From positions 1-48,073 of IMG/VR virus record IMGVR_UViG_3300020000_000025: a DNA stretch of 48,073 bases, one strand, 5' to 3'. The notes beneath the pieces were generated by a model, which made no database searches, was not told the origin of the DNA, and was given only the letters and a program-made list of their open reading frames with translations. A program made the position numbers and the translations under genes. Positions 1 through 48,073 of the stretch are shown here, one piece after another (within the stretch, counting starts at the first letter, position 1; every line of letters begins with the position of its first letter). The stretch comes from a virus.

Positions 1-6
1 TTAGTT

Positions 7-57
7 ATGTGTTGTGGCAGACCTAAACCATCACGTCCAAGACCTAAACCCAGATAA
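7..57 (+). CDS. 16-residue Pro/Arg-rich micropeptide upstream of scaffold
   Basis: ATG at 7 and TAA at 55-57 encode MCCGRPKPSRPRPKPR; the scaffold ATG follows the stop directly. The same frame recurs at 47335-47385 with one synonymous change (TGT to TGC, Cys3), which argues that the peptide is translated. It contains a GRP core like an AT-hook and a run of alternating basic residues and prolines. A leader peptide that couples translation to the scaffold gene, or a tiny DNA- or RNA-binding peptide, are both possible. No family was recognised and the function is unknown. Confidence 0.5.
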   Translation: MCCGRPKPSRPRPKPR

Positions 58-742
58 ATGGCAAAAGTAAAACTTCATTCGTTTTTATTCTCTTTAGCAG
101 AAAAAGCCGGAATTGATCCTAAAGACGCTGGCTTAACTGAAATACTTTCTAATCAGGCTTTGGATAATGTTGAGTTATCTAAGGACTTGGAGAGTGCAAT
201 AAACAAAAGTTTACTTTCTGTTGTCGATGCAAAAAATAACCATCCTGAAATAAAGACTCATTACTTTGCTGAGATCATGGCAAACGTTGACAGGTCATTG
301 GATGATTTTTACGCAGCATCGGGTTTGGATAAAAGTGTTATTGACGAAGTTTCAAAGGAAAGGAGTTCTACAAAAAGAATTGCTCTTTTGGGAACTAAGT
401 TAAAAGAGGTCATTGAAAATGCAAGTAAGTCAACAAAGAAAGCCCCTGAAGTTGATTCTTTAAATCAGCAAATAAACGACCTTAATGAGAAATTAAGAGT
501 TGAGAAAGAAGGAAGAAAAGCCGACAACGATAAGGCAAAAGGTGAAATGAATACCTTTAAAACTGAACTTAATTTAAACAATAAAACAGGTTCAGTTAAA
601 ACGATCTACGATGAATTGCCTTCAGATGTGAGGGCGATTTCAATAAGAAATATTTTAGAAAAAGAACTTCAAGATAGCAACGCATCCTTTATCCTTGATG
701 AAAACGGTAGTTTGAAACTGCAAAAAAAGGACGGTTCAAACT
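7..742. repeat. Left copy of the terminal repeat
   Basis: Aligns with 47335-48073. Divergence is spread over the first ~600 bases and absent in the last ~106. Together the copies make the map circular at about 47.33 kb. Confidence 0.85.
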
Positions 743-975
743 ACTTCGACGAAAACAATCGCCAATTAACTGTTGATGATTTCATCAATAAGACATTAGC
801 GAAAAACAAAATCCTAAAACAATCTGCGCCTAACAGCGAACAAACTGGCGGCTCTCCCGCAAACAATGGACAACCGACTACTGTACAAAGTAACGGGAAG
901 TCAAAAATCAACATAGGTTCATTAATGGAAGAAAGTCTTAAAGGACTGGAAGCCGAACCTACTAAGATGATCTAA
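58..975 (+). CDS. Probable capsid scaffolding protein
   Basis: 305 aa, directly before the major capsid gene, which is the usual scaffold position. The N-terminal ~125 residues look helical. Residues ~130-185 are a charged coiled coil (LNQQINDLNEKLRVEKEGRK). The C-terminal third is low complexity, rich in N, Q, S, G and T, ending in a short helix. Acidic coiled-coil proteins with a flexible C-terminus are typical of scaffolds. No protease domain is visible. A variant copy, cut by the contig edge, lies at 47386-48073; its substitutions cluster in the linker around residues 120-138. The role is inferred from position and composition. Confidence 0.65.
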   Translation: MAKVKLHSFLFSLAEKAGIDPKDAGLTEILSNQALDNVELSKDLESAINKSLLSVVDAKNNHPEIKTHYFAEIMANVDRSLDDFYAASGLDKSVIDEVSKERSSTKRIALLGTKLKEVIENASKSTKKAPEVDSLNQQINDLNEKLRVEKEGRKADNDKAKGEMNTFKTELNLNNKTGSVKTIYDELPSDVRAISIRNILEKELQDSNASFILDENGSLKLQKKDGSNYFDENNRQLTVDDFINKTLAKNKILKQSAPNSEQTGGSPANNGQPTTVQSNGKSKINIGSLMEESLKGLEAEPTKMI

Positions 976-995
976 CTTACTAATCTATTTTTTAT

Positions 996-2165
996 ATGGC
1001 TACAGGTTACTGCCCGGCGTTACTACGTCAGGTTACCGAAGTTGCAAACGGCAACTCAGCGATAGGCAAAATTCATGTTGCAGGATTTTTAAAAATGCTT
1101 TTTTGTTGTCAAAATTCAACCGTTAACCCGATCAATGACGGTTTCGGTGGTAATTCACACAGAAAAACATTGACAGTCGCTTATCGTCAACGTCCTACTC
1201 TCGCTCACGTTCAGGACACGGATGATTGCGATATTAACCGGATTCCTGCGAAAGCGGAATGGACACTTCCAAACCTTAATCACAAACAGACAACTTTTTA
1301 TCTGTCTGATTCTGAAATTCAGAAGTATTGCGATGAAGCTTCTCGTACGGTTATGGTAGGGCTTCCTGCTACTGCTATGATGCAAGAACATTATTCACTT
1401 TTTATTGAACACGCAAACATCCTTTACAAAGCGATCAACCAAGAATTAGTTACAGAAATGTCAACTCAATTCGGAAAGAATGTAACAACTAATTCTTCTT
1501 TTGCAAAAGCGATCAATATTGCTCGTAATGGTGCGACAATTAATTTGACTGATGGTATTATCGAAATGATGAATGACCTCAGAGACAATGAGATTTGCGA
1601 TGATCCTTGTATGGTAGGAGGCGGTTTAATGGCTTCTTACGACATGATCAGAATGGCTCAAGGTCTTTCTCAGTCAGGTATTGACGCTTCAAGACTTCCG
1701 ATTCCTTCGTTTTGGTTCGATAAGGACACTCAGAACATTTGGGGAACTGATTCCGTTGGTGTTTTTGCTCCAGGTTCTGTTAAGTTCCTTTCATGGAATA
1801 AATATTTGGGTGCTTTTGCGGGTGAAAAAGGCGGTTCTATTTTCTTTACTGCGCCTTTCCCTGTTAACGAGTTTACGGGTTGTGTGGATCAGCTTCAATG
1901 TTTAAGAGACCTTCGTTTGGATATTCAAATGAAATACATTGATTGTCCTACGGTGGTTGATGTGAACGGAGTTCCTACGACGGTTAATCGTGGATGGCAA
2001 GTTATACTTTCAAAAGAGTTTGCTCTTTGGGTTCAACCAGCAAGTACGAATGAGTATGCTGCGGGTGATGAACTTTATCAGACAAACGGAACACTTCTTT
2101 ATGAGATTTCTAATAATTGTGAAGATTGTGTTGGAAATGAAAGTTCTTACGGAACAGGTTACTAA
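996..2165 (+). CDS. Major capsid protein (probable)
   Basis: 389 aa, globular, without signal peptide or coiled coil. It follows the scaffold candidate and is followed by a strong terminator and then connector-type genes, as expected for the most abundant virion protein. It has several cysteines, some paired near the C-terminus (NNCEDCVG), which might form cross-links or bind metal. Its size fits an HK97-fold capsid protein. I did not recognise a specific Pfam family, so the call rests on synteny, size and the terminator. The start at 996 lies 20 bases after the scaffold stop in an AT-rich spacer. Confidence 0.7.
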   Translation: MATGYCPALLRQVTEVANGNSAIGKIHVAGFLKMLFCCQNSTVNPINDGFGGNSHRKTLTVAYRQRPTLAHVQDTDDCDINRIPAKAEWTLPNLNHKQTTFYLSDSEIQKYCDEASRTVMVGLPATAMMQEHYSLFIEHANILYKAINQELVTEMSTQFGKNVTTNSSFAKAINIARNGATINLTDGIIEMMNDLRDNEICDDPCMVGGGLMASYDMIRMAQGLSQSGIDASRLPIPSFWFDKDTQNIWGTDSVGVFAPGSVKFLSWNKYLGAFAGEKGGSIFFTAPFPVNEFTGCVDQLQCLRDLRLDIQMKYIDCPTVVDVNGVPTTVNRGWQVILSKEFALWVQPASTNEYAAGDELYQTNGTLLYEISNNCEDCVGNESSYGTGY

Positions 2166-2180
2166 CCTTCGATAATATAC

Positions 2181-2211
2181 AGGGGTGTCGTGAAATGCGA
2201 CATCCCTTATT
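2181..2211 (+). terminator. Intrinsic terminator after major capsid gene
   Basis: GGGGTGTCG (2182-2190) pairs with CGACATCCC (2198-2206), one pair being G-T, around a 7-base loop; a T-rich tail follows. It could cap the abundant capsid transcript while letting some read-through reach the connector genes. Confidence 0.75.
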
Positions 2212-2217
2212 TTAATT

Positions 2218-3192
2218 ATGGAATGTTTAATTAACTATATTGGCATCCTTGATTGTGGCACTCCTCCTGAATCCGGGCTTTACATAAATAATCTTCCCGG
2301 TTTAAATACTGAGATCATAAATGCTATTGCAGACGGTGAAGAAATTACACATAAGGGTGTTTGGTCAGATGTAAATAAAATATCTGCAAGAAGGTTTCAG
2401 ACTGACATCATGGTTCAGTTGAGAAAAAACTACAATGTTAAAAGGGTAAAAGAAACCATTGAGTTTATACCTGAAGCAAGTACAAGCGAACCCGCTTCAG
2501 CAAACTACAGGGGTCTTTTACTTAGTTTCGATTATCAATATTTTACTTTTCAGGCTTTCTTAATTTCGTCGGTTTATTTATATTCTGAAACTGCGGGAAA
2601 TTCTACTTTAAAAATATTCAACAGGCAAGGAGTAGAACTTTACACAAAAGACGTTACGGTTGTGATCGGTTTAAACTCTTATGTAGTAGATAGGACATTT
2701 ACTTCAAGCCGTCTTTTTGTTGGGTTCGATTTTACGAGTATTGACGGGGTGGCAATGGAAATAACAAGTAATATTAGTTCTTGTTTTTGTCAAACTATAA
2801 GTGCAGTTTTTTGTGATACTTGTAACCCGTCTATTGCAGGTGCTACGAAGTCAGGAGCAACAGTTACGGCTTCAAATAATGCTCATGGGGTGGGTATTTT
2901 GGCAAGTGCAGGATGTGATTACTCTCAAATAGTGTGCAATCAGAAGTCAATCTTTACAAGTGCATGGCTTTACCTTTTGGGAAATCAATTACTCATTCAC
3001 TTGTTAAACGCTGACAGGTTAAATAAATACACAACCGCAGACGTTCAAAAATATAATGAGCTAAAAGATTACTATCAGGTTCAGTACGAAATTCAGTTAG
3101 AAGAGGCGGTTTTAGGAATAGAACTTGATGCTATGGATGATTGTTGTATTGAGTGCAGCCCTTTGGTTAAATCAGTTCAATGGCTACCGTAA
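2218..3192 (+). CDS. Putative head-tail connector region protein
   Basis: 324 aa; family not recognised. It lies between the major capsid gene and a tail-completion-type gene, where head adaptor or minor capsid proteins usually sit. The middle (~90-210) looks rich in beta strands. Cysteine clusters occur at ~185-200 (SSCFCQT, CDTCNP) and at the C-terminus (DDCCIECSP), suggesting metal binding or disulfides. The C-terminal ~80 residues look helical. Its 3' end overlaps the next gene by 13 bases, consistent with translational coupling. Function is inferred from position only. Confidence 0.55.
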   Translation: MECLINYIGILDCGTPPESGLYINNLPGLNTEIINAIADGEEITHKGVWSDVNKISARRFQTDIMVQLRKNYNVKRVKETIEFIPEASTSEPASANYRGLLLSFDYQYFTFQAFLISSVYLYSETAGNSTLKIFNRQGVELYTKDVTVVIGLNSYVVDRTFTSSRLFVGFDFTSIDGVAMEITSNISSCFCQTISAVFCDTCNPSIAGATKSGATVTASNNAHGVGILASAGCDYSQIVCNQKSIFTSAWLYLLGNQLLIHLLNADRLNKYTTADVQKYNELKDYYQVQYEIQLEEAVLGIELDAMDDCCIECSPLVKSVQWLP

Positions 3193-3653
3193 ACATAGAT
3201 ACAAGTGGATTTGAGAAAGACCTTCAAAGGATCAAGGAAGAGTTGAGCGATAAGGAAAGTCTTTTACGTCCGGTTTGTGTTGAATTGGTTCAATTAATGA
3301 ACGAGCGAATACACATAAACGGGCTTGCAAGTGATGGCGGTAAAATAGGCCAGTACAAAACTTCGTATTTGGCTATACGAGAAAGACAGCAAAACCATTC
3401 CAAAAGCGAAACAGATGTGATATTGGTGTTTACTCGAAAGTTATTTAATAGTTGGGGTGCATTTGCAACGGATCGTGGTTATGGTGTTGGGTTTACTGAC
3501 GATGCAGCTACTAAAGGAGTGACGGGGTTAAAAAAGATTCAATACGCTGAAGAACATTTTGGTAAGAAGATCGGTGACATGACCAAAGATGAAGAGACTT
3601 ATGCTTTTGAAAGATTAAACGAATTATCAACAGAAATAATTGGAAGGACTTAA
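3180..3653 (+). CDS. Virion morphogenesis / tail completion protein
   Basis: 157 aa. An N-terminal helix, then a segment with a Lys/Tyr/Arg-rich middle (GKIGQYKTSYLAIRERQ), then VFTRKLFNSWG resembling the L-x-[ST]-G-x-L-x-x-S pattern of HK97 gp10 or gpG-type virion morphogenesis proteins. Those proteins act at the head-tail joint or at tail completion. It overlaps both neighbours by 13-14 bases. The assignment is moderate: motif resemblance plus position, without a profile search. Confidence 0.55.
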   Translation: MATVNIDTSGFEKDLQRIKEELSDKESLLRPVCVELVQLMNERIHINGLASDGGKIGQYKTSYLAIRERQQNHSKSETDVILVFTRKLFNSWGAFATDRGYGVGFTDDAATKGVTGLKKIQYAEEHFGKKIGDMTKDEETYAFERLNELSTEIIGRT

Positions 3654-4191
3654 AGACATAATTGAGATAATAAACGAAGACCTTAAAAACTCATTCATAA
3701 AAAATGGATTTGGGGCTTTGTCTTTATTTGGAATATCTGAAACTACTGTCAAGGGAGAACAATCTTTCCCGGTTTTCTTCCCTAACAATCAAGGTGCATG
3801 GGCGGGATTTGATGACAGAAAAGAAGTCATACTTTACCACAAGGTAAACTCGGTTCAAACTACGCAAGCACAAACAGGTTACGGTGACAGTTTTGGAGAA
3901 ATGATAAACCGTTACCAAATTAACTTGGTTGTTTATTTTAAAAGCCAAAAAGTGAAACCGGATGAAATGTTTGCTTTTATTCAGGCAGTCTTACCTGAAT
4001 CACCTAAACAAGAAAATTCAAAATTTACTTATATTCGTACTAGCGTTCTATCAGCTATCTTGAATACAATGCAGGTTTTTAATTCAGAGTACAAAGGAAT
4101 TAAATACTCTTTAAAGCCTGAACAGAGCTTAATAAACATAAGCTACACTATCGAAAGCCGCTTTAAAAAAGGCTGCTTTAATTGTTGTTAA
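3640..4191 (+). CDS. Probable tail terminator / neck protein, TTG start
   Basis: 183 aa. The first usable codon is TTG at 3640, overlapping the previous gene by 14 bases; no in-frame ATG is suitable. It follows a completion-type gene and precedes the tail tube candidate, the normal place for a tail terminator. It looks like an alpha/beta fold with a strand-rich centre (YQINLVVYFKSQKVKP). A C-terminal CFNCC cysteine cluster is unusual. Function is assigned by synteny. Confidence 0.5.
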   Translation: MEGLKDIIEIINEDLKNSFIKNGFGALSLFGISETTVKGEQSFPVFFPNNQGAWAGFDDRKEVILYHKVNSVQTTQAQTGYGDSFGEMINRYQINLVVYFKSQKVKPDEMFAFIQAVLPESPKQENSKFTYIRTSVLSAILNTMQVFNSEYKGIKYSLKPEQSLINISYTIESRFKKGCFNCC

Positions 4192-4207
4192 TTTTCAAAT
4201 TTAATAT

Positions 4208-4759
4208 ATGTCTATTTATTATCCAGAAGGCTGCGATTCAACAGTTCCGGATCATATTTGTGATCCTTGTGCAGTTCCTGAGCATGGTCGGGTAAGATCG
4301 GTAGCTTTTATAAAATCATCTTTTAATTTCTCAGACCCTACAAGTCCAACAGAGTGGGCAACGGGGATTAACGCAAGAGATATAATTGTTATCCCCGAAG
4401 TTCTTGGTTCATTTGATGGCGGTGCGCCTGTTGAAGGGCCGGGTTACGGAGATCAAGCTACGAAAGTAACGGGGTATAATTTCTCTTTGCTTTTCAAAGA
4501 CCCTAACTACCGTGAGAACTGCGATTTCTATAACGGTATTAAGAATGCAAGAAATTACAAAGTTGCTTACAGAACAGAAACACAGATTCACATTTCGGAC
4601 AATACCGTGAACGTGGTTCCTAAGAATCCGGTAACAGAAGATTTGGCTTCAGAGGTTGTTTGGGATGTTGAGGTAAAGTTCGCTCAGGCTGACTTGCCTT
4701 GTCCTGTTGACACACCTGCGGGTATTTTTGACCAATGTCTTTTAGTAACTGCGGCTTAA
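4208..4759 (+). CDS. Probable major tail tube protein
   Basis: 183 aa, mostly beta-strand-forming, last gene of the head-neck block and followed by a strong terminator, as for an abundant structural protein. An N-terminal CDPCAVPEHGR motif gives paired cysteines, and a related CDPCAP start occurs at 31177. The ATG at 4208 lies 16 bases after the preceding stop. Size and position fit the tail tube subunit of a long-tailed phage; sequence alone does not prove it. Confidence 0.55.
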   Translation: MSIYYPEGCDSTVPDHICDPCAVPEHGRVRSVAFIKSSFNFSDPTSPTEWATGINARDIIVIPEVLGSFDGGAPVEGPGYGDQATKVTGYNFSLLFKDPNYRENCDFYNGIKNARNYKVAYRTETQIHISDNTVNVVPKNPVTEDLASEVVWDVEVKFAQADLPCPVDTPAGIFDQCLLVTAA

Positions 4760-4764
4760 AATAC

Positions 4765-4790
4765 GGGTGGGTTTTCTCACCCTTTTTTTT
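4765..4790 (+). terminator. Intrinsic terminator after tail tube gene
   Basis: GGGTG (4765-4769) pairs with CACCC (4778-4782) and eight T follow. The terminator ends just before the ATG at 4794. The downstream gene must therefore depend on read-through or a promoter I did not identify. Confidence 0.8.
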
Positions 4791-4793
4791 ATT

Positions 4794-6563
4794 ATGAAAA
4801 AGATATTAATCTTAATAGTATTTCTTTATTCTTTAAATTCCTTTTCTCAATCTACTGTTTTACTAAGAGGCGATACCATAAAAGTATATAAGCAAGGTGG
4901 TGATGCGGTTTTGAAAGTTGAGGGGCATTTGATGCTTAAAGATTTCAGGCAAGGAAATTCAAATGATTCGGTTCTTACTTGGGATGCAACTACTAAGAAA
5001 GTAAGAATGATGGATAGGAATAGTTTTGCGGGTGGCAGCACTCCAACACTTCAACAGGTAACAACGGCAGGAAACACTTCAACTAATGCGCTTTTAACTG
5101 ACAACGATGTCGGATTCGATGTTGTTTCTAGTATCGGAGGCGGTTCCGTTCGTGCTGAGATAGGAAAATTTTCAGATAACGGTTTTTTAACGCTTGGGAA
5201 TACAGCAACATATACAGGCACAATAAAAGCCGACAATATTTCTGGATTTCATAATTATCAATTACGTGAGACCGGAAACGCAAATGACACTCTTGCGACA
5301 CTATCCGATGTTCGTGCAGGCGGCGGTGGTTCGGGTACAGTTACCTCAGTATCCGCAGGCTTCGGAACAAACTTTACAACTATAACATCAACAGGTAGTG
5401 TGATTGTTGATACTACAAGTATCGGTGTCACATCATGGGTAAGAACAAAGAAAGTGATTGATAGTTTGGGAGCTTTGATAGGTGGCAGCGGAACAGTAAA
5501 CACAGGCGCAAGCGGTAAAGCAACTTACTATCCAGGCGCAGGGACAACAGTTGATGATTTTGCAGCCGTTGATTATGCTGCAAGCGGAACAAATGTAAAA
5601 ATAACAACACAGAACACTACTGATGTAGGGTTAGAAATAAAAGGCATTTCTTCTCAAGCGGCAAACCTTTTAAATATATCATCAAGTTCAGGAACAGGCG
5701 ATTTGGCAATCATTACAGCAGCAGGAGCCTCAAGGTTTACAAGTGAAATAATTGGTACGGCATCGGCAAGAAAAATAGAACTATTCGCTAACGGGGAGGC
5801 CTTATTTACAAGCGATGCAACGGCTTCAATTTATGACCCTGATGCCTTTGATAATACAACTCAAATTTATGGAGGAGGCAATGCAAGGCTTCTTGTTTCA
5901 AGCGGTAGCGGGTATGACCATAGTTTAGTAGCTGTAACAGGTAATTTATTTGGGGTATATACTGGTTTTATAGACGGTGGTGGTATTGGAATGGAAACAA
6001 ACAATGCCTTAAATTTTATTACCAACAAACTTGTAAGAGCAACAATAGCCGCATCAGGGGAGGCTACTTTTTCAAAAACAGTTACGGCATCACAAGGAAG
6101 CAGTACTTATAAACTTGGCGGTTCGATTACAGTTAATACTACTGATGTTGGCAACGTTGGTGCAGGCGAAGATGATCTTATGACTTATTCAGTCCCTGCT
6201 GGATTACTTGCTGCTAATGGTGATTACATAGAATTTACAATGTCTTTTGACTTGGCGGCTAACGCAAATACTAAGCAAGTAAAAGTAAAATTCGGAGCAA
6301 CTACAATTTATGCAAGTGGCGCACAAGCGCAGAATGACGGGGTAATAACAATAACAGGGCAGATCATAAGAACAGGTGCAGCGACACAACGAATTACTTA
6401 CAGCGTAACAAGCAACGCAACATTATTTCCAGACTATGCTGATTATGTAACGGCGGGAGAAACATTGAGCGGAGCTATTACATTAAAAGCAACAGGAGAA
6501 GCAACGAGCAATGATGATATTATCCAAAAAATAAATCTTGTAAAATTCTTACCTAATAATTAA
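4794..6563 (+). CDS. Secreted repeat-rich fibre-like protein with Sec signal
   Basis: 589 aa from ATG 4794. An in-frame upstream start at 4767 would run through the terminator and is rejected. Residues 1-18 are a Sec signal peptide (MKKILILIVFLYSLNSFS) and the next residue is Gln, matching the Bacteroidetes Q-rule for signal peptidase I. The body is Gly/Ser/Thr/Ala-rich with repeats such as SGTVTSVSAGFG, common in Bacteroidetes fibre or surface proteins. The C-terminal ~130 residues look like a compact beta domain (SVPAGLLAANGDYIEF). It resembles a tail fibre, yet phage tails assemble in the cytoplasm, so a signal peptide is odd. It could be an exported decoy, an adhesin or a late-assembled fibre. 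Confidence 0.6.
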   Translation: MKKILILIVFLYSLNSFSQSTVLLRGDTIKVYKQGGDAVLKVEGHLMLKDFRQGNSNDSVLTWDATTKKVRMMDRNSFAGGSTPTLQQVTTAGNTSTNALLTDNDVGFDVVSSIGGGSVRAEIGKFSDNGFLTLGNTATYTGTIKADNISGFHNYQLRETGNANDTLATLSDVRAGGGGSGTVTSVSAGFGTNFTTITSTGSVIVDTTSIGVTSWVRTKKVIDSLGALIGGSGTVNTGASGKATYYPGAGTTVDDFAAVDYAASGTNVKITTQNTTDVGLEIKGISSQAANLLNISSSSGTGDLAIITAAGASRFTSEIIGTASARKIELFANGEALFTSDATASIYDPDAFDNTTQIYGGGNARLLVSSGSGYDHSLVAVTGNLFGVYTGFIDGGGIGMETNNALNFITNKLVRATIAASGEATFSKTVTASQGSSTYKLGGSITVNTTDVGNVGAGEDDLMTYSVPAGLLAANGDYIEFTMSFDLAANANTKQVKVKFGATTIYASGAQAQNDGVITITGQIIRTGAATQRITYSVTSNATLFPDYADYVTAGETLSGAITLKATGEATSNDDIIQKINLVKFLPNN

Positions 6564-6567
6564 TACT

Positions 6568-7476
6568 ATGAATAGAATAATACTGATAATATTTTGTTTT
6601 GTTTCAGTGTCAAGTTCAGCACAGCTAAGAAGTGCAGGAACAGGGTCAGGTAGTATTGTTTATTCTACATCGCCAACACTTGTCACGCCGAATTTAGGAA
6701 CGCCATCTACACTTGTGGCTACTAATGCTACAGGCACAGCTTCCGGTCTTACGGCGGGAAACGTGACTACTAACGCCAATCTAACTGGAGATGTAACAAG
6801 TTCTGGAAATGCAACTACAATTGGAGCTTTAAAAGTGACTACAGGTATGCTTGCTGCTAATGCTGCTACTCTTGCAAAATTGGATGCGAGTAATGCGACA
6901 GCAAGGAAAATACTTTTATCTCAATCGTCTGCTTCGCCAATTTGGAGTACAGAGACAATAGCCGTCCCTAGCACAGCAGGGAACTTTTTAATGAGCGATG
7001 GCACAAATTGGACAGCAAATAACACACGAACTAACTGGACTTCATTTGTAGTAAGCGGAAGTAACGCAACTACAACAGGGCAGTCTCTTGTGGATATTAC
7101 AGGGCTTACATCAGGCACTCTTACAAATTCTACATTGTATGAAGTAGAGGCTTTTTTAAATGTAACTACCTCAGCAGTTACAACAGGTGTACAGTACGCA
7201 ATTGGCGCAGGAGGTAGCGGTGGTGCTGCTGTGGTTATGGCTATATTAACAGGAAACACAACAGGAACTACACTAACAAATGAAAACATAGTTGCTACAA
7301 CTGCAATTTCTGCTAGATTATTAACATCGGGGCAATCGGGTATAATGTATATACACGGCTTTGTTACAACAAGAGGATCAGGAACGGCAAATATTTCAAT
7401 TCAGCATTTAAAAGTTACAAGTGGTACAAGTACGGTACTTATAGGTAGTTGGTTCAGATACAGATTAGCAAACTAA
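6568..7476 (+). CDS. Secreted fibre-like protein with C-terminal beta domain
   Basis: 302 aa. Signal peptide MNRIILIIFCFVSVSSSA is followed by Gln (Q-rule). Residues ~25-110 carry low-complexity repeats typical of phage and Bacteroidetes fibre proteins (TLVTPNLGTPSTLVATNA; GDVTSSGNATTIG). Residues ~155-302 look like a jelly-roll style beta domain ending GSWFRYRLAN, resembling C-terminal receptor-binding domains. It starts 4 bases after the previous gene and is likely in the same transcript. The family resemblance is by eye. Confidence 0.55.
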   Translation: MNRIILIIFCFVSVSSSAQLRSAGTGSGSIVYSTSPTLVTPNLGTPSTLVATNATGTASGLTAGNVTTNANLTGDVTSSGNATTIGALKVTTGMLAANAATLAKLDASNATARKILLSQSSASPIWSTETIAVPSTAGNFLMSDGTNWTANNTRTNWTSFVVSGSNATTTGQSLVDITGLTSGTLTNSTLYEVEAFLNVTTSAVTTGVQYAIGAGGSGGAAVVMAILTGNTTGTTLTNENIVATTAISARLLTSGQSGIMYIHGFVTTRGSGTANISIQHLKVTSGTSTVLIGSWFRYRLAN

Positions 7477-7482
7477 AAAATT

Positions 7483-7740
7483 ATGAAATATATATTAATT
7501 ATCGCAGCAATCATTTTTTCAAGTATAGTAAACGGGCAGACAAGCAAGGATACAACAGCTAAGAAAATAAAAGTCCCGGTTGACACAGCGTATATACTTG
7601 GTGGCAATATTCCAGACTTCCAATTGTTATATAAAGCAATCAATACTCCCGGATCGGTGACAAGAGATGAAATAAGTGTATTGCTGGCATGGCTACAACA
7701 AATTAAAATGGTTGAAGTACCAAAAAAACCAAAACAATGA
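7483..7740 (+). CDS. Small secreted protein
   Basis: 85 aa. The signal peptide MKYILIIAAIIFSSIVNG is followed by Gln. The mature part is short, Lys-rich at both ends and without a recognised domain. It overlaps the next gene by 4 bases (ATGA). It is the third of four adjacent Q-rule secreted proteins, so it probably acts with them in the periplasm or at the surface. Confidence 0.6.
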   Translation: MKYILIIAAIIFSSIVNGQTSKDTTAKKIKVPVDTAYILGGNIPDFQLLYKAINTPGSVTRDEISVLLAWLQQIKMVEVPKKPKQ

Positions 7741-8168
7741 AAACAATATTAGCATTACTCCTCTTGATTTCTTTTAGCGCAAAATCTCAAGTGAACACAA
7801 GACTTGATACTGTGTATGCTCGCTTTAGAGTGTTTACCTATGAAGAGTTAAGTTATATAAAAGGAGGATGGACGCCAAGAGATTCAGCCGAAAAGAAATT
7901 CTTTAAGAAAATGCAAGTAACAGTAAATGCAATTTCAAATAAGGTCAATTCTACAAGTATTACTATTGATAGCATACCTGGAGCAATTGCAATTTTGTGG
8001 TATTCAAACTTCAGGTCTGCACAAGAAGGAGAGACGGCGGGATTCACAAATAACATAAAGAATGTCATAAAAGGCTACACACCTTTAAACTCAACTTGTG
8101 TTGTTATTGATAATTCACTAGACGCAAAGCGAACAAACATAGTTAAAAACGGTAAAGACGATTGGTAA
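7737..8168 (+). CDS. Small secreted protein
   Basis: 143 aa. The signal peptide MKTILALLLLISFSAKS is followed by Gln. The mature protein contains a Tyr-rich segment (TYEELSYIKGGW) and no catalytic signature that I recognise. Overlap by 4 bases with the preceding gene implies coupled translation. A role with the neighbouring exported fibre-like proteins is an inference. Confidence 0.6.
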   Translation: MKTILALLLLISFSAKSQVNTRLDTVYARFRVFTYEELSYIKGGWTPRDSAEKKFFKKMQVTVNAISNKVNSTSITIDSIPGAIAILWYSNFRSAQEGETAGFTNNIKNVIKGYTPLNSTCVVIDNSLDAKRTNIVKNGKDDW

Positions 8169-8186
8169 AAAATTAAAATTTAATAT

Positions 8187-8492
8187 ATGGCAAAAGCAAT
8201 TCACAATCCGAAACCGACACATGGCACTCCTACAAACAACATACCTGCCCCAGAAGGGCTTATAGCTACCATTAAATCAGATGGGGTACTTCTACAATGG
8301 TACAGCGTTCCATTTGCAACAACTTATTGGGTTTCCAGAAGTGACAGGGAAGCATTGGGCGAAAAAGCTATCGCAATTATTACCGGAACAAGTTTTACTG
8401 ATCATTATCCCGTTGCCGGAACGACTTATAAAGTTGCTGCGGTTGTAAATAGTAATCTTGGAAATTTTTCAAATCCGGTAACCCCAATATAA
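8187..8492 (+). CDS. Fibronectin type III-like small protein
   Basis: 101 aa, no signal peptide. Residues ~20-101 read as a single fibronectin type III-like domain: PAPEGLIATIKSDGVLLQW, then a YWVSRS strand, then TTYKVAAV and a final strand. Such domains are frequent on phage virions and may bind carbohydrate surfaces weakly. Its last base overlaps the start of the next gene. Unlike its four upstream neighbours it appears cytoplasmic. Confidence 0.55.
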   Translation: MAKAIHNPKPTHGTPTNNIPAPEGLIATIKSDGVLLQWYSVPFATTYWVSRSDREALGEKAIAIITGTSFTDHYPVAGTTYKVAAVVNSNLGNFSNPVTPI

Positions 8493-8782
8493 TGGGAACA
8501 AAATTTGATGCACTATTTAAGGCGTTTAAAGACAATCCGACTGCTGCAATTATGACGTTGCTAGTAATTGGCATTTCTGTTATGTTTACTATTAATCAAA
8601 AAACAAATTCTAGTGTTCAGGATGATCTAAGGAAAGCAAATAAAGATTGTGCTACTGAAAAATATGTCGTTCAGGTTCAGGTGGAACAATTAAGAGGGCA
8701 AATTGTTGATTTAACCGGAGCATTCAAAGAACTTAAAGGAGAGATGAATACACTTAGAAAACTTGGTATCGTAAAAGAATGA
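8492..8782 (+). CDS. Membrane-anchored coiled-coil protein (possible i-spanin-like)
   Basis: 96 aa. One membrane segment at ~17-34 (AAIMTLLVIGISVMFTI) is followed by a charged helix with coiled-coil character (VEQLRGQIVDLTGAFKEL). This topology fits an Rz-like inner-membrane spanin or an accessory lysis protein. It overlaps the next gene, a lipoprotein, by 4 bases, and i-spanin/o-spanin pairs are often arranged this way, though the lipoprotein is larger than typical. An alternative is a membrane-anchored partner of the secreted proteins. Confidence 0.45.
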   Translation: MGTKFDALFKAFKDNPTAAIMTLLVIGISVMFTINQKTNSSVQDDLRKANKDCATEKYVVQVQVEQLRGQIVDLTGAFKELKGEMNTLRKLGIVKE

Positions 8783-9540
8783 GAAATTTAATCTACATAT
8801 TGTTTGTTTTTGCTTCCTGCAATAGTAGTTCTGAAAAAGCAAATCCAATACCTATAAGTAATAAACCTTTAACTGATTCTATTTCGTTAATAGTTGACAG
8901 TCTGCAAGAGTGGACAGATGACCTTTCAAATGTTTCTGATTATGCTATCAAAGCTCAGTCTAAAATTAATCAGTTACAAAAAGAGAACAAAGAACTTGCT
9001 CAAAGAGCAGGAGAGAGTGAACCACTAGCTTTTAAGTTTAACGAATACCCAGATAATAGAGATAAGCAAATAAGCGATTTAATTACTGAACTTTCTGCTC
9101 TTAAAAAAGAAAACGTAAGGCTTAGGAAACGTATTGAAGCAGATAGTTTAATTAAGTACGGTAAGATAAAGCCGATGCCTGATTATATCGACCAAGTGCC
9201 TAACGAATTAAAACCAAACGATAAAAGTTTAATTGTTACCTTAAATAAGAAATTACGTGGTGATGGTGACATTTCTGAACAGGGTGTAAGTGTTTGGATA
9301 ATGAAGTACACCAAAGACGCTAAAAAGGCTTTTAAGGGGTATGAAAGTTGTCAGCAAAAAGACTTAAATTTATTAAATGCTAAAGAGGCTAATTACTATC
9401 AGGGTCAGTATTTTTTCAATGATGTAGAACCTGGGAAGTATTTAATAAAGGTCTGTGCTTTGTTTGGAAACTGGATGGTGATTAATAAAAAGGATTATAA
9501 ACAGGAGATAGAAATGTTGATGTCTCCACCTATTCAATAA
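8779..9540 (+). CDS. Predicted lipoprotein with coiled coil
   Basis: 253 aa. A short lipoprotein signal ends at Cys14 (LFVFASC) and is followed by the Ser-rich stretch NSSSE, a pattern seen in Bacteroidetes lipoproteins. Residues ~60-120 form a coiled coil (INQLQKENKELAQ; LSALKKENVRLRKR). A C-terminal domain of ~120 residues (~135-253) with beta strands (YLIKVCALFGNWMV) is of unknown function. It lies in the lysis block; partner of the membrane protein before it or an outer-membrane factor in lysis or exclusion are inferences. Confidence 0.5.
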   Translation: MRNLIYILFVFASCNSSSEKANPIPISNKPLTDSISLIVDSLQEWTDDLSNVSDYAIKAQSKINQLQKENKELAQRAGESEPLAFKFNEYPDNRDKQISDLITELSALKKENVRLRKRIEADSLIKYGKIKPMPDYIDQVPNELKPNDKSLIVTLNKKLRGDGDISEQGVSVWIMKYTKDAKKAFKGYESCQQKDLNLLNAKEANYYQGQYFFNDVEPGKYLIKVCALFGNWMVINKKDYKQEIEMLMSPPIQ

Positions 9541-9554
9541 CTAAAAATTAAATC

Positions 9555-9848
9555 ATGGCAACAACAGTAACAACTTCAAAAAGGTTTTCTCTTAATTGGC
9601 AAGACATTTGGAAGGGCTTGAAAATGGCTGTAATACTTCCTGCGCTAACTACAATCTACACTTCTTTAGAAGCCGGTAAGTTAGATTTTGATTGGAAGAC
9701 AATAGGAATGACAGCAGCTTTGGGTTTTATTGGTTACTTGATTAAAAATTTCATAGCCCCGCCTGAGATCGTAATTAAAAATCCAAGTGAAAGTTCTATC
9801 GAAGCTGTAAAAGATGGAACGGCTGAAGCAAAAGTTGTGACTAAATGA
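9555..9848 (+). CDS. Candidate holin
   Basis: 97 aa with two hydrophobic segments, ~22-38 (LKMAVILPALTTIYTSL) and ~48-68 (IGMTAALGFIGYLIKNFIAP), and a charged C-terminal tail. Small two-helix membrane proteins of this kind lie next to endolysins in Bacteroidetes phages and are commonly annotated as holins. It overlaps the spanin candidate by 4 bases (ATGA). A second two-helix protein at 10441 is the competing holin candidate. Confidence 0.5.
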   Translation: MATTVTTSKRFSLNWQDIWKGLKMAVILPALTTIYTSLEAGKLDFDWKTIGMTAALGFIGYLIKNFIAPPEIVIKNPSESSIEAVKDGTAEAKVVTK

Positions 9849-10387
9849 AAAGGAAACCGCCAAAATTTATATTATACGCTATACTGATTTTTCTTTTAGC
9901 GGTTGCAATCTTTGGCTGTAACACAGAAAAGAAAGCGTTGTCCAAAACTCAGCTTTATCTTTTTAAACATCCTGAATTTTCTGCGGGTTATTGCGCTGAA
10001 CAATTTCCTGATAAACCGGATTCGGTTATTATCAAGACAGATACTTTAATTGAGATAGCTACAATGGATTCTTTAGTTTACGATACGATTTTATTAAACC
10101 ATGACACGACATTAATAAGAACGATTGTAAAAACTCAAAAGATTTACATTAAGAGAGATTCAATCATTTACAGGGAGAACAGAGCTGAACAGGAACGATT
10201 GCAGTTAGCTTTATTTGAATGCCAGAAAAACGCAGGGCTGATATTACAGGAAAACAATAACCTAAAAGCATCTTTAGCTACATGGAGAAAGACAGCAAAT
10301 ATCCGTTGGTGGTGGATAGCTCTTTTAATCGGTGGATTTGTTGGAACGATTGCTATAAAAATATTCGGAAAACCTAAAATCGTTTAG
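9845..10387 (+). CDS. Candidate unimolecular spanin (u-spanin)
   Basis: 180 aa. The N-terminus has a basic start, a hydrophobic stretch and a lipobox-like IFGC (Cys25; Phe at -2 is unusual). The middle is Asp/Thr-rich beta-like (KTDTLIEI, HDTTLIRT) followed by a helix. The C-terminus has a clear membrane segment (~155-175, WWWIALLIGGFVGTIAIKIF) with a basic cytoplasmic tail. An outer-membrane lipid anchor at one end and an inner-membrane helix at the other is the defining layout of T1 gp11-type u-spanins, which fuse the two membranes at lysis. Position between holin candidates and endolysin supports it. Confidence 0.6.
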   Translation: MKRKPPKFILYAILIFLLAVAIFGCNTEKKALSKTQLYLFKHPEFSAGYCAEQFPDKPDSVIIKTDTLIEIATMDSLVYDTILLNHDTTLIRTIVKTQKIYIKRDSIIYRENRAEQERLQLALFECQKNAGLILQENNNLKASLATWRKTANIRWWWIALLIGGFVGTIAIKIFGKPKIV

Positions 10388-10437
10388 CGGGGTTAACATT
10401 TAAATCTTCCGGGTGGCGGTTGCCTCGCTAAATTTTT
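10383..10437 (+). terminator. Terminator-like hairpin overlapping the spanin stop codon
   Basis: TTTAGCG (10383-10389) pairs with CGCTAAA (10426-10432), with further G-C pairs inside and five T after. The TAG stop of the spanin candidate lies in the 5' arm. It may act as a partial terminator between the spanin candidate and the second candidate holin. Confidence 0.55.
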
Positions 10438-10440
10438 ATT

Positions 10441-10641
10441 ATGAAAGATGCCCGTAAAATAATAGTCTTAATGTTTGCCCTTACTATTTGTGCTATAATG
10501 GTAGCTATTATTTCATCTTGGATTTATTACGGATCAGCAAAGCCTGAATCGGTTAATATTTTAGGACATTTAATTGATACAATGTTAGGGGCTATAATTG
10601 CTTATTTAATGCTTAAACCAAATGATACAAACAACACTTAA
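10441..10641 (+). CDS. Small two-helix membrane protein (alternative holin)
   Basis: 66 aa. Two hydrophobic segments, ~8-28 (IVLMFALTICAIMVAIISSW) and ~41-58 (GHLIDTMLGAIIAYLML), joined by a short loop, with a charged N-terminus and polar tail. Size and topology fit a class II holin or an antiholin partner. It overlaps the next gene by 20 bases. Confidence 0.5.
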   Translation: MKDARKIIVLMFALTICAIMVAIISSWIYYGSAKPESVNILGHLIDTMLGAIIAYLMLKPNDTNNT

Positions 10642-10870
10642 CAAAATCAAGGATAACGACAAGTTGATCCTTTCCAAAAAAACTAAAATAGTTTATACCC
10701 GTCAAACTCAGGGAATAGAACTAATTAAAAAACGTTGGACGAATATCATAATTATAACTGCTGTAAAAAGCGGAATTACTTATAAGAAGAAAACAAGGAC
10801 AAAGTGTTTCATCGACCCAAACTGGATAAAACCAAATTCTAAATCTAACGGTTCAACTGTAAAAAGATGA
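10622..10870 (+). CDS. Small basic hypothetical protein
   Basis: 82 aa, strongly basic (many Lys, some Arg), beta-like in the middle (WTNIIIITAVKSGITYKKK). No signal peptide. It overlaps the previous gene by 20 bases and the endolysin by 4, so it belongs to the lysis transcript. Function unknown; it looks like a small SH3-like or nucleic-acid-binding protein, but this is not supported further. Confidence 0.5.
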   Translation: MIQTTLNKIKDNDKLILSKKTKIVYTRQTQGIELIKKRWTNIIIITAVKSGITYKKKTRTKCFIDPNWIKPNSKSNGSTVKR

Positions 10871-11364
10871 GAGATAAGGTATCAGAAGCCCGTGTAGCCT
10901 TATTACATCCGGCTGTAAGGGCTGAAGTTAAAAAGCTAATAGAACAGGCCGAATCAGGTTTCCCGGCTTCTATGGCCATTAGAATCGTTCAGGGGCTAAG
11001 AACTATTGCCGAACAGGATGCACTTTATGCACAAGGCCGGACAAAACCCGGTAAGATCGTCACAAACGCAAAGGGAGGCTCATCCTTCCACAATTACGGG
11101 TTAGCAATAGATTTTGCCATCCTAACAGATACGGACGGAAACGGTACTTATAATGACCTCTCATGGGATATTAAAAGAGATAATGATAAAGACGGGGTTG
11201 CTGATTGGTTGGAGGTGGTCAAGATTTTCGAGGCTGCCGGATGGACTTGGGGCGGCAAATGGGCAACTTTAAAAGATTACCCGCATTTACAAAAGACTTT
11301 CGATTATGCCTGGCAGCAGTTATTTGAGAAGGTTAAGAGAGGCGAGGAGTATGTGAGTTTGTGA
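10867..11364 (+). CDS. Endolysin, M15-type L-Ala-D-Glu/D-Ala peptidase
   Basis: 165 aa. The M15 zinc peptidase signature SSFHNYGLAIDF places zinc ligands at His75 and Asp82, with the third at His140 (DYPHLQ). Such enzymes cleave the peptide stems of peptidoglycan. Between the ligands are two acidic loops, DTDGNGTYND (~88-97) and DNDKDGVAD (~105-113), that look like calcium-binding loops; the T5 endolysin of this family is known to be calcium-regulated. No signal peptide, so release would depend on a holin. It is the last rightward gene before the leftward operon. Confidence 0.85.
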   Translation: MRDKVSEARVALLHPAVRAEVKKLIEQAESGFPASMAIRIVQGLRTIAEQDALYAQGRTKPGKIVTNAKGGSSFHNYGLAIDFAILTDTDGNGTYNDLSWDIKRDNDKDGVADWLEVVKIFEAAGWTWGGKWATLKDYPHLQKTFDYAWQQLFEKVKRGEEYVSL

Positions 11365-11385
11365 TCATGTGTTCCTCCTTTGGGG

Positions 11386-11643
11386 TTAAATTTCGTTATT
11401 CATTGCACAGATTAAAAGAACTATGGTTTGGCGAAGTGGTGTGTATTCATCTCTTATTTTACTTGTTACTTTATCGCCCATTATAAATTCCCCGTTTGGA
11501 AGAAGATACCCGTTTTTATTTGGTAATATTTCGTTTAATAAAGTAGAATACGGCGGTTCTTCAAAAGCAAGAGTATTGCACAGCCCACTATTTGGCAATA
11601 ACCCTTTCTCCATCCACTCTTTATGCAAATCAATTAATTTCAT
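11386..11643 (-). CDS. Small hypothetical protein
   Basis: 85 aa from the ATG at 11643, chosen because a strong AAAGGAGG Shine-Dalgarno lies just upstream; a longer frame from 11763 would run well into the previous gene. The sequence (MKLIDLHKEWMEKGLLPNSG) has no recognised domain. It is the last gene of the leftward operon and runs toward the endolysin with about 20 bases between the two stops. Confidence 0.6.
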   Translation of the reverse strand: MKLIDLHKEWMEKGLLPNSGLCNTLAFEEPPYSTLLNEILPNKNGYLLPNGEFIMGDKVTSKIRDEYTPLRQTIVLLICAMNNEI

Positions 11644-11662
11644 ACTATCCTCCTTTGGGGTT

Positions 11663-12082
11663 TTATAGATTGTTTTCAGTTTTAAATTGCTGTAGCACTT
11701 CAGATAATGGATTAGGTGAATACCTATTTGAATCACGCCATTCATTAATGAACATTTTTTCAATCAATCCTTTCAGTCGTTCATTCTCTGCTTCAAGCTC
11801 TGATATTCGTTGGGCTGATGCACTTTTCACAAGTTTGCTATAAACTATTTTTATATCCTCTAATTCCGTTTTCAATTCAGCTATTTCTTTCTCCTTCCCT
11901 TCACATAGAGCAAGGCGTTGAATCATTTTGTCATAAACTTGTTTATCAACTATTGCAAAATATCCCGCCCAAACTTGGAACTTTTCAGGCATTAAAAAAG
12001 TCCATGTCCCTTCTTCAAAATCAGAAGTCATTGATTTAGCAAATTGAGTATCTACTTCTTTAACGGTAGGTATCTGTTCCAT
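11663..12082 (-). CDS. Coiled-coil hypothetical protein
   Basis: 139 aa. The N-terminal half has aromatic residues (FEEGTWTFLMPEKFQVW); residues ~65-120 form a coiled coil with heptads (KEIAELKTELEDIK; RISELEAENERLKGL). It stops 19 bases before the start of the next leftward gene. Family not recognised; likely an early-type accessory protein. Confidence 0.6.
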   Translation of the reverse strand: MEQIPTVKEVDTQFAKSMTSDFEEGTWTFLMPEKFQVWAGYFAIVDKQVYDKMIQRLALCEGKEKEIAELKTELEDIKIVYSKLVKSASAQRISELEAENERLKGLIEKMFINEWRDSNRYSPNPLSEVLQQFKTENNL

Positions 12083-12088
12083 TGTTTT

Positions 12089-12211
12089 TTATTTTACTGA
12101 GTAAGTAATAGAAACTCCGACAATGCCACCGGACGTTGAATAGATTGGCGTGGTACTAATTATTCCTGTTACTTCAGTCCATCCACCCGCCATATAAAGT
12201 TTTTCATTCAT
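12089..12211 (-). CDS. Small 40-residue hypothetical protein
   Basis: ATG at 12211 and TAA at 12091-12089 encode 40 aa beginning MNEKLYMAGGWTEVTGI and ending VSITYSVK. It fills the gap between two leftward genes. The Gly/Thr/Ile-rich sequence looks like a small beta protein. There is no strong ribosome-binding site. The call rests on operon packing. Confidence 0.4.
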   Translation of the reverse strand: MNEKLYMAGGWTEVTGIISTTPIYSTSGGIVGVSITYSVK

Positions 12212-12241
12212 ATTTTTAAAGTTTTAAATTACTCTTTAGCA

Positions 12242-12550
12242 TCAAGGGTGTTTGTTTAAAAGTTGTTTAATGAAATTCGTTGACATGAACTTAATTTGCC
12301 TATCTGATAATCTTGCCTCGTTTAGCCAAGCTGAATAATTAATGCCTTTTATATTTGTAGAAAATAACGTAAAATATGACCGTCCATTATTATGCGCCCA
12401 ATCCATTTCACTTACTGTTACGATACCAAATTTTGTTGTTACCGTAGAAAATCTTCCGTAATGAGTTGAATCTGGATTGTCAAGACTTTTCCCATCCTGA
12501 ATTGTGGTTCGATAATTCTTATATGGCTTATTGAATTTTAGTGTTCTCAT
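12242..12550 (-). CDS. Hypothetical protein
   Basis: 102 aa, mixed alpha/beta, basic N-terminus (MRTLKFNKPYKNYRTTIQDG) and a C-terminal helix (LSDRQIKFMSTNFIKQLLNK). It overlaps the upstream gene by 4 bases. No family recognised. It belongs to the leftward operon of small accessory genes. Confidence 0.55.
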   Translation of the reverse strand: MRTLKFNKPYKNYRTTIQDGKSLDNPDSTHYGRFSTVTTKFGIVTVSEMDWAHNNGRSYFTLFSTNIKGINYSAWLNEARLSDRQIKFMSTNFIKQLLNKHP

Positions 12551-13272
12551 TTATGTTCCAAATTGTAAAAATCCAACCATTCAAAAAACTTATAAATACT
12601 GCCGCCACTTGTTTCTTCAATCCACTCCGCATATTTTTGGGTTAATTGATAAACGCTATATTCGACTTCTTTCAACTCCTCACAGTCTCGGTCACCTGTG
12701 GGGGAGGGGGTTTTGGATTTTAGTTCGGCTATTTGTTTTGATAGTGAAATTGATTTATTTAACCACTTGTCACCTTCTGCCTTAAATCGTTCTGTTGTTT
12801 TTTTCCATCGTTCACACTCCTTCTCTTTTTCTTCTGCAACCTTTTGCCAAGCTTTTGATACCGCTTTTTCTTGTTCTATTTCTATGACAAGGCTTTCTTG
12901 TTTTTCTTTCTGTTCTGCGGCCTCTTTTTTTAATTCTTTTATGTAAGGAAGTATTTTAGGACTAATTGCTTGGCCAATCTCAAGTCCCATTTCCTTTCCT
13001 ATCGCTTGAATATCGGGCATCACACTTATAGCTGATTCTTTCCACGCTTTCAACTCATCATTTTCAATTTCTGAAGAAGTAGCACAGGGTTCTATGGGGG
13101 ATTCGTCAAGCCATTCGACATTCATTTTAAGCTCAACCTTATGTTTTATCACAAACAAGGAAGCGTATTGAATTTCGTTTCTTCCATACTTGATAATGTA
13201 AAGTTTATTTTCTTCCGGCAATCTTTCACTTGCTTTAGTCCATCTGCATCCCTTCCTATTATTATTTTCCAT
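12547..13272 (-). CDS. DUF551-like protein with long coiled coil
   Basis: 241 aa from the ATG at 13272; a frame-extended start at 13314 would overlap the neighbour and adds only low-complexity residues. Residues ~10-60 (WTKASERLPEENKLYIIKYG ... VEWLDESP) match the layout of DUF551-type phage domains (W-x-LP ... W-x-x-xP). Residues ~100-190 form a long coiled coil rich in Glu and Lys. The C-terminal ~50 residues are aromatic (YKFFEWLDFYNLEHK). Function unknown; a second DUF551-like gene is at 13929. Confidence 0.5.
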   Translation of the reverse strand: MENNNRKGCRWTKASERLPEENKLYIIKYGRNEIQYASLFVIKHKVELKMNVEWLDESPIEPCATSSEIENDELKAWKESAISVMPDIQAIGKEMGLEIGQAISPKILPYIKELKKEAAEQKEKQESLVIEIEQEKAVSKAWQKVAEEKEKECERWKKTTERFKAEGDKWLNKSISLSKQIAELKSKTPSPTGDRDCEELKEVEYSVYQLTQKYAEWIEETSGGSIYKFFEWLDFYNLEHK

Positions 13273-13282
13273 GATTAAATGT

Positions 13283-13489
13283 TTATTGAGCATTAAAATC
13301 TTTATCATTATCAATCTTGTCTGCTGTTTCTATTAAGTGTTTTGCCAACTCTCTCATTTCTGGAACTGTCAGGCAATACGATTTTTCACCATCAATATTA
13401 AATAGATGACTATTATAACTTCTTGCCTCAATGTGGTAATGATTACCGTTAAGTTTAATAGAAAATATTTCTGTAATATTCTTACTCAT
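13283..13489 (-). CDS. Small hypothetical protein
   Basis: 68 aa. The N-terminal half is beta-like with histidines (GNHYHIEARSYNSHLF); the C-terminal half is helical (VPEMRELAKHLIETADKI). It overlaps the HNH gene by 4 bases. No family recognised. Confidence 0.55.
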   Translation of the reverse strand: MSKNITEIFSIKLNGNHYHIEARSYNSHLFNIDGEKSYCLTVPEMRELAKHLIETADKIDNDKDFNAQ

Positions 13490-13932
13490 ATACTAATTGT
13501 TTTTAAGTAATCTGCCCTTAACTTTTCTGCACCTTCTTTTGTTTCTGAAAGGCCAATATGAACTCTTTTATAATAAGCCCTCCATTTATTCCATCCCTTG
13601 TTAAACGATACGCCAGTACTACCAGAAGTGGCATCAACCCTAACTCTTCTGTTTATGGCTTGCTCGCTAATGCTTGCCCATTTCAAATTCCCTCTTTCAT
13701 AGTTGCCATCATTTTCTATTCTATCAATAGTTGTTCTGCCATTTATACCGTAGCCGTCAAGTTGTTCAATGTAATTTATATATGTGACTGCATTCTTAAA
13801 TTCATCAGATACGGTAATTCCCCTCCCTCCATAATGCTTATACGCAACATGGCTTTTCTTATAACAACGGTTCATCATATCAAGCCACCGGATATAGAAC
13901 CTGTGATTTGCAAATCCATGTTTTATATTCAT
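13486..13932 (-). CDS. HNH endonuclease with AP2-like DNA-binding domain
   Basis: 148 aa. The N-terminal half has the free-standing phage HNH/AP2 pattern: YIRWLDMMNRCYKKSH, YGGRGITVSDEF, then TTIDRIENDGNYERGNLKW. The C-terminal part (~100-148; SGSTGVSFNKGWNKWRAYYK) matches an AP2-type DNA-binding domain. Such genes act as homing endonucleases. It overlaps both neighbours by 4 bases, so it is fully embedded in the leftward operon. Confidence 0.75.
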   Translation of the reverse strand: MNIKHGFANHRFYIRWLDMMNRCYKKSHVAYKHYGGRGITVSDEFKNAVTYINYIEQLDGYGINGRTTIDRIENDGNYERGNLKWASISEQAINRRVRVDATSGSTGVSFNKGWNKWRAYYKRVHIGLSETKEGAEKLRADYLKTISI

Positions 13933-14282
13933 ATAGGTTTATTTGGTAGTGGCATCCAATGGGTGACTTTATATCCTGCTTCATGGAATGTTGTTCCTGC
14001 CCAATCTCTTTCCCATAGCATCCCAATTCTATATCCTTTTTCGATTAAACCGCCTTCACAATAAACTAAAACCCGTTCTCCTTGTGCGGGTAAATTTCCA
14101 TCTTCCACCCTCGTCCATCCCTGCCTATTGAGGGAGGCGTACTCGGTCATGGCTGCTTCAAAGTTTTCTTTATACATTATGCTTTTGCCAGCGACCTTTT
14201 CAGCTATCCCATCTGCACCATCATAATCGTCCTCATTTATGGCAACAGAGTTTCTGTCCCAAAGTTTTTCAATATTATTCAT
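13929..14282 (-). CDS. DUF551-like protein
   Basis: 117 aa. Residues ~55-117 have the DUF551 layout: GWTRVEDGNLPAQGERVLVY, then KVTHWMPLPNKP at the end. The N-terminal ~50 residues are acidic and helical. DUF551 proteins are common in phage and prophage accessory regions; their function is not established. Overlaps the HNH gene by 4 bases. Confidence 0.6.
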   Translation of the reverse strand: MNNIEKLWDRNSVAINEDDYDGADGIAEKVAGKSIMYKENFEAAMTEYASLNRQGWTRVEDGNLPAQGERVLVYCEGGLIEKGYRIGMLWERDWAGTTFHEAGYKVTHWMPLPNKPI

Positions 14283-14284
14283 TG

Positions 14285-14374
14285 TTATAAATTTATAAGT
14301 AGTACAATCCCGAATAAAAACAAAATAGCATAACCTATTTTATCCAGCACATCTTCAATAGTTATTTCCTTCAT
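14285..14374 (-). CDS. 29-residue single-pass membrane peptide
   Basis: ATG at 14374, TAA at 14287-14285. A charged amphipathic start (MKEITIEDVLDKIGY) is followed by one hydrophobic helix (AILFLFGIVLLINL). It stops 2 bases before the next leftward gene. Small membrane peptides are frequent in phage early operons; the start codon and packing are the only support. Confidence 0.4.
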   Translation of the reverse strand: MKEITIEDVLDKIGYAILFLFGIVLLINL

Positions 14375-14511
14375 TGCTTTTGATTTAAGATTTAAAAAGC
14401 CGATTTCTATTTTGACCCATAGAAAAAGGCAAACATGGGAACCTGCCCTGAACTCGTTTTAAGAGCTGCCAGCATCATGCTGCTCGGTTGGCGAAACGGA
14501 CTTTTACCGTT
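14375..14511. other. Structured non-coding gap in leftward operon
   Basis: 137 bases without a convincing ORF. They fold into consecutive hairpins: GCC plus TTTCTAT (14399-14410) with ATAGAAA plus GGC (14419-14430), a GAGC...GCTC hairpin enclosing AGCAtcaTGCT near 14462-14485, and AAACGG/CCGTTT near 14495-14512. On the minus strand this would be an intercistronic RNA element. No tRNA or known riboswitch was recognised. Confidence 0.4.
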
Positions 14512-14841
14512 TTAACTTATAGTAACTTTTGATTCATGGATCAGTCTCATTGTTGCTTTAAAGTCAAAATCTTTTAAAGCCTTATTTAACGCCTGGAAAA
14601 ATTCTCTTTCGTCTATTTGCTTCCAATGATCCATAGCTGATTTTATCTCTCTTACTCTTTCTTCTGTTGCTAGGTTTTTTACAAAGGTGTTCCCAGAAAG
14701 AAATAAAACTTCCATTGTGCATTCTTCTATTACGGCCATATATTCATCGTAGGCAGTAGTGGGGTTTTTAAAGAAAGCCGGAGTTTCTAATTCAATACTT
14801 ACTTCGGTTGGAACGCTTACGGTTGTTTTTAAATTTAGCAT
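14512..14841 (-). CDS. Hypothetical early protein
   Basis: 109 aa. First sizeable gene of the leftward operon. Beta-like N-terminus (LKTTVSVPTEVSIELETP), then helices (EERVREIKSAMDHWKQI; EFFQALNKALKDFDFKA). No recognised family. The gap to the next gene (14375-14511) is structured. Confidence 0.55.
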   Translation of the reverse strand: MLNLKTTVSVPTEVSIELETPAFFKNPTTAYDEYMAVIEECTMEVLFLSGNTFVKNLATEERVREIKSAMDHWKQIDEREFFQALNKALKDFDFKATMRLIHESKVTIS

Positions 14842-14863
14842 GGTTTGTTGTTTTATTGATTTG

Positions 14864-14998
14864 TTATTTTAAGATAAATAAAAACATGATCGCTATAATT
14901 TCGTGCTTAGTCATAACAGTAAGCCTTTCAATCGCCCTCATTCTAATCCTTAAATAATTTACTGATGGAATTAATTTTTCGGTGAAAGTTTTTGTCAT
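14864..14998 (-). CDS. Possible 44-residue leader protein of leftward operon
   Basis: ATG at 14998, TAA at 14866-14864. Encodes a basic helix (LRIRMRAIERL) followed by a hydrophobic C-terminus (IIAIMFLFILK). It begins about 13 bases after the transcription start expected from the minus-strand promoter at 15018-15048. A 23-codon plus-strand frame overlaps the region, so the coding call is uncertain. Confidence 0.35.
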   Translation of the reverse strand: MTKTFTEKLIPSVNYLRIRMRAIERLTVMTKHEIIAIMFLFILK

Positions 14999-15017
14999 TT
15001 GCTTTACGTTTATATAT

Positions 15018-15048
15018 CAAAGATAATGGTTAGAATGATACCAACAAA
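15018..15048 (-). promoter_or_regulatory. Bacteroidetes-type promoter for leftward operon
   Basis: On the minus strand TTTG (15048-15045) is followed after 19 bases by TATCTTTG (15025-15018), an exact match to the Bacteroidetes -33/-7 consensus TTTG-N19-21-TAnnTTTG. Transcription would start near 15011 and run into the genes from 14998 down to 11386. It lies back to back with the rightward promoter at 15076. Confidence 0.75.
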
Positions 15049-15075
15049 TAATTTTTGAGATTTTTTCGAAAAAGA

Positions 15076-15109
15076 TTTGGAAGTATCAAAAATTCCTTTA
15101 CCTTAGCGT
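15076..15109 (+). promoter_or_regulatory. Rightward promoter with TTAGCGT extension
   Basis: TTTG (15076-15079), 19 bases, then TACCTTAG continuing to TTAGCGT (15103-15109). The ATG of the HTH gene is at 15111, so the message would have almost no leader. The same arrangement with the same TTAGCGT appears at 18388-18421. Confidence 0.65.
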
Positions 15110-15110
15110 T

Positions 15111-15320
15111 ATGAAAGTAATAGAAATAGCAATTACCACAGAGGAGAAACTGATAGTTTCCCGTCTGTCAAAAGGTGATCAGGCTGAGAAAATCGGCTTT
15201 GATTTAGGTTATGCAAAAGGAACCTTCGCAACAAAAATGCAGCAAATTAGAGGCAAGTACGGATGTTATAATACGCCTCACTTAGTAGCTTACTTTTTAA
15301 GAAACCAAATAATCCAATAA
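15111..15320 (+). CDS. LuxR/GerE-type helix-turn-helix protein
   Basis: 69 aa, essentially one DNA-binding domain. ITTEEKLIVSRLSKG corresponds to the LTxxEKxIL start of GerE-like domains, AEKIGFDLGYAKGTFATKM to the helix-turn-helix, and the rest to the fourth helix. No receiver or ligand domain is present. Placed between the divergent promoters, it is the obvious candidate for controlling the leftward/rightward balance. It could also be a sigma-factor-like or adaptor protein. Confidence 0.65.
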   Translation: MKVIEIAITTEEKLIVSRLSKGDQAEKIGFDLGYAKGTFATKMQQIRGKYGCYNTPHLVAYFLRNQIIQ

Positions 15321-15322
15321 CC

Positions 15323-15457
15323 ATGATAGCAGTAATCTTTACTTTAGTCGTTTTGCTTTTTACCGGAATAATATTTATCGCTTTGCCAAAAATCAGGGAA
15401 AGGGATGAAATGAAACGGAAGGAAAGATTATTTGACGAAAGCGACAATTATCTATAA
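15323..15457 (+). CDS. 44-residue membrane protein
   Basis: ATG at 15323, just after the HTH stop, TAA at 15455-15457. An N-terminal membrane helix (MIAVIFTLVVLLFTGIIFIA) is followed by a highly charged cytoplasmic tail rich in Lys, Arg, Glu. Clear small single-pass protein; function unknown. Confidence 0.55.
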   Translation: MIAVIFTLVVLLFTGIIFIALPKIRERDEMKRKERLFDESDNYL

Positions 15458-15470
15458 AAATATTCAACTA

Positions 15471-15611
15471 ATGAAATCTCACCGTAGCCGGATTAAACGG
15501 AAAGAGCTAAGGTACAAAGCAAGGTTAAGGGGCTGCTACCCTGAAACGGAGATATCCTGCCCTTGCAATAGCAGTAACTTAGGTAAACCGGCAAATTTTT
15601 TCATTAATTAA
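15471..15611 (+). CDS. 46-residue basic Cys-containing protein
   Basis: ATG at 15471, TAA at 15609-15611. The first half is very basic (MKSHRSRIKRKELRYKARLR) and is followed by three cysteines (GCYP, SCPC). The composition suggests nucleic-acid binding or a small zinc-binding protein. It fills an otherwise empty gap before the SSB-like gene. Confidence 0.45.
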   Translation: MKSHRSRIKRKELRYKARLRGCYPETEISCPCNSSNLGKPANFFIN

Positions 15612-15621
15612 ACAAACCTAT

Positions 15622-16245
15622 ATGTCAATTATTGCATCAAATTCAGCACAGCAACGGGAGCTTATTCCCGCAGGAAACTATATTGCCCGTTGTTATCAAA
15701 TGATACACATAGGCACAGTACAAGAGTTAATAATGGGTGAAGTAAAAACCGTCAATAAGGTAAGGATAGGTTGGGAGCTTCCAGAAGAAAGAAGGGTTTT
15801 TAAAACCGAAAATGGGGAACAACCTTTTGTTATTTCTAAAGAGTTCACTTTGTCAATGCACGAAAAAAGCAATTTGAGAAAAACTTTAGCTTCCTGGAGG
15901 GGAAAGGATTTTTCAGAGGACGAAGTAAAGAGCTTTGATATTACAAAACTTCTTGGTGTTCCTTGTATGCTGAACGTAATCCACAAACAGGGTAAACGTG
16001 ATCCATCAAAAAGCTATGAAGAAATTGCCGGTGTTAGTCCTCTCCCGAAATCGGTTAAATGTCCGGCACAAGAAAACCCGACTTTGGTTTTGCACTATGA
16101 AAATTTTGATACGGAAGTTTTTGATAAATTGCCCGACTTTATTAAGGATAAAATAAGGTCAAGTGACGAATATAAAAAGATGAAAAACCCGCACGAAACC
16201 CAAATTCAAAAAGACGAAGAACCAAACGACGACCTACCCTTCTGA
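15622..16245 (+). CDS. Single-stranded DNA-binding protein-like
   Basis: 207 aa. An OB-like N-terminal region (IPAGNYIARCYQMIHIG) leads into a conserved middle (KSNLRKTLASWRGKDF; LLGVPCMLNVIH). The C-terminus is acidic and ends EEPNDDLPF, the hallmark tail by which bacterial and phage SSBs recruit replication partners. It starts the replication/recombination block that also holds NinG. Overlaps the next gene by 1 base. Confidence 0.65.
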   Translation: MSIIASNSAQQRELIPAGNYIARCYQMIHIGTVQELIMGEVKTVNKVRIGWELPEERRVFKTENGEQPFVISKEFTLSMHEKSNLRKTLASWRGKDFSEDEVKSFDITKLLGVPCMLNVIHKQGKRDPSKSYEEIAGVSPLPKSVKCPAQENPTLVLHYENFDTEVFDKLPDFIKDKIRSSDEYKKMKNPHETQIQKDEEPNDDLPF

Positions 16246-16514
16246 TGATTAATGCAAAAGATATATTCAATTTAGAGCAAGAAATGGCGGCTGAACTGGC
16301 TTCGCAAATTTACGAGGCCGGTTTCAGCAGCGAAGAAATAAGCCAAATATTCGCTGAATTTGGAGAAATGACAGAGGAAAGGTATAACGAGCTTCTAAAA
16401 ATCATTTCAGACAGGCAAATAAGCCCTTTGGCGAGGGTCAGAAACGGGGAACTACTTCTTATCACCGATGTAATAAAGGCCGTAAAACAGGCTGTAAACA
16501 ACCCAAAAACATGA
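16245..16514 (+). CDS. Hypothetical helical protein
   Basis: 89 aa, acidic and helical (EQEMAAELASQIYEAGF; FSSEEISQIFAEFGEM). Starts on the last base of the SSB-like stop and overlaps the next gene by 4 bases. No family recognised; it probably works in the replication/recombination set. Confidence 0.55.
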   Translation: MINAKDIFNLEQEMAAELASQIYEAGFSSEEISQIFAEFGEMTEERYNELLKIISDRQISPLARVRNGELLLITDVIKAVKQAVNNPKT

Positions 16515-16882
16515 CTTCAGACAAACTAAAAATAAAAGCCGATAAAATGCAGTCCTTTCTGGAGCAAAAGCCAAGCGATCAGGAGGAGGGAATTATTGAC
16601 AGGTTAGAACTTTTACAAATCCTAATGGCTCAGTCAGGAGATTGTTTGGCTAATGCTAAATACCTTTTAGACATGAGAAAAAACGATTCAATAACACAAT
16701 CTTTAAAAGATGCTTTGGCGGGTGATTGGTCAACTACAATCATTCATAAAAAGATTGATGCTTTATGTCGGGAAGAAAACTTTTTAGTTAATAGATTTGA
16801 CAGGATCAATAGTTCAGCCGTTCATCAGATTGATGCCCTTCGTTCAATATTAAGTTATCGTAAAGCGCAAATGAGTTTATAA
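16511..16882 (+). CDS. Hypothetical helical protein
   Basis: 123 aa, all-helical, heptad-like (DKMQSFLEQ; VHQIDALRSILSYRKAQ). Shares its last base with the NinG start. Not recognised; an accessory recombination or replication factor is possible from context. Confidence 0.5.
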   Translation: MTSDKLKIKADKMQSFLEQKPSDQEEGIIDRLELLQILMAQSGDCLANAKYLLDMRKNDSITQSLKDALAGDWSTTIIHKKIDALCREENFLVNRFDRINSSAVHQIDALRSILSYRKAQMSL

Positions 16883-17244
16883 TGGCAAAAGTAAAAAGTT
16901 TACCGGCTCTTTTAAGACAGGCTCAGCAAACATTCAACCGATGGATAAGGATTCGTGACCACGAAAAAGGCTGTATTTCATGCGGTGCAAAAGTAACCGA
17001 AGCGGGGCATTATTATTCTCAAGGGCATCACTCTTCTTTACGGTTTAATGAAGTTAATACGAATGGACAATGTACGAGGTGTAATTGTTTTCTTCACGGC
17101 AATTTGATTAATTATAGGAACGGTCTTTTAAGTAGATACAAGCAACAAGATTTAGACCTTTTGGATTCTGTTGCAACAAGAAACCCAATTAGGAGATGGT
17201 CAAGGGAAGAACTTAAAATAATTATTCAAACATATAAGCCATGA
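16882..17244 (+). CDS. ninG: NinG/Rap-like recombination endonuclease
   Basis: 120 aa, shorter than lambda NinG. FNRWIRIRDHEKGCISCG gives the first Cys pair (31, 34); AGHYYSQGHHSSLRFNE is the His-rich core; GQCTRCNCF gives the second Cys group (64-69), then GNLINYRNGL. This is the NinG (Rap) signature, a zinc-containing structure-specific endonuclease acting on recombination intermediates. Part of the rightward replication operon; overlaps the next gene by 4 bases. Confidence 0.85.
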   Translation: MAKVKSLPALLRQAQQTFNRWIRIRDHEKGCISCGAKVTEAGHYYSQGHHSSLRFNEVNTNGQCTRCNCFLHGNLINYRNGLLSRYKQQDLDLLDSVATRNPIRRWSREELKIIIQTYKP

Positions 17245-17438
17245 GCGGAACAATAAAACTTTTACTTCCCAACGGAACAAAAGAAAAAGAGGTTCATTAT
17301 TATTCAACTCAGGAATGGAAGTCTTTAATTAATACATGGATTGAATTATACGGGACAAGGATTGAGAATTATTTTATTCACATAGTTCCAGACAGGCAAA
17401 CAGATAGATTTTTAGAAACCAAAAACAAATCAAAATGA
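17241..17438 (+). CDS. Small hypothetical protein
   Basis: 65 aa with beta strands at the start (GTIKLLLPNGTKEKEVHYY) and an aromatic helix (EWKSLINTWIELYG). Overlaps NinG and the following gene by 4 bases each. No family recognised. Confidence 0.5.
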   Translation: MSGTIKLLLPNGTKEKEVHYYSTQEWKSLINTWIELYGTRIENYFIHIVPDRQTDRFLETKNKSK

Positions 17439-17746
17439 AGCTAATAAGGGAAATGTCCTTAGTAAAGGATCGGGTGAAGGCTTTGTTAGTTAAGCATCCA
17501 CATTTAAGAGATGATGATAATAAATTGATTGCAACTATCTGGAAGTTTCAGTTAATTAAGATGGATTTAGACCCAAACACTACACCGACTTATAACTTTT
17601 TTGCTCTTTATTCACAAAGGAAATTAATCAACGCCGAAACAATTCGCCGTGTCCGACAAAAGATACAAGAGGAAAACCCAGAACTAAGGGGAACGGTGAA
17701 TGAGGCAAGGCAAAAGGAAGGTGAAGCGGTACGCAAAACAATTTAA
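17435..17746 (+). CDS. Conserved-type phage hypothetical protein
   Basis: 103 aa. The pattern HPHLRDDDNKLIATIW, then FFALYSQRKLINAETIRR, then RQKIQEENPELRG recalls a recurrent hypothetical protein of phage replication regions (basic, helical, likely DNA-associated). Starts 4 bases inside the previous gene. Function not established. Confidence 0.55.
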   Translation: MKLIREMSLVKDRVKALLVKHPHLRDDDNKLIATIWKFQLIKMDLDPNTTPTYNFFALYSQRKLINAETIRRVRQKIQEENPELRGTVNEARQKEGEAVRKTI

Positions 17747-17757
17747 AAATTAAAAAT

Positions 17758-18111
17758 ATGACCAAATTTAATCCAGAAAATAAAGAGGTTTTAACCTATG
17801 GCGAAATACTTGACTCTGCCATGAATATTACAGATAAGAAGGACGCTATGCAATACAAAGCAGCGTACATTGATTATATTCAGAAAGCATTAGATAAAGA
17901 AAATAAAGATGGTCACACAGCTTTAGAAATTGCTAATGCTAATTTTGGTTATTGGGCGGGGTATGGTAGTGATAAAACAAGAGCAAGAATTGAAGAACTG
18001 TTTGAATGTTCGCATCCCGTTTTTGGCAGCATTAAATTAAATGGTTCTCCATCAAATGAAAAAGCATTATCTATGGGTATGCAAGCCGGAGCAAAATCAA
18101 AAAATAACTAA
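17758..18111 (+). CDS. Conserved-type phage hypothetical protein
   Basis: 117 aa. Helical N-terminus (DAMQYKAAYIDYIQKAL), a NFGYWAGYGS turn, and a C-terminal CSHPVFGSIKLNGSPSNEKA segment of a kind I associate with Bacteroidetes phage hypothetical proteins. Function unknown. Preceded by an AT-rich spacer, followed 1 base later by a lipoprotein gene. Confidence 0.6.
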   Translation: MTKFNPENKEVLTYGEILDSAMNITDKKDAMQYKAAYIDYIQKALDKENKDGHTALEIANANFGYWAGYGSDKTRARIEELFECSHPVFGSIKLNGSPSNEKALSMGMQAGAKSKNN

Positions 18112-18112
18112 A

Positions 18113-18385
18113 ATGAAATTCCTAATCTTCTTACTTTTAGTATGCCTGATTGCTTCCCTTTGTTCCTGTTCAAAACCAGAACAAACCGAAGGCCAATGTT
18201 TAATAATTTCTTTGAAGTACACAACAGCCAAAGTCTTTTTAAAAACCGATACCCTTTACAACGATTACCTTACAGGGCATTGGTTTGAGGTATTTGTTGA
18301 GAATAAGAAGTATTGGGATTTAGACACAGGGTTTCGGGTTTGTGATCGGGATTTATTTGAGAGAAGGTTGTATGTGATAAAATAA
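18113..18385 (+). CDS. Small lipoprotein
   Basis: 90 aa from ATG 18113; an earlier in-frame start at 18041 lies inside the previous gene and lacks a signal. The signal peptide MKFLIFLLLVCLIASLCSC ends at a lipobox Cys followed by SKPEQTEG. The mature part is a small beta-rich domain. Phage-encoded lipoproteins in early regions often act in superinfection exclusion; that role here is an inference. Confidence 0.55.
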   Translation: MKFLIFLLLVCLIASLCSCSKPEQTEGQCLIISLKYTTAKVFLKTDTLYNDYLTGHWFEVFVENKKYWDLDTGFRVCDRDLFERRLYVIK

Positions 18386-18387
18386 AT

Positions 18388-18421
18388 TTTGTTTACTAAC
18401 TGTTATTTTATAAATTAGCGT
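18388..18421 (+). promoter_or_regulatory. Rightward promoter with TTAGCGT extension (second copy)
   Basis: TTTG (18388-18391), 19 bases, TAAATTAG continuing to TTAGCGT (18415-18421). It is identical in layout to 15076-15109. A CGTAC/GTACG dyad (18419-18423 with 18431-18435) sits at the expected start point and could be an operator. It would transcribe the leader and the replication-initiation-like gene at 18525. Confidence 0.65.
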
Positions 18422-18423
18422 AC

Positions 18424-18524
18424 ATTTTTAGTACGGATTTTGCAGATGATAGAACGACCTTTGCAAAATCTTTTTTAAGATTAAATAGTCGGTAAGGAAG
18501 TCGTTCTCCAAGCCGGCTTTTTTT
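18424..18524 (+). promoter_or_regulatory. Structured 5' leader with pseudoknot potential
   Basis: GATTTTGCA (18436-18444) pairs perfectly with TGCAAAATC (18462-18470). The loop contains AGAACGAC (18451-18458), which pairs perfectly with GTCGTTCT (18500-18507), so the RNA can form an H-type pseudoknot. A rival hairpin AATCTT/AAGATT (18467-18482) breaks the first stem. AAGCCGGCTT and seven T lie directly before the ATG at 18525. The layout suggests a switch on translation or early termination. No known riboswitch was recognised. Confidence 0.5.
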
Positions 18525-19325
18525 ATGGCTAAAGACCCAGCAGTTTTATTTTATACTTCTGATTTCCTTTCTGGAACATTTACAATGACAGATGATCAGG
18601 TCGGTAAATACATTCGTTTACTTTGTTTACAACATCAAAAAGGCGGTCTTTCTGAAAAGGATATGCTTAGCGTATGCAAAGCGTATGATGAGCAAGTGTT
18701 TGACAAGTTTGAGAAAGAAGGCAATATTTTCTTTAATAAAAGGATGAAAGAAGAATCTGAAAAGCGTAAAAACTTTTGCGAATCAAGAAGGAAATCAGCA
18801 CAAACTACTAAAAACCAAACTAATAACTCAAAAGCATACGCTAAGCGTATGGAAAATGCAAATGAAAATATAAATGAAGATGTAAATAGTAATGGAAATG
18901 CAAATTTTGGAAAGTATGAAAACCTTTTAATCATTCCGCAAATGTTGAACGTTTTCAAAAAGCACAATCCTAAATACCTTTCAGATAAAAACAAAGACTA
19001 CAAACCTCTTTTTTCTATTGCTCAATTTTTTTGCACTCAGGCAGGTTTTAGTGGTACTCCAGATCAGCATAATTTACCAATACTTGAAACATGGGAAATA
19101 ATTTCTAAAATAATCGCAAAGGATAATTTTTATTCAAGTAAAACATTGCTTACAATTTCAAATCAAATTCAATCAATAACACAAACAGCTATACATGGGA
19201 AACCAACTACAAAAAACGGAAAACAACAAGATTATGGCTCTAAAGAAAGAGGCCAACAATATGACGGGATGCTTAATGAACGCTATGGAAACGGGGGATC
19301 AGCAACTGGTAAAGACGCTGCTTAA
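18525..19325 (+). CDS. Replication initiation / DUF1376-like protein
   Basis: 266 aa. The N-terminal ~90 residues (MAKDPAVLFYTSDFLSGT; TDDQVGKYIRLLCLQHQKGG) match the opening of DUF1376 / replisome-organizer type proteins, which carry a winged-helix-like fold and start phage replication. A low-complexity Asn-rich linker follows (~95-125), then a helical C-terminal region. Preceded by a dedicated promoter and structured leader. The downstream DUF6633-like gene overlaps its 3' end, a likely functional pair. Confidence 0.6.
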   Translation: MAKDPAVLFYTSDFLSGTFTMTDDQVGKYIRLLCLQHQKGGLSEKDMLSVCKAYDEQVFDKFEKEGNIFFNKRMKEESEKRKNFCESRRKSAQTTKNQTNNSKAYAKRMENANENINEDVNSNGNANFGKYENLLIIPQMLNVFKKHNPKYLSDKNKDYKPLFSIAQFFCTQAGFSGTPDQHNLPILETWEIISKIIAKDNFYSSKTLLTISNQIQSITQTAIHGKPTTKNGKQQDYGSKERGQQYDGMLNERYGNGGSATGKDAA

Positions 19326-19842
19326 ACCATTCCAGCAAGGAGCAGGTCTTGACTTTTTAATGTTAGCTAAGATTCCAACATCAGAAAGAATACCGGCTTT
19401 AGCGAAACAGGATAAGCGTTACGTTCATAGTTTAATTATTGCACAGATAGAATATACAATGAAGTTTTTTAACTTAACAAACTCATTAACTATCGAACAG
19501 ATTTTTTTACTTGCAGATCAAATAATTGATGAATCAGAAGATGATACACTTTCAATGCAAGATGTTTTTTTATTTCTTCAAAGGTTAGCTACCGGGAAAA
19601 TGGGAGTTGTTTATAATCGCTTAGACATTCCTTCAGTTATGGAAATGTTTGATAAATACAGAGACGAAAGAGTAGATGAGATAATAAAAATAAAAGAAGA
19701 AATTCACATTAACCATAAGGCAAGCGGTGATCCGACAAGATGGAGTGAAAACCAGGATAGAGAAAAAAAACTTAATCACAATGCAATGGCTGATTATTTA
19801 AAAACAAAATGGGATTCAAAGGATACGCAAAGACAGATTTAA
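19234..19842 (+). CDS. DUF6633-like replication-associated protein
   Basis: 202 aa from ATG 19234; ATGs at 19195 and 19261 are also in frame, and the start is uncertain because it overlaps the preceding gene. The core (LTIEQIFLLADQIIDES; SMQDVFLFLQRLATGKMG; VYNRLDIPSVMEMFDKYR) follows the pattern of DUF6633 proteins found in Bacteroidetes phages and mobile elements. Placement after a replication-initiation-like gene suggests a helicase-loader style role, which is inferred, not known. Confidence 0.55.
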   Translation: MALKKEANNMTGCLMNAMETGDQQLVKTLLKPFQQGAGLDFLMLAKIPTSERIPALAKQDKRYVHSLIIAQIEYTMKFFNLTNSLTIEQIFLLADQIIDESEDDTLSMQDVFLFLQRLATGKMGVVYNRLDIPSVMEMFDKYRDERVDEIIKIKEEIHINHKASGDPTRWSENQDREKKLNHNAMADYLKTKWDSKDTQRQI

Positions 19843-19870
19843 TTTTTTCTGACATACTAAAAATGAGAAA

Positions 19871-20698
19871 ATGATAAGCCAGATCCTTTTTAATGACCAC
19901 TTCCAGAACTTTAAAAAATATAACTTACACAAGGCGCAGCTCATTATAGCCGATGTTCCCTATAATCTTGGTAATAATGCCTATGCCTCAAATCCGGCAT
20001 GGTATGAAGGGGGAGATAATGAAAACGGAGAAAGTAAATTAGCTAAAAAAACATTCTTTCATTCTGACGGTTATTTTAAGCCAGCGGAATTTATGCACTT
20101 CGCCAATGCGTTATTAAAAAAAGAACCAAAGGAAGTGGGACAAGCTCCGGTAATGTTATTATTTTGCGCTTTCGATCAGCAGATGTTTTTTATTGAGTTA
20201 GCAAAAAGATACGGGTTGCCTAAATATATAAACCTTGTATTTCGTAAAAACTTTTCCGCTCAGGTACTAAAGGCTAATATGAGAGTGGTTGGTAATTGTG
20301 AATATGGTTTGCTTTTTTATAGAGATAAGTTGCCAAAATTCAACAATAAAGGGAAAATGGTTTTTAATTGCATTGATTGGGAAAGGGATGATGCAAATAT
20401 TGAAAAACTTCATCCAACTCAGAAGCCGATAAAATTATTAAAAAAATTGATTGAAATTTTTACAGACGAAGGTGATATTGTTATTGACCCAACAGCAGGA
20501 AGCGGAAGCACTTTAATAGCGGCTTTAGAATTAAATAGGAAAGCGTATGGATTTGAAATTGATAAGAAATTTTTCAAGGAGGCAACTAAATGGGTAGATC
20601 AAATTTCACAACGAAAAAAAGATATAGAAAAGTATGGTTTCCCAAAGACTGAAATGGATAAAGAACGAATCAATTTATTTACTGAATGGACTTTATGA
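19871..20698 (+). CDS. DNA N6-adenine/N4-cytosine methyltransferase
   Basis: 275 aa, beta-class order. The catalytic motif near residues 28-34 reads DVPYNLG instead of the usual DPPY. The SAM-binding motif DPTAGSGS lies at ~205-215 after a KPIKLLKKLIEIF helix. HPTQKP before it is typical of this class. It methylates DNA, probably to protect phage DNA from host restriction; no cognate nuclease is adjacent. The D-V-P-Y change keeps the Asp, Pro and Tyr, so activity is likely retained. It overlaps the next gene by 4 bases. Confidence 0.85.
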   Translation: MISQILFNDHFQNFKKYNLHKAQLIIADVPYNLGNNAYASNPAWYEGGDNENGESKLAKKTFFHSDGYFKPAEFMHFANALLKKEPKEVGQAPVMLLFCAFDQQMFFIELAKRYGLPKYINLVFRKNFSAQVLKANMRVVGNCEYGLLFYRDKLPKFNNKGKMVFNCIDWERDDANIEKLHPTQKPIKLLKKLIEIFTDEGDIVIDPTAGSGSTLIAALELNRKAYGFEIDKKFFKEATKWVDQISQRKKDIEKYGFPKTEMDKERINLFTEWTL

Positions 20699-20967
20699 AA
20701 GCAATCAGAATATATAGCGGAGAAGGGATTTATTCACCTGAAGCCTTAATTGAACTTGCTTCTCCAATGATCAAGCAAGCCAAAGAAGATCGGCAATATC
20801 TTTTCCGATGGAACACTCCCAAATGGTATTTAAGCGAGGTTTACGGCTACTTAAAACACAACAAAGATTTACCCGAACTTTCAAGGGAAAGGAAACTGGA
20901 GCTTTGGAACGAGGCAAAAAAGGACAGGTTATTATACTTATCTTTATACCTCATTGAAGTAATATAA
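20695..20967 (+). CDS. Hypothetical protein before terminase
   Basis: 90 aa from the ATG at 20695 that overlaps the methyltransferase stop (ATGA); an ATG 9 bases earlier is also in frame. Helical, basic and aromatic (KQAKEDRQYLFRWNTPKW; LSRERKLELWNEAKKDRL). It stops 1 base before the small terminase gene. No family recognised. Confidence 0.5.
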   Translation: MKAIRIYSGEGIYSPEALIELASPMIKQAKEDRQYLFRWNTPKWYLSEVYGYLKHNKDLPELSRERKLELWNEAKKDRLLYLSLYLIEVI

Positions 20968-20968
20968 A

Positions 20969-21400
20969 ATGGCAGCTCCCGCAAAAAATGAGTTTTGGAA
21001 ATTAGTCAAGAATCCAGGTAGGGAAATGATTTACAAGCCTAATGAGCTATGGAAGAAAGCAGTAGAGTATTTTACTTGGGCTGAAAAAAACCCCTTGTAT
21101 GAGATGAAGGTTTTCGGAACAGGCATGAAAATAAACGTTCCTAAGATGAGGGCAATGACAGAAATGGCCTTTTGTTTATTTGCTGGGATTAGCGATGATA
21201 CGTTTAGAAACTACAAATCTAACGAAGAACCATATAAAGACTTTTTCGGGGTCGCAAATAAAATAGCACAAATTATTTATTGTCAGAAGTTTGAAGGCGC
21301 AGCAGCAGACTTTTTAAACCCAAATATAATTGCAAGGGATTTGGGGTTGTCAGAAAAACAAGATCATACAATTCATACTACTGAAGTTGATTTCACCTAA
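20969..21400 (+). CDS. terS: Terminase small subunit (gp3-type DNA-packaging protein)
   Basis: 143 aa. FWKLVKNPGREMIYKPNELW, EYFTWAEKNPLYE, MRAMTEMAFCLFAGIS and the C-terminal QKFEGAAADFLNPNIIARDLGL follow the gp3-like packaging protein layout: an N-terminal helical DNA-binding part with a C-terminal segment that meets the large subunit. It recognises phage DNA and directs the large subunit. The 3' end overlaps the large subunit. Confidence 0.8.
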   Translation: MAAPAKNEFWKLVKNPGREMIYKPNELWKKAVEYFTWAEKNPLYEMKVFGTGMKINVPKMRAMTEMAFCLFAGISDDTFRNYKSNEEPYKDFFGVANKIAQIIYCQKFEGAAADFLNPNIIARDLGLSEKQDHTIHTTEVDFT

Positions 21401-22658
21401 AGTAAAAGTTAAAAGCCCAAAGTTAGCCGATTACCAAAAAATCATTGTTGATTCGGATAAGAACACTATTACTGAAGCAACATCTAAAGGCGGCAAAACC
21501 CATTCTCATATTTGGTGGTTATTTAGAGAATCTCAACAAAAGCACGTTCAGCCAAATTGGAACTATTGGTGGATTGCTCCTATTTACGAACAGGCTAAAA
21601 TAGCATTTAACCGCATTGCGGCTAAGATTAAGGGCAATCCAAGTTATACGGTTTACAATTCGTCTCCTCATACCATAGTGACTCCTAAAGGCACTAAAAT
21701 CGTTTTCAAGAGTGCCGACGATCCGGATTCACTTTATGGTGAAGATGTTTACGGGGTTGTTATTGACGAAGGTTCAAGGATGAAAGAAGATGCGTTTACC
21801 GCCATACTTTCAACAACCACTTTCACAGATGGCAAAATAAGGGCTATTGGAAATATGAAGGGTATTGATAATTGGTATTACAAATTCTGCCGGAAAGTTC
21901 AGGACGGTAAATTGCCTACATGGGAATATCATAAATTCACAGCCGACGATGCAATAAGAGAAGGAATATTAAAACAATCAAAGTTGGATGAGTTTAGGGC
22001 AATACTTCCAGAGGGTGTTTTTAATGAGCTTTATTACTGCATACCATTCGTCAATATGGGGAACAGATTCGCCTTCTCATTTAAAACAGAAAAGCACATT
22101 TCGGAAACAAAATACAATCCAGATTACCCGCTTTACTTATCCTTTGACTTCAATAGAAACCCGATTTGTTGTGCAGCTTTTCAACATTACAACGATAGAA
22201 TATTTGGGGTAGAATCTATCAAATTACCAAATTCAGACATTTATAAACTTTGTGACGTTATCAAAATGAAATATCCAAAGACTTTATTTATAGTTAATGG
22301 TGATGCAACAGGTCAAGCAAGTTCGGCACTCGTAAGGGATAATTTGAATTACTACAAAGTTATCAGGACACAATTAAACCTTTCGCCTAATCAAATTAAA
22401 ATACCAACGGTGAATCCTGGAATAGCAGAAAATCAAGTCCTCGTTAATTCAATCCTTGAGCATTATAAAATAAGCTTAGACCCGACAAATTGCGCTCCCT
22501 TAATTCACGATCTTCAGTTTGTAGAAATGCTTCCTGATGGCTCAATTAAAAAAGGTGACAGGGAAGACCCAAACCAACAGGCAGACAGTTTGGATTGCTT
22601 TCGGTATTACCTTAATGCAAATTTTAAATGGTTTTTGAAAACTTGGCAAGGAAATTAG
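21387..22658 (+). CDS. terL: Terminase large subunit (ATPase-nuclease)
   Basis: 423 aa from TTG 21387, which overlaps the small subunit by 14 bases; an ATG at 21330 would add 19 residues that read as the small subunit in another frame. Walker A-like TSKGGKT is at 32-38, Walker B VVIDE at 124-128, and an SFDFNRNP motif at ~250 opens the RNase H-like nuclease domain, with DSLDCFRYYL near the end. It powers DNA translocation into the prohead and cuts the DNA. Confidence 0.9.
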   Translation: MISPKVKVKSPKLADYQKIIVDSDKNTITEATSKGGKTHSHIWWLFRESQQKHVQPNWNYWWIAPIYEQAKIAFNRIAAKIKGNPSYTVYNSSPHTIVTPKGTKIVFKSADDPDSLYGEDVYGVVIDEGSRMKEDAFTAILSTTTFTDGKIRAIGNMKGIDNWYYKFCRKVQDGKLPTWEYHKFTADDAIREGILKQSKLDEFRAILPEGVFNELYYCIPFVNMGNRFAFSFKTEKHISETKYNPDYPLYLSFDFNRNPICCAAFQHYNDRIFGVESIKLPNSDIYKLCDVIKMKYPKTLFIVNGDATGQASSALVRDNLNYYKVIRTQLNLSPNQIKIPTVNPGIAENQVLVNSILEHYKISLDPTNCAPLIHDLQFVEMLPDGSIKKGDREDPNQQADSLDCFRYYLNANFKWFLKTWQGN

Positions 22659-22666
22659 TATATTTA
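22634..22666 (+). promoter_or_regulatory. Possible promoter inside terL 3' end
   Basis: TTTG (22634-22637), 21 bases, TATATTTA (22659-22666), one base from the TAnnTTTG consensus. The ATG at 22671 follows within five bases, suggesting a leaderless or nearly leaderless message for the Ig-like gene. Confidence 0.45.
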
Positions 22667-22670
22667 CTCT

Positions 22671-23138
22671 ATGGCTTTATTTAACATCAAGATTGAACGG
22701 GTGATAATAAACTGTGAACCTGAAAAAGAAAACACAGGGGAATCTTATTTATCTTCGCTTTCAATTTATGATGGAAAATTATTATTAACTAACTTAAAAG
22801 GAAAATTAAAAATCATGGCACTTTCAATGACCGACACACAGCAAGCATCCGGTACGCTTGCTTTTGTTGACAAACACGGACACACAACAGACGTTCCCGA
22901 TGGTAATGTAACGGTAACATCAAGCGACGAAGCTGTGGCTACTGCTACTTATGATGATCCCACAAACACAATCACCGTTAAGGCTGTTGCTCCGGGTGTG
23001 GCGGCTTTGACAATAAAAGCTACAAATTCAAAAGGTGATGATTTGCCTTTTGAAGATGTCGCTATTGAGATTAAATCAGGTGATGCAACAGGTGGGACAA
23101 TTACGTTTGGCGAACCTACTGAACAACCGGAAGCCTAA
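22671..23138 (+). CDS. Bacterial Ig-like (BIG2-type) protein
   Basis: 155 aa from ATG 22671. Residues ~50-135 look like one bacterial Ig-like domain (ASGTLAFVDKHGHTTDV; VTSSDEAVATATYDD; KAVAPGVAALTIKATNSKG). An in-frame ATG at 22815, with an AT-rich leader, would give just this domain; the 48 residues before it are a distinct basic segment (MALFNIKIERVIINCEPEKE). Ig-like domains often decorate phage heads or tails. The protein ends in a Thr/Glu-rich tail. Both starts may be used. Confidence 0.6.
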   Translation: MALFNIKIERVIINCEPEKENTGESYLSSLSIYDGKLLLTNLKGKLKIMALSMTDTQQASGTLAFVDKHGHTTDVPDGNVTVTSSDEAVATATYDDPTNTITVKAVAPGVAALTIKATNSKGDDLPFEDVAIEIKSGDATGGTITFGEPTEQPEA

Positions 23139-23163
23139 AATTTTTGTGGTTAATGGTTTTTTG

Positions 23164-23192
23164 AAACCGGATATTTCCATATTCGGTTTTTT
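23164..23192 (+). terminator. Intrinsic terminator 1 of a tandem series
   Basis: AAACCG plus ATAT (23164-23174) pairs with ATAT plus CGGTTT (23179-23189) around TTCC, with one unpaired base per side, followed by T. It ends the Ig-like transcript. Confidence 0.75.
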
Positions 23193-23255
23193 GTATTATA
23201 TTTAAATCTGATAAGAGAAGGGGTTAGAGCCTTCCCTACAGTCAACTTCTGATCC

Positions 23256-23285
23256 CTCCCTATTTCTATAGGGAGATTCTTTTTA
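23256..23285 (+). terminator. Intrinsic terminator 2 of a tandem series
   Basis: CTCCCTAT (23256-23263) pairs with ATAGGGAG (23268-23275) around TTCT; ATTCTTTTT follows. A smaller CGGT/ACCG hairpin with four T follows at 23294-23310. Confidence 0.7.
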
Positions 23286-23337
23286 GAGTAAAGCGGTTAG
23301 TTACCGTTTTCATAAACTTGGTTTGTTTTAATAGTAA

Positions 23338-23368
23338 AGTCGAATTGTTTCTACATTTCGGCTTTTTT
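23338..23368 (+). terminator. Intrinsic terminator 4 of a tandem series
   Basis: About nine of ten bases of AGTCGAATTG (starting ~23338) pair with CATTTCGGCT (23354-23363), then six T. Counts the small hairpin at 23294 as the third of the series. Confidence 0.7.
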
Positions 23369-23420
23369 GTTATCTTCATATTATTAAGATTGTTTATGCT
23401 CAATAGAGCGAGTTATTTTA

Positions 23421-23448
23421 AAACCCTGTATTTTTATATAGGGTTTTT
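23421..23448 (+). terminator. Intrinsic terminator 5 of a tandem series
   Basis: AAACCCT (23421-23427) pairs with AGGGTTT (23440-23446) with an inner TAT/ATA, followed by T. Together with the preceding hairpins it fills 23139-23488, a stretch with no convincing gene. Confidence 0.65.
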
Positions 23449-23488
23449 ATTATCTTTAAATAATAACAAACAAAAAAAAACTCAAATC

Positions 23489-23671
23489 ATGGAAACATCA
23501 ACTCCAACTATTGAAATATTAATCAATGAAATAGAAAGCAGAATTTCAGAATATGAAAACGCTGCTGAAGAATGTTATCAAGAACTTGGTAACGAAGAAA
23601 GGGGGAATGAGTATTCTGCTAAAACGGAAGAATTAAGAGACCTTCTTAAATTCATCAATGGGGGATTATGA
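23489..23671 (+). CDS. Small acidic helical protein
   Basis: 60 aa from ATG 23489 (AAAACTCAAATC leader); upstream in-frame starts would run through the hairpin series and are rejected. Helical and acidic (EILINEIESRISEYENAAEE). It overlaps the first glycosyltransferase gene by 4 bases and opens the glycan cassette. No family recognised. Confidence 0.5.
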   Translation: METSTPTIEILINEIESRISEYENAAEECYQELGNEERGNEYSAKTEELRDLLKFINGGL

Positions 23672-24312
23672 TCTGTTTTAATTTCGCATCTCGGTCTCGG
23701 CCTACCAAATTCTACGAATGCTTAGATAATATCCGTCAATTCATTTCAGATAAAGATTATTTTGTACTTGCTAAACTTGATAACAACGATAGGGAAATTG
23801 AAAGTTACAGAGCAAGGTTAAACGATTATCCAGAAGTTATTCCCGTCTTTGGAATCAGTCAAAGTAAGATTCATGCGATCAACAGAGGGTTGGAAGGTGT
23901 TAAGTTTGACATTCTTTGTAATCATAGTGACGATATGTTTTTTATCAAGAAAGGATTCGACCTTGTTATTGAAGAACATTGCACAGACGATACTTTTATC
24001 CATTTTCCTGATGCTAAAACTTCTCTTTGTACTTATTCGATAATGGACTATATTTATTATTCACGAACACATTATGTTTATCATTCAGCTTACAGGAATC
24101 TTTGGTGTGATAATGAAGCTATGGAAGTTGCAAAGAGACTCGGAAGATATAAGTTTGTTGATGAGAAAATATTAGAGCATAGGCATCCGGCAAATGGATT
24201 CGGAAGGCCGGATATGCAGTATAGAAAAACAGAGGCAACTTATCATATTGACAAAAGGACTTTTGATATAAGGGAACGAAATAATTTTGGCTTACCAAAA
24301 ACATTTGTATGA
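23668..24312 (+). CDS. GT-A type glycosyltransferase-like protein
   Basis: 214 aa. Begins FNFASRSRPTKFYECLDNI, as in family 2-like enzymes, then SKIHAINRGLEG and a HSDDMFF motif (~86-92) that serves as the DxD-like metal/nucleotide-sugar site. The second half has histidines (EHRHPANGF) that could be catalytic. It transfers a sugar from an activated donor; the acceptor is unknown. No membrane segment. First sugar enzyme in a cassette that runs to 31169. Confidence 0.65.
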   Translation: MICFNFASRSRPTKFYECLDNIRQFISDKDYFVLAKLDNNDREIESYRARLNDYPEVIPVFGISQSKIHAINRGLEGVKFDILCNHSDDMFFIKKGFDLVIEEHCTDDTFIHFPDAKTSLCTYSIMDYIYYSRTHYVYHSAYRNLWCDNEAMEVAKRLGRYKFVDEKILEHRHPANGFGRPDMQYRKTEATYHIDKRTFDIRERNNFGLPKTFV

Positions 24313-24449
24313 AACTATTTATTATTAGACTGCTTTTAATATCAATTCTTTTTTTGTTGTTTACTTATGTAGTTAAGACGGAACCTGCTTTATTGTGGGC
24401 TTTTGTGGCCACTTATATCTTAGAACCGTTAATCGTTTCTAAAATATGA
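24309..24449 (+). CDS. 46-residue two-helix membrane protein
   Basis: ATG at 24309 overlaps the glycosyltransferase stop; TGA at 24447-24449 overlaps the next ATG. Hydrophobic segments (FIIRLLLISILFLLFTYVV and ALLWAFVATYIL) flank a short polar loop. It sits between sugar-enzyme genes with 4-base overlaps on both sides, which strongly supports translation. It may anchor the glycan machinery at the membrane. Confidence 0.55.
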   Translation: MKLFIIRLLLISILFLLFTYVVKTEPALLWAFVATYILEPLIVSKI

Positions 24450-24784
24450 GTTTTATTGATGACGATAATATGAATTTTGTTGAAAGACTTCTCTTTGTCG
24501 GGTTTAAAAGGTTTATTCCTGAATGGGAAAAGAAGAAAGGCCGCTATGATGGTGAGTTTAATACAAAAAACGGATGGATGGGCTTAACCATTTATCACCC
24601 TTATGAACGTTTCGAATTAGGTGATACAGTTGTTGAACTTGACTTAACAAGATACGGAGTAAAAGATATTCAAATTAACGGGGGATTTGTTACAGAGATT
24701 CCGGTCAATGAAAAGAAGATAACAGTAATAAAAGGTGGAAAATTAATCTACGAAAATAAGTTTGGCGTTTTGCCTAAATTTTGA
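24446..24784 (+). CDS. Hypothetical beta-rich protein
   Basis: 112 aa. N-terminal helix (VERLLFVGFKRFIPEWEKKK), then predicted strands (LGDTVVELDLTRYGV; EKKITVIKGGKLIYEN). No recognised family. It overlaps the preceding membrane protein and the next glycosyltransferase by 4 bases each. Confidence 0.5.
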   Translation: MSFIDDDNMNFVERLLFVGFKRFIPEWEKKKGRYDGEFNTKNGWMGLTIYHPYERFELGDTVVELDLTRYGVKDIQINGGFVTEIPVNEKKITVIKGGKLIYENKFGVLPKF

Positions 24785-25332
24785 TTTACAAACTCGCAAT
24801 ATTAATTTGTTCTCTGGAAGAAAGAAAGGATAAACTTGCCCGGTTGATAGGCTCTATTCCTTCCCATCCTGATTTAATAATCATTCCTGAAGTAGATAAC
24901 AGAGAAATAACCACAGGAGCAAAAAGGAATAAGTTATTAGAACGGGCTAAAAATATCGGTGCTGAATACGTTTCTTTTGTCGATGACGATGATATAATTT
25001 ATCCTGAGTATGTAGGGGAGTTTATGAAAGCCATTGAACAGAAACCGGACGCAATAGGTTTTAAAGGATGGATCACTTTCGACGGAAAGAATAAAACCGA
25101 ATGGAGAATTTCAGTAAGATACCCTTATGAAAAGCGGGGAAATGTTTATCTTAGGTATAATAATCATCTTTCCCCAATAAAAACAGAATTGGCTTTGCAA
25201 ATTAAATATCCTGATATTACTTTTGGCGAGGACTATGATTATGCAAAAAGGCTGAAGGAAGCGGGGTTAATTAAGAAGGAAGTATTTGTAAATAAACATC
25301 TTTACCATTACGATTATATAACTAAAAAATAA
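24781..25332 (+). CDS. Family 2-type glycosyltransferase, TTG start
   Basis: 183 aa, first codon TTG at 24781 overlapping the previous stop (TTGA). Opens with YKLAILICSLEERKDKLARL, a GT2 N-terminus, then AKRNKLLERAKNIGAEYV and the DDDDIIYPEY acidic motif (~67-76) that binds metal and nucleotide sugar. Short for the family but with both halves of the nucleotide-binding domain. Acceptor unknown; part of the glycan cassette. Confidence 0.75.
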   Translation: MIYKLAILICSLEERKDKLARLIGSIPSHPDLIIIPEVDNREITTGAKRNKLLERAKNIGAEYVSFVDDDDIIYPEYVGEFMKAIEQKPDAIGFKGWITFDGKNKTEWRISVRYPYEKRGNVYLRYNNHLSPIKTELALQIKYPDITFGEDYDYAKRLKEAGLIKKEVFVNKHLYHYDYITKK

Positions 25333-25336
25333 ACCA

Positions 25337-25618
25337 ATGCCAAAGTATAGAAAAATACCAGTAGTAATTGAAGCTGTCCAATGGACAGGGAACAATTTAA
25401 AAGAAGTTATTGAATTTACAGGGCTGCATTCATCTGCAAATAAATGGACATGGGAACAATATGAAATGGTTGTAAAAGGACAAGGCCTTAAAATCTTCAC
25501 CCTTGAAGGTAGAATGGACGCAACTATTGGGGATTATATCATTAAAGGGGTTCATGGCGAATTTTACCCATGTAAGGAAGATATTTTTGCAAAGACTTAT
25601 GAATTTGTTACAGAATGA
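25337..25618 (+). CDS. Widespread phage hypothetical protein
   Basis: 93 aa with the recurrent phage pattern KYRKIPVVIEAVQWTGNN ... GDYIIKGVHGEFYPCKEDIF ... FAKTYEFV. It is a small beta-rich protein seen in many unrelated phages, function not established. It overlaps the next gene by 4 bases. Confidence 0.7.
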   Translation: MPKYRKIPVVIEAVQWTGNNLKEVIEFTGLHSSANKWTWEQYEMVVKGQGLKIFTLEGRMDATIGDYIIKGVHGEFYPCKEDIFAKTYEFVTE

Positions 25619-26292
25619 AACTTTCTTTGCCGTCCGTTACATTGATGATAATTGACAGCGTAAACGCAAAAGGCGCAATTAATGTTTTAGAGCATTGTAA
25701 ATCCCTTTGTGACTTCGGAGCGGTAAAACTTCTCACAGACATTGAAATAGATTACGAGCATAAAGTAACGATCCCGAAACTTAATTCTTTAGTTGCCTAT
25801 TCGATTTTTATGCTGACAAAGTGCAAAGACTATTTCGATACTTCTCATGTGCTGATCGTCCAAAGGGATGGTTTTATTTTAAATCCTGAATCCTGGAATC
25901 CGGCATGGTTAGAATACGATTACATTGCTCCTTTGTTTCAGCAAATGGACAGAGTTGGTTCCGGTGGGTTTAGTCTAAGGTCAAAGAAAGTGATGAACCG
26001 CCTTGCTGAAATCACTCCAGAGTGGGATTGGTCACAAGGTCAAGCCGACACGATTCAGAAAATAATGGGTTATTATGAGGACGGTGTGATTTCTTTATCA
26101 GGGCAAGGATTTAATATTGCTCCATTGCACGAAGGGGCTAAATTTGCACAGGGGGGGAATGAGAATCTTTCCTATTATGTAGAAAAACCTTTTGGATTTC
26201 ACAGAACTTCTCAGTACATTGACTTTAATACGGGACAGGTTAGTTCTTCTTATGAGAACTTTTTTCAGCAATATGAATTAGAGATTAAATAA
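25615..26292 (+). CDS. DUF5672-type putative glycosyltransferase
   Basis: 225 aa. LMIIDSVNAKGAINVLEHC at the start, VQRDGFILNPESWNPAW (~81-97), then EYDYIAPLFQ and GSGGFSLRSKKV (~113-125) follow the DUF5672 layout, a putative glycosyltransferase family with a nucleotide-sugar fold. A His near the end (GFHRTSQY) may be functional. Acceptor unknown. Confidence 0.7.
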   Translation: MKLSLPSVTLMIIDSVNAKGAINVLEHCKSLCDFGAVKLLTDIEIDYEHKVTIPKLNSLVAYSIFMLTKCKDYFDTSHVLIVQRDGFILNPESWNPAWLEYDYIAPLFQQMDRVGSGGFSLRSKKVMNRLAEITPEWDWSQGQADTIQKIMGYYEDGVISLSGQGFNIAPLHEGAKFAQGGNENLSYYVEKPFGFHRTSQYIDFNTGQVSSSYENFFQQYELEIK

Positions 26293-26330
26293 AAAGTATT
26301 ATATTTATCTTACATTAAAACGAAAGAACT

Positions 26331-26612
26331 ATGAATAATTTACAGGAAAAGCGGTTAGCCATAGCTGAATCTATTAATGATACTGCAAACCAAATAAGTA
26401 AATTATGTCTTGAGTTTCATTCAAATTCATACAAGGGCAAAAGGTTAAAAGGAAATAATTTCCGTAAGGAAAGAAGGTGGATTAAAAAGAAACAAAAGAA
26501 AGAAGCGGCTAAGTTAGCTTTTGGTTCTGCAATTATAACCGGAATGGGTGCAATGAGATTTAGTATGATAGCATCACAACCAATCCCCAAGTTTCAAAAA
26601 GGCGGTCAATGA
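26331..26612 (+). CDS. Small basic hypothetical protein
   Basis: 93 aa, very basic in the middle (KGKRLKGNNFRKERRWIKKK), followed by a hydrophobic stretch (FGSAIITGMGAMRFSMIA). It could be a membrane- or nucleic-acid-associated protein. It overlaps the next small gene by 4 bases. Confidence 0.45.
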   Translation: MNNLQEKRLAIAESINDTANQISKLCLEFHSNSYKGKRLKGNNFRKERRWIKKKQKKEAAKLAFGSAIITGMGAMRFSMIASQPIPKFQKGGQ

Positions 26613-26752
26613 AAATAGAAGTAAGGTATAAATCTCAGGGTAATATAAAAGGGAAAACCTATGTCTATACTACAAACAGTTTTTTTAAATTCATATCAAT
26701 TTGGTGGATTGCAAGACGGAGCAAGGCCGAAGCGGTATTAACTTATTTCTGA
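26609..26752 (+). CDS. 47-residue basic hypothetical protein
   Basis: ATG at 26609 overlaps the previous stop and TGA at 26750-26752 overlaps the next ATG, which is the main support. It is basic with aromatic residues (NSFFKFISIWWIARRSKAEA). No family recognised. Confidence 0.5.
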   Translation: MKIEVRYKSQGNIKGKTYVYTTNSFFKFISIWWIARRSKAEAVLTYF

Positions 26753-26967
26753 TGAAAGAACAACTTATACAATACGGGTTTACAGAGATGCCAAATATTG
26801 ATTGGTTAGAATTAACTAAGAATGATTGGTGGTTTAAATATTGTTTAGAAGATAATTATATGTGCATTTATTCTCCCGCAAGCTCAGATGATGATAGGAT
26901 AGTTGTTTGTGAATTGACTTATACTGATACGATTAAATTAATAGAATTTATTTCAGAATACAAATGA
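26752..26967 (+). CDS. Small hypothetical protein
   Basis: 71 aa from ATG 26752 (TGATG overlap); an upstream start at 26701 would lie inside the preceding gene. Aromatic and acidic (WLELTKNDWWFKYCLEDNYM). It overlaps the fucosyltransferase-like gene by 4 bases. No family recognised. Confidence 0.5.
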   Translation: MKEQLIQYGFTEMPNIDWLELTKNDWWFKYCLEDNYMCIYSPASSDDDRIVVCELTYTDTIKLIEFISEYK

Positions 26968-27821
26968 TTTATTTAGAGAAGAACGATATTCATTCGACCC
27001 TTACCACTTGGCTTTATTGCCACTTCTGGATGATGTGGAGTGCAGAACAACAAGGCAGAGATGATGTTTATATTAATTGGTCAAGGTTAGGCTCAATACT
27101 TTCATATCGTGATATAAATAAATTTATTGAAATAGAAAATATGTATGAATGGTATTTTGTACAGCCAAAAGTGCAAATTAGGGATGCTAGATTTTTAAGC
27201 ACAGCATGGGTATGGGAAAATTGGATTGATCCTATTTCACCTTCTTTCATGTCACAACCACTATCAGTAATAAAAGACTATTATAAAAAAAACCTACACT
27301 TCAATGAAGAAACTAACAAACGAGGCGAAGCACTCGTTCAAAAATACAACATTGACTTCTCAAAAACTATTGGAATTACATGGCGAGGAACTGATATCTA
27401 TCTTGATGGAAGGCCAAGAATCCCGATTGAAAGATATTTCCGATTCGTGGACGAGATTATGGAACGAAACCCAGACTTCCGAATTGCTTGCACAGCAGAG
27501 GAGGAACGAGTTCTTGATAGCCTCCTCGCTCGCTATCCAAATGCCTATCTTATAGAAGAATTTAAACAAGCTCCCTTTGAATCTAAACACAACCCCGAAA
27601 GATTTACACAAGTAAGCGGTTACGAAAGAGGCCTTCAGCCTGTGTTAATGGTTTGGTTATTCAGTAAGTGTAAACATTACATTAAGAACAGAAGCTCAAC
27701 AGGGGCGGTTGCAAGTTGGTTATCGGAGGGAAGGGTAGTAAATATTGCACATGAGGAAACTTTATCTTATTTAAAAATGGATGACCAAGTAGAAATTGAA
27801 GGAATAAAATATCCGTTATGA
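26964..27821 (+). CDS. Glycosyltransferase, fucosyltransferase-like (GT-B type)
   Basis: 285 aa. The core GITWRGTDIYLDGRPRIPIE (~137-156) resembles the donor-binding region of NodZ/GT23-type fucosyltransferases, followed by FRIACTAEEERVLDSLLARY and IKNRSSTGAVASWLS (~240-254), typical of a C-terminal GT-B half. The N-terminal part is aromatic. Linkage and acceptor cannot be told from sequence; the fucosyl call is a resemblance by eye. Confidence 0.55.
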   Translation: MIYLEKNDIHSTLTTWLYCHFWMMWSAEQQGRDDVYINWSRLGSILSYRDINKFIEIENMYEWYFVQPKVQIRDARFLSTAWVWENWIDPISPSFMSQPLSVIKDYYKKNLHFNEETNKRGEALVQKYNIDFSKTIGITWRGTDIYLDGRPRIPIERYFRFVDEIMERNPDFRIACTAEEERVLDSLLARYPNAYLIEEFKQAPFESKHNPERFTQVSGYERGLQPVLMVWLFSKCKHYIKNRSSTGAVASWLSEGRVVNIAHEETLSYLKMDDQVEIEGIKYPL

Positions 27822-28015
27822 CAGCAAAAGAAAAAGCAGACGAACTTTTGAGTAAATGTTTCTCTTATAAGTTTGAAGATGACGAAGCGAAATATTTTGC
27901 AAGGCTTATTTGTGATGAGGTTATTAATTATATTATTGATTTGGAATCTTTAGACACAGAAGGCGATAAAGCATTTTGGGAACAAGTAAGAAAAGAAATT
28001 TATGCAAACAGTTAA
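27818..28015 (+). CDS. Small acidic hypothetical protein
   Basis: 65 aa, helical (AKEKADELLSKCF; AKYFARLICDEVINYIIDLE), with 4- and 14-base overlaps to its neighbours. It recalls small phage proteins that recur in many accessory regions; no function assigned. Confidence 0.5.
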   Translation: MTAKEKADELLSKCFSYKFEDDEAKYFARLICDEVINYIIDLESLDTEGDKAFWEQVRKEIYANS

Positions 28016-28532
28016 TTCAAGACAGGAGTTTTTAAACTCTTTGGAGTTAACCGATAAGTATTGTGTTGAGATAGGAGTTTTCAGGGGTGACTTTTCAAAG
28101 ATGATACTGGAAAAGAATCCGCTTTATCTTTATTTGGTTGATCCGTTTCAGTTAAGTGATGAGAAGTATAAAAACGGATTAAATACAGCCTATTCTACTT
28201 TCCAAGATTATCAGCTTGTAAAAAATAGATTCAAATTCGATCATAGGGTAGTGTATAAAAGAGGTTTTTCTTATGATGTGGTAAAAACTATATCAGATAA
28301 CTATTTTGATTTTATTTATCTGGACGGATCGCATTTATTGAAGGATGTAAAACGAGATTTGAAAGAATGGTTTCCTAAACTAAAGAAAGGCGGAATAATG
28401 GCAGGGCATGATTACATTGAAGATGAAGATTTCGGAGTTATTGAAGCTGTTAATAATTTTTCCAATATAACGGGAATGAAAATGTTTTTATTTAACGAAA
28501 ACGGGGGCGATTGGGCTTTAAGAAATGAATAA
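28002..28532 (+). CDS. Class I SAM methyltransferase (Methyltransf_24-like)
   Basis: 176 aa. Motif I CVEIGVFRGDFSKMI at ~21-35, acidic loop YLVDPF at ~46, then FDFIYLDGSHLLKDVKRDL (~101-119) and GGIMAGHDY (~129). This is the small Methyltransf_24 layout, often found with sugar genes and acting on glycans or small metabolites. It sits between two sugar-enzyme genes, so glycan O-methylation is likely but inferred. Confidence 0.75.
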   Translation: MQTVNSRQEFLNSLELTDKYCVEIGVFRGDFSKMILEKNPLYLYLVDPFQLSDEKYKNGLNTAYSTFQDYQLVKNRFKFDHRVVYKRGFSYDVVKTISDNYFDFIYLDGSHLLKDVKRDLKEWFPKLKKGGIMAGHDYIEDEDFGVIEAVNNFSNITGMKMFLFNENGGDWALRNE

Positions 28533-29475
28533 CTATTGTGTAATTACTACGATTCAAAAACCTACAAAAGCAATCGAAGCCTTGTATGAGAAGTTCGGGG
28601 AAAGACTGATTGTTGTGGGGGATCATAAAACGCCACAGAATTGGAATTACAGAACGGCAAAGTTTTTAAATCCTTGTGAGTTTCCGTATAACCATTATGC
28701 CCGTAAAAACATTGGTTACTTAGATGCAATCAGCAATAACGCTGACCTAATTTACGATACAGACGATGACAACATACCAAATAAAGAATGGGGGCTAAGA
28801 TTCAAAGAAACTAAAGCCAGTAAATCATTTGGCGAAGGTTGGTTTAATGCTTACGAACCAATGACCCCAACAAAGATTTGGCCGAGAGGTTTTCCGTTGA
28901 ATCATGTAAATAAGGGTAAAGAATTATTCGGGGCAAAAGAGGCGGTTGTTAGTTCTATTCAACAAGGGTTAGCAGATGGAGAACCTGATGTTGACGCTAT
29001 TTACCGGATGACTAACAATAAACCGAATGAGTTTAAGTATGATCGGTCAATTTACTTGGATAAAAATACTTGGTGTCCATTTAACAGCCAAAGTACTTGG
29101 TGGTTTCAGGATGCCTACCCATTAATGTATCTTCCGGTTAATTGCTCATTCAGAATGACAGATATTTGGAGGTCATTTATCGCTCAAAGGTGTTTGTGGG
29201 AAATAGGGCAAGGCGTAACGTTTCATTCACCAAGTGAAGTTTATCAGGAAAGGAACAAGCATGATCTAATGAAAGATTTTGAACAAGAAGTTCCTGGTTA
29301 TTTGCAGAATGAAAGAATAGTTGAATCATTGGGTAAATTGAAATTAAGGAATGATATGTTGTGGAATATGGTTACTTGTTATGGTGAATTAGTTAGAAAT
29401 GGGATTTTCCCAATAGAAGAATTAGATTCACTTGCAAAATGGTTAGAAGATTATGAAGCTATCAGAACTATATAA
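28525..29475 (+). CDS. STELLO-type (DUF288) glycosyltransferase-like protein
   Basis: 316 aa. NYCVITTIQKPTKAIEAL at the start, GERLIVVGDHKTPQNW, NHYARKNIGYLDAISNNADL and the DxD-bearing YDTDDDNIPN (~77-86) follow the STELLO (DUF288) family layout, known from plant Golgi proteins and also found in bacteria and viruses. Biochemical activity of bacterial members is poorly known. It overlaps the methyltransferases on both sides. Confidence 0.75.
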   Translation: MNNYCVITTIQKPTKAIEALYEKFGERLIVVGDHKTPQNWNYRTAKFLNPCEFPYNHYARKNIGYLDAISNNADLIYDTDDDNIPNKEWGLRFKETKASKSFGEGWFNAYEPMTPTKIWPRGFPLNHVNKGKELFGAKEAVVSSIQQGLADGEPDVDAIYRMTNNKPNEFKYDRSIYLDKNTWCPFNSQSTWWFQDAYPLMYLPVNCSFRMTDIWRSFIAQRCLWEIGQGVTFHSPSEVYQERNKHDLMKDFEQEVPGYLQNERIVESLGKLKLRNDMLWNMVTCYGELVRNGIFPIEELDSLAKWLEDYEAIRTI

Positions 29476-30001
29476 AAAATACTACGATCCAAAAACAGGA
29501 TGGCCTGACAAAGGAACGACCCATTCATACATTGAAGTATATGAGGAAATCTTAGCCCCTTATCGTAAGACAGCTAAGAACATTTTAGAGATCGGATTAA
29601 TGTCCGGTGAAAGTTTAAGGATGTGGGATGAATATTTTAAAGGCGAAGTTTTTGGCATTGATTGTTCAATAAAACCCATTGACGGCAAAGCAGATTTAAC
29701 CAAAGCTATTGAGGATGGTTTATATATTTCAATAGGCGATGCTACAAACGAAGCTGATATTTTTAGATACTATGAAGGGTTAAAATTTGATGTGGTAATT
29801 GATGACGGGTCGCATAATATCGAAGATCAGGTTAAAACCCATTACATAATGCAGCCTTATATGGCTGAAGGATCAATTTATATCATTGAGGACATTCAGG
29901 ATATTGATGCCAAGAAACATTTATTTTGGGAAGGTGAGGTAATTGACCGGAGGCATATTAAAAATAGGTATGACGATGTCATGGTTATTTACAGAAAATA
30001 A
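29453..30001 (+). CDS. Class I SAM methyltransferase (sugar O-methyltransferase-like)
   Basis: 182 aa. AKNILEIGLMSGESLRMW (motif I, ~41-58), GEVFGIDCS, FDVVIDDGSHNIEDQ (~113-127) and GSIYIIEDIQ match sugar or macrolide O-methyltransferases of the mycinamicin/rhamnosyl type. It overlaps the STELLO-like gene by 23 bases. Substrate unknown; a phage-made glycan is the natural guess. Confidence 0.7.
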   Translation: MKLSELYKKYYDPKTGWPDKGTTHSYIEVYEEILAPYRKTAKNILEIGLMSGESLRMWDEYFKGEVFGIDCSIKPIDGKADLTKAIEDGLYISIGDATNEADIFRYYEGLKFDVVIDDGSHNIEDQVKTHYIMQPYMAEGSIYIIEDIQDIDAKKHLFWEGEVIDRRHIKNRYDDVMVIYRK

Positions 30002-30009
30002 AAAAAAAT

Positions 30010-30543
30010 ATGAAAGAAACATGGGTTGACATAGACGGTTACGTTGGTTTATACCAAGTCAGCAATCTTGGAAACATAAGGTCTTTTTTGAGAGAAGGGG
30101 AACCAAGATTATTAACTATAATTGTCCATAAAATTGGGTATGGTTCTATTAAATTACGATATAATGGTATTGCAAAAAAATACGCTATTCATAGACTCGT
30201 GGCTATAGCTTTTATTGATAATCCAAATGGTAAGCCTGAAGTAAATCATATTGATGGGAATAAAATGAATAACAAGGTTGATAATTTAGAGTGGGTAACT
30301 CGTTCAGAAAATCAATACCACGCTTATTCAACAGGATTGAAAAAACCCGCAAAAAGCACAAGAGGAGGTAAATACAATTCAAGGTCTAAGCCTGTCCTGC
30401 AAATAATATCAGAAAAAAGCATGATACATTGGGATGGAATAAATGAGGCCGCTAAAAATCTTAATTTAAGTGCGGGAAATATTTCGGCGGTTTGTTTGGG
30501 TAAACTAAAAACTTGTGGCGGTTTTAAATGGCAATACAAATGA
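30010..30543 (+). CDS. NUMOD4-HNH homing endonuclease
   Basis: 177 aa. NUMOD4 start (ETWVDIDGYVGLYQVSNLGN), HNH core (VNHIDGNKMNNKVDNLEWV, ~78-96), and a C-terminal NUMOD1-like part (WDGINEAAKNLNLSAGNISA; GGFKWQY). Free-standing endonuclease sitting between two sugar methyltransferase genes; the next gene overlaps its stop (ATGA), so it is integrated without breaking the neighbours. Confidence 0.85.
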   Translation: MKETWVDIDGYVGLYQVSNLGNIRSFLREGEPRLLTIIVHKIGYGSIKLRYNGIAKKYAIHRLVAIAFIDNPNGKPEVNHIDGNKMNNKVDNLEWVTRSENQYHAYSTGLKKPAKSTRGGKYNSRSKPVLQIISEKSMIHWDGINEAAKNLNLSAGNISAVCLGKLKTCGGFKWQYK

Positions 30544-31169
30544 ACTACAGCCAAAATTCAGAACAGGAGATTATAATTAATCTTTTCAAAGGAAAAGAAA
30601 ATGGAACTTTTCTTGATATCGGTGCGAATGATGGCGTTACCTTATCAAATACGTTTGCTTTAGCCAATAACTACGGATGGACAGGACTTTTAGTTGAAGC
30701 AAGTCCGAAGGCTTACGAAAGGCTTTTAAAAAACTATGAGTTAATAGATCGGGATATTGACTTGCAAAATGTAGCAATCGGGAAAGAAGATGGTTATTTG
30801 GAGTTCTATGAATCAGGTGAATTATTAAAAAAGGGTGATATTGCTTTAGTATCTTCCGGTGTGAAATCAGAGCTTGACAGGTGGATTTCTTTAAATATGC
30901 CCTTTGAGAAACTTAAAGTCCCAATGACCTCAGTCGCTACCATGCTTTCCCGTTCCCGTCATACCCATTTTGACCTTTTATCTTTGGACATTGAAGGAAT
31001 GGAGCTTGACGTTTTGCCTCAGATAGATTTTAAGGCACTAAAGATTCAAGTGGCGGTTATTGAATGGAACAGTAAGGACGAAGAGAAGTATAATGAAATT
31101 ATGTTCCCACAGGGCTTTAAATTGGTTTCAAAGAACATGGAGAATTTAATTTATACTATCTTTAAATAA
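30540..31169 (+). CDS. FkbM family methyltransferase
   Basis: 209 aa from ATG 30540 (ATGA overlap with the HNH gene). GTFLDIGANDGVTLSNTFAL (~24-43) is the FkbM motif I, then GLLVEASPKAYERL, LDLQNVAIG-like strand and FDLLSLDIEGMELDVL (~140-155). FkbM enzymes O-methylate sugars and natural products. It closes the contiguous glycan cassette. Confidence 0.85.
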   Translation: MNYSQNSEQEIIINLFKGKENGTFLDIGANDGVTLSNTFALANNYGWTGLLVEASPKAYERLLKNYELIDRDIDLQNVAIGKEDGYLEFYESGELLKKGDIALVSSGVKSELDRWISLNMPFEKLKVPMTSVATMLSRSRHTHFDLLSLDIEGMELDVLPQIDFKALKIQVAVIEWNSKDEEKYNEIMFPQGFKLVSKNMENLIYTIFK

Positions 31170-31176
31170 AAATACC

Positions 31177-31527
31177 ATGTGCGATCCATGCGCTCCTAAA
31201 TTTATACTAAGCTGTCTAACGGATGAACCAACAGACAGCTTTCTTTTTAATATATCAGGACTGACATCCGGAACTTATTATTGGCGAATAAGTGACGGGA
31301 ATACGGTTTTAACTAAAGCGTTCACTTATGTTGATGGCGATCCGTTGGAAATTCCGGTTTCATATGTTCCAGAAGGGTTTTTTCAAAGCAAAAGGACTTT
31401 CCAATTAGAGATTTTAGACCATCCAGGAGACGAACAAGGCGTTCCTTTTGTCATTTGCCATCATGTAAGACAAATTTCTTTGGACATTGAATGTAATATT
31501 TACCCAAGTAACGAAGCCGGACTTTAA
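31177..31527 (+). CDS. Hypothetical beta-rich protein
   Basis: 116 aa. N-terminal MCDPCAPKF with two Cys recalls the start of the tail tube candidate (CDPCAVP). The rest looks beta-rich (SGTYYWRISDGNTVLTKAF; RTFQLEILDHPGDE). It may be a small virion protein; no family recognised. A new transcription unit could begin here after the FkbM gene. Confidence 0.5.
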   Translation: MCDPCAPKFILSCLTDEPTDSFLFNISGLTSGTYYWRISDGNTVLTKAFTYVDGDPLEIPVSYVPEGFFQSKRTFQLEILDHPGDEQGVPFVICHHVRQISLDIECNIYPSNEAGL

Positions 31528-31530
31528 ATT

Positions 31531-31782
31531 ATGATTTGGTCAAACATTTCCATACCCGAACCGAAAAATTTAAACAGCTTATTTGCCGTTTTAAAGGAAT
31601 TGAAGACTGATTTTAATGAAAGATATGATGATTTGCATTATGTTTATTTTTTACATTTATCTAAAGAATGGCCTAATGTATCTGTTTCGGTTACTGAAAT
31701 ACAAAATTGTATGTACACTCATTTAGTAACAATAGAATCTGATAGGTTTGAGGAAAGAACATTTAAAGTATTTATGGAATGA
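31531..31782 (+). CDS. Small hypothetical protein
   Basis: 83 aa, mixed alpha/beta (LNSLFAVLKELKTDFNERY; VSVSVTEIQNCMYTHLVTIE). Overlaps the next gene by 4 bases. No family recognised. Confidence 0.5.
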   Translation: MIWSNISIPEPKNLNSLFAVLKELKTDFNERYDDLHYVYFLHLSKEWPNVSVSVTEIQNCMYTHLVTIESDRFEERTFKVFME

Positions 31783-32018
31783 GCCATTGTTGTGACCATA
31801 CCGTTTTTCCTTTTACAAATACGGCTATTATGAACATAGCTTATTCGGTAAATATGCAAGGAAGGTTCGGCGTAGTTCCTCATGTTAAGGTTTATCATTT
31901 ACAGGCGGGTGATTACATTGAGCCATTAATTGAAATTAAATTAGACGGTAATCCGACAACAAATATTCATATTGATAACGGCGGGGCGGCTACGGGTTAT
32001 GTAAAAATATTCAGATGA
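31779..32018 (+). CDS. Small protein paralogous to C-terminus of the 39541 tail protein
   Basis: 79 aa. Its body (MNIAYSVNMQGRFGVVPHVK; YIEPLIEIKLDG; GGAATGYVKIFR) aligns by eye with the last ~75 residues of the protein at 39541 (LNIPYTVSMAEKYGQVPTVE; YVKPFIQAGFD; GGAATGFIKIS). The domain is thus present twice in the genome, once alone and once at a tail-protein C-terminus. Likely a small virion-surface or fibre-attachment domain. Confidence 0.6.
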   Translation: MSHCCDHTVFPFTNTAIMNIAYSVNMQGRFGVVPHVKVYHLQAGDYIEPLIEIKLDGNPTTNIHIDNGGAATGYVKIFR

Positions 32019-32314
32019 TTGAACTATCAATACTTATTGCTTTTGCGGTTTTATTCATTCATACAACGACGAATGAAGGGCATATTTTTGAGGATGTGGC
32101 TAACTGGTTAGATACTAAATTACCGGATTGGATAATTAAACCTTTGTATGGTTGTCCAATTTGCATGAGTTTCTGGTATGGATCGGTTTTTTATTTGTTT
32201 TATAATGGCTTTGATAAATGGATAGTATTAGTTGTTTTTTGTGCAGCCGGAATAAATGCGGCTATTGTAAATTTGAACAATAAAATTGAAGATGCGGGAA
32301 GAAAAGAATCTTAG
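32015..32314 (+). CDS. Small membrane protein with CPICMSFW motif
   Basis: 99 aa with three hydrophobic segments (~4-16, ~50-64, ~69-87). The CPICMSFWYG motif (Cys47, Cys50) resembles DUF1360-type phage membrane proteins with CxxCxxFW. Function unknown; holin-like or redox-sensitive membrane roles are possible. Confidence 0.55.
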   Translation: MIELSILIAFAVLFIHTTTNEGHIFEDVANWLDTKLPDWIIKPLYGCPICMSFWYGSVFYLFYNGFDKWIVLVVFCAAGINAAIVNLNNKIEDAGRKES

Positions 32315-32732
32315 ATACGGTAATCCAAAAGAGTACATTGGAGAACCATTGTCTCACATGAGACGAAATACATGGCTATTTAATTTTTCAAGAAAGTTAA
32401 ATGACAGGATGAAGTCAGGCAGAATATCTGCGCTAACCGGATATAGTAATTATTTTGGCGGTCACAGACAATGTACTGATGATGAGGAAACCTATTATTC
32501 TATTATCAATTCTTCAGAGAGGGGTAGCTTTTGGCTTTTTGAAGCAAGGGATTGTGAAAGGTTTTTAAATACTGAGCCAAATAATTGTTTTACCTGTTTT
32601 GCTGAAAAGGTAAAGTCTAAATTATGGAATAGAAACCCTAAGTATTTTGGCATAAAAACAAGACCCTGTGGAATAAGTGAAGGGGTAAGAATTCGTACCC
32701 TTTTTGAAGGTAATAAAACAACAAGATTATGA
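32292..32732 (+). CDS. Hypothetical Cys-containing protein
   Basis: 146 aa from ATG 32292; a TTG two codons earlier (32286) is also possible. Residues ~80-110 hold several cysteines (FEARDCERFL; NNCFTCFAEKV). No recognised domain. It overlaps the membrane protein upstream and the basic small protein downstream. Confidence 0.5.
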   Translation: MREEKNLRYGNPKEYIGEPLSHMRRNTWLFNFSRKLNDRMKSGRISALTGYSNYFGGHRQCTDDEETYYSIINSSERGSFWLFEARDCERFLNTEPNNCFTCFAEKVKSKLWNRNPKYFGIKTRPCGISEGVRIRTLFEGNKTTRL

Positions 32733-32860
32733 ATGAACCGAGAAAACATAAAAGTATCATCAGAGACAGATTGAAAACATCTGGCGATAAAATAAGGCGT
32801 TCTCGCCTACCGGATGAAATGAAGTTGGCGGCAAAAAACCATAAAAAAAATGACGAGTGA
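32729..32860 (+). CDS. 43-residue basic hypothetical protein
   Basis: ATG at 32729, TGA at 32858-32860. Highly basic (KHKSIIRDRLKTSGDKIRRS). It overlaps the previous gene by 4 bases and the next by 11. Supported mainly by the packing of the operon. Confidence 0.45.
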   Translation: MNEPRKHKSIIRDRLKTSGDKIRRSRLPDEMKLAAKNHKKNDE

Positions 32861-33086
32861 TTGCAAAGGAGTACATAAGACCCTTATTGATTTCGGGTTT
32901 AAAGATTTCGGATATTGTGCTTGTGCATCACGAATAAGGACTTATAAAAAAGGAAGATTTTCGATAAAGGTTTATGGGACGAAATGTTTTTTAAGACTGT
33001 TAGACAAAGAAAAAGTAATTAAAAATGGTGGAACGATTGAAGAACTTATTCAGAAGGCCTTTCAAGAACTTGAGGCTTCAGGATAA
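32850..33086 (+). CDS. Small hypothetical protein
   Basis: 78 aa, basic and mixed alpha/beta (GRFSIKVYGTKCFLRLLDKE; EELIQKAFQELEASG), three cysteines in the first half (DCKG, YCACAS). It overlaps the tail chaperone start by 62 bases, which is long and suggests that one of the two starts may differ. Confidence 0.45.
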   Translation: MTSDCKGVHKTLIDFGFKDFGYCACASRIRTYKKGRFSIKVYGTKCFLRLLDKEKVIKNGGTIEELIQKAFQELEASG

Positions 33087-33627
33087 ACAGAAGTTAGTAA
33101 AGGCTTTTGTTTATAAGGGTAAGACCTACTGGATGTTTGATGACATTGCAACAATCCCTTCCATCAGAGGGCTTCAGGCACTTGATTTTTACGATGAATT
33201 TAATATGAGGTGTACTAAGGAATATCTTACTTACTGGACTGAGGCGGCTGAAAAGGTACTTACAGACAACAAAAAAATAAAGTTGGTTGACTTGGGGATT
33301 TTGGTTAAACACTTACAGGAAAGATTAAAAATGATTCCGGTTTCAGATCACATTTATAAGATAGCGAGTGTTGCCTTTTTTGATGAATCGGAAAATCCGT
33401 ATCATTACGACAGGGATTATAACAAAAAGAAAATTGAAACATGGAAACAAGACCCACAGGTTTTAAGTTTTTTTTTGCAAACGCCGCTTTCAAATTTGAT
33501 TCCTTACTTGGATTCGCAAGGAACAAGTTTACAAACTTATTCGGGAATAGTAAAAGAGTTGAACACGATACATTTTCGAGAAGTTTTAAAACACTTATCG
33601 CCGAAAGTCACGACAATAGATATGTAG
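33025..33627 (+). CDS. Tail assembly chaperone, short form
   Basis: 200 aa. Helical, no signal; placed just before the tape measure gene (only the GIY-YIG gene intervenes), where lambda gpG-type tail chaperones sit. Near its 3' end is T TTA AAA (33585-33591) in the reading frame, a classical -1 slippery heptamer, 12 codons before the stop. The function is assigned from position and the frameshift site; sequence identity with known chaperones is not visible. Confidence 0.6.
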   Translation: MVERLKNLFRRPFKNLRLQDKQKLVKAFVYKGKTYWMFDDIATIPSIRGLQALDFYDEFNMRCTKEYLTYWTEAAEKVLTDNKKIKLVDLGILVKHLQERLKMIPVSDHIYKIASVAFFDESENPYHYDRDYNKKKIETWKQDPQVLSFFLQTPLSNLIPYLDSQGTSLQTYSGIVKELNTIHFREVLKHLSPKVTTIDM

Positions 33628-33782
33628 AGTTATTGTGGTTGGCAGGAGATGACCCTATGAAGATTGAAACAATGGAGAGGATGCCGATAATAGATTATTG
33701 GACTCTTCTCAATAGAAAATATGCAGCTAATCAGAAAATGGCTGCTGAACTTCAAAAGATGAAAAGTGGCAGAAGCCGTTAA
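33025..33782 (+). CDS. Tail assembly chaperone, frameshifted long form (G-T type)
   Basis: A -1 slip at 33585-33591 joins the first 189 codons to 63 codons of the -1 frame, ending at TAA 33780-33782, for about 252 aa. The added part (TLIAESHDNRYVELLWLAGD ... MERMPIIDYWTLLNRKYAA) reads as normal helical protein and is otherwise without a proper start. Tail chaperone pairs made this way are a conserved feature of long-tailed phages. A T9 run at 33468-33476 is a weaker alternative slip point. Confidence 0.6.
33585..33591 (+). promoter_or_regulatory. Programmed -1 ribosomal frameshift site
   Basis: Heptamer T TTA AAA in the zero frame of the chaperone gene (codons GTT TTA AAA CAC), meeting the X XXY YYZ rule. 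Slipping back one base enters the frame that continues to 33782. Confidence 0.6.
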
Positions 33783-34404
33783 TGTAATTTACCGAACACA
33801 TGATTCGCTTACGGGTGAGATGTATATTGGTTCAAAGAAGAACTATATACACGGTAAGTATTTTGGATCACCAAGAAACAAGTATGCAAAAGAGATTATA
33901 AAAACAAGACCGGAAACACTATCTGTTGAGATATTGGAAACCGTTTTTGATTCTAACTTATTACTTGAAAGGGAGTATTATTGGCAAGAGTTATATGATG
34001 TAGTTAGTAACCCGCTTTACTGGAATAGGGCTAACGCTATTATTGGATTTACTACTGTTGGCAAAAAACAAGACCCGCATTGGATTGAAAAACGTGCAGC
34101 AAAAAGAAGAGGCTATAAACATAAGCCCGAAACAATAGCAAAGATGAAAGCAGCATGGAGTAAAATTATTCGCAAACCATTGTCTGAAGAACATAAAAGA
34201 AATATTGGCAAGGCGGGTATGGGTCATAAAAGCAGACCAAGAACCGAAGAAGAAAAGGCTCATCATAGTCGTATTATGAAGGGCAAAAAGTTTCCTAATA
34301 GAAAGCCTTATGCAATTACTGAAGAACACAGGAAGAAATTAAGTATTGCAATTAAGGCGGGTTGGGAAAAACGAAAACAATCAAAACTTTTAGTCAATGG
34401 CTGA
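33766..34404 (+). CDS. GIY-YIG-like homing endonuclease with NUMOD3 repeats
   Basis: 212 aa, GTG start at 33766. Nuclease-like N-terminus (VIYRTHDSLTGEMYIGSKKN; KYFGSPRNKYAKEI; LLEREYYWQELYDVVSNPLY), then several NUMOD3 DNA-binding repeats (KPETIAKMKAAWS; LSEEHKRNIGKAGMG; TEEHRKKLSIAIKAG). It lies between the chaperone frameshift product, which it overlaps by 17 bases, and the tape measure gene, which it overlaps by 8. This is an unusual position for a mobile gene. Confidence 0.8.
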   Translation: MAEAVNVIYRTHDSLTGEMYIGSKKNYIHGKYFGSPRNKYAKEIIKTRPETLSVEILETVFDSNLLLEREYYWQELYDVVSNPLYWNRANAIIGFTTVGKKQDPHWIEKRAAKRRGYKHKPETIAKMKAAWSKIIRKPLSEEHKRNIGKAGMGHKSRPRTEEEKAHHSRIMKGKKFPNRKPYAITEEHRKKLSIAIKAGWEKRKQSKLLVNG

Positions 34405-37342
34405 GATTTTGGTGGAATTTGTGAGTGACTTCACAAAACTTGAGGCCGGAATAGATAAACTTGTAAATGACAATACCATTTCAAAAGAAATGGCTGCTTT
34501 GTTTACGGATGCGGGTAAGTCTTTGGATCAATTCGGGGCAAAGTTTGCAAAGTTGGGCGGTGGAACAACTTTAAAACCGGCTATTGATGCGGCTAAGAAA
34601 AGCATTGGTGATTTAAGTAAGTCAGGAATAAAGGATTTAGGAGAATTAAAAAAACGAGTTGATGGTATAGTTAATTCGTTTACAGAAGGATTCGGGGAGG
34701 GGGTTGAACAGGCTCTTAAAGAGGCGGGAGTTTCGATGGAGGATTTTAATAAGCAAGTTCAAAAAACTACCGATACCGATAAATCTTTAAAACAATCTCT
34801 TCGTGAAATAAATGAAGAGATGGCTCAATTAAAATTAAACGGTCAGGATAATTCAGCCAGATACCAAGAACTTTCTAAAAGAGCCGGTGAGTATAGGGAT
34901 GCTCTTCAGGATGTGACACAAGAAATAAATCGTCAGGCTTCAGATACTGGAAAACTTGATGTAGCTATAAGATTCGTTACTGGGTTGGCTTCTGCCTTTT
35001 CTATTCTTCAGGGTGTTCAGGGTTTAGTCGGAAAGGATAATGAGGAACTTCAAAAAACCTTACTAAAGGTAAATTCTGCAATGGCTATTTTAAATGGCCT
35101 TCAGCAGATTCAAAACGAGCTAAAACAAAAGGACAATATTCTTACGATAGCTCAGACAAACTTACAGAAACTATATACTGTTGTTGTAGGTACAAGTACA
35201 GGGGCTATGAAAGCCTTTAGGATTGCTTTGGCGGCTACCGGAATCGGGTTGGTGGTAATTGCTTTAACTTCTTTAATAAGCAAGATGTCGGCATTTAGTG
35301 ATGCGTCAAAGGCTGCTGAAAAAGCTATAAAATCTTTAAACGACGAGCTTGAAAGGCAAAATGAAATACTTGATGATAACAATAGGAAATTAGATATAGC
35401 TAATCAGTTAAGGATTTTAAAACTAAAAGAAGCCGGAGCTTCTCAACTTGCTATAAACGCTCAGACTGTAATCGGGTTAAACAATCAGGCATTGGCTGCT
35501 GAAAATACCGCAAACAAACAAATATTTTCTATTAGGAAAATACTTGGCTTATATGCGTTGCAGGTTACAAACGCTAAGTCTGCACAAGATGCTATTGATT
35601 TTCTAAGAAAAAGAGGGGCTGATAAAGAAGCTGACCTTGTAGAAATTGCAAAAGAAAACTATAAAAAAGGCGAGGAGTTCAGAACGCAAATAACCTTGTT
35701 TAATGCTGAGCAAAGGGCTAAAAGGGCTGAGGATTCCCGTGATGATCAGAAAAAAACTGATTCTGAAAATACTAAAAACTTAAAAGATGCTCTTGAAAAA
35801 CAGGCAGAAGCAAGACGTAAATCATTAGAAGATGAGGTTGCGTTACAAAAACAAAGATTACTTATTGCTCAAGAGGGCAGCAGGGATGAGTTTGATGCAA
35901 AAAGAAAGGTTGCTGTTGCTGAACTTGCCCTATCTATTGATAATGACAAATTAACCTTCAATCAAAGAAAATTATTGGTTCAGCAATTTTTTAAAGACCA
36001 AGCTGACTTAACAAAAAGTTTCAATGAAAAAAACAGAAACCAAGTCAGGGATGATCAGATTTCAAATATAAAAGCTCAGTTAAACGCTTTAAATCTTTCC
36101 AATGAAGAAAGGACACGGTTGACAATTGAACAGTTAGAAATTGAGAAGGCTAAAGAATTAGAGCTTGTAAAAAATAACAAAACTAAAGAATTAGAAATAA
36201 CATCAAGGTTTGATAAAGAGATTTTTGAGCAGCGTAAAAAACTATTACAAGATTCTTTGGATGAGGAATTAGAAATAACAAGATTAAACTTTGCACAAAG
36301 AAAGGCTATACTTGAAGACGATATAGGTAATGAAGACTTGCCAACAGAAAAAAGGAAGGCCGCATTACAAGAACTTACCAACTTTGAGTTGCTTGAATTT
36401 GCCAAAAGAAGAAAGAACAATCAGGATCAATTAAAACTTGCTGGGATTGGAAACGAAGAGGCTTTAAAAGAGTTTTCTAAGAATGCGGTTAAGATTAACA
36501 ATGATGAACAAGAAGCCAAAAGAAAAAGTGAAGAAAAGTTTACAGGGTTTACTGAAGGTGAAAACAATAAACGATTAAAGAAGTTTCAGGAAACCGTTGG
36601 AATTATTGCTGAGTTTGCTAATCAGGCCATTGGTTCATTAAGGGGATTTTTAGATACAATCGCAGCAAATGAAGATGCAAGAATACAGGCACAAAAAGAT
36701 AGCCTTGAAAAATTAAGAAATAATGGTATTGTATCTCAAAAAGAGTATGAAGCAAGGCTTAAAGTAATTGATCGTTTGGATAGGGAAACCAAAAACAAAC
36801 AAGCAGTCAGGGAGAAGCAAATAGCCTTATTTGAGGCACTCGTAAACGGTGCAGCAGCTATTGTAAAGGTTGCGGGAGATGGCCCGGTTGCAATTGTAGC
36901 CACTTCAATTTTAGTTGCTGCACAAATAGCAGCCATAGCAGCCCGTAAAGTTCCACAGTTCGGCAAGGGTACAAAATCAGCCCCTAAAGGATTCGCTGAA
37001 GTAGGTGAAACCGGAACAGAATTAATTCAAATGAACGGTAAATATTTTGTCGCTGATCATCCACAAGTTATTTGGATGAAAGGAGGCGAAAGGGTTTACA
37101 ATCCAAACGAAACGAAAGATATTTTAACTCCACAAGCAAATATGACGGTTATAAATAACTCAAATGGTCATGTTAATGGAAGTAAAGTTGATTATGATAG
37201 AATGGCTAAAAAGATAGGCGAAGAAATAGCCCGTCATCCACGAAGTGTTATTAGTCTTGACGAGGACGGATTTTCCGTTCACATAACTAATAAACTTAAT
37301 ACTCAGAAGTACCTAAATAAGCGTTTTACTTTCAATGATTGA
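34397..37342 (+). CDS. Tape measure protein
   Basis: 981 aa, the largest gene. Long helical and coiled-coil stretches (~60-180, ~300-345, ~460-760) flank a hydrophobic part near 272-292 (FRIALAATGIGLVVIALTSL) and another near 840-870 (ATSILVAAQIAAIAA). The C-terminus (AEVGETGTELIQMNGKYFV; VIWMKGGERVYNPNET) is typical of tape measure proteins. Length sets tail length; at ~1.5 angstrom per residue a tail of roughly 150 nm is expected. Overlaps the next gene by 8 bases. Confidence 0.85.
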   Translation: MAEILVEFVSDFTKLEAGIDKLVNDNTISKEMAALFTDAGKSLDQFGAKFAKLGGGTTLKPAIDAAKKSIGDLSKSGIKDLGELKKRVDGIVNSFTEGFGEGVEQALKEAGVSMEDFNKQVQKTTDTDKSLKQSLREINEEMAQLKLNGQDNSARYQELSKRAGEYRDALQDVTQEINRQASDTGKLDVAIRFVTGLASAFSILQGVQGLVGKDNEELQKTLLKVNSAMAILNGLQQIQNELKQKDNILTIAQTNLQKLYTVVVGTSTGAMKAFRIALAATGIGLVVIALTSLISKMSAFSDASKAAEKAIKSLNDELERQNEILDDNNRKLDIANQLRILKLKEAGASQLAINAQTVIGLNNQALAAENTANKQIFSIRKILGLYALQVTNAKSAQDAIDFLRKRGADKEADLVEIAKENYKKGEEFRTQITLFNAEQRAKRAEDSRDDQKKTDSENTKNLKDALEKQAEARRKSLEDEVALQKQRLLIAQEGSRDEFDAKRKVAVAELALSIDNDKLTFNQRKLLVQQFFKDQADLTKSFNEKNRNQVRDDQISNIKAQLNALNLSNEERTRLTIEQLEIEKAKELELVKNNKTKELEITSRFDKEIFEQRKKLLQDSLDEELEITRLNFAQRKAILEDDIGNEDLPTEKRKAALQELTNFELLEFAKRRKNNQDQLKLAGIGNEEALKEFSKNAVKINNDEQEAKRKSEEKFTGFTEGENNKRLKKFQETVGIIAEFANQAIGSLRGFLDTIAANEDARIQAQKDSLEKLRNNGIVSQKEYEARLKVIDRLDRETKNKQAVREKQIALFEALVNGAAAIVKVAGDGPVAIVATSILVAAQIAAIAARKVPQFGKGTKSAPKGFAEVGETGTELIQMNGKYFVADHPQVIWMKGGERVYNPNETKDILTPQANMTVINNSNGHVNGSKVDYDRMAKKIGEEIARHPRSVISLDEDGFSVHITNKLNTQKYLNKRFTFND

Positions 37343-39548
37343 TTGGAGTTTTATATTAAATCCCGATACTGATAATTTAACAATAGACGAGCCAGTAGGA
37401 TGGGCTGACGTTGCCTTGGAGATCATCAGGGATAAAAGATTTCACGGGGTTTCAATTTCCTACTCACTTTCGGACATTGAGTTAGTTGGTTCATCTGCTC
37501 AATTTTTAAAAAATCAATACGAACTTTACGGAACTGATACAGATGTTAAAATAAAAATAATTGAAACTTGTGGTGGCGAAGTACAGGATTCAGAAGTTTT
37601 TCAATTAGACTTTAATCGGTATAAAGAAAAATGCGGGGATAAGTGTTCCGTTTCAATAGGAATTGAGGACATAAGTTGTTTTACACAGTTTAATAACAAT
37701 TTTGATAAGAAAGTAGACCTTTTAAGTGATGTTGCTTTTGACCAAGTAACCCCTTTGGCTGAATACGAAGGATTAGAAAAAGATGTAACTATTCCAGGTA
37801 AGGCTTTAAGGTTTAGAAATCATGCTACGACAACACAGGTAACAGAAAACATTGCCGACCCTCCATATTTCGATGATGGAACGGACATACAAAGCGATAC
37901 GGCTATCCTTCCTGCCTTTCAAAATACGGTTGAATCTTCTTTAGGAACTTTTAATCCAAGTCCTATAATTGACGCTGTAGCGCATGACGATGCTTTAACT
38001 TACCCTCCTTATTTGGATTGGTCACCTTTAGTAAATACTGCTAATCTTTTCGGGAACATTCGTTGTGCGATTTCGGATGTGAATTTTTCCTTCCGGTTAA
38101 AAGGAAATTTAGATACGGTACTTCCTGCGACATTTGGAATGTATATCAGGGTAGATAGGCTTCCGGCTGGAGGCGATGCGACTGTTCCGGGTGATTGGGT
38201 CAGGGAGTATGAATTAAGCATAGTAAATGTTTTCGGCGGAACGATTTCAAGTTGGGACGAAGAACATACTATCCCTATGAGTATCGAAGAAGGTGATTTA
38301 ATTTACTTATACTACGAGTTCGTCACAACTGACCATATAGACGATTTACTTTTCACCAATGCGGCTGAATCTTATTTCACTTTAGAGGTTAAAACCCTTT
38401 GCGATCCGTCAGTTTCTAAAATGTTCCTGATCCATGAAACGCTTTCAAGAATGGCAGAATCAAACACTAATAATTGCCTGACTTTAAAAAGCGAATACTT
38501 CGGTAGGACAGATAGCGAACCGACTTCTTACCCCGTTAATGGTTGTGGGGGCTTTGAGGCTTTAACGTCAGGCTTATTTATAAGACGGGCAGAGAATCCA
38601 ACTTTCTTTTTAAGCATGAAGGATGCCTTAACAGGGCTTCAGGCGATACATAATATCGGGTTTGGATTGGAAAGGGAAGGGACTGACGAACTTTTAAGGG
38701 TTGAAAAGGTTGACCATTTTTATCAAGACGAACTTTTAATGGATTGCTCAGATTTAGACGTACAAACCAAGTCAGTTGTTCCTGAAGAAATACCTGGAAT
38801 CATTTTAGGCGGTTATGAAAAATGGGAAGTTGAGAACATTAACGGACTTGATGAGTTTAATTCTAAAAGAGAATACAGATTAACAATTAAGAATGCAAAA
38901 GGCACTTTAGATTATAGGTGCAAATTTATTGCCGGAGGCTACGCTATTGAGCTTACGAGGTTACAGTCGTTTGCAGATACCGGAGCCGCCGACACTAAAT
39001 ATGACAATGAAACTTTTATTCTTTGTCTTGAGCAAGATGTTTACGGATACACTTATCCTTACGTTTACGGTGGTTACAGAGTTGAACAGGGCGGAATAAC
39101 GAGTTCAGCGAATATGTTCGATCCTGATACTGTGGTTAATTTTAGAATAAGCCCTATAAGAAACATGATGCGGTTAGCTAAATTATTCATGGGTGCTTAT
39201 AGAGATTACACAGGGCTTGATAGTAAAATAGTTCTTAGTTCAGGCGATGGAAATTTGTTAGCTGAAGGTTATTTAAGTCTTGACGATTGTACGCCGGAAA
39301 ATCAGGAAATAAGTGAAAGCGACGAAATAACTGAAGACATTTATTCAAGAGTTGAAGACGTGATACCAATAATACGTCCCGAAAGTATTATTTTTGAATA
39401 TCCAATGAGCCTTTCCGACTTCAAAAGGATTAAGGCTAATCCATACGGTTTTATAAATCATTGTGACGGATCAGGATTTATCCAGAAGATAATTTATAAA
39501 CCGAATGATGGTAAAGCAAGTTTTGAATTGAGAAATAAGTATGATTGA
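37335..39548 (+). CDS. Distal tail / baseplate-hub protein (putative)
   Basis: 737 aa directly after the tape measure gene, the normal place for distal-tail and tail-hub proteins. Mostly beta-rich; the N-terminus (MIDWSFILNPDTDNLTIDEP) is aromatic and acidic. Several Cys pairs occur in the first half (GDKCSVSIGIEDISCF). No glycosidase or peptidase motif was found. Role is by synteny. Overlaps the next gene by 8 bases. Confidence 0.5.
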   Translation: MIDWSFILNPDTDNLTIDEPVGWADVALEIIRDKRFHGVSISYSLSDIELVGSSAQFLKNQYELYGTDTDVKIKIIETCGGEVQDSEVFQLDFNRYKEKCGDKCSVSIGIEDISCFTQFNNNFDKKVDLLSDVAFDQVTPLAEYEGLEKDVTIPGKALRFRNHATTTQVTENIADPPYFDDGTDIQSDTAILPAFQNTVESSLGTFNPSPIIDAVAHDDALTYPPYLDWSPLVNTANLFGNIRCAISDVNFSFRLKGNLDTVLPATFGMYIRVDRLPAGGDATVPGDWVREYELSIVNVFGGTISSWDEEHTIPMSIEEGDLIYLYYEFVTTDHIDDLLFTNAAESYFTLEVKTLCDPSVSKMFLIHETLSRMAESNTNNCLTLKSEYFGRTDSEPTSYPVNGCGGFEALTSGLFIRRAENPTFFLSMKDALTGLQAIHNIGFGLEREGTDELLRVEKVDHFYQDELLMDCSDLDVQTKSVVPEEIPGIILGGYEKWEVENINGLDEFNSKREYRLTIKNAKGTLDYRCKFIAGGYAIELTRLQSFADTGAADTKYDNETFILCLEQDVYGYTYPYVYGGYRVEQGGITSSANMFDPDTVVNFRISPIRNMMRLAKLFMGAYRDYTGLDSKIVLSSGDGNLLAEGYLSLDDCTPENQEISESDEITEDIYSRVEDVIPIIRPESIIFEYPMSLSDFKRIKANPYGFINHCDGSGFIQKIIYKPNDGKASFELRNKYD

Positions 39549-40317
39549 CATTAGAAGTCCTCGCTTCTCGTTTGTTCAGCTTGCTACGGCTGCTTATGGA
39601 TACGTCCCCGAAACTTACGATACTTGTAATTTTCCAAACGTTCAATTCTGTCTTCCTGTGTACGCTTATGACGATGTAGCTTTTATGTTCATTTTACAAG
39701 GAACAGAAGAAGAAGCCGATGAACTTTGTTTACTTAGTAATCCTGTGGATAAAATAGAGGTTGGACTTGTGAGGGATTGTGGTGACGATTTTGATGTTAA
39801 TTTTTCCGATGCTGCGCTTTATGCTCAAAGGGTAAGAATTTCACCTACTCAGGTTTTATATAAGTGGCCTCACGGTTTTCCAGGATTCGATGCTGAGTAT
39901 GCCTTAGAAGATTGTTTTAAAGTTAAAGTAGTTGTCCACATGGATGCCGGAGATGTAGCAGCTTGTTCAAATTGTTTTCAAAGAATAGGACAGGATTGTT
40001 TTACTTCTCTTTTAGAATATGGTTCAGAGCAAAACATTTTCGGATTTAATTATTGTGACGGAGGCGTAGAAGATGAGGAAGCAGAAATTTGTGCCGATCC
40101 TACAATAATTGAGTTCACAGATGCTTTGACTTTAAATATCCCTTATACAGTTTCAATGGCAGAAAAATACGGTCAAGTTCCTACGGTTGAGATTTGGATT
40201 TGGGACGGATCGCAGTATGTTAAACCATTTATTCAAGCCGGGTTCGATGCCTACCCTCCTACTGCGATAATTGCAGATTTGGGTGGTGCAGCGACTGGAT
40301 TTATTAAAATATCTTAA
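39541..40317 (+). CDS. Tail-tip protein with duplicated C-terminal domain
   Basis: 258 aa, beta-rich and Cys-containing (NVQFCLPVYAYDDVAF; AACSNCFQRIGQDCF). The last ~75 residues match the protein at 31779. It lies in the tail-tip block after the baseplate candidate. No enzymatic motif seen; a structural or receptor-contact role is inferred. Confidence 0.5.
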   Translation: MIDIRSPRFSFVQLATAAYGYVPETYDTCNFPNVQFCLPVYAYDDVAFMFILQGTEEEADELCLLSNPVDKIEVGLVRDCGDDFDVNFSDAALYAQRVRISPTQVLYKWPHGFPGFDAEYALEDCFKVKVVVHMDAGDVAACSNCFQRIGQDCFTSLLEYGSEQNIFGFNYCDGGVEDEEAEICADPTIIEFTDALTLNIPYTVSMAEKYGQVPTVEIWIWDGSQYVKPFIQAGFDAYPPTAIIADLGGAATGFIKIS

Positions 40318-40328
40318 AATTTAAAATA

Positions 40329-41015
40329 ATGGGAGCAAGAAACGTTGATGAAGAAACAATAAGAAGGTGGATTTCAGAAAACGGGGGTTCTCCCGGAGGT
40401 TCATCATATTTGCCTTTAGATTTAACAGATGACGTAACTCAAATTACCAATACCGCAGATGCTTCATTAGAAGAATTGCTATCTATTACAGAAGGGTTTG
40501 TTGGTTTTAGAACAGGAGATTTTGATGCATCTCATTTAAACGGTGGTTGTTTTGAATCTAATAATAACGGATGGGAGTTATCTGTTTCCGATGCAATACA
40601 TAGAAGCGATGGGGATAAATCTGCTGTTTTAAGAGCTTGGATTTGGAGTCTTGTTTCTGAGGTAATAAGTAATACTTACGGAACGGCTGCTGATTTTCAA
40701 CTAACCGCAGAAATAGACCCGAATACTTTTTTGGGCGCATTCGCAGGTAATCAAGGGGATTATGGCGCACAATCAATTAACATAGTTCAAAATAATGTTC
40801 CACAATCAGAAATGAGTGCGTATGATTTAGTTAATCAGTCAGAGCTTCATGTTTTTGCAGATAAGGTTATAGCAACATTCGCAGAAAAGAACGGAGACCC
40901 TGATGAAACAGATATCCCAGATGGTTTTTATGGGGTTTATAAAAACACAAGCGGCGGTGCAATTAAACTTTGGGTAAATGATGGTGGCAGTTTTAAATCG
41001 GTTGCACTTACATAA
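40329..41015 (+). CDS. Putative tail-tip or fibre-region protein
   Basis: 228 aa. A short N-terminal helix (VDEETIRRWISENGG) is followed by a Gly/Ser linker, a central region (AVLRAWIWSLVSEVISNTYG) and a C-terminal beta stretch (GFYGVYKNTSGGAIKLWVN). No recognised family. Position between tail-tip proteins suggests a fibre or attachment role. Confidence 0.45.
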   Translation: MGARNVDEETIRRWISENGGSPGGSSYLPLDLTDDVTQITNTADASLEELLSITEGFVGFRTGDFDASHLNGGCFESNNNGWELSVSDAIHRSDGDKSAVLRAWIWSLVSEVISNTYGTAADFQLTAEIDPNTFLGAFAGNQGDYGAQSINIVQNNVPQSEMSAYDLVNQSELHVFADKVIATFAEKNGDPDETDIPDGFYGVYKNTSGGAIKLWVNDGGSFKSVALT

Positions 41016-41059
41016 TTATAAAAATAAAAATTACAAATGATGGGAACAAAAAATAAAAT

Positions 41060-42295
41060 ATGTTAAATCGGGTAAGACTTCCATTCTATTTGAGCAAGCC
41101 GCAATACCCGGCTGAGGAAGATATTTATCTAAAAGGTAACGGGCGAAGGGTTGTATTAAAGTCAATCGTGAGTAAAGTAATGGACGGACGGACAGATTAT
41201 ATGCCTTATAAGTTACACGAAAGACTAACCATTGCACTGAGGCATGACGAAGTAAACGTTGAAGGGGAAAATTTTGTTGGTTCAATAAGAATGTCAGGAG
41301 CTTATGATATTGCATGGCAGGAGTTTTTAGATTACCCTGTTGCTCCGGGTAACTTTAAAGCATTTGAGGAAGAGTTTGTTGCCCGTTCTAATAAATGTGA
41401 TATATGCGAACCTGCGGGTAATTTAACTTTAGAAAATGATACTTTTGAAGATACACTTGATGAAGGAACAGAATATTCAATTAACGTAGCTGAGAATGAT
41501 AATATTTGTTGTGATAGTCCTGTTTTCTCGATTGAAAGTTTCGATACTGATTATGTGGACACGATTGATATCACACAACTTGGAGTTGTTACTTTAACGC
41601 TTAAAACCCCTTTAGATTCTGCTCCTGATAAATTATTATTTACTTATAAGATTGTTTGTGGTAATGGACAGGAGGCTACGGCAGACGTTTACGGAACAGT
41701 AGAAGGAAGTAATACTCCTTTGTGTGAAGCTCCATTAAGTGTTGCAACGAATGCGGTTGATCCTTCAGATAATCCGGCTGAGATTCACGCTGACTGGATT
41801 GAACCTTCAGGTGGTGCGCCTACGGACGGTTACTACTGGCAATTATTAAATGAAGCAGGGGACACGGTAATAAGTTTCGGCAGTACGACGGATTTATTTG
41901 TAAACATAAATTCTCTGGATTGTGACACAACTTATAAATTCAGAGTAAGGTCAGTTTGTGATGATTCAATAGGGGATTTTAGCGCATGGGTAGAAGATGA
42001 GATAACAACAACTTGCGAAGAAACTAAAAATATTTTCTTAGTAAACGAAACAGGAGGGGCGGTTCAGGTTGATGTGGATGGTGTGAATTGGAATTTCGCA
42101 ACCGGAGTAAATGGAAACATGGAAATATTCCCTAACTCAGTTTGGAAAAATGAATCCGGTTCGACGTTGAAATTTAGATTCCTTCAATCAATGCCAGCGA
42201 CTTTAATAACAGAACAGGTTTTAGCGAACAATGCGACTTATGTTTTACCTGCTGATGTTTCACTTTATAATTATGTAAGAGTATCAATACCATGA
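41060..42295 (+). CDS. Tail protein with fibronectin type III domain
   Basis: 411 aa. The first ~110 residues are basic and unlike the rest. Residues ~215-310 form a fibronectin type III-like domain (DNPAEIHADWIEPSGGAPT; TTYKFRVRSVCDDS). The C-terminal ~85 residues are beta-rich (VQVDVDGVNWNFATGVNGN). Fn3 domains are common on tail proteins. It overlaps the glycosyltransferase gene by 4 bases. Confidence 0.55.
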   Translation: MLNRVRLPFYLSKPQYPAEEDIYLKGNGRRVVLKSIVSKVMDGRTDYMPYKLHERLTIALRHDEVNVEGENFVGSIRMSGAYDIAWQEFLDYPVAPGNFKAFEEEFVARSNKCDICEPAGNLTLENDTFEDTLDEGTEYSINVAENDNICCDSPVFSIESFDTDYVDTIDITQLGVVTLTLKTPLDSAPDKLLFTYKIVCGNGQEATADVYGTVEGSNTPLCEAPLSVATNAVDPSDNPAEIHADWIEPSGGAPTDGYYWQLLNEAGDTVISFGSTTDLFVNINSLDCDTTYKFRVRSVCDDSIGDFSAWVEDEITTTCEETKNIFLVNETGGAVQVDVDGVNWNFATGVNGNMEIFPNSVWKNESGSTLKFRFLQSMPATLITEQVLANNATYVLPADVSLYNYVRVSIP

Positions 42296-43149
42296 CAGGA
42301 ATATTAATCATAGCAACCAAACACCCATATTATGGTAGAATGGCATATAACCTTGCTGCCTCTATTAAAGCTGCAAATAAAGAATGTCCTGTTTGCATTT
42401 TGCATTCAGGAAGAGGACTTGCTCACCTCTCATCTTATCAGCAAGAAATATTCGATACTGTTATTGAAATCAAAGAGAATGATATGGGAGTCGGAACAAA
42501 GCTCTTGGCGATTGACTATACTCCGTATGACAATACGCTTATGATAGATGCCGATAACCTTTGGTTTCAAAAAAGAGACCCTTCGGCTTTATTTAAAGAG
42601 TTGGAAGATGTAGATTTTTCAGCGATAAGTGAAGGTTATATTGATTTTGCCACAGGTCACAACGAACTAAGAACAGACTATTTCATGTGGGCAAATATTG
42701 ACGAACAAAAAAACGCTTATAACCTTACGGGTAAACTTTATCAATTCAGGTCTGAAGTAATGTGGTTTAAAAAGACAGAAAGGATAATTGAAATGTTCGA
42801 CAAGGCTAAAGAGATTTTCCACGATCCTAAAATAGAGTTTATGAAATTTGGAGGTGTGATGCCTGATGAACTTCCTTTAAATATTGCTTGTTCTATTTAT
42901 GGGATAGTTCCGCACTCGTATAAATGGCAACCATGTTTCTGGGACAGAATACACAAGAACGAAAGCAAAAAAGATTCAGGTCTTTACGAGAAGTTTTGGT
43001 TAATGAGTACGGGAGGAAATTCGGTAACGGCTTATTGTGTTAAGTTATATAATCGCCTCGCAGGGGCGGCTTGTTATAAATTAGGGCTGCAATTTTTATT
43101 TACCTTACAGCCAAAAAAAAGAGTAATTGAAGAAAGAAAAATAATGTAA
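42292..43149 (+). CDS. Glycosyltransferase (GT8-like, GT-A fold)
   Basis: 285 aa. GILIIATKHPYYGRMAYNLA at the start and MIDADNLWF (~84-92), with the DxD-type Asp-Ala-Asp, mark a nucleotide-sugar transferase of GT-A type. VGTKLLAIDYTPYDNTLMI precedes the metal site. It lies between a tail protein and the portal gene, away from the main sugar cassette, with 4-base overlap upstream and 1-base spacing downstream. Virion glycosylation is a reasonable but unproven use. Confidence 0.65.
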   Translation: MTGILIIATKHPYYGRMAYNLAASIKAANKECPVCILHSGRGLAHLSSYQQEIFDTVIEIKENDMGVGTKLLAIDYTPYDNTLMIDADNLWFQKRDPSALFKELEDVDFSAISEGYIDFATGHNELRTDYFMWANIDEQKNAYNLTGKLYQFRSEVMWFKKTERIIEMFDKAKEIFHDPKIEFMKFGGVMPDELPLNIACSIYGIVPHSYKWQPCFWDRIHKNESKKDSGLYEKFWLMSTGGNSVTAYCVKLYNRLAGAACYKLGLQFLFTLQPKKRVIEERKIM

Positions 43150-43150
43150 A

Positions 43151-44908
43151 ATGCCTAAAATAATTTTTACTCCTGAAGAACTTGCTTACTACTTTGACCC
43201 TTCTTACAAGTCAGAGATAGGAGTTAAGTCTAAGGAATTTGAAACCGATTTCCGTATTCATGCGGACGGGATATTCCCCGATAAAATTATTTCTCAGGCA
43301 AGACCTAATGAGAGTACAGAAGTATTTAATTACAGGAAAACTATTTGGCAACCAAAAACAAAACCATCTTTTAATAAAGTATTTTCTTCACTTCAAAAAA
43401 TCCGTAGGAGTTCTGATTGGTCAGTTAAATTCAATGAAACAAGTTTTAAAATACCCGAAGGTGAGACTTTAGAAGATTACTTAACTGCTTACTATCCTAA
43501 GTTTGAAAGTTTAGAGAAGTATATGTTTGACGTTTGGCTTCGTGAATACTTAATAGACCCTAATGCGGTTTGTGCAGTTTTTCCAGGTGAGGCAAAAGAA
43601 GAAACAGAATTTAAAGAACCGATTGCGGAGATATTTAATTCCTGCTTAGTAGTATTTTTTAAGTCAGAAGATTACGTTGTACTTAAAAATCCTTTGGGAA
43701 CAACGTTCAAAGACGATAGGGGCAATGAACACGACGGAGATTCTTATTATATCTTAACAACTACTCAGTATTTAAAATACGATCAGATTAACGTTAAAAG
43801 GGAATTTAAGTTAGTTTCTGATATTGACCATGAAATTGGTTATTTACCGGCTTGGAAATTGGGAGGAGTTTTGATTAAATCTTTGGACGGTGAACTTTTA
43901 TACGAAAGTAAAATAGCTGGTATGCTTCCAGAGTTAGACGAAGCAGTTAGGGAGTATTCAGATTTACAAGCTGCGGTTATTATGAACATCTTTCCTGAAC
44001 GTTGGGAAATGGCAACGGCTGAATGTAACACTTGTCACGGTACGGGTAAGATCACAAACCAAAACGAATCAAGCGGTTTTAGTTCGTGTAATAATCCTAA
44101 TTGTGTGGCAGGGTATGTTGTAAGCCCTTATTCTAAAGTCTTGGTTAAACCGGCTGATATAGGTCAACAGATGGCAATTCCTCCGGTTGGTTATGTGGAA
44201 AAGCCTGTTGAGATTGTAGAACTTCAGGATAAGAGGGTTGAAAAACATATTTACAATGCTCTGGCTGCGATAAATATGCAATTCCTTTCCGATGTTCCTT
44301 TAGTTGAATCAGGATTAGCGAAAGGAGTGGACAGGGACGAGGCGAGTAATTTCGTTCACTCAGTCGCCGAGGATTTAGTTAATTCAATGGAGCAAATTTC
44401 TTACAATGTTTCTATTTTAAGATTCGGGGTTCAGCACTCAGAAACTGAGATTGAAGAAATGCAACCGGAGATAACTGTTCCTGAAAATTTCGATTTGTTT
44501 TCTATCAAGTTGGATGAGGAAGAACTTCAGAACGCAAAAACTAATAAATTAAATCCGGCTATTATCAATGAAATGGAAATTGAGTACGCAAATAAAAAGT
44601 TTGCGGGAAAACAAGAGATTCAACAAAAACTTTCTGCGGTTTTAACTCTTGATCCTTTGGCGAATGTTTCCGAAGATGACAAAGCAATGAGGCTTACAAA
44701 TAACGGTATCACTCAAGAAGATTACATTCTTTCTTGTAATATAAATTCATTTGTGGAAAGGGCTATAAGCGAGAATCCGAATTTCTTAGTTTTAGATACT
44801 AAACAACAAAAGGAAATTCTTTTAACTTACGTTGCTGAAGTAACCGAGAAGGCTACAATGAAAGGACAACTTACAAAAGAGCAAGAGTTAGCTAATGCCG
44901 GATTATAA
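43151..44908 (+). CDS. Portal protein with zinc-finger-like insertion
   Basis: 585 aa, typical portal length, directly followed by a MuF-like head protein as in many phages. Residues ~292-325 contain a DnaJ-type cysteine array (CNTCHGTGK ... CNNPNC), unusual within a portal. After it come a long helical part and an acidic C-terminus. The portal forms the dodecameric DNA channel at one capsid vertex. Identity comes from synteny, size and general layout. Confidence 0.7.
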   Translation: MPKIIFTPEELAYYFDPSYKSEIGVKSKEFETDFRIHADGIFPDKIISQARPNESTEVFNYRKTIWQPKTKPSFNKVFSSLQKIRRSSDWSVKFNETSFKIPEGETLEDYLTAYYPKFESLEKYMFDVWLREYLIDPNAVCAVFPGEAKEETEFKEPIAEIFNSCLVVFFKSEDYVVLKNPLGTTFKDDRGNEHDGDSYYILTTTQYLKYDQINVKREFKLVSDIDHEIGYLPAWKLGGVLIKSLDGELLYESKIAGMLPELDEAVREYSDLQAAVIMNIFPERWEMATAECNTCHGTGKITNQNESSGFSSCNNPNCVAGYVVSPYSKVLVKPADIGQQMAIPPVGYVEKPVEIVELQDKRVEKHIYNALAAINMQFLSDVPLVESGLAKGVDRDEASNFVHSVAEDLVNSMEQISYNVSILRFGVQHSETEIEEMQPEITVPENFDLFSIKLDEEELQNAKTNKLNPAIINEMEIEYANKKFAGKQEIQQKLSAVLTLDPLANVSEDDKAMRLTNNGITQEDYILSCNINSFVERAISENPNFLVLDTKQQKEILLTYVAEVTEKATMKGQLTKEQELANAGL

Positions 44909-45833
44909 TGAACTAATAAAAACTATTGACGATGCTATAAATGGCTTCAATGATTCTATTCCTAAGATTCAAAAAGAAATACTTGCCGATGTTTTAGACC
45001 AAATAAAAAAGTTTGACACAAGGGATAAAAGGATCACGAATACGGTCAAGAACATTCGACTGCTTAACACTATTAAAAACCGTTTAAAGAAAATTATCTT
45101 AACTGATAATTACAAGAGTGAAGTAAAAGAGTTTCTAAAGGTTTTTACCGATGTTTCCACTTTCCAAAACGCTTACTTTGCTGAAGCTGAAAAGAACTTT
45201 AAACCTCCTGCTATTGTAAAGGAAATAAAATCCCAAACTATTGAGGACACCATTAACCGTTTAACTGAAGCCGGAATAGGGGTAAATGTTTCCGATAAGA
45301 TTGCTGAACTATTAAAACAAAACGTTACAACAGGAGTTAAATATTCTGACTTAGCCAATCAGCTACGGGAGTATATTTTAACAACCGAAACGCCTGGAGT
45401 TCTTGAAAGATACGTTAAACAAATAGCCACAGATTCGGTTAATCAATATTCGGCTCAGTACATGAACACGATATCAGGCGATTTGGGTTATGAGTGGTTC
45501 AGGTATCAGGGGAAAGATATTTTAACGACCCGTCCCTTCTGCGATGCTATGACGGACAGAAAGTTTTTCCACATTTCAGAAGTTCCCGATTTGTTAGAAG
45601 CCAAAGACCTTTATTATTCAAGTGAGGAAGGACAAAAGCCAGTTCCTATTTATGAAAAGACAGGACTTCCAAACGGAATGATACCGGACACAAATGCAGA
45701 AAATTTCTTTGTTAGACGGGGAGGATATAATTGCGGTCATCAGGCGTTCCCGTTAATAGAAAGATTAGTACCTTCGGAAGTAAAAGAAAGAGTATATGCA
45801 ACAGCAGCTTACAAGAGATGGAAACAGAGTTAA
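44895..45833 (+). CDS. MuF-type minor head morphogenesis protein
   Basis: 312 aa. The C-terminal half has DILTTRPFCDAMTDRKFFH (~206-224) and FVRRGGYNCGHQAFPLI (~272-288), the Mu gpF-like head morphogenesis pattern. The N-terminus is helical. It overlaps the portal gene by 14 bases. Its last codons (VPSEVKERVYATAAYKRW) have a related second copy after the HNH gene, so the present 3' end was probably brought in by that gene. Confidence 0.75.
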   Translation: MPDYNELIKTIDDAINGFNDSIPKIQKEILADVLDQIKKFDTRDKRITNTVKNIRLLNTIKNRLKKIILTDNYKSEVKEFLKVFTDVSTFQNAYFAEAEKNFKPPAIVKEIKSQTIEDTINRLTEAGIGVNVSDKIAELLKQNVTTGVKYSDLANQLREYILTTETPGVLERYVKQIATDSVNQYSAQYMNTISGDLGYEWFRYQGKDILTTRPFCDAMTDRKFFHISEVPDLLEAKDLYYSSEEGQKPVPIYEKTGLPNGMIPDTNAENFFVRRGGYNCGHQAFPLIERLVPSEVKERVYATAAYKRWKQS

Positions 45834-46308
45834 GCAAATTCCTGATTATCCAGATTATTTTATAACAGAAGGTGGTGCAGTTTGGAGTGATAAAAGTAAT
45901 AGATGGTTAAGGTTTAATATTGGCAAAATGGGCAAGGGGTATAAGAGAACTGCATTAGGAAATGATAAATGGCTTGTTCATAGATTGGTCGCTTTGACTT
46001 GGGTTAAAAATCCAGAGAATAAAAAGCACGTTAATCATAAAGACGGTAACACATTAAATAATCATTACACAAATATTGAATGGTGTACGCCGAAAGAAAA
46101 TATTGAACATTCATGGGCAATAGGAACAACCAAAAGAAATGCTTTCCATAATTCAAATGAAAATAATCCGAAGGCCAAATTAACTAACTGTCAAGTTTTG
46201 GCAATCAGGAAAAGCGAATTAACGACAAGACAATTAGGTGAAATTTTCGGGGTTGACTACGGGTTAATTGGCAGGATAAAAAGATTTGAACGGTATAAAA
46301 ACGGTTAG
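45796..46308 (+). CDS. NUMOD4-HNH homing endonuclease invading the MuF 3' end
   Basis: 170 aa. NUMOD4-like start (VKQIPDYPDYFITEGGAVWS), HNH core (VNHKDGNTLNNHYTNIEWC, ~79-97), C-terminal helix-turn-helix (VLAIRKSELTTRQLGEIFG). It starts 38 bases inside the MuF gene, and a decayed MuF end follows its stop. It is a mobile gene that inserted into the MuF 3' region. Confidence 0.85.
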   Translation: MQQQLTRDGNRVKQIPDYPDYFITEGGAVWSDKSNRWLRFNIGKMGKGYKRTALGNDKWLVHRLVALTWVKNPENKKHVNHKDGNTLNNHYTNIEWCTPKENIEHSWAIGTTKRNAFHNSNENNPKAKLTNCQVLAIRKSELTTRQLGEIFGVDYGLIGRIKRFERYKNG

Positions 46309-46376
46309 TTCCTAAAGATATTCAGGACAGGGTTAAGGCTACGGCGGCTTATAAAAGATTTCACAATTCCAAATAA
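46308..46376 (+). pseudogene. Orphan C-terminal remnant of the MuF gene
   Basis: In frame from 46308 to TAA 46374-46376 it reads VPKDIQDRVKATAAYKRF then HNSK, matching the MuF ending VPSEVKERVYATAAYKRW then KQS. It has no start codon of its own. It is best explained as the original MuF 3' end left behind when the HNH gene entered with its own version. Confidence 0.75.
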
Positions 46377-46455
46377 ACCCCATAACTTAGTTTAGGATTT
46401 TTCAAGGAATACAATATATCAAAGATAAATATTTATGACGCAGAAAAATCCTAAT

Positions 46456-46906
46456 GGCGGGACACTCTTAAAATATTAAATTCATGCGTTTTCTTATAAG
46501 GCTGTTTTATGTTAAATCGCAGCATTTATTTTGTAAGTTTTTTATACAAAATAAATTTAGGGAAGTTCTTTAAAATAAAAAAGCGGCCACTCAATTTGGG
46601 TGTGCCGCTTTCGACCTTAGAATAGTCTCAAGATGATTTGGAGTAAAATAATCAGGTAGATTAAGAACCTTACTGACATTGTAAACTCCATTTTGCACTT
46701 CATACTGCGAAAGTTTAAAAGTGTTATGAGCTATTAGCCAGTTATACATCAACTGACTCAAAGGTTGAGCAACCGATGTATGATTGCTCCAATTAAAAGC
46801 TATTTCAATATGCGTGAAGTAGCTTTTTTATTTTAAAGAACTTTGTGCGTTGGCCTGACATTTAACATCAAAACAATTATAACGAAAACGCATTCCTTGT
46901 CCCGCC
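46456..46906. ncRNA. Large structured non-coding element, ~450 nt
   Basis: No convincing ORF. Nested long-range helices: P1 GGCGGGACA (46456-46464) with TGTCCCGCC (46898-46906); P2 ATGCGTTTTC (46484-46493) with GAAAACGCAT (46884-46893); P3 46504-46516 with 46861-46874, one bulge; P5, 22 perfect pairs, 46563-46584 with 46822-46843. Local hairpins: P4 ATTTATTTTGTA/TACAAAATAAAT (46524-46556), AAGCGGC/GCCGCTT (46581-46610), ATACATC/GATGTAT (46744-46781) around GGTTgagcAACC, and AAAAGCTA/TAGCTTTT plus T6 (46795-46829). Unequal internal loops favour RNA over transposon ends. Strand is not settled; most genes here run rightward. The flanks 46377-46455 and 46907-46985 hold nothing else I can name. 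Confidence 0.7.
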
Positions 46907-46985
46907 AATAAGTTTTGGGGTTTATTTTGGCCATGTACTTAACATAATGTATAAGATAATTTTTATTATGTTAATTAGAAATTCT

Positions 46986-46993
46986 TATATTTG
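46986..46993 (+). promoter_or_regulatory. TATATTTG -7 element before the 47003 gene
   Basis: TATATTTG matches the Bacteroidetes -7 box; the expected -33 region is only TTTA/TTTT-like. The ATG at 47003 follows after 9 bases, so the leader would be very short. Confidence 0.4.
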
Positions 46994-47002
46994 GTAAAAA
47001 AT

Positions 47003-47332
47003 ATGTCACTTCTTTTATCTAAAAAGCATCTCAGGGTTGAAATTCCACAAACCATTGATGGTATTCATTTGCTTTACGATGATAATAAAAACGTAGTAAT
47101 CAAAACTGTTTATTTACCTTTTTCAGCAAAGAGAAGTATTGAGAGCAATCAGGCTAAAAAACCTGACCATCTTAGGGCAAAAATTACCATTGAAGAAGGT
47201 GATTTGGTTGAAAAGACTGACTTAAAAGAAACCGGACAATTTACACCTGAACAGATCGAGAAGTTAAAAGGAATGACAAAAAATAAGGGCGGCAGACCGA
47301 AGAAAATAACAGAAGAAAACGAAAATAATTGA
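47003..47332 (+). CDS. Small protein with AT-hook-like C-terminus, upstream of scaffold
   Basis: 109 aa from ATG 47003, rather than the TTG at 46991 that lies within the promoter. The first ~60 residues look like a small beta domain (KHLRVEIPQTIDGIHLLYD; NVVIKTVYLPFSAKRSIES). The C-terminus KNKGGRPKKI carries a GRP core flanked by lysines, as in AT-hooks. It lies just before the micropeptide and scaffold, so it probably belongs to the head operon. No family recognised. Confidence 0.55.
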   Translation: MSLLLSKKHLRVEIPQTIDGIHLLYDDNKNVVIKTVYLPFSAKRSIESNQAKKPDHLRAKITIEEGDLVEKTDLKETGQFTPEQIEKLKGMTKNKGGRPKKITEENENN

Positions 47333-47334
47333 TT

Positions 47335-47385
47335 ATGTGTTGCGGCAGACCTAAACCATCACGTCCAAGACCTAAACCCAGATAA
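47335..47385 (+). CDS. Second copy of the 16-residue micropeptide
   Basis: Same peptide as at 7-57, one synonymous codon change. It begins 2 bases after the stop of the 47003 gene, showing the true genomic context of the copy at the left edge. Confidence 0.5.
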   Translation: MCCGRPKPSRPRPKPR

Positions 47386-48073
47386 ATGGCAAAAGTAAAA
47401 CTTCATTCGTTTTTATTCTCTTTAGCAGAAAAAGCCGGAATTGATCCTAAAGATGCCGGACTTACTGAAATACTTTCTAATCAGGCTTTGGATAATGTTG
47501 AATTATCTAAGGATTTAGAGAGTGCAATAAACAAAAGTTTACTTTCTGTTGTGGATGCAAAAAATAACCATCCGGAAATAAAGACACACTACTTCGCTGA
47601 GATCATGGCGAATGTGGATAGGTCATTAGATGATTTTTACGCAGCATCAGGTTTGGATAAGAGTGTTATTGACGAGGTTTCTAAAGAAAGGAGTTCTACA
47701 AAAAGGATTGCTCTTTTGGGGACTAAGTTAAAAGAGGTCATTGAAGGGGCAAGTAAGGCAACTAAAAAACCTTCCGATAATGAGGCTGCTTTGAATCAGC
47801 AAATAAATGATCTTAATGAAAAATTAAGAGTTGAAAAAGAAGGACGTAAAGCCGACAATGATAAGTCCAAAGGTGAAATGAATCAGTTTAAAACGGAACT
47901 TAATTTAAACAATAAAACAGGCTCAGTTAAAACGATATACGATGAATTGCCTTCAGACGTAAGAGCAATTTCAATAAGAAATATTTTAGAAAAAGAACTT
48001 CAAGATAGCAACGCATCCTTTATCCTTGATGAAAACGGTAGTTTGAAACTGCAAAAAAAGGACGGTTCAAACT
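47386..48073 (+). CDS. Scaffold gene, variant copy cut by contig end
   Basis: Same frame and sequence type as 58-975, truncated by the contig edge. Most differences are synonymous; a variable linker differs around residues 120-139 (one residue longer). The last ~106 bases are identical to 637-742. Confidence 0.75.
   Translation, partial: MAKVKLHSFLFSLAEKAGIDPKDAGLTEILSNQALDNVELSKDLESAINKSLLSVVDAKNNHPEIKTHYFAEIMANVDRSLDDFYAASGLDKSVIDEVSKERSSTKRIALLGTKLKEVIEGASKATKKPSDNEAALNQQINDLNEKLRVEKEGRKADNDKSKGEMNQFKTELNLNNKTGSVKTIYDELPSDVRAISIRNILEKELQDSNASFILDENGSLKLQKKDGSN

Follow-up and report, generated by a model that had tools for sequence, protein, structure and literature searches.

We identified a non-coding cassette of ~560 bases between late structural genes of an uncultured phage, in which nested pairing across positions 46369-46931 gives a long branched hairpin in the fold of the window (the whole stretch of DNA analysed, 48,073 nucleotides). 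The reading that we favour, at about even confidence, is that the cassette represents a new, rare family of large structured late-operon RNA in uncultured phages, presumably transcribed. Two complete relatives and one partial relative were found in other phage contigs, and the paired arms of the complete members change together while the fold is kept.

Fold and genomic position of the element

The stretch 46369-46931 had a folding energy of -189 kcal/mol and z-scores of -12.6 and -12.8 on the two strands, and the top-ranked inverted repeat within the 48-kb window lies inside it. A preliminary description of this DNA had placed a large structured element at 46456-46906. That stretch is indeed structured (z of -9.65 on the plus strand and -12.76 on the minus strand against dinucleotide shuffles), and the fold z-scores and the covariation reported below support the element as such, but its limits were drawn too narrowly, with a closing helix of 20 pairs (46369-46389/46909-46930) and a 12-bp hairpin (46392-46454) falling outside them. 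Every one of the nested helices that it listed (9, 10, ~13 and 22 pairs) was present in the fold, namely P3 with 9-10 bp (46455-46464/46898-46907), the 10-bp helix (46484-46493/46884-46893), a run of 6+6+9 bp (46494-46517/46860-46882), and the perfect 22-bp repeat (46563-46584/46822-46843), as was the 19/4-nt internal loop (46465-46483/46894-46897). The parts are listed here, where L069, L070 and L071 are the other members of the family and L004-L008 the closest relatives of the window phage, all described below.

46369-46931, plus (from the direction of late-gene transcription): whole fold-back cassette; nested pairing, fold z-scores, absent from L004-L008
46369-46389, plus: P1 5' strand, outermost helix, 20 pairs; the duplicated head-gene end has its stop codon (46375-46377) within this strand
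46392-46454, plus: P2, a 12-bp side hairpin placed by the fold at the first three-way junction; L069 and L071 have a different, equally perfect 13-bp hairpin at this position
46455-46464, plus: P3 5' strand, TGGCGGGACA; covaries with 46898-46907
46465-46483, plus: asymmetric internal loop, A-rich 19-nt side; faces TCCT at 46894-46897
46484-46499, plus: P4 (ATGCGTTTTC) and P5 (TTATAA) 5' strands; pairing and covariation, P4 being swapped en bloc on both arms in L071
46500-46502, plus: GGC side of the GGC/A internal loop; the same in all four members
46503-46517, plus: P6 (TGTTTT) and P7 (ATGTTAAAT) 5' strands; pairing and covariation
46524-46556, plus: P9 side hairpin with loop AGTTTTTTA; its 12-bp stem shows covariation in L071 and L070
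46563-46584, plus: P10 5' strand, 22-bp perfect repeat; doubles as the tail of a minus-strand terminator-like hairpin, 46579-46612
46612-46794, minus: apical loop, variable interior; holds most of a 78-codon frame, and the interior is unrelated in L069, L070 and L071
46822-46843, plus: P10 3' strand; doubles as the tail of a plus-strand terminator-like hairpin, 46795-46827
46860-46875, plus: P7 and P6 3' strands with a C bulge at 46869; pairing and covariation
46877-46893, plus: P5 and P4 3' strands with a single-C bulge at 46883; pairing and covariation
46894-46897, plus: internal loop, TCCT side; TCC retained in all three complete members
46898-46907, plus: P3 3' strand; covariation
46909-46930, plus: P1 3' strand; pairing

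Only one other stretch was equally extreme in a sliding fold scan of the window and five related contigs. This stretch, 23001-23500 of the window, was considered as a sibling element and dropped, as it held only local hairpins of the terminator type. Within it, the intergenic positions 23140-23470 carry several local hairpins and terminator-like stems and gave the strongest scan signal (z of -4.5); part of this region is ~75% conserved in a related contig (G004, locus L025), and a small RNA is possible there.

Upstream of the element are a head-morphogenesis-like gene (44895-45833) and an HNH endonuclease gene (45796-46308; matching Pfam HNH_3 and PHROG 59), the latter followed on its 3' side by a duplicate of the final ~60 bases of the head gene (46300-46361) that is 92-97% identical to the head-gene end of L004-L006 and L008. 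The element starts within the last codons of this duplicated end, so that P1 includes the stop codon. The second copy is closer to the head-gene end of the relatives than is the window's first copy, and 45796-46361 has the look of a homing event in which the inserted DNA supplied a replacement for the 3' end. The element is followed by a 113-aa ORF and then a scaffold gene, and the other end of the contig continues with scaffold and capsid; from this position beside the head genes, a putative role in the virion or in packaging may perhaps be read, and the other family members lie at other late-gene positions. The HNH gene and the element are both absent at this site from L004-L008, the closest relatives (5/5; head protein 86-94% identical), and in L005 a 65-aa ORF with a terminator-like hairpin behind it fills the same slot, indicating that the gap takes up extra DNA in this phage group.

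Directly upstream of the 113-aa ORF, TATATTTG at 46986-46993 is a Bacteroidota-type -7 box, with TAnnTTTG in L004-L008, which suggests a promoter restarting late transcription past the slot. Promoter boxes of this type and gene style together indicate that the host group is probably Bacteroidota. The contig ends (1-741 and 47333-48073) overlap in content at only 91.5% identity. It would seem, then, that two or more strains contributed to the assembly and that the contig runs all the way round a genome that is circular or circularly permuted.

Relatives and covariation

To find relatives we searched with an arm-centre pattern in which bulges were allowed (TGCGTTTTC, TTATAA, TGTTTT). The pattern recovered L069 (both arms, in inverted orientation) and L070 (one arm), and the core pattern added L071. 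The elements of L069 (5079-5513) and L071 (10460-10974) are complete, and L070 starts inside P2 at a contig end, with P3-P9 present on the left side and no right arm within 6.7 kb. The family spans ~440-560 nt, and its members have in common the central motif TTATAAGGCTGTTTTATG / AATTATAACGAA and one architecture: a long stem (P1, P3-P7 and P10) with the side hairpins P2 and P9, the GGC/A and A-rich/TCC loops and a variable apical loop. L069 and L071 gave the same architecture when each was refolded alone (z of -9.9 and -10.4). P2 and P9 are restricted to the 5' side in all three complete members, each of which starts at or adjoining the upstream stop codon, and all four members are oriented in the direction of the late genes.

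The L069 and L071 phages (contigs G009 and G011) are related, with terminases 89% identical, and have the element at different sites. In L071 it lies directly before the tape measure gene, a site at which G009 has small genes instead, and in L070 it lies ahead of the terminase. The window phage and the L069 phage share a module of ~86% DNA identity, which indicates that their lineages have exchanged DNA. As judged from these contigs, the element has changed both its site and the phage that carries it, its apical-loop sequence differing between phages. The shared ~2.2-kb small-gene module itself (window 7479-9631, G009 16665-18804) encodes several proteins that are 95-99% identical between these otherwise distant phages against the 86% at the DNA level, suggesting strong purifying selection. 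Just ahead of the tape-measure-like gene of L071, at 9705-10457, lie two successive frames that look like a frameshift pair for a tail assembly chaperone, the second ending in the stop codon at which the element begins.

The family appears to be rare. No record carried more than one copy of the element, and nucleotide queries with the window, L069 and L071 elements gave only weak, short matches in the phage and plasmid collections, which we took as chance. A match in a Lak phage had neither the core nor the partner arm on inspection. The pattern GGCGGGACA...TGCGTTTTC matched viral contigs 15 times, never with an inverted partner, and L072/L073 and L074-L084 matched one short pattern only; both results were set aside as chance. 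The 20-base P10 tail as a query had no match, and profile searches with each arm over all collected loci gave no further member.

Covariation was counted in an arm alignment of the three complete sequences (window, L069 and L071) with shuffle and slide controls; the count is not tree-based. Two-sided changes were counted at 26 of the 88 pairs, compared with 9.0 +/- 2.4 in shuffled controls, none of which reached 26 (0/500), and 2-5 when the partners were slid by 1-3 columns. Standard pairs filled 94.3% of the alignment cells against 40-48% after sliding, a figure that is favoured by taking the structure from folds of the same sequences; the misalignment of the window P2 works the other way. 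The changes can be followed stem by stem: P3 occurs as TGGCGGGACA/TGTCCCGCCA, TACAGGGGCA/TGCCCCTGTA and TACAGGGTCA/TGACCCTGTA, P4 as ATGCGTTTTC/GAAAACGCAT or GAAAAAGATTC/GAATCTTTTTC, and the P9 hairpin as ATTTATTTTGTA or GTTTGTTTCGT. The preliminary description had asked for a covariation test on homologues, and in those found here the paired arms do change with compensation. Matched-pair changes that keep the fold are good evidence that the folded strand is under selection, as far as three aligned sequences speak to it, and such a signal would be expected equally from folded single-stranded DNA.

RNA or folded DNA

The pair types bear on this choice. G-U pairs made up 3 of about 254 pairs in helices P1-P7 and P9, against 12.5% in folded shuffles (binomial P of 0.001 if 5% is expected and 0.05 if 3% is, weaker if the sequences are non-independent), and the P3-P9 core had 31 two-sided and 2 one-sided pair differences. 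Compensatory changes are commonly believed to go via G-U, and template switching in replication, which can alter the two strands of a stem in a single event, has been proposed to create and mend hairpins (PMC8794818). The scarcity of G-U pairs and the 31:2 ratio are unusual for RNA-level selection alone and suggest that the arms are maintained at the DNA level. We infer a template-switch-like rewriting of both arms, which lie further apart than in most cases of PMC8794818; concerted rewriting of this kind would fit a function in RNA as well as one in DNA.

If the element is a late-operon RNA, it would be read through within the late polycistronic transcript, and the RNA would fold during synthesis, at the upstream stop codon. 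The long P1 duplex could then shield it or be the place where it is excised, RNase III being one candidate enzyme, and the RNA would work late in infection, either free or attached to the mRNA. The apical loop would tolerate foreign sequence, spread would be moron-like through the exchange of intergenic slots between phages, and the Watson-Crick bias would arise at DNA replication, when a template switch within the hairpin rewrites the arms. This reading is supported by the 26 two-sided pairs of 88, the same architecture in L069 and L071, the asymmetry of the side hairpins and internal loops, the constant orientation (4/4) and the start at a stop codon (3/3), and also by a left-arm reading frame that is not conserved and whose changes track the pairing. 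The orientation with the late genes, the stop-codon position and the conserved asymmetry all seem to point to RNA. Counted against it are the minus strand, which folds as well as the plus, the single arm of L070, the unpaired columns, which are no better conserved than the paired (0.76 and 0.78), the failure to match any Rfam family, and the number of complete sequences, three. Terminator-like hairpins within the element, on the plus strand in the window and on the minus strand in L069, argue against an efficient full-length transcript of the strand concerned; the L071 element had none.

A real possibility, though one that we hold with less than even confidence, is that selection acts on DNA, the element being a non-autonomous, MITE-like fold-back mobile element whose arms would form a cruciform or, in single-stranded DNA, a hairpin. 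The conserved TTATAAGGCTGTTTTATG core would be the feature recognised by an enzyme of the host or the phage, hairpin-templated replication or repair would keep the arms complementary, as template switching has been proposed to do in creating and mending hairpins (PMC8794818), and the apical loop would be captured cargo. Nearly all pairs are indeed Watson-Crick and both arms change together, sometimes blockwise (P4 of L071), while the interior is unrelated in each member. The preliminary description had warned of a transposon with these repeats as its ends, and the comparison of insertion and empty sites is in line with part of this: the insertion is absent from the close relatives L004-L008 and stands at different sites in the related phages G009 and G011, the former having other genes at the site of the latter. 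The outermost repeats, however, are not conserved in sequence, the window P1 being unlike that of L069 or L071 although each is self-complementary, so that the part usually most conserved in a transposon is here the least conserved. No target-site duplication was visible by eye in the flanks of the window, L069 or L071, whose exact ends are uncertain, and no transposase was seen among the classified window proteins, which are a minority of the whole. The single copy per record, the strong 5'/3' asymmetry and the constant orientation with late transcription also stand against a fold-back DNA element, but orientation is not decisive, as it may equally reflect strand-specific insertion.

Extended further, this would make the element an undescribed class of mobile element defined only by its folded strand, with no enzyme and no conserved ends or cargo, in which hairpin-templated repair rewrites the arms in concert at the DNA level and maintains a near-perfect Watson-Crick rod that moves between the late-gene slots of DNA-exchanging phages; we regard this as rather unlikely.

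Coding functions explain less. The preliminary description saw no convincing ORF, and we agree: the loop holds a minus-strand open frame of 78 codons (46591-46827) that lacks a start codon and scores 3.0 bits for codon usage against 23.7 +/- 8.0 for the genes of this phage. Open runs as long occurred in 7% of Markov controls. The 78-codon peptide had no family and no relative in the viral, phage, plasmid or genome collections, and a single-sequence AlphaFold model of it was of low confidence (pLDDT 53), and we therefore rejected the frame as a gene. A query with the head protein against bacterial genome contigs likewise returned nothing. It is thus improbable that the element is a moron-type cassette built around a small minus-strand gene or antisense RNA, whose terminator tails would form the 22-bp helix by default and whose other pairing would be incidental insulation. 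Such a cassette would fit the terminator-like hairpins that flank the window loop, the minus-strand one in L069, the 71-aa minus-strand ORF in the L071 loop and the 65-aa ORF of L005 in the same slot, but the L069 loop has no comparable ORF, L071 has no terminator, and the covariation of P1-P9 is left unexplained.

It is more doubtful still, to the point of being very improbable, that the left arm is conserved as the start of a gene for a small basic or hydrophobic peptide (MRFLIRLFYVKSQ...), since the plus frame from the ATG in P4, although open in the window (29 codons), L070 (74, with a hydrophobic tail) and L071 (60), is closed by a stop in L069 after 11 codons and varies in step with the pairing rather than the codons, the window-L070 differences being mainly amino-acid changing and matching base-pair exchanges in P9, and P4 being replaced en bloc with its partner in L071. 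At L070 40-264 the left arm continues into a 74-aa ORF with a hydrophobic stretch and its ATG inside P4, possibly a gene made from half an element. We treat the element as non-coding and its interior as variable filler or cargo.

Comparison with known families

The preliminary description had raised GOLLD and ROOL as possible families. Searching Rfam with cmscan gave no relevant match for the window, for L069-L071 or, at E<=5, for 46300-47000, where the one match was to an irrelevant microRNA, and the GOLLD and ROOL covariance models matched none of these sequences. GOLLD and ROOL are often, though not always, encoded near phage tRNA genes, and the window has no tRNA or tmRNA. Like GOLLD (RF01998) and ROOL, which are large, ornate, covarying phage RNAs without known function (PMC12286853), the element is large, ornate and covarying and occurs in phage. 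It differs from them in its shape, essentially a single long rod that bears two side hairpins and ends in a variable apical loop, in having no Rfam match, no tRNA genes in the window and almost no G-U pairs, and in its location between late structural genes. OLE RNA is likewise a large structured RNA named for its elaborate fold, but it is bacterial and is not known from phage late operons (PMC12286853), and the element has no Rfam match. A group I or group II intron was rejected, as Rfam gave no match and the element lies between genes and does not interrupt one.

Among DNA elements, MITEs and palindromic repeats resemble it as short non-autonomous fold-back insertions with a variable interior and no enzyme of their own; unlike them, it occurs once per record with no target duplication seen, its ends are not conserved in sequence, its orientation is fixed, its stems diverge with compensation and its asymmetric side hairpins are kept. 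Integron attC sites are folded single-stranded DNA recognised by structure with little sequence, through bulged bases and a variable terminal structure. The element is similarly bulged with a variable terminal structure, but it is much larger and branched, and R and L boxes were not recognised by eye. Phage morons also fill an intergenic slot that relatives leave empty or give another small gene, whereas the element has no convincing gene and its conserved part is a structure. We found no mention of such an element in open-licence papers. The best reading, based on fold and covariation, is that it represents a family beyond the curated RNA families of Rfam and would work like a large structured phage RNA.

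Large structured phage RNAs such as GOLLD and ROOL are an open problem, for which an additional, independent family in late structural operons would provide another test case. Strong covariation with a near absence of G-U pairs may also make it a natural system in which to test template switching against stepwise compensation in long stems, and the search pattern and core motif let the family be found elsewhere.
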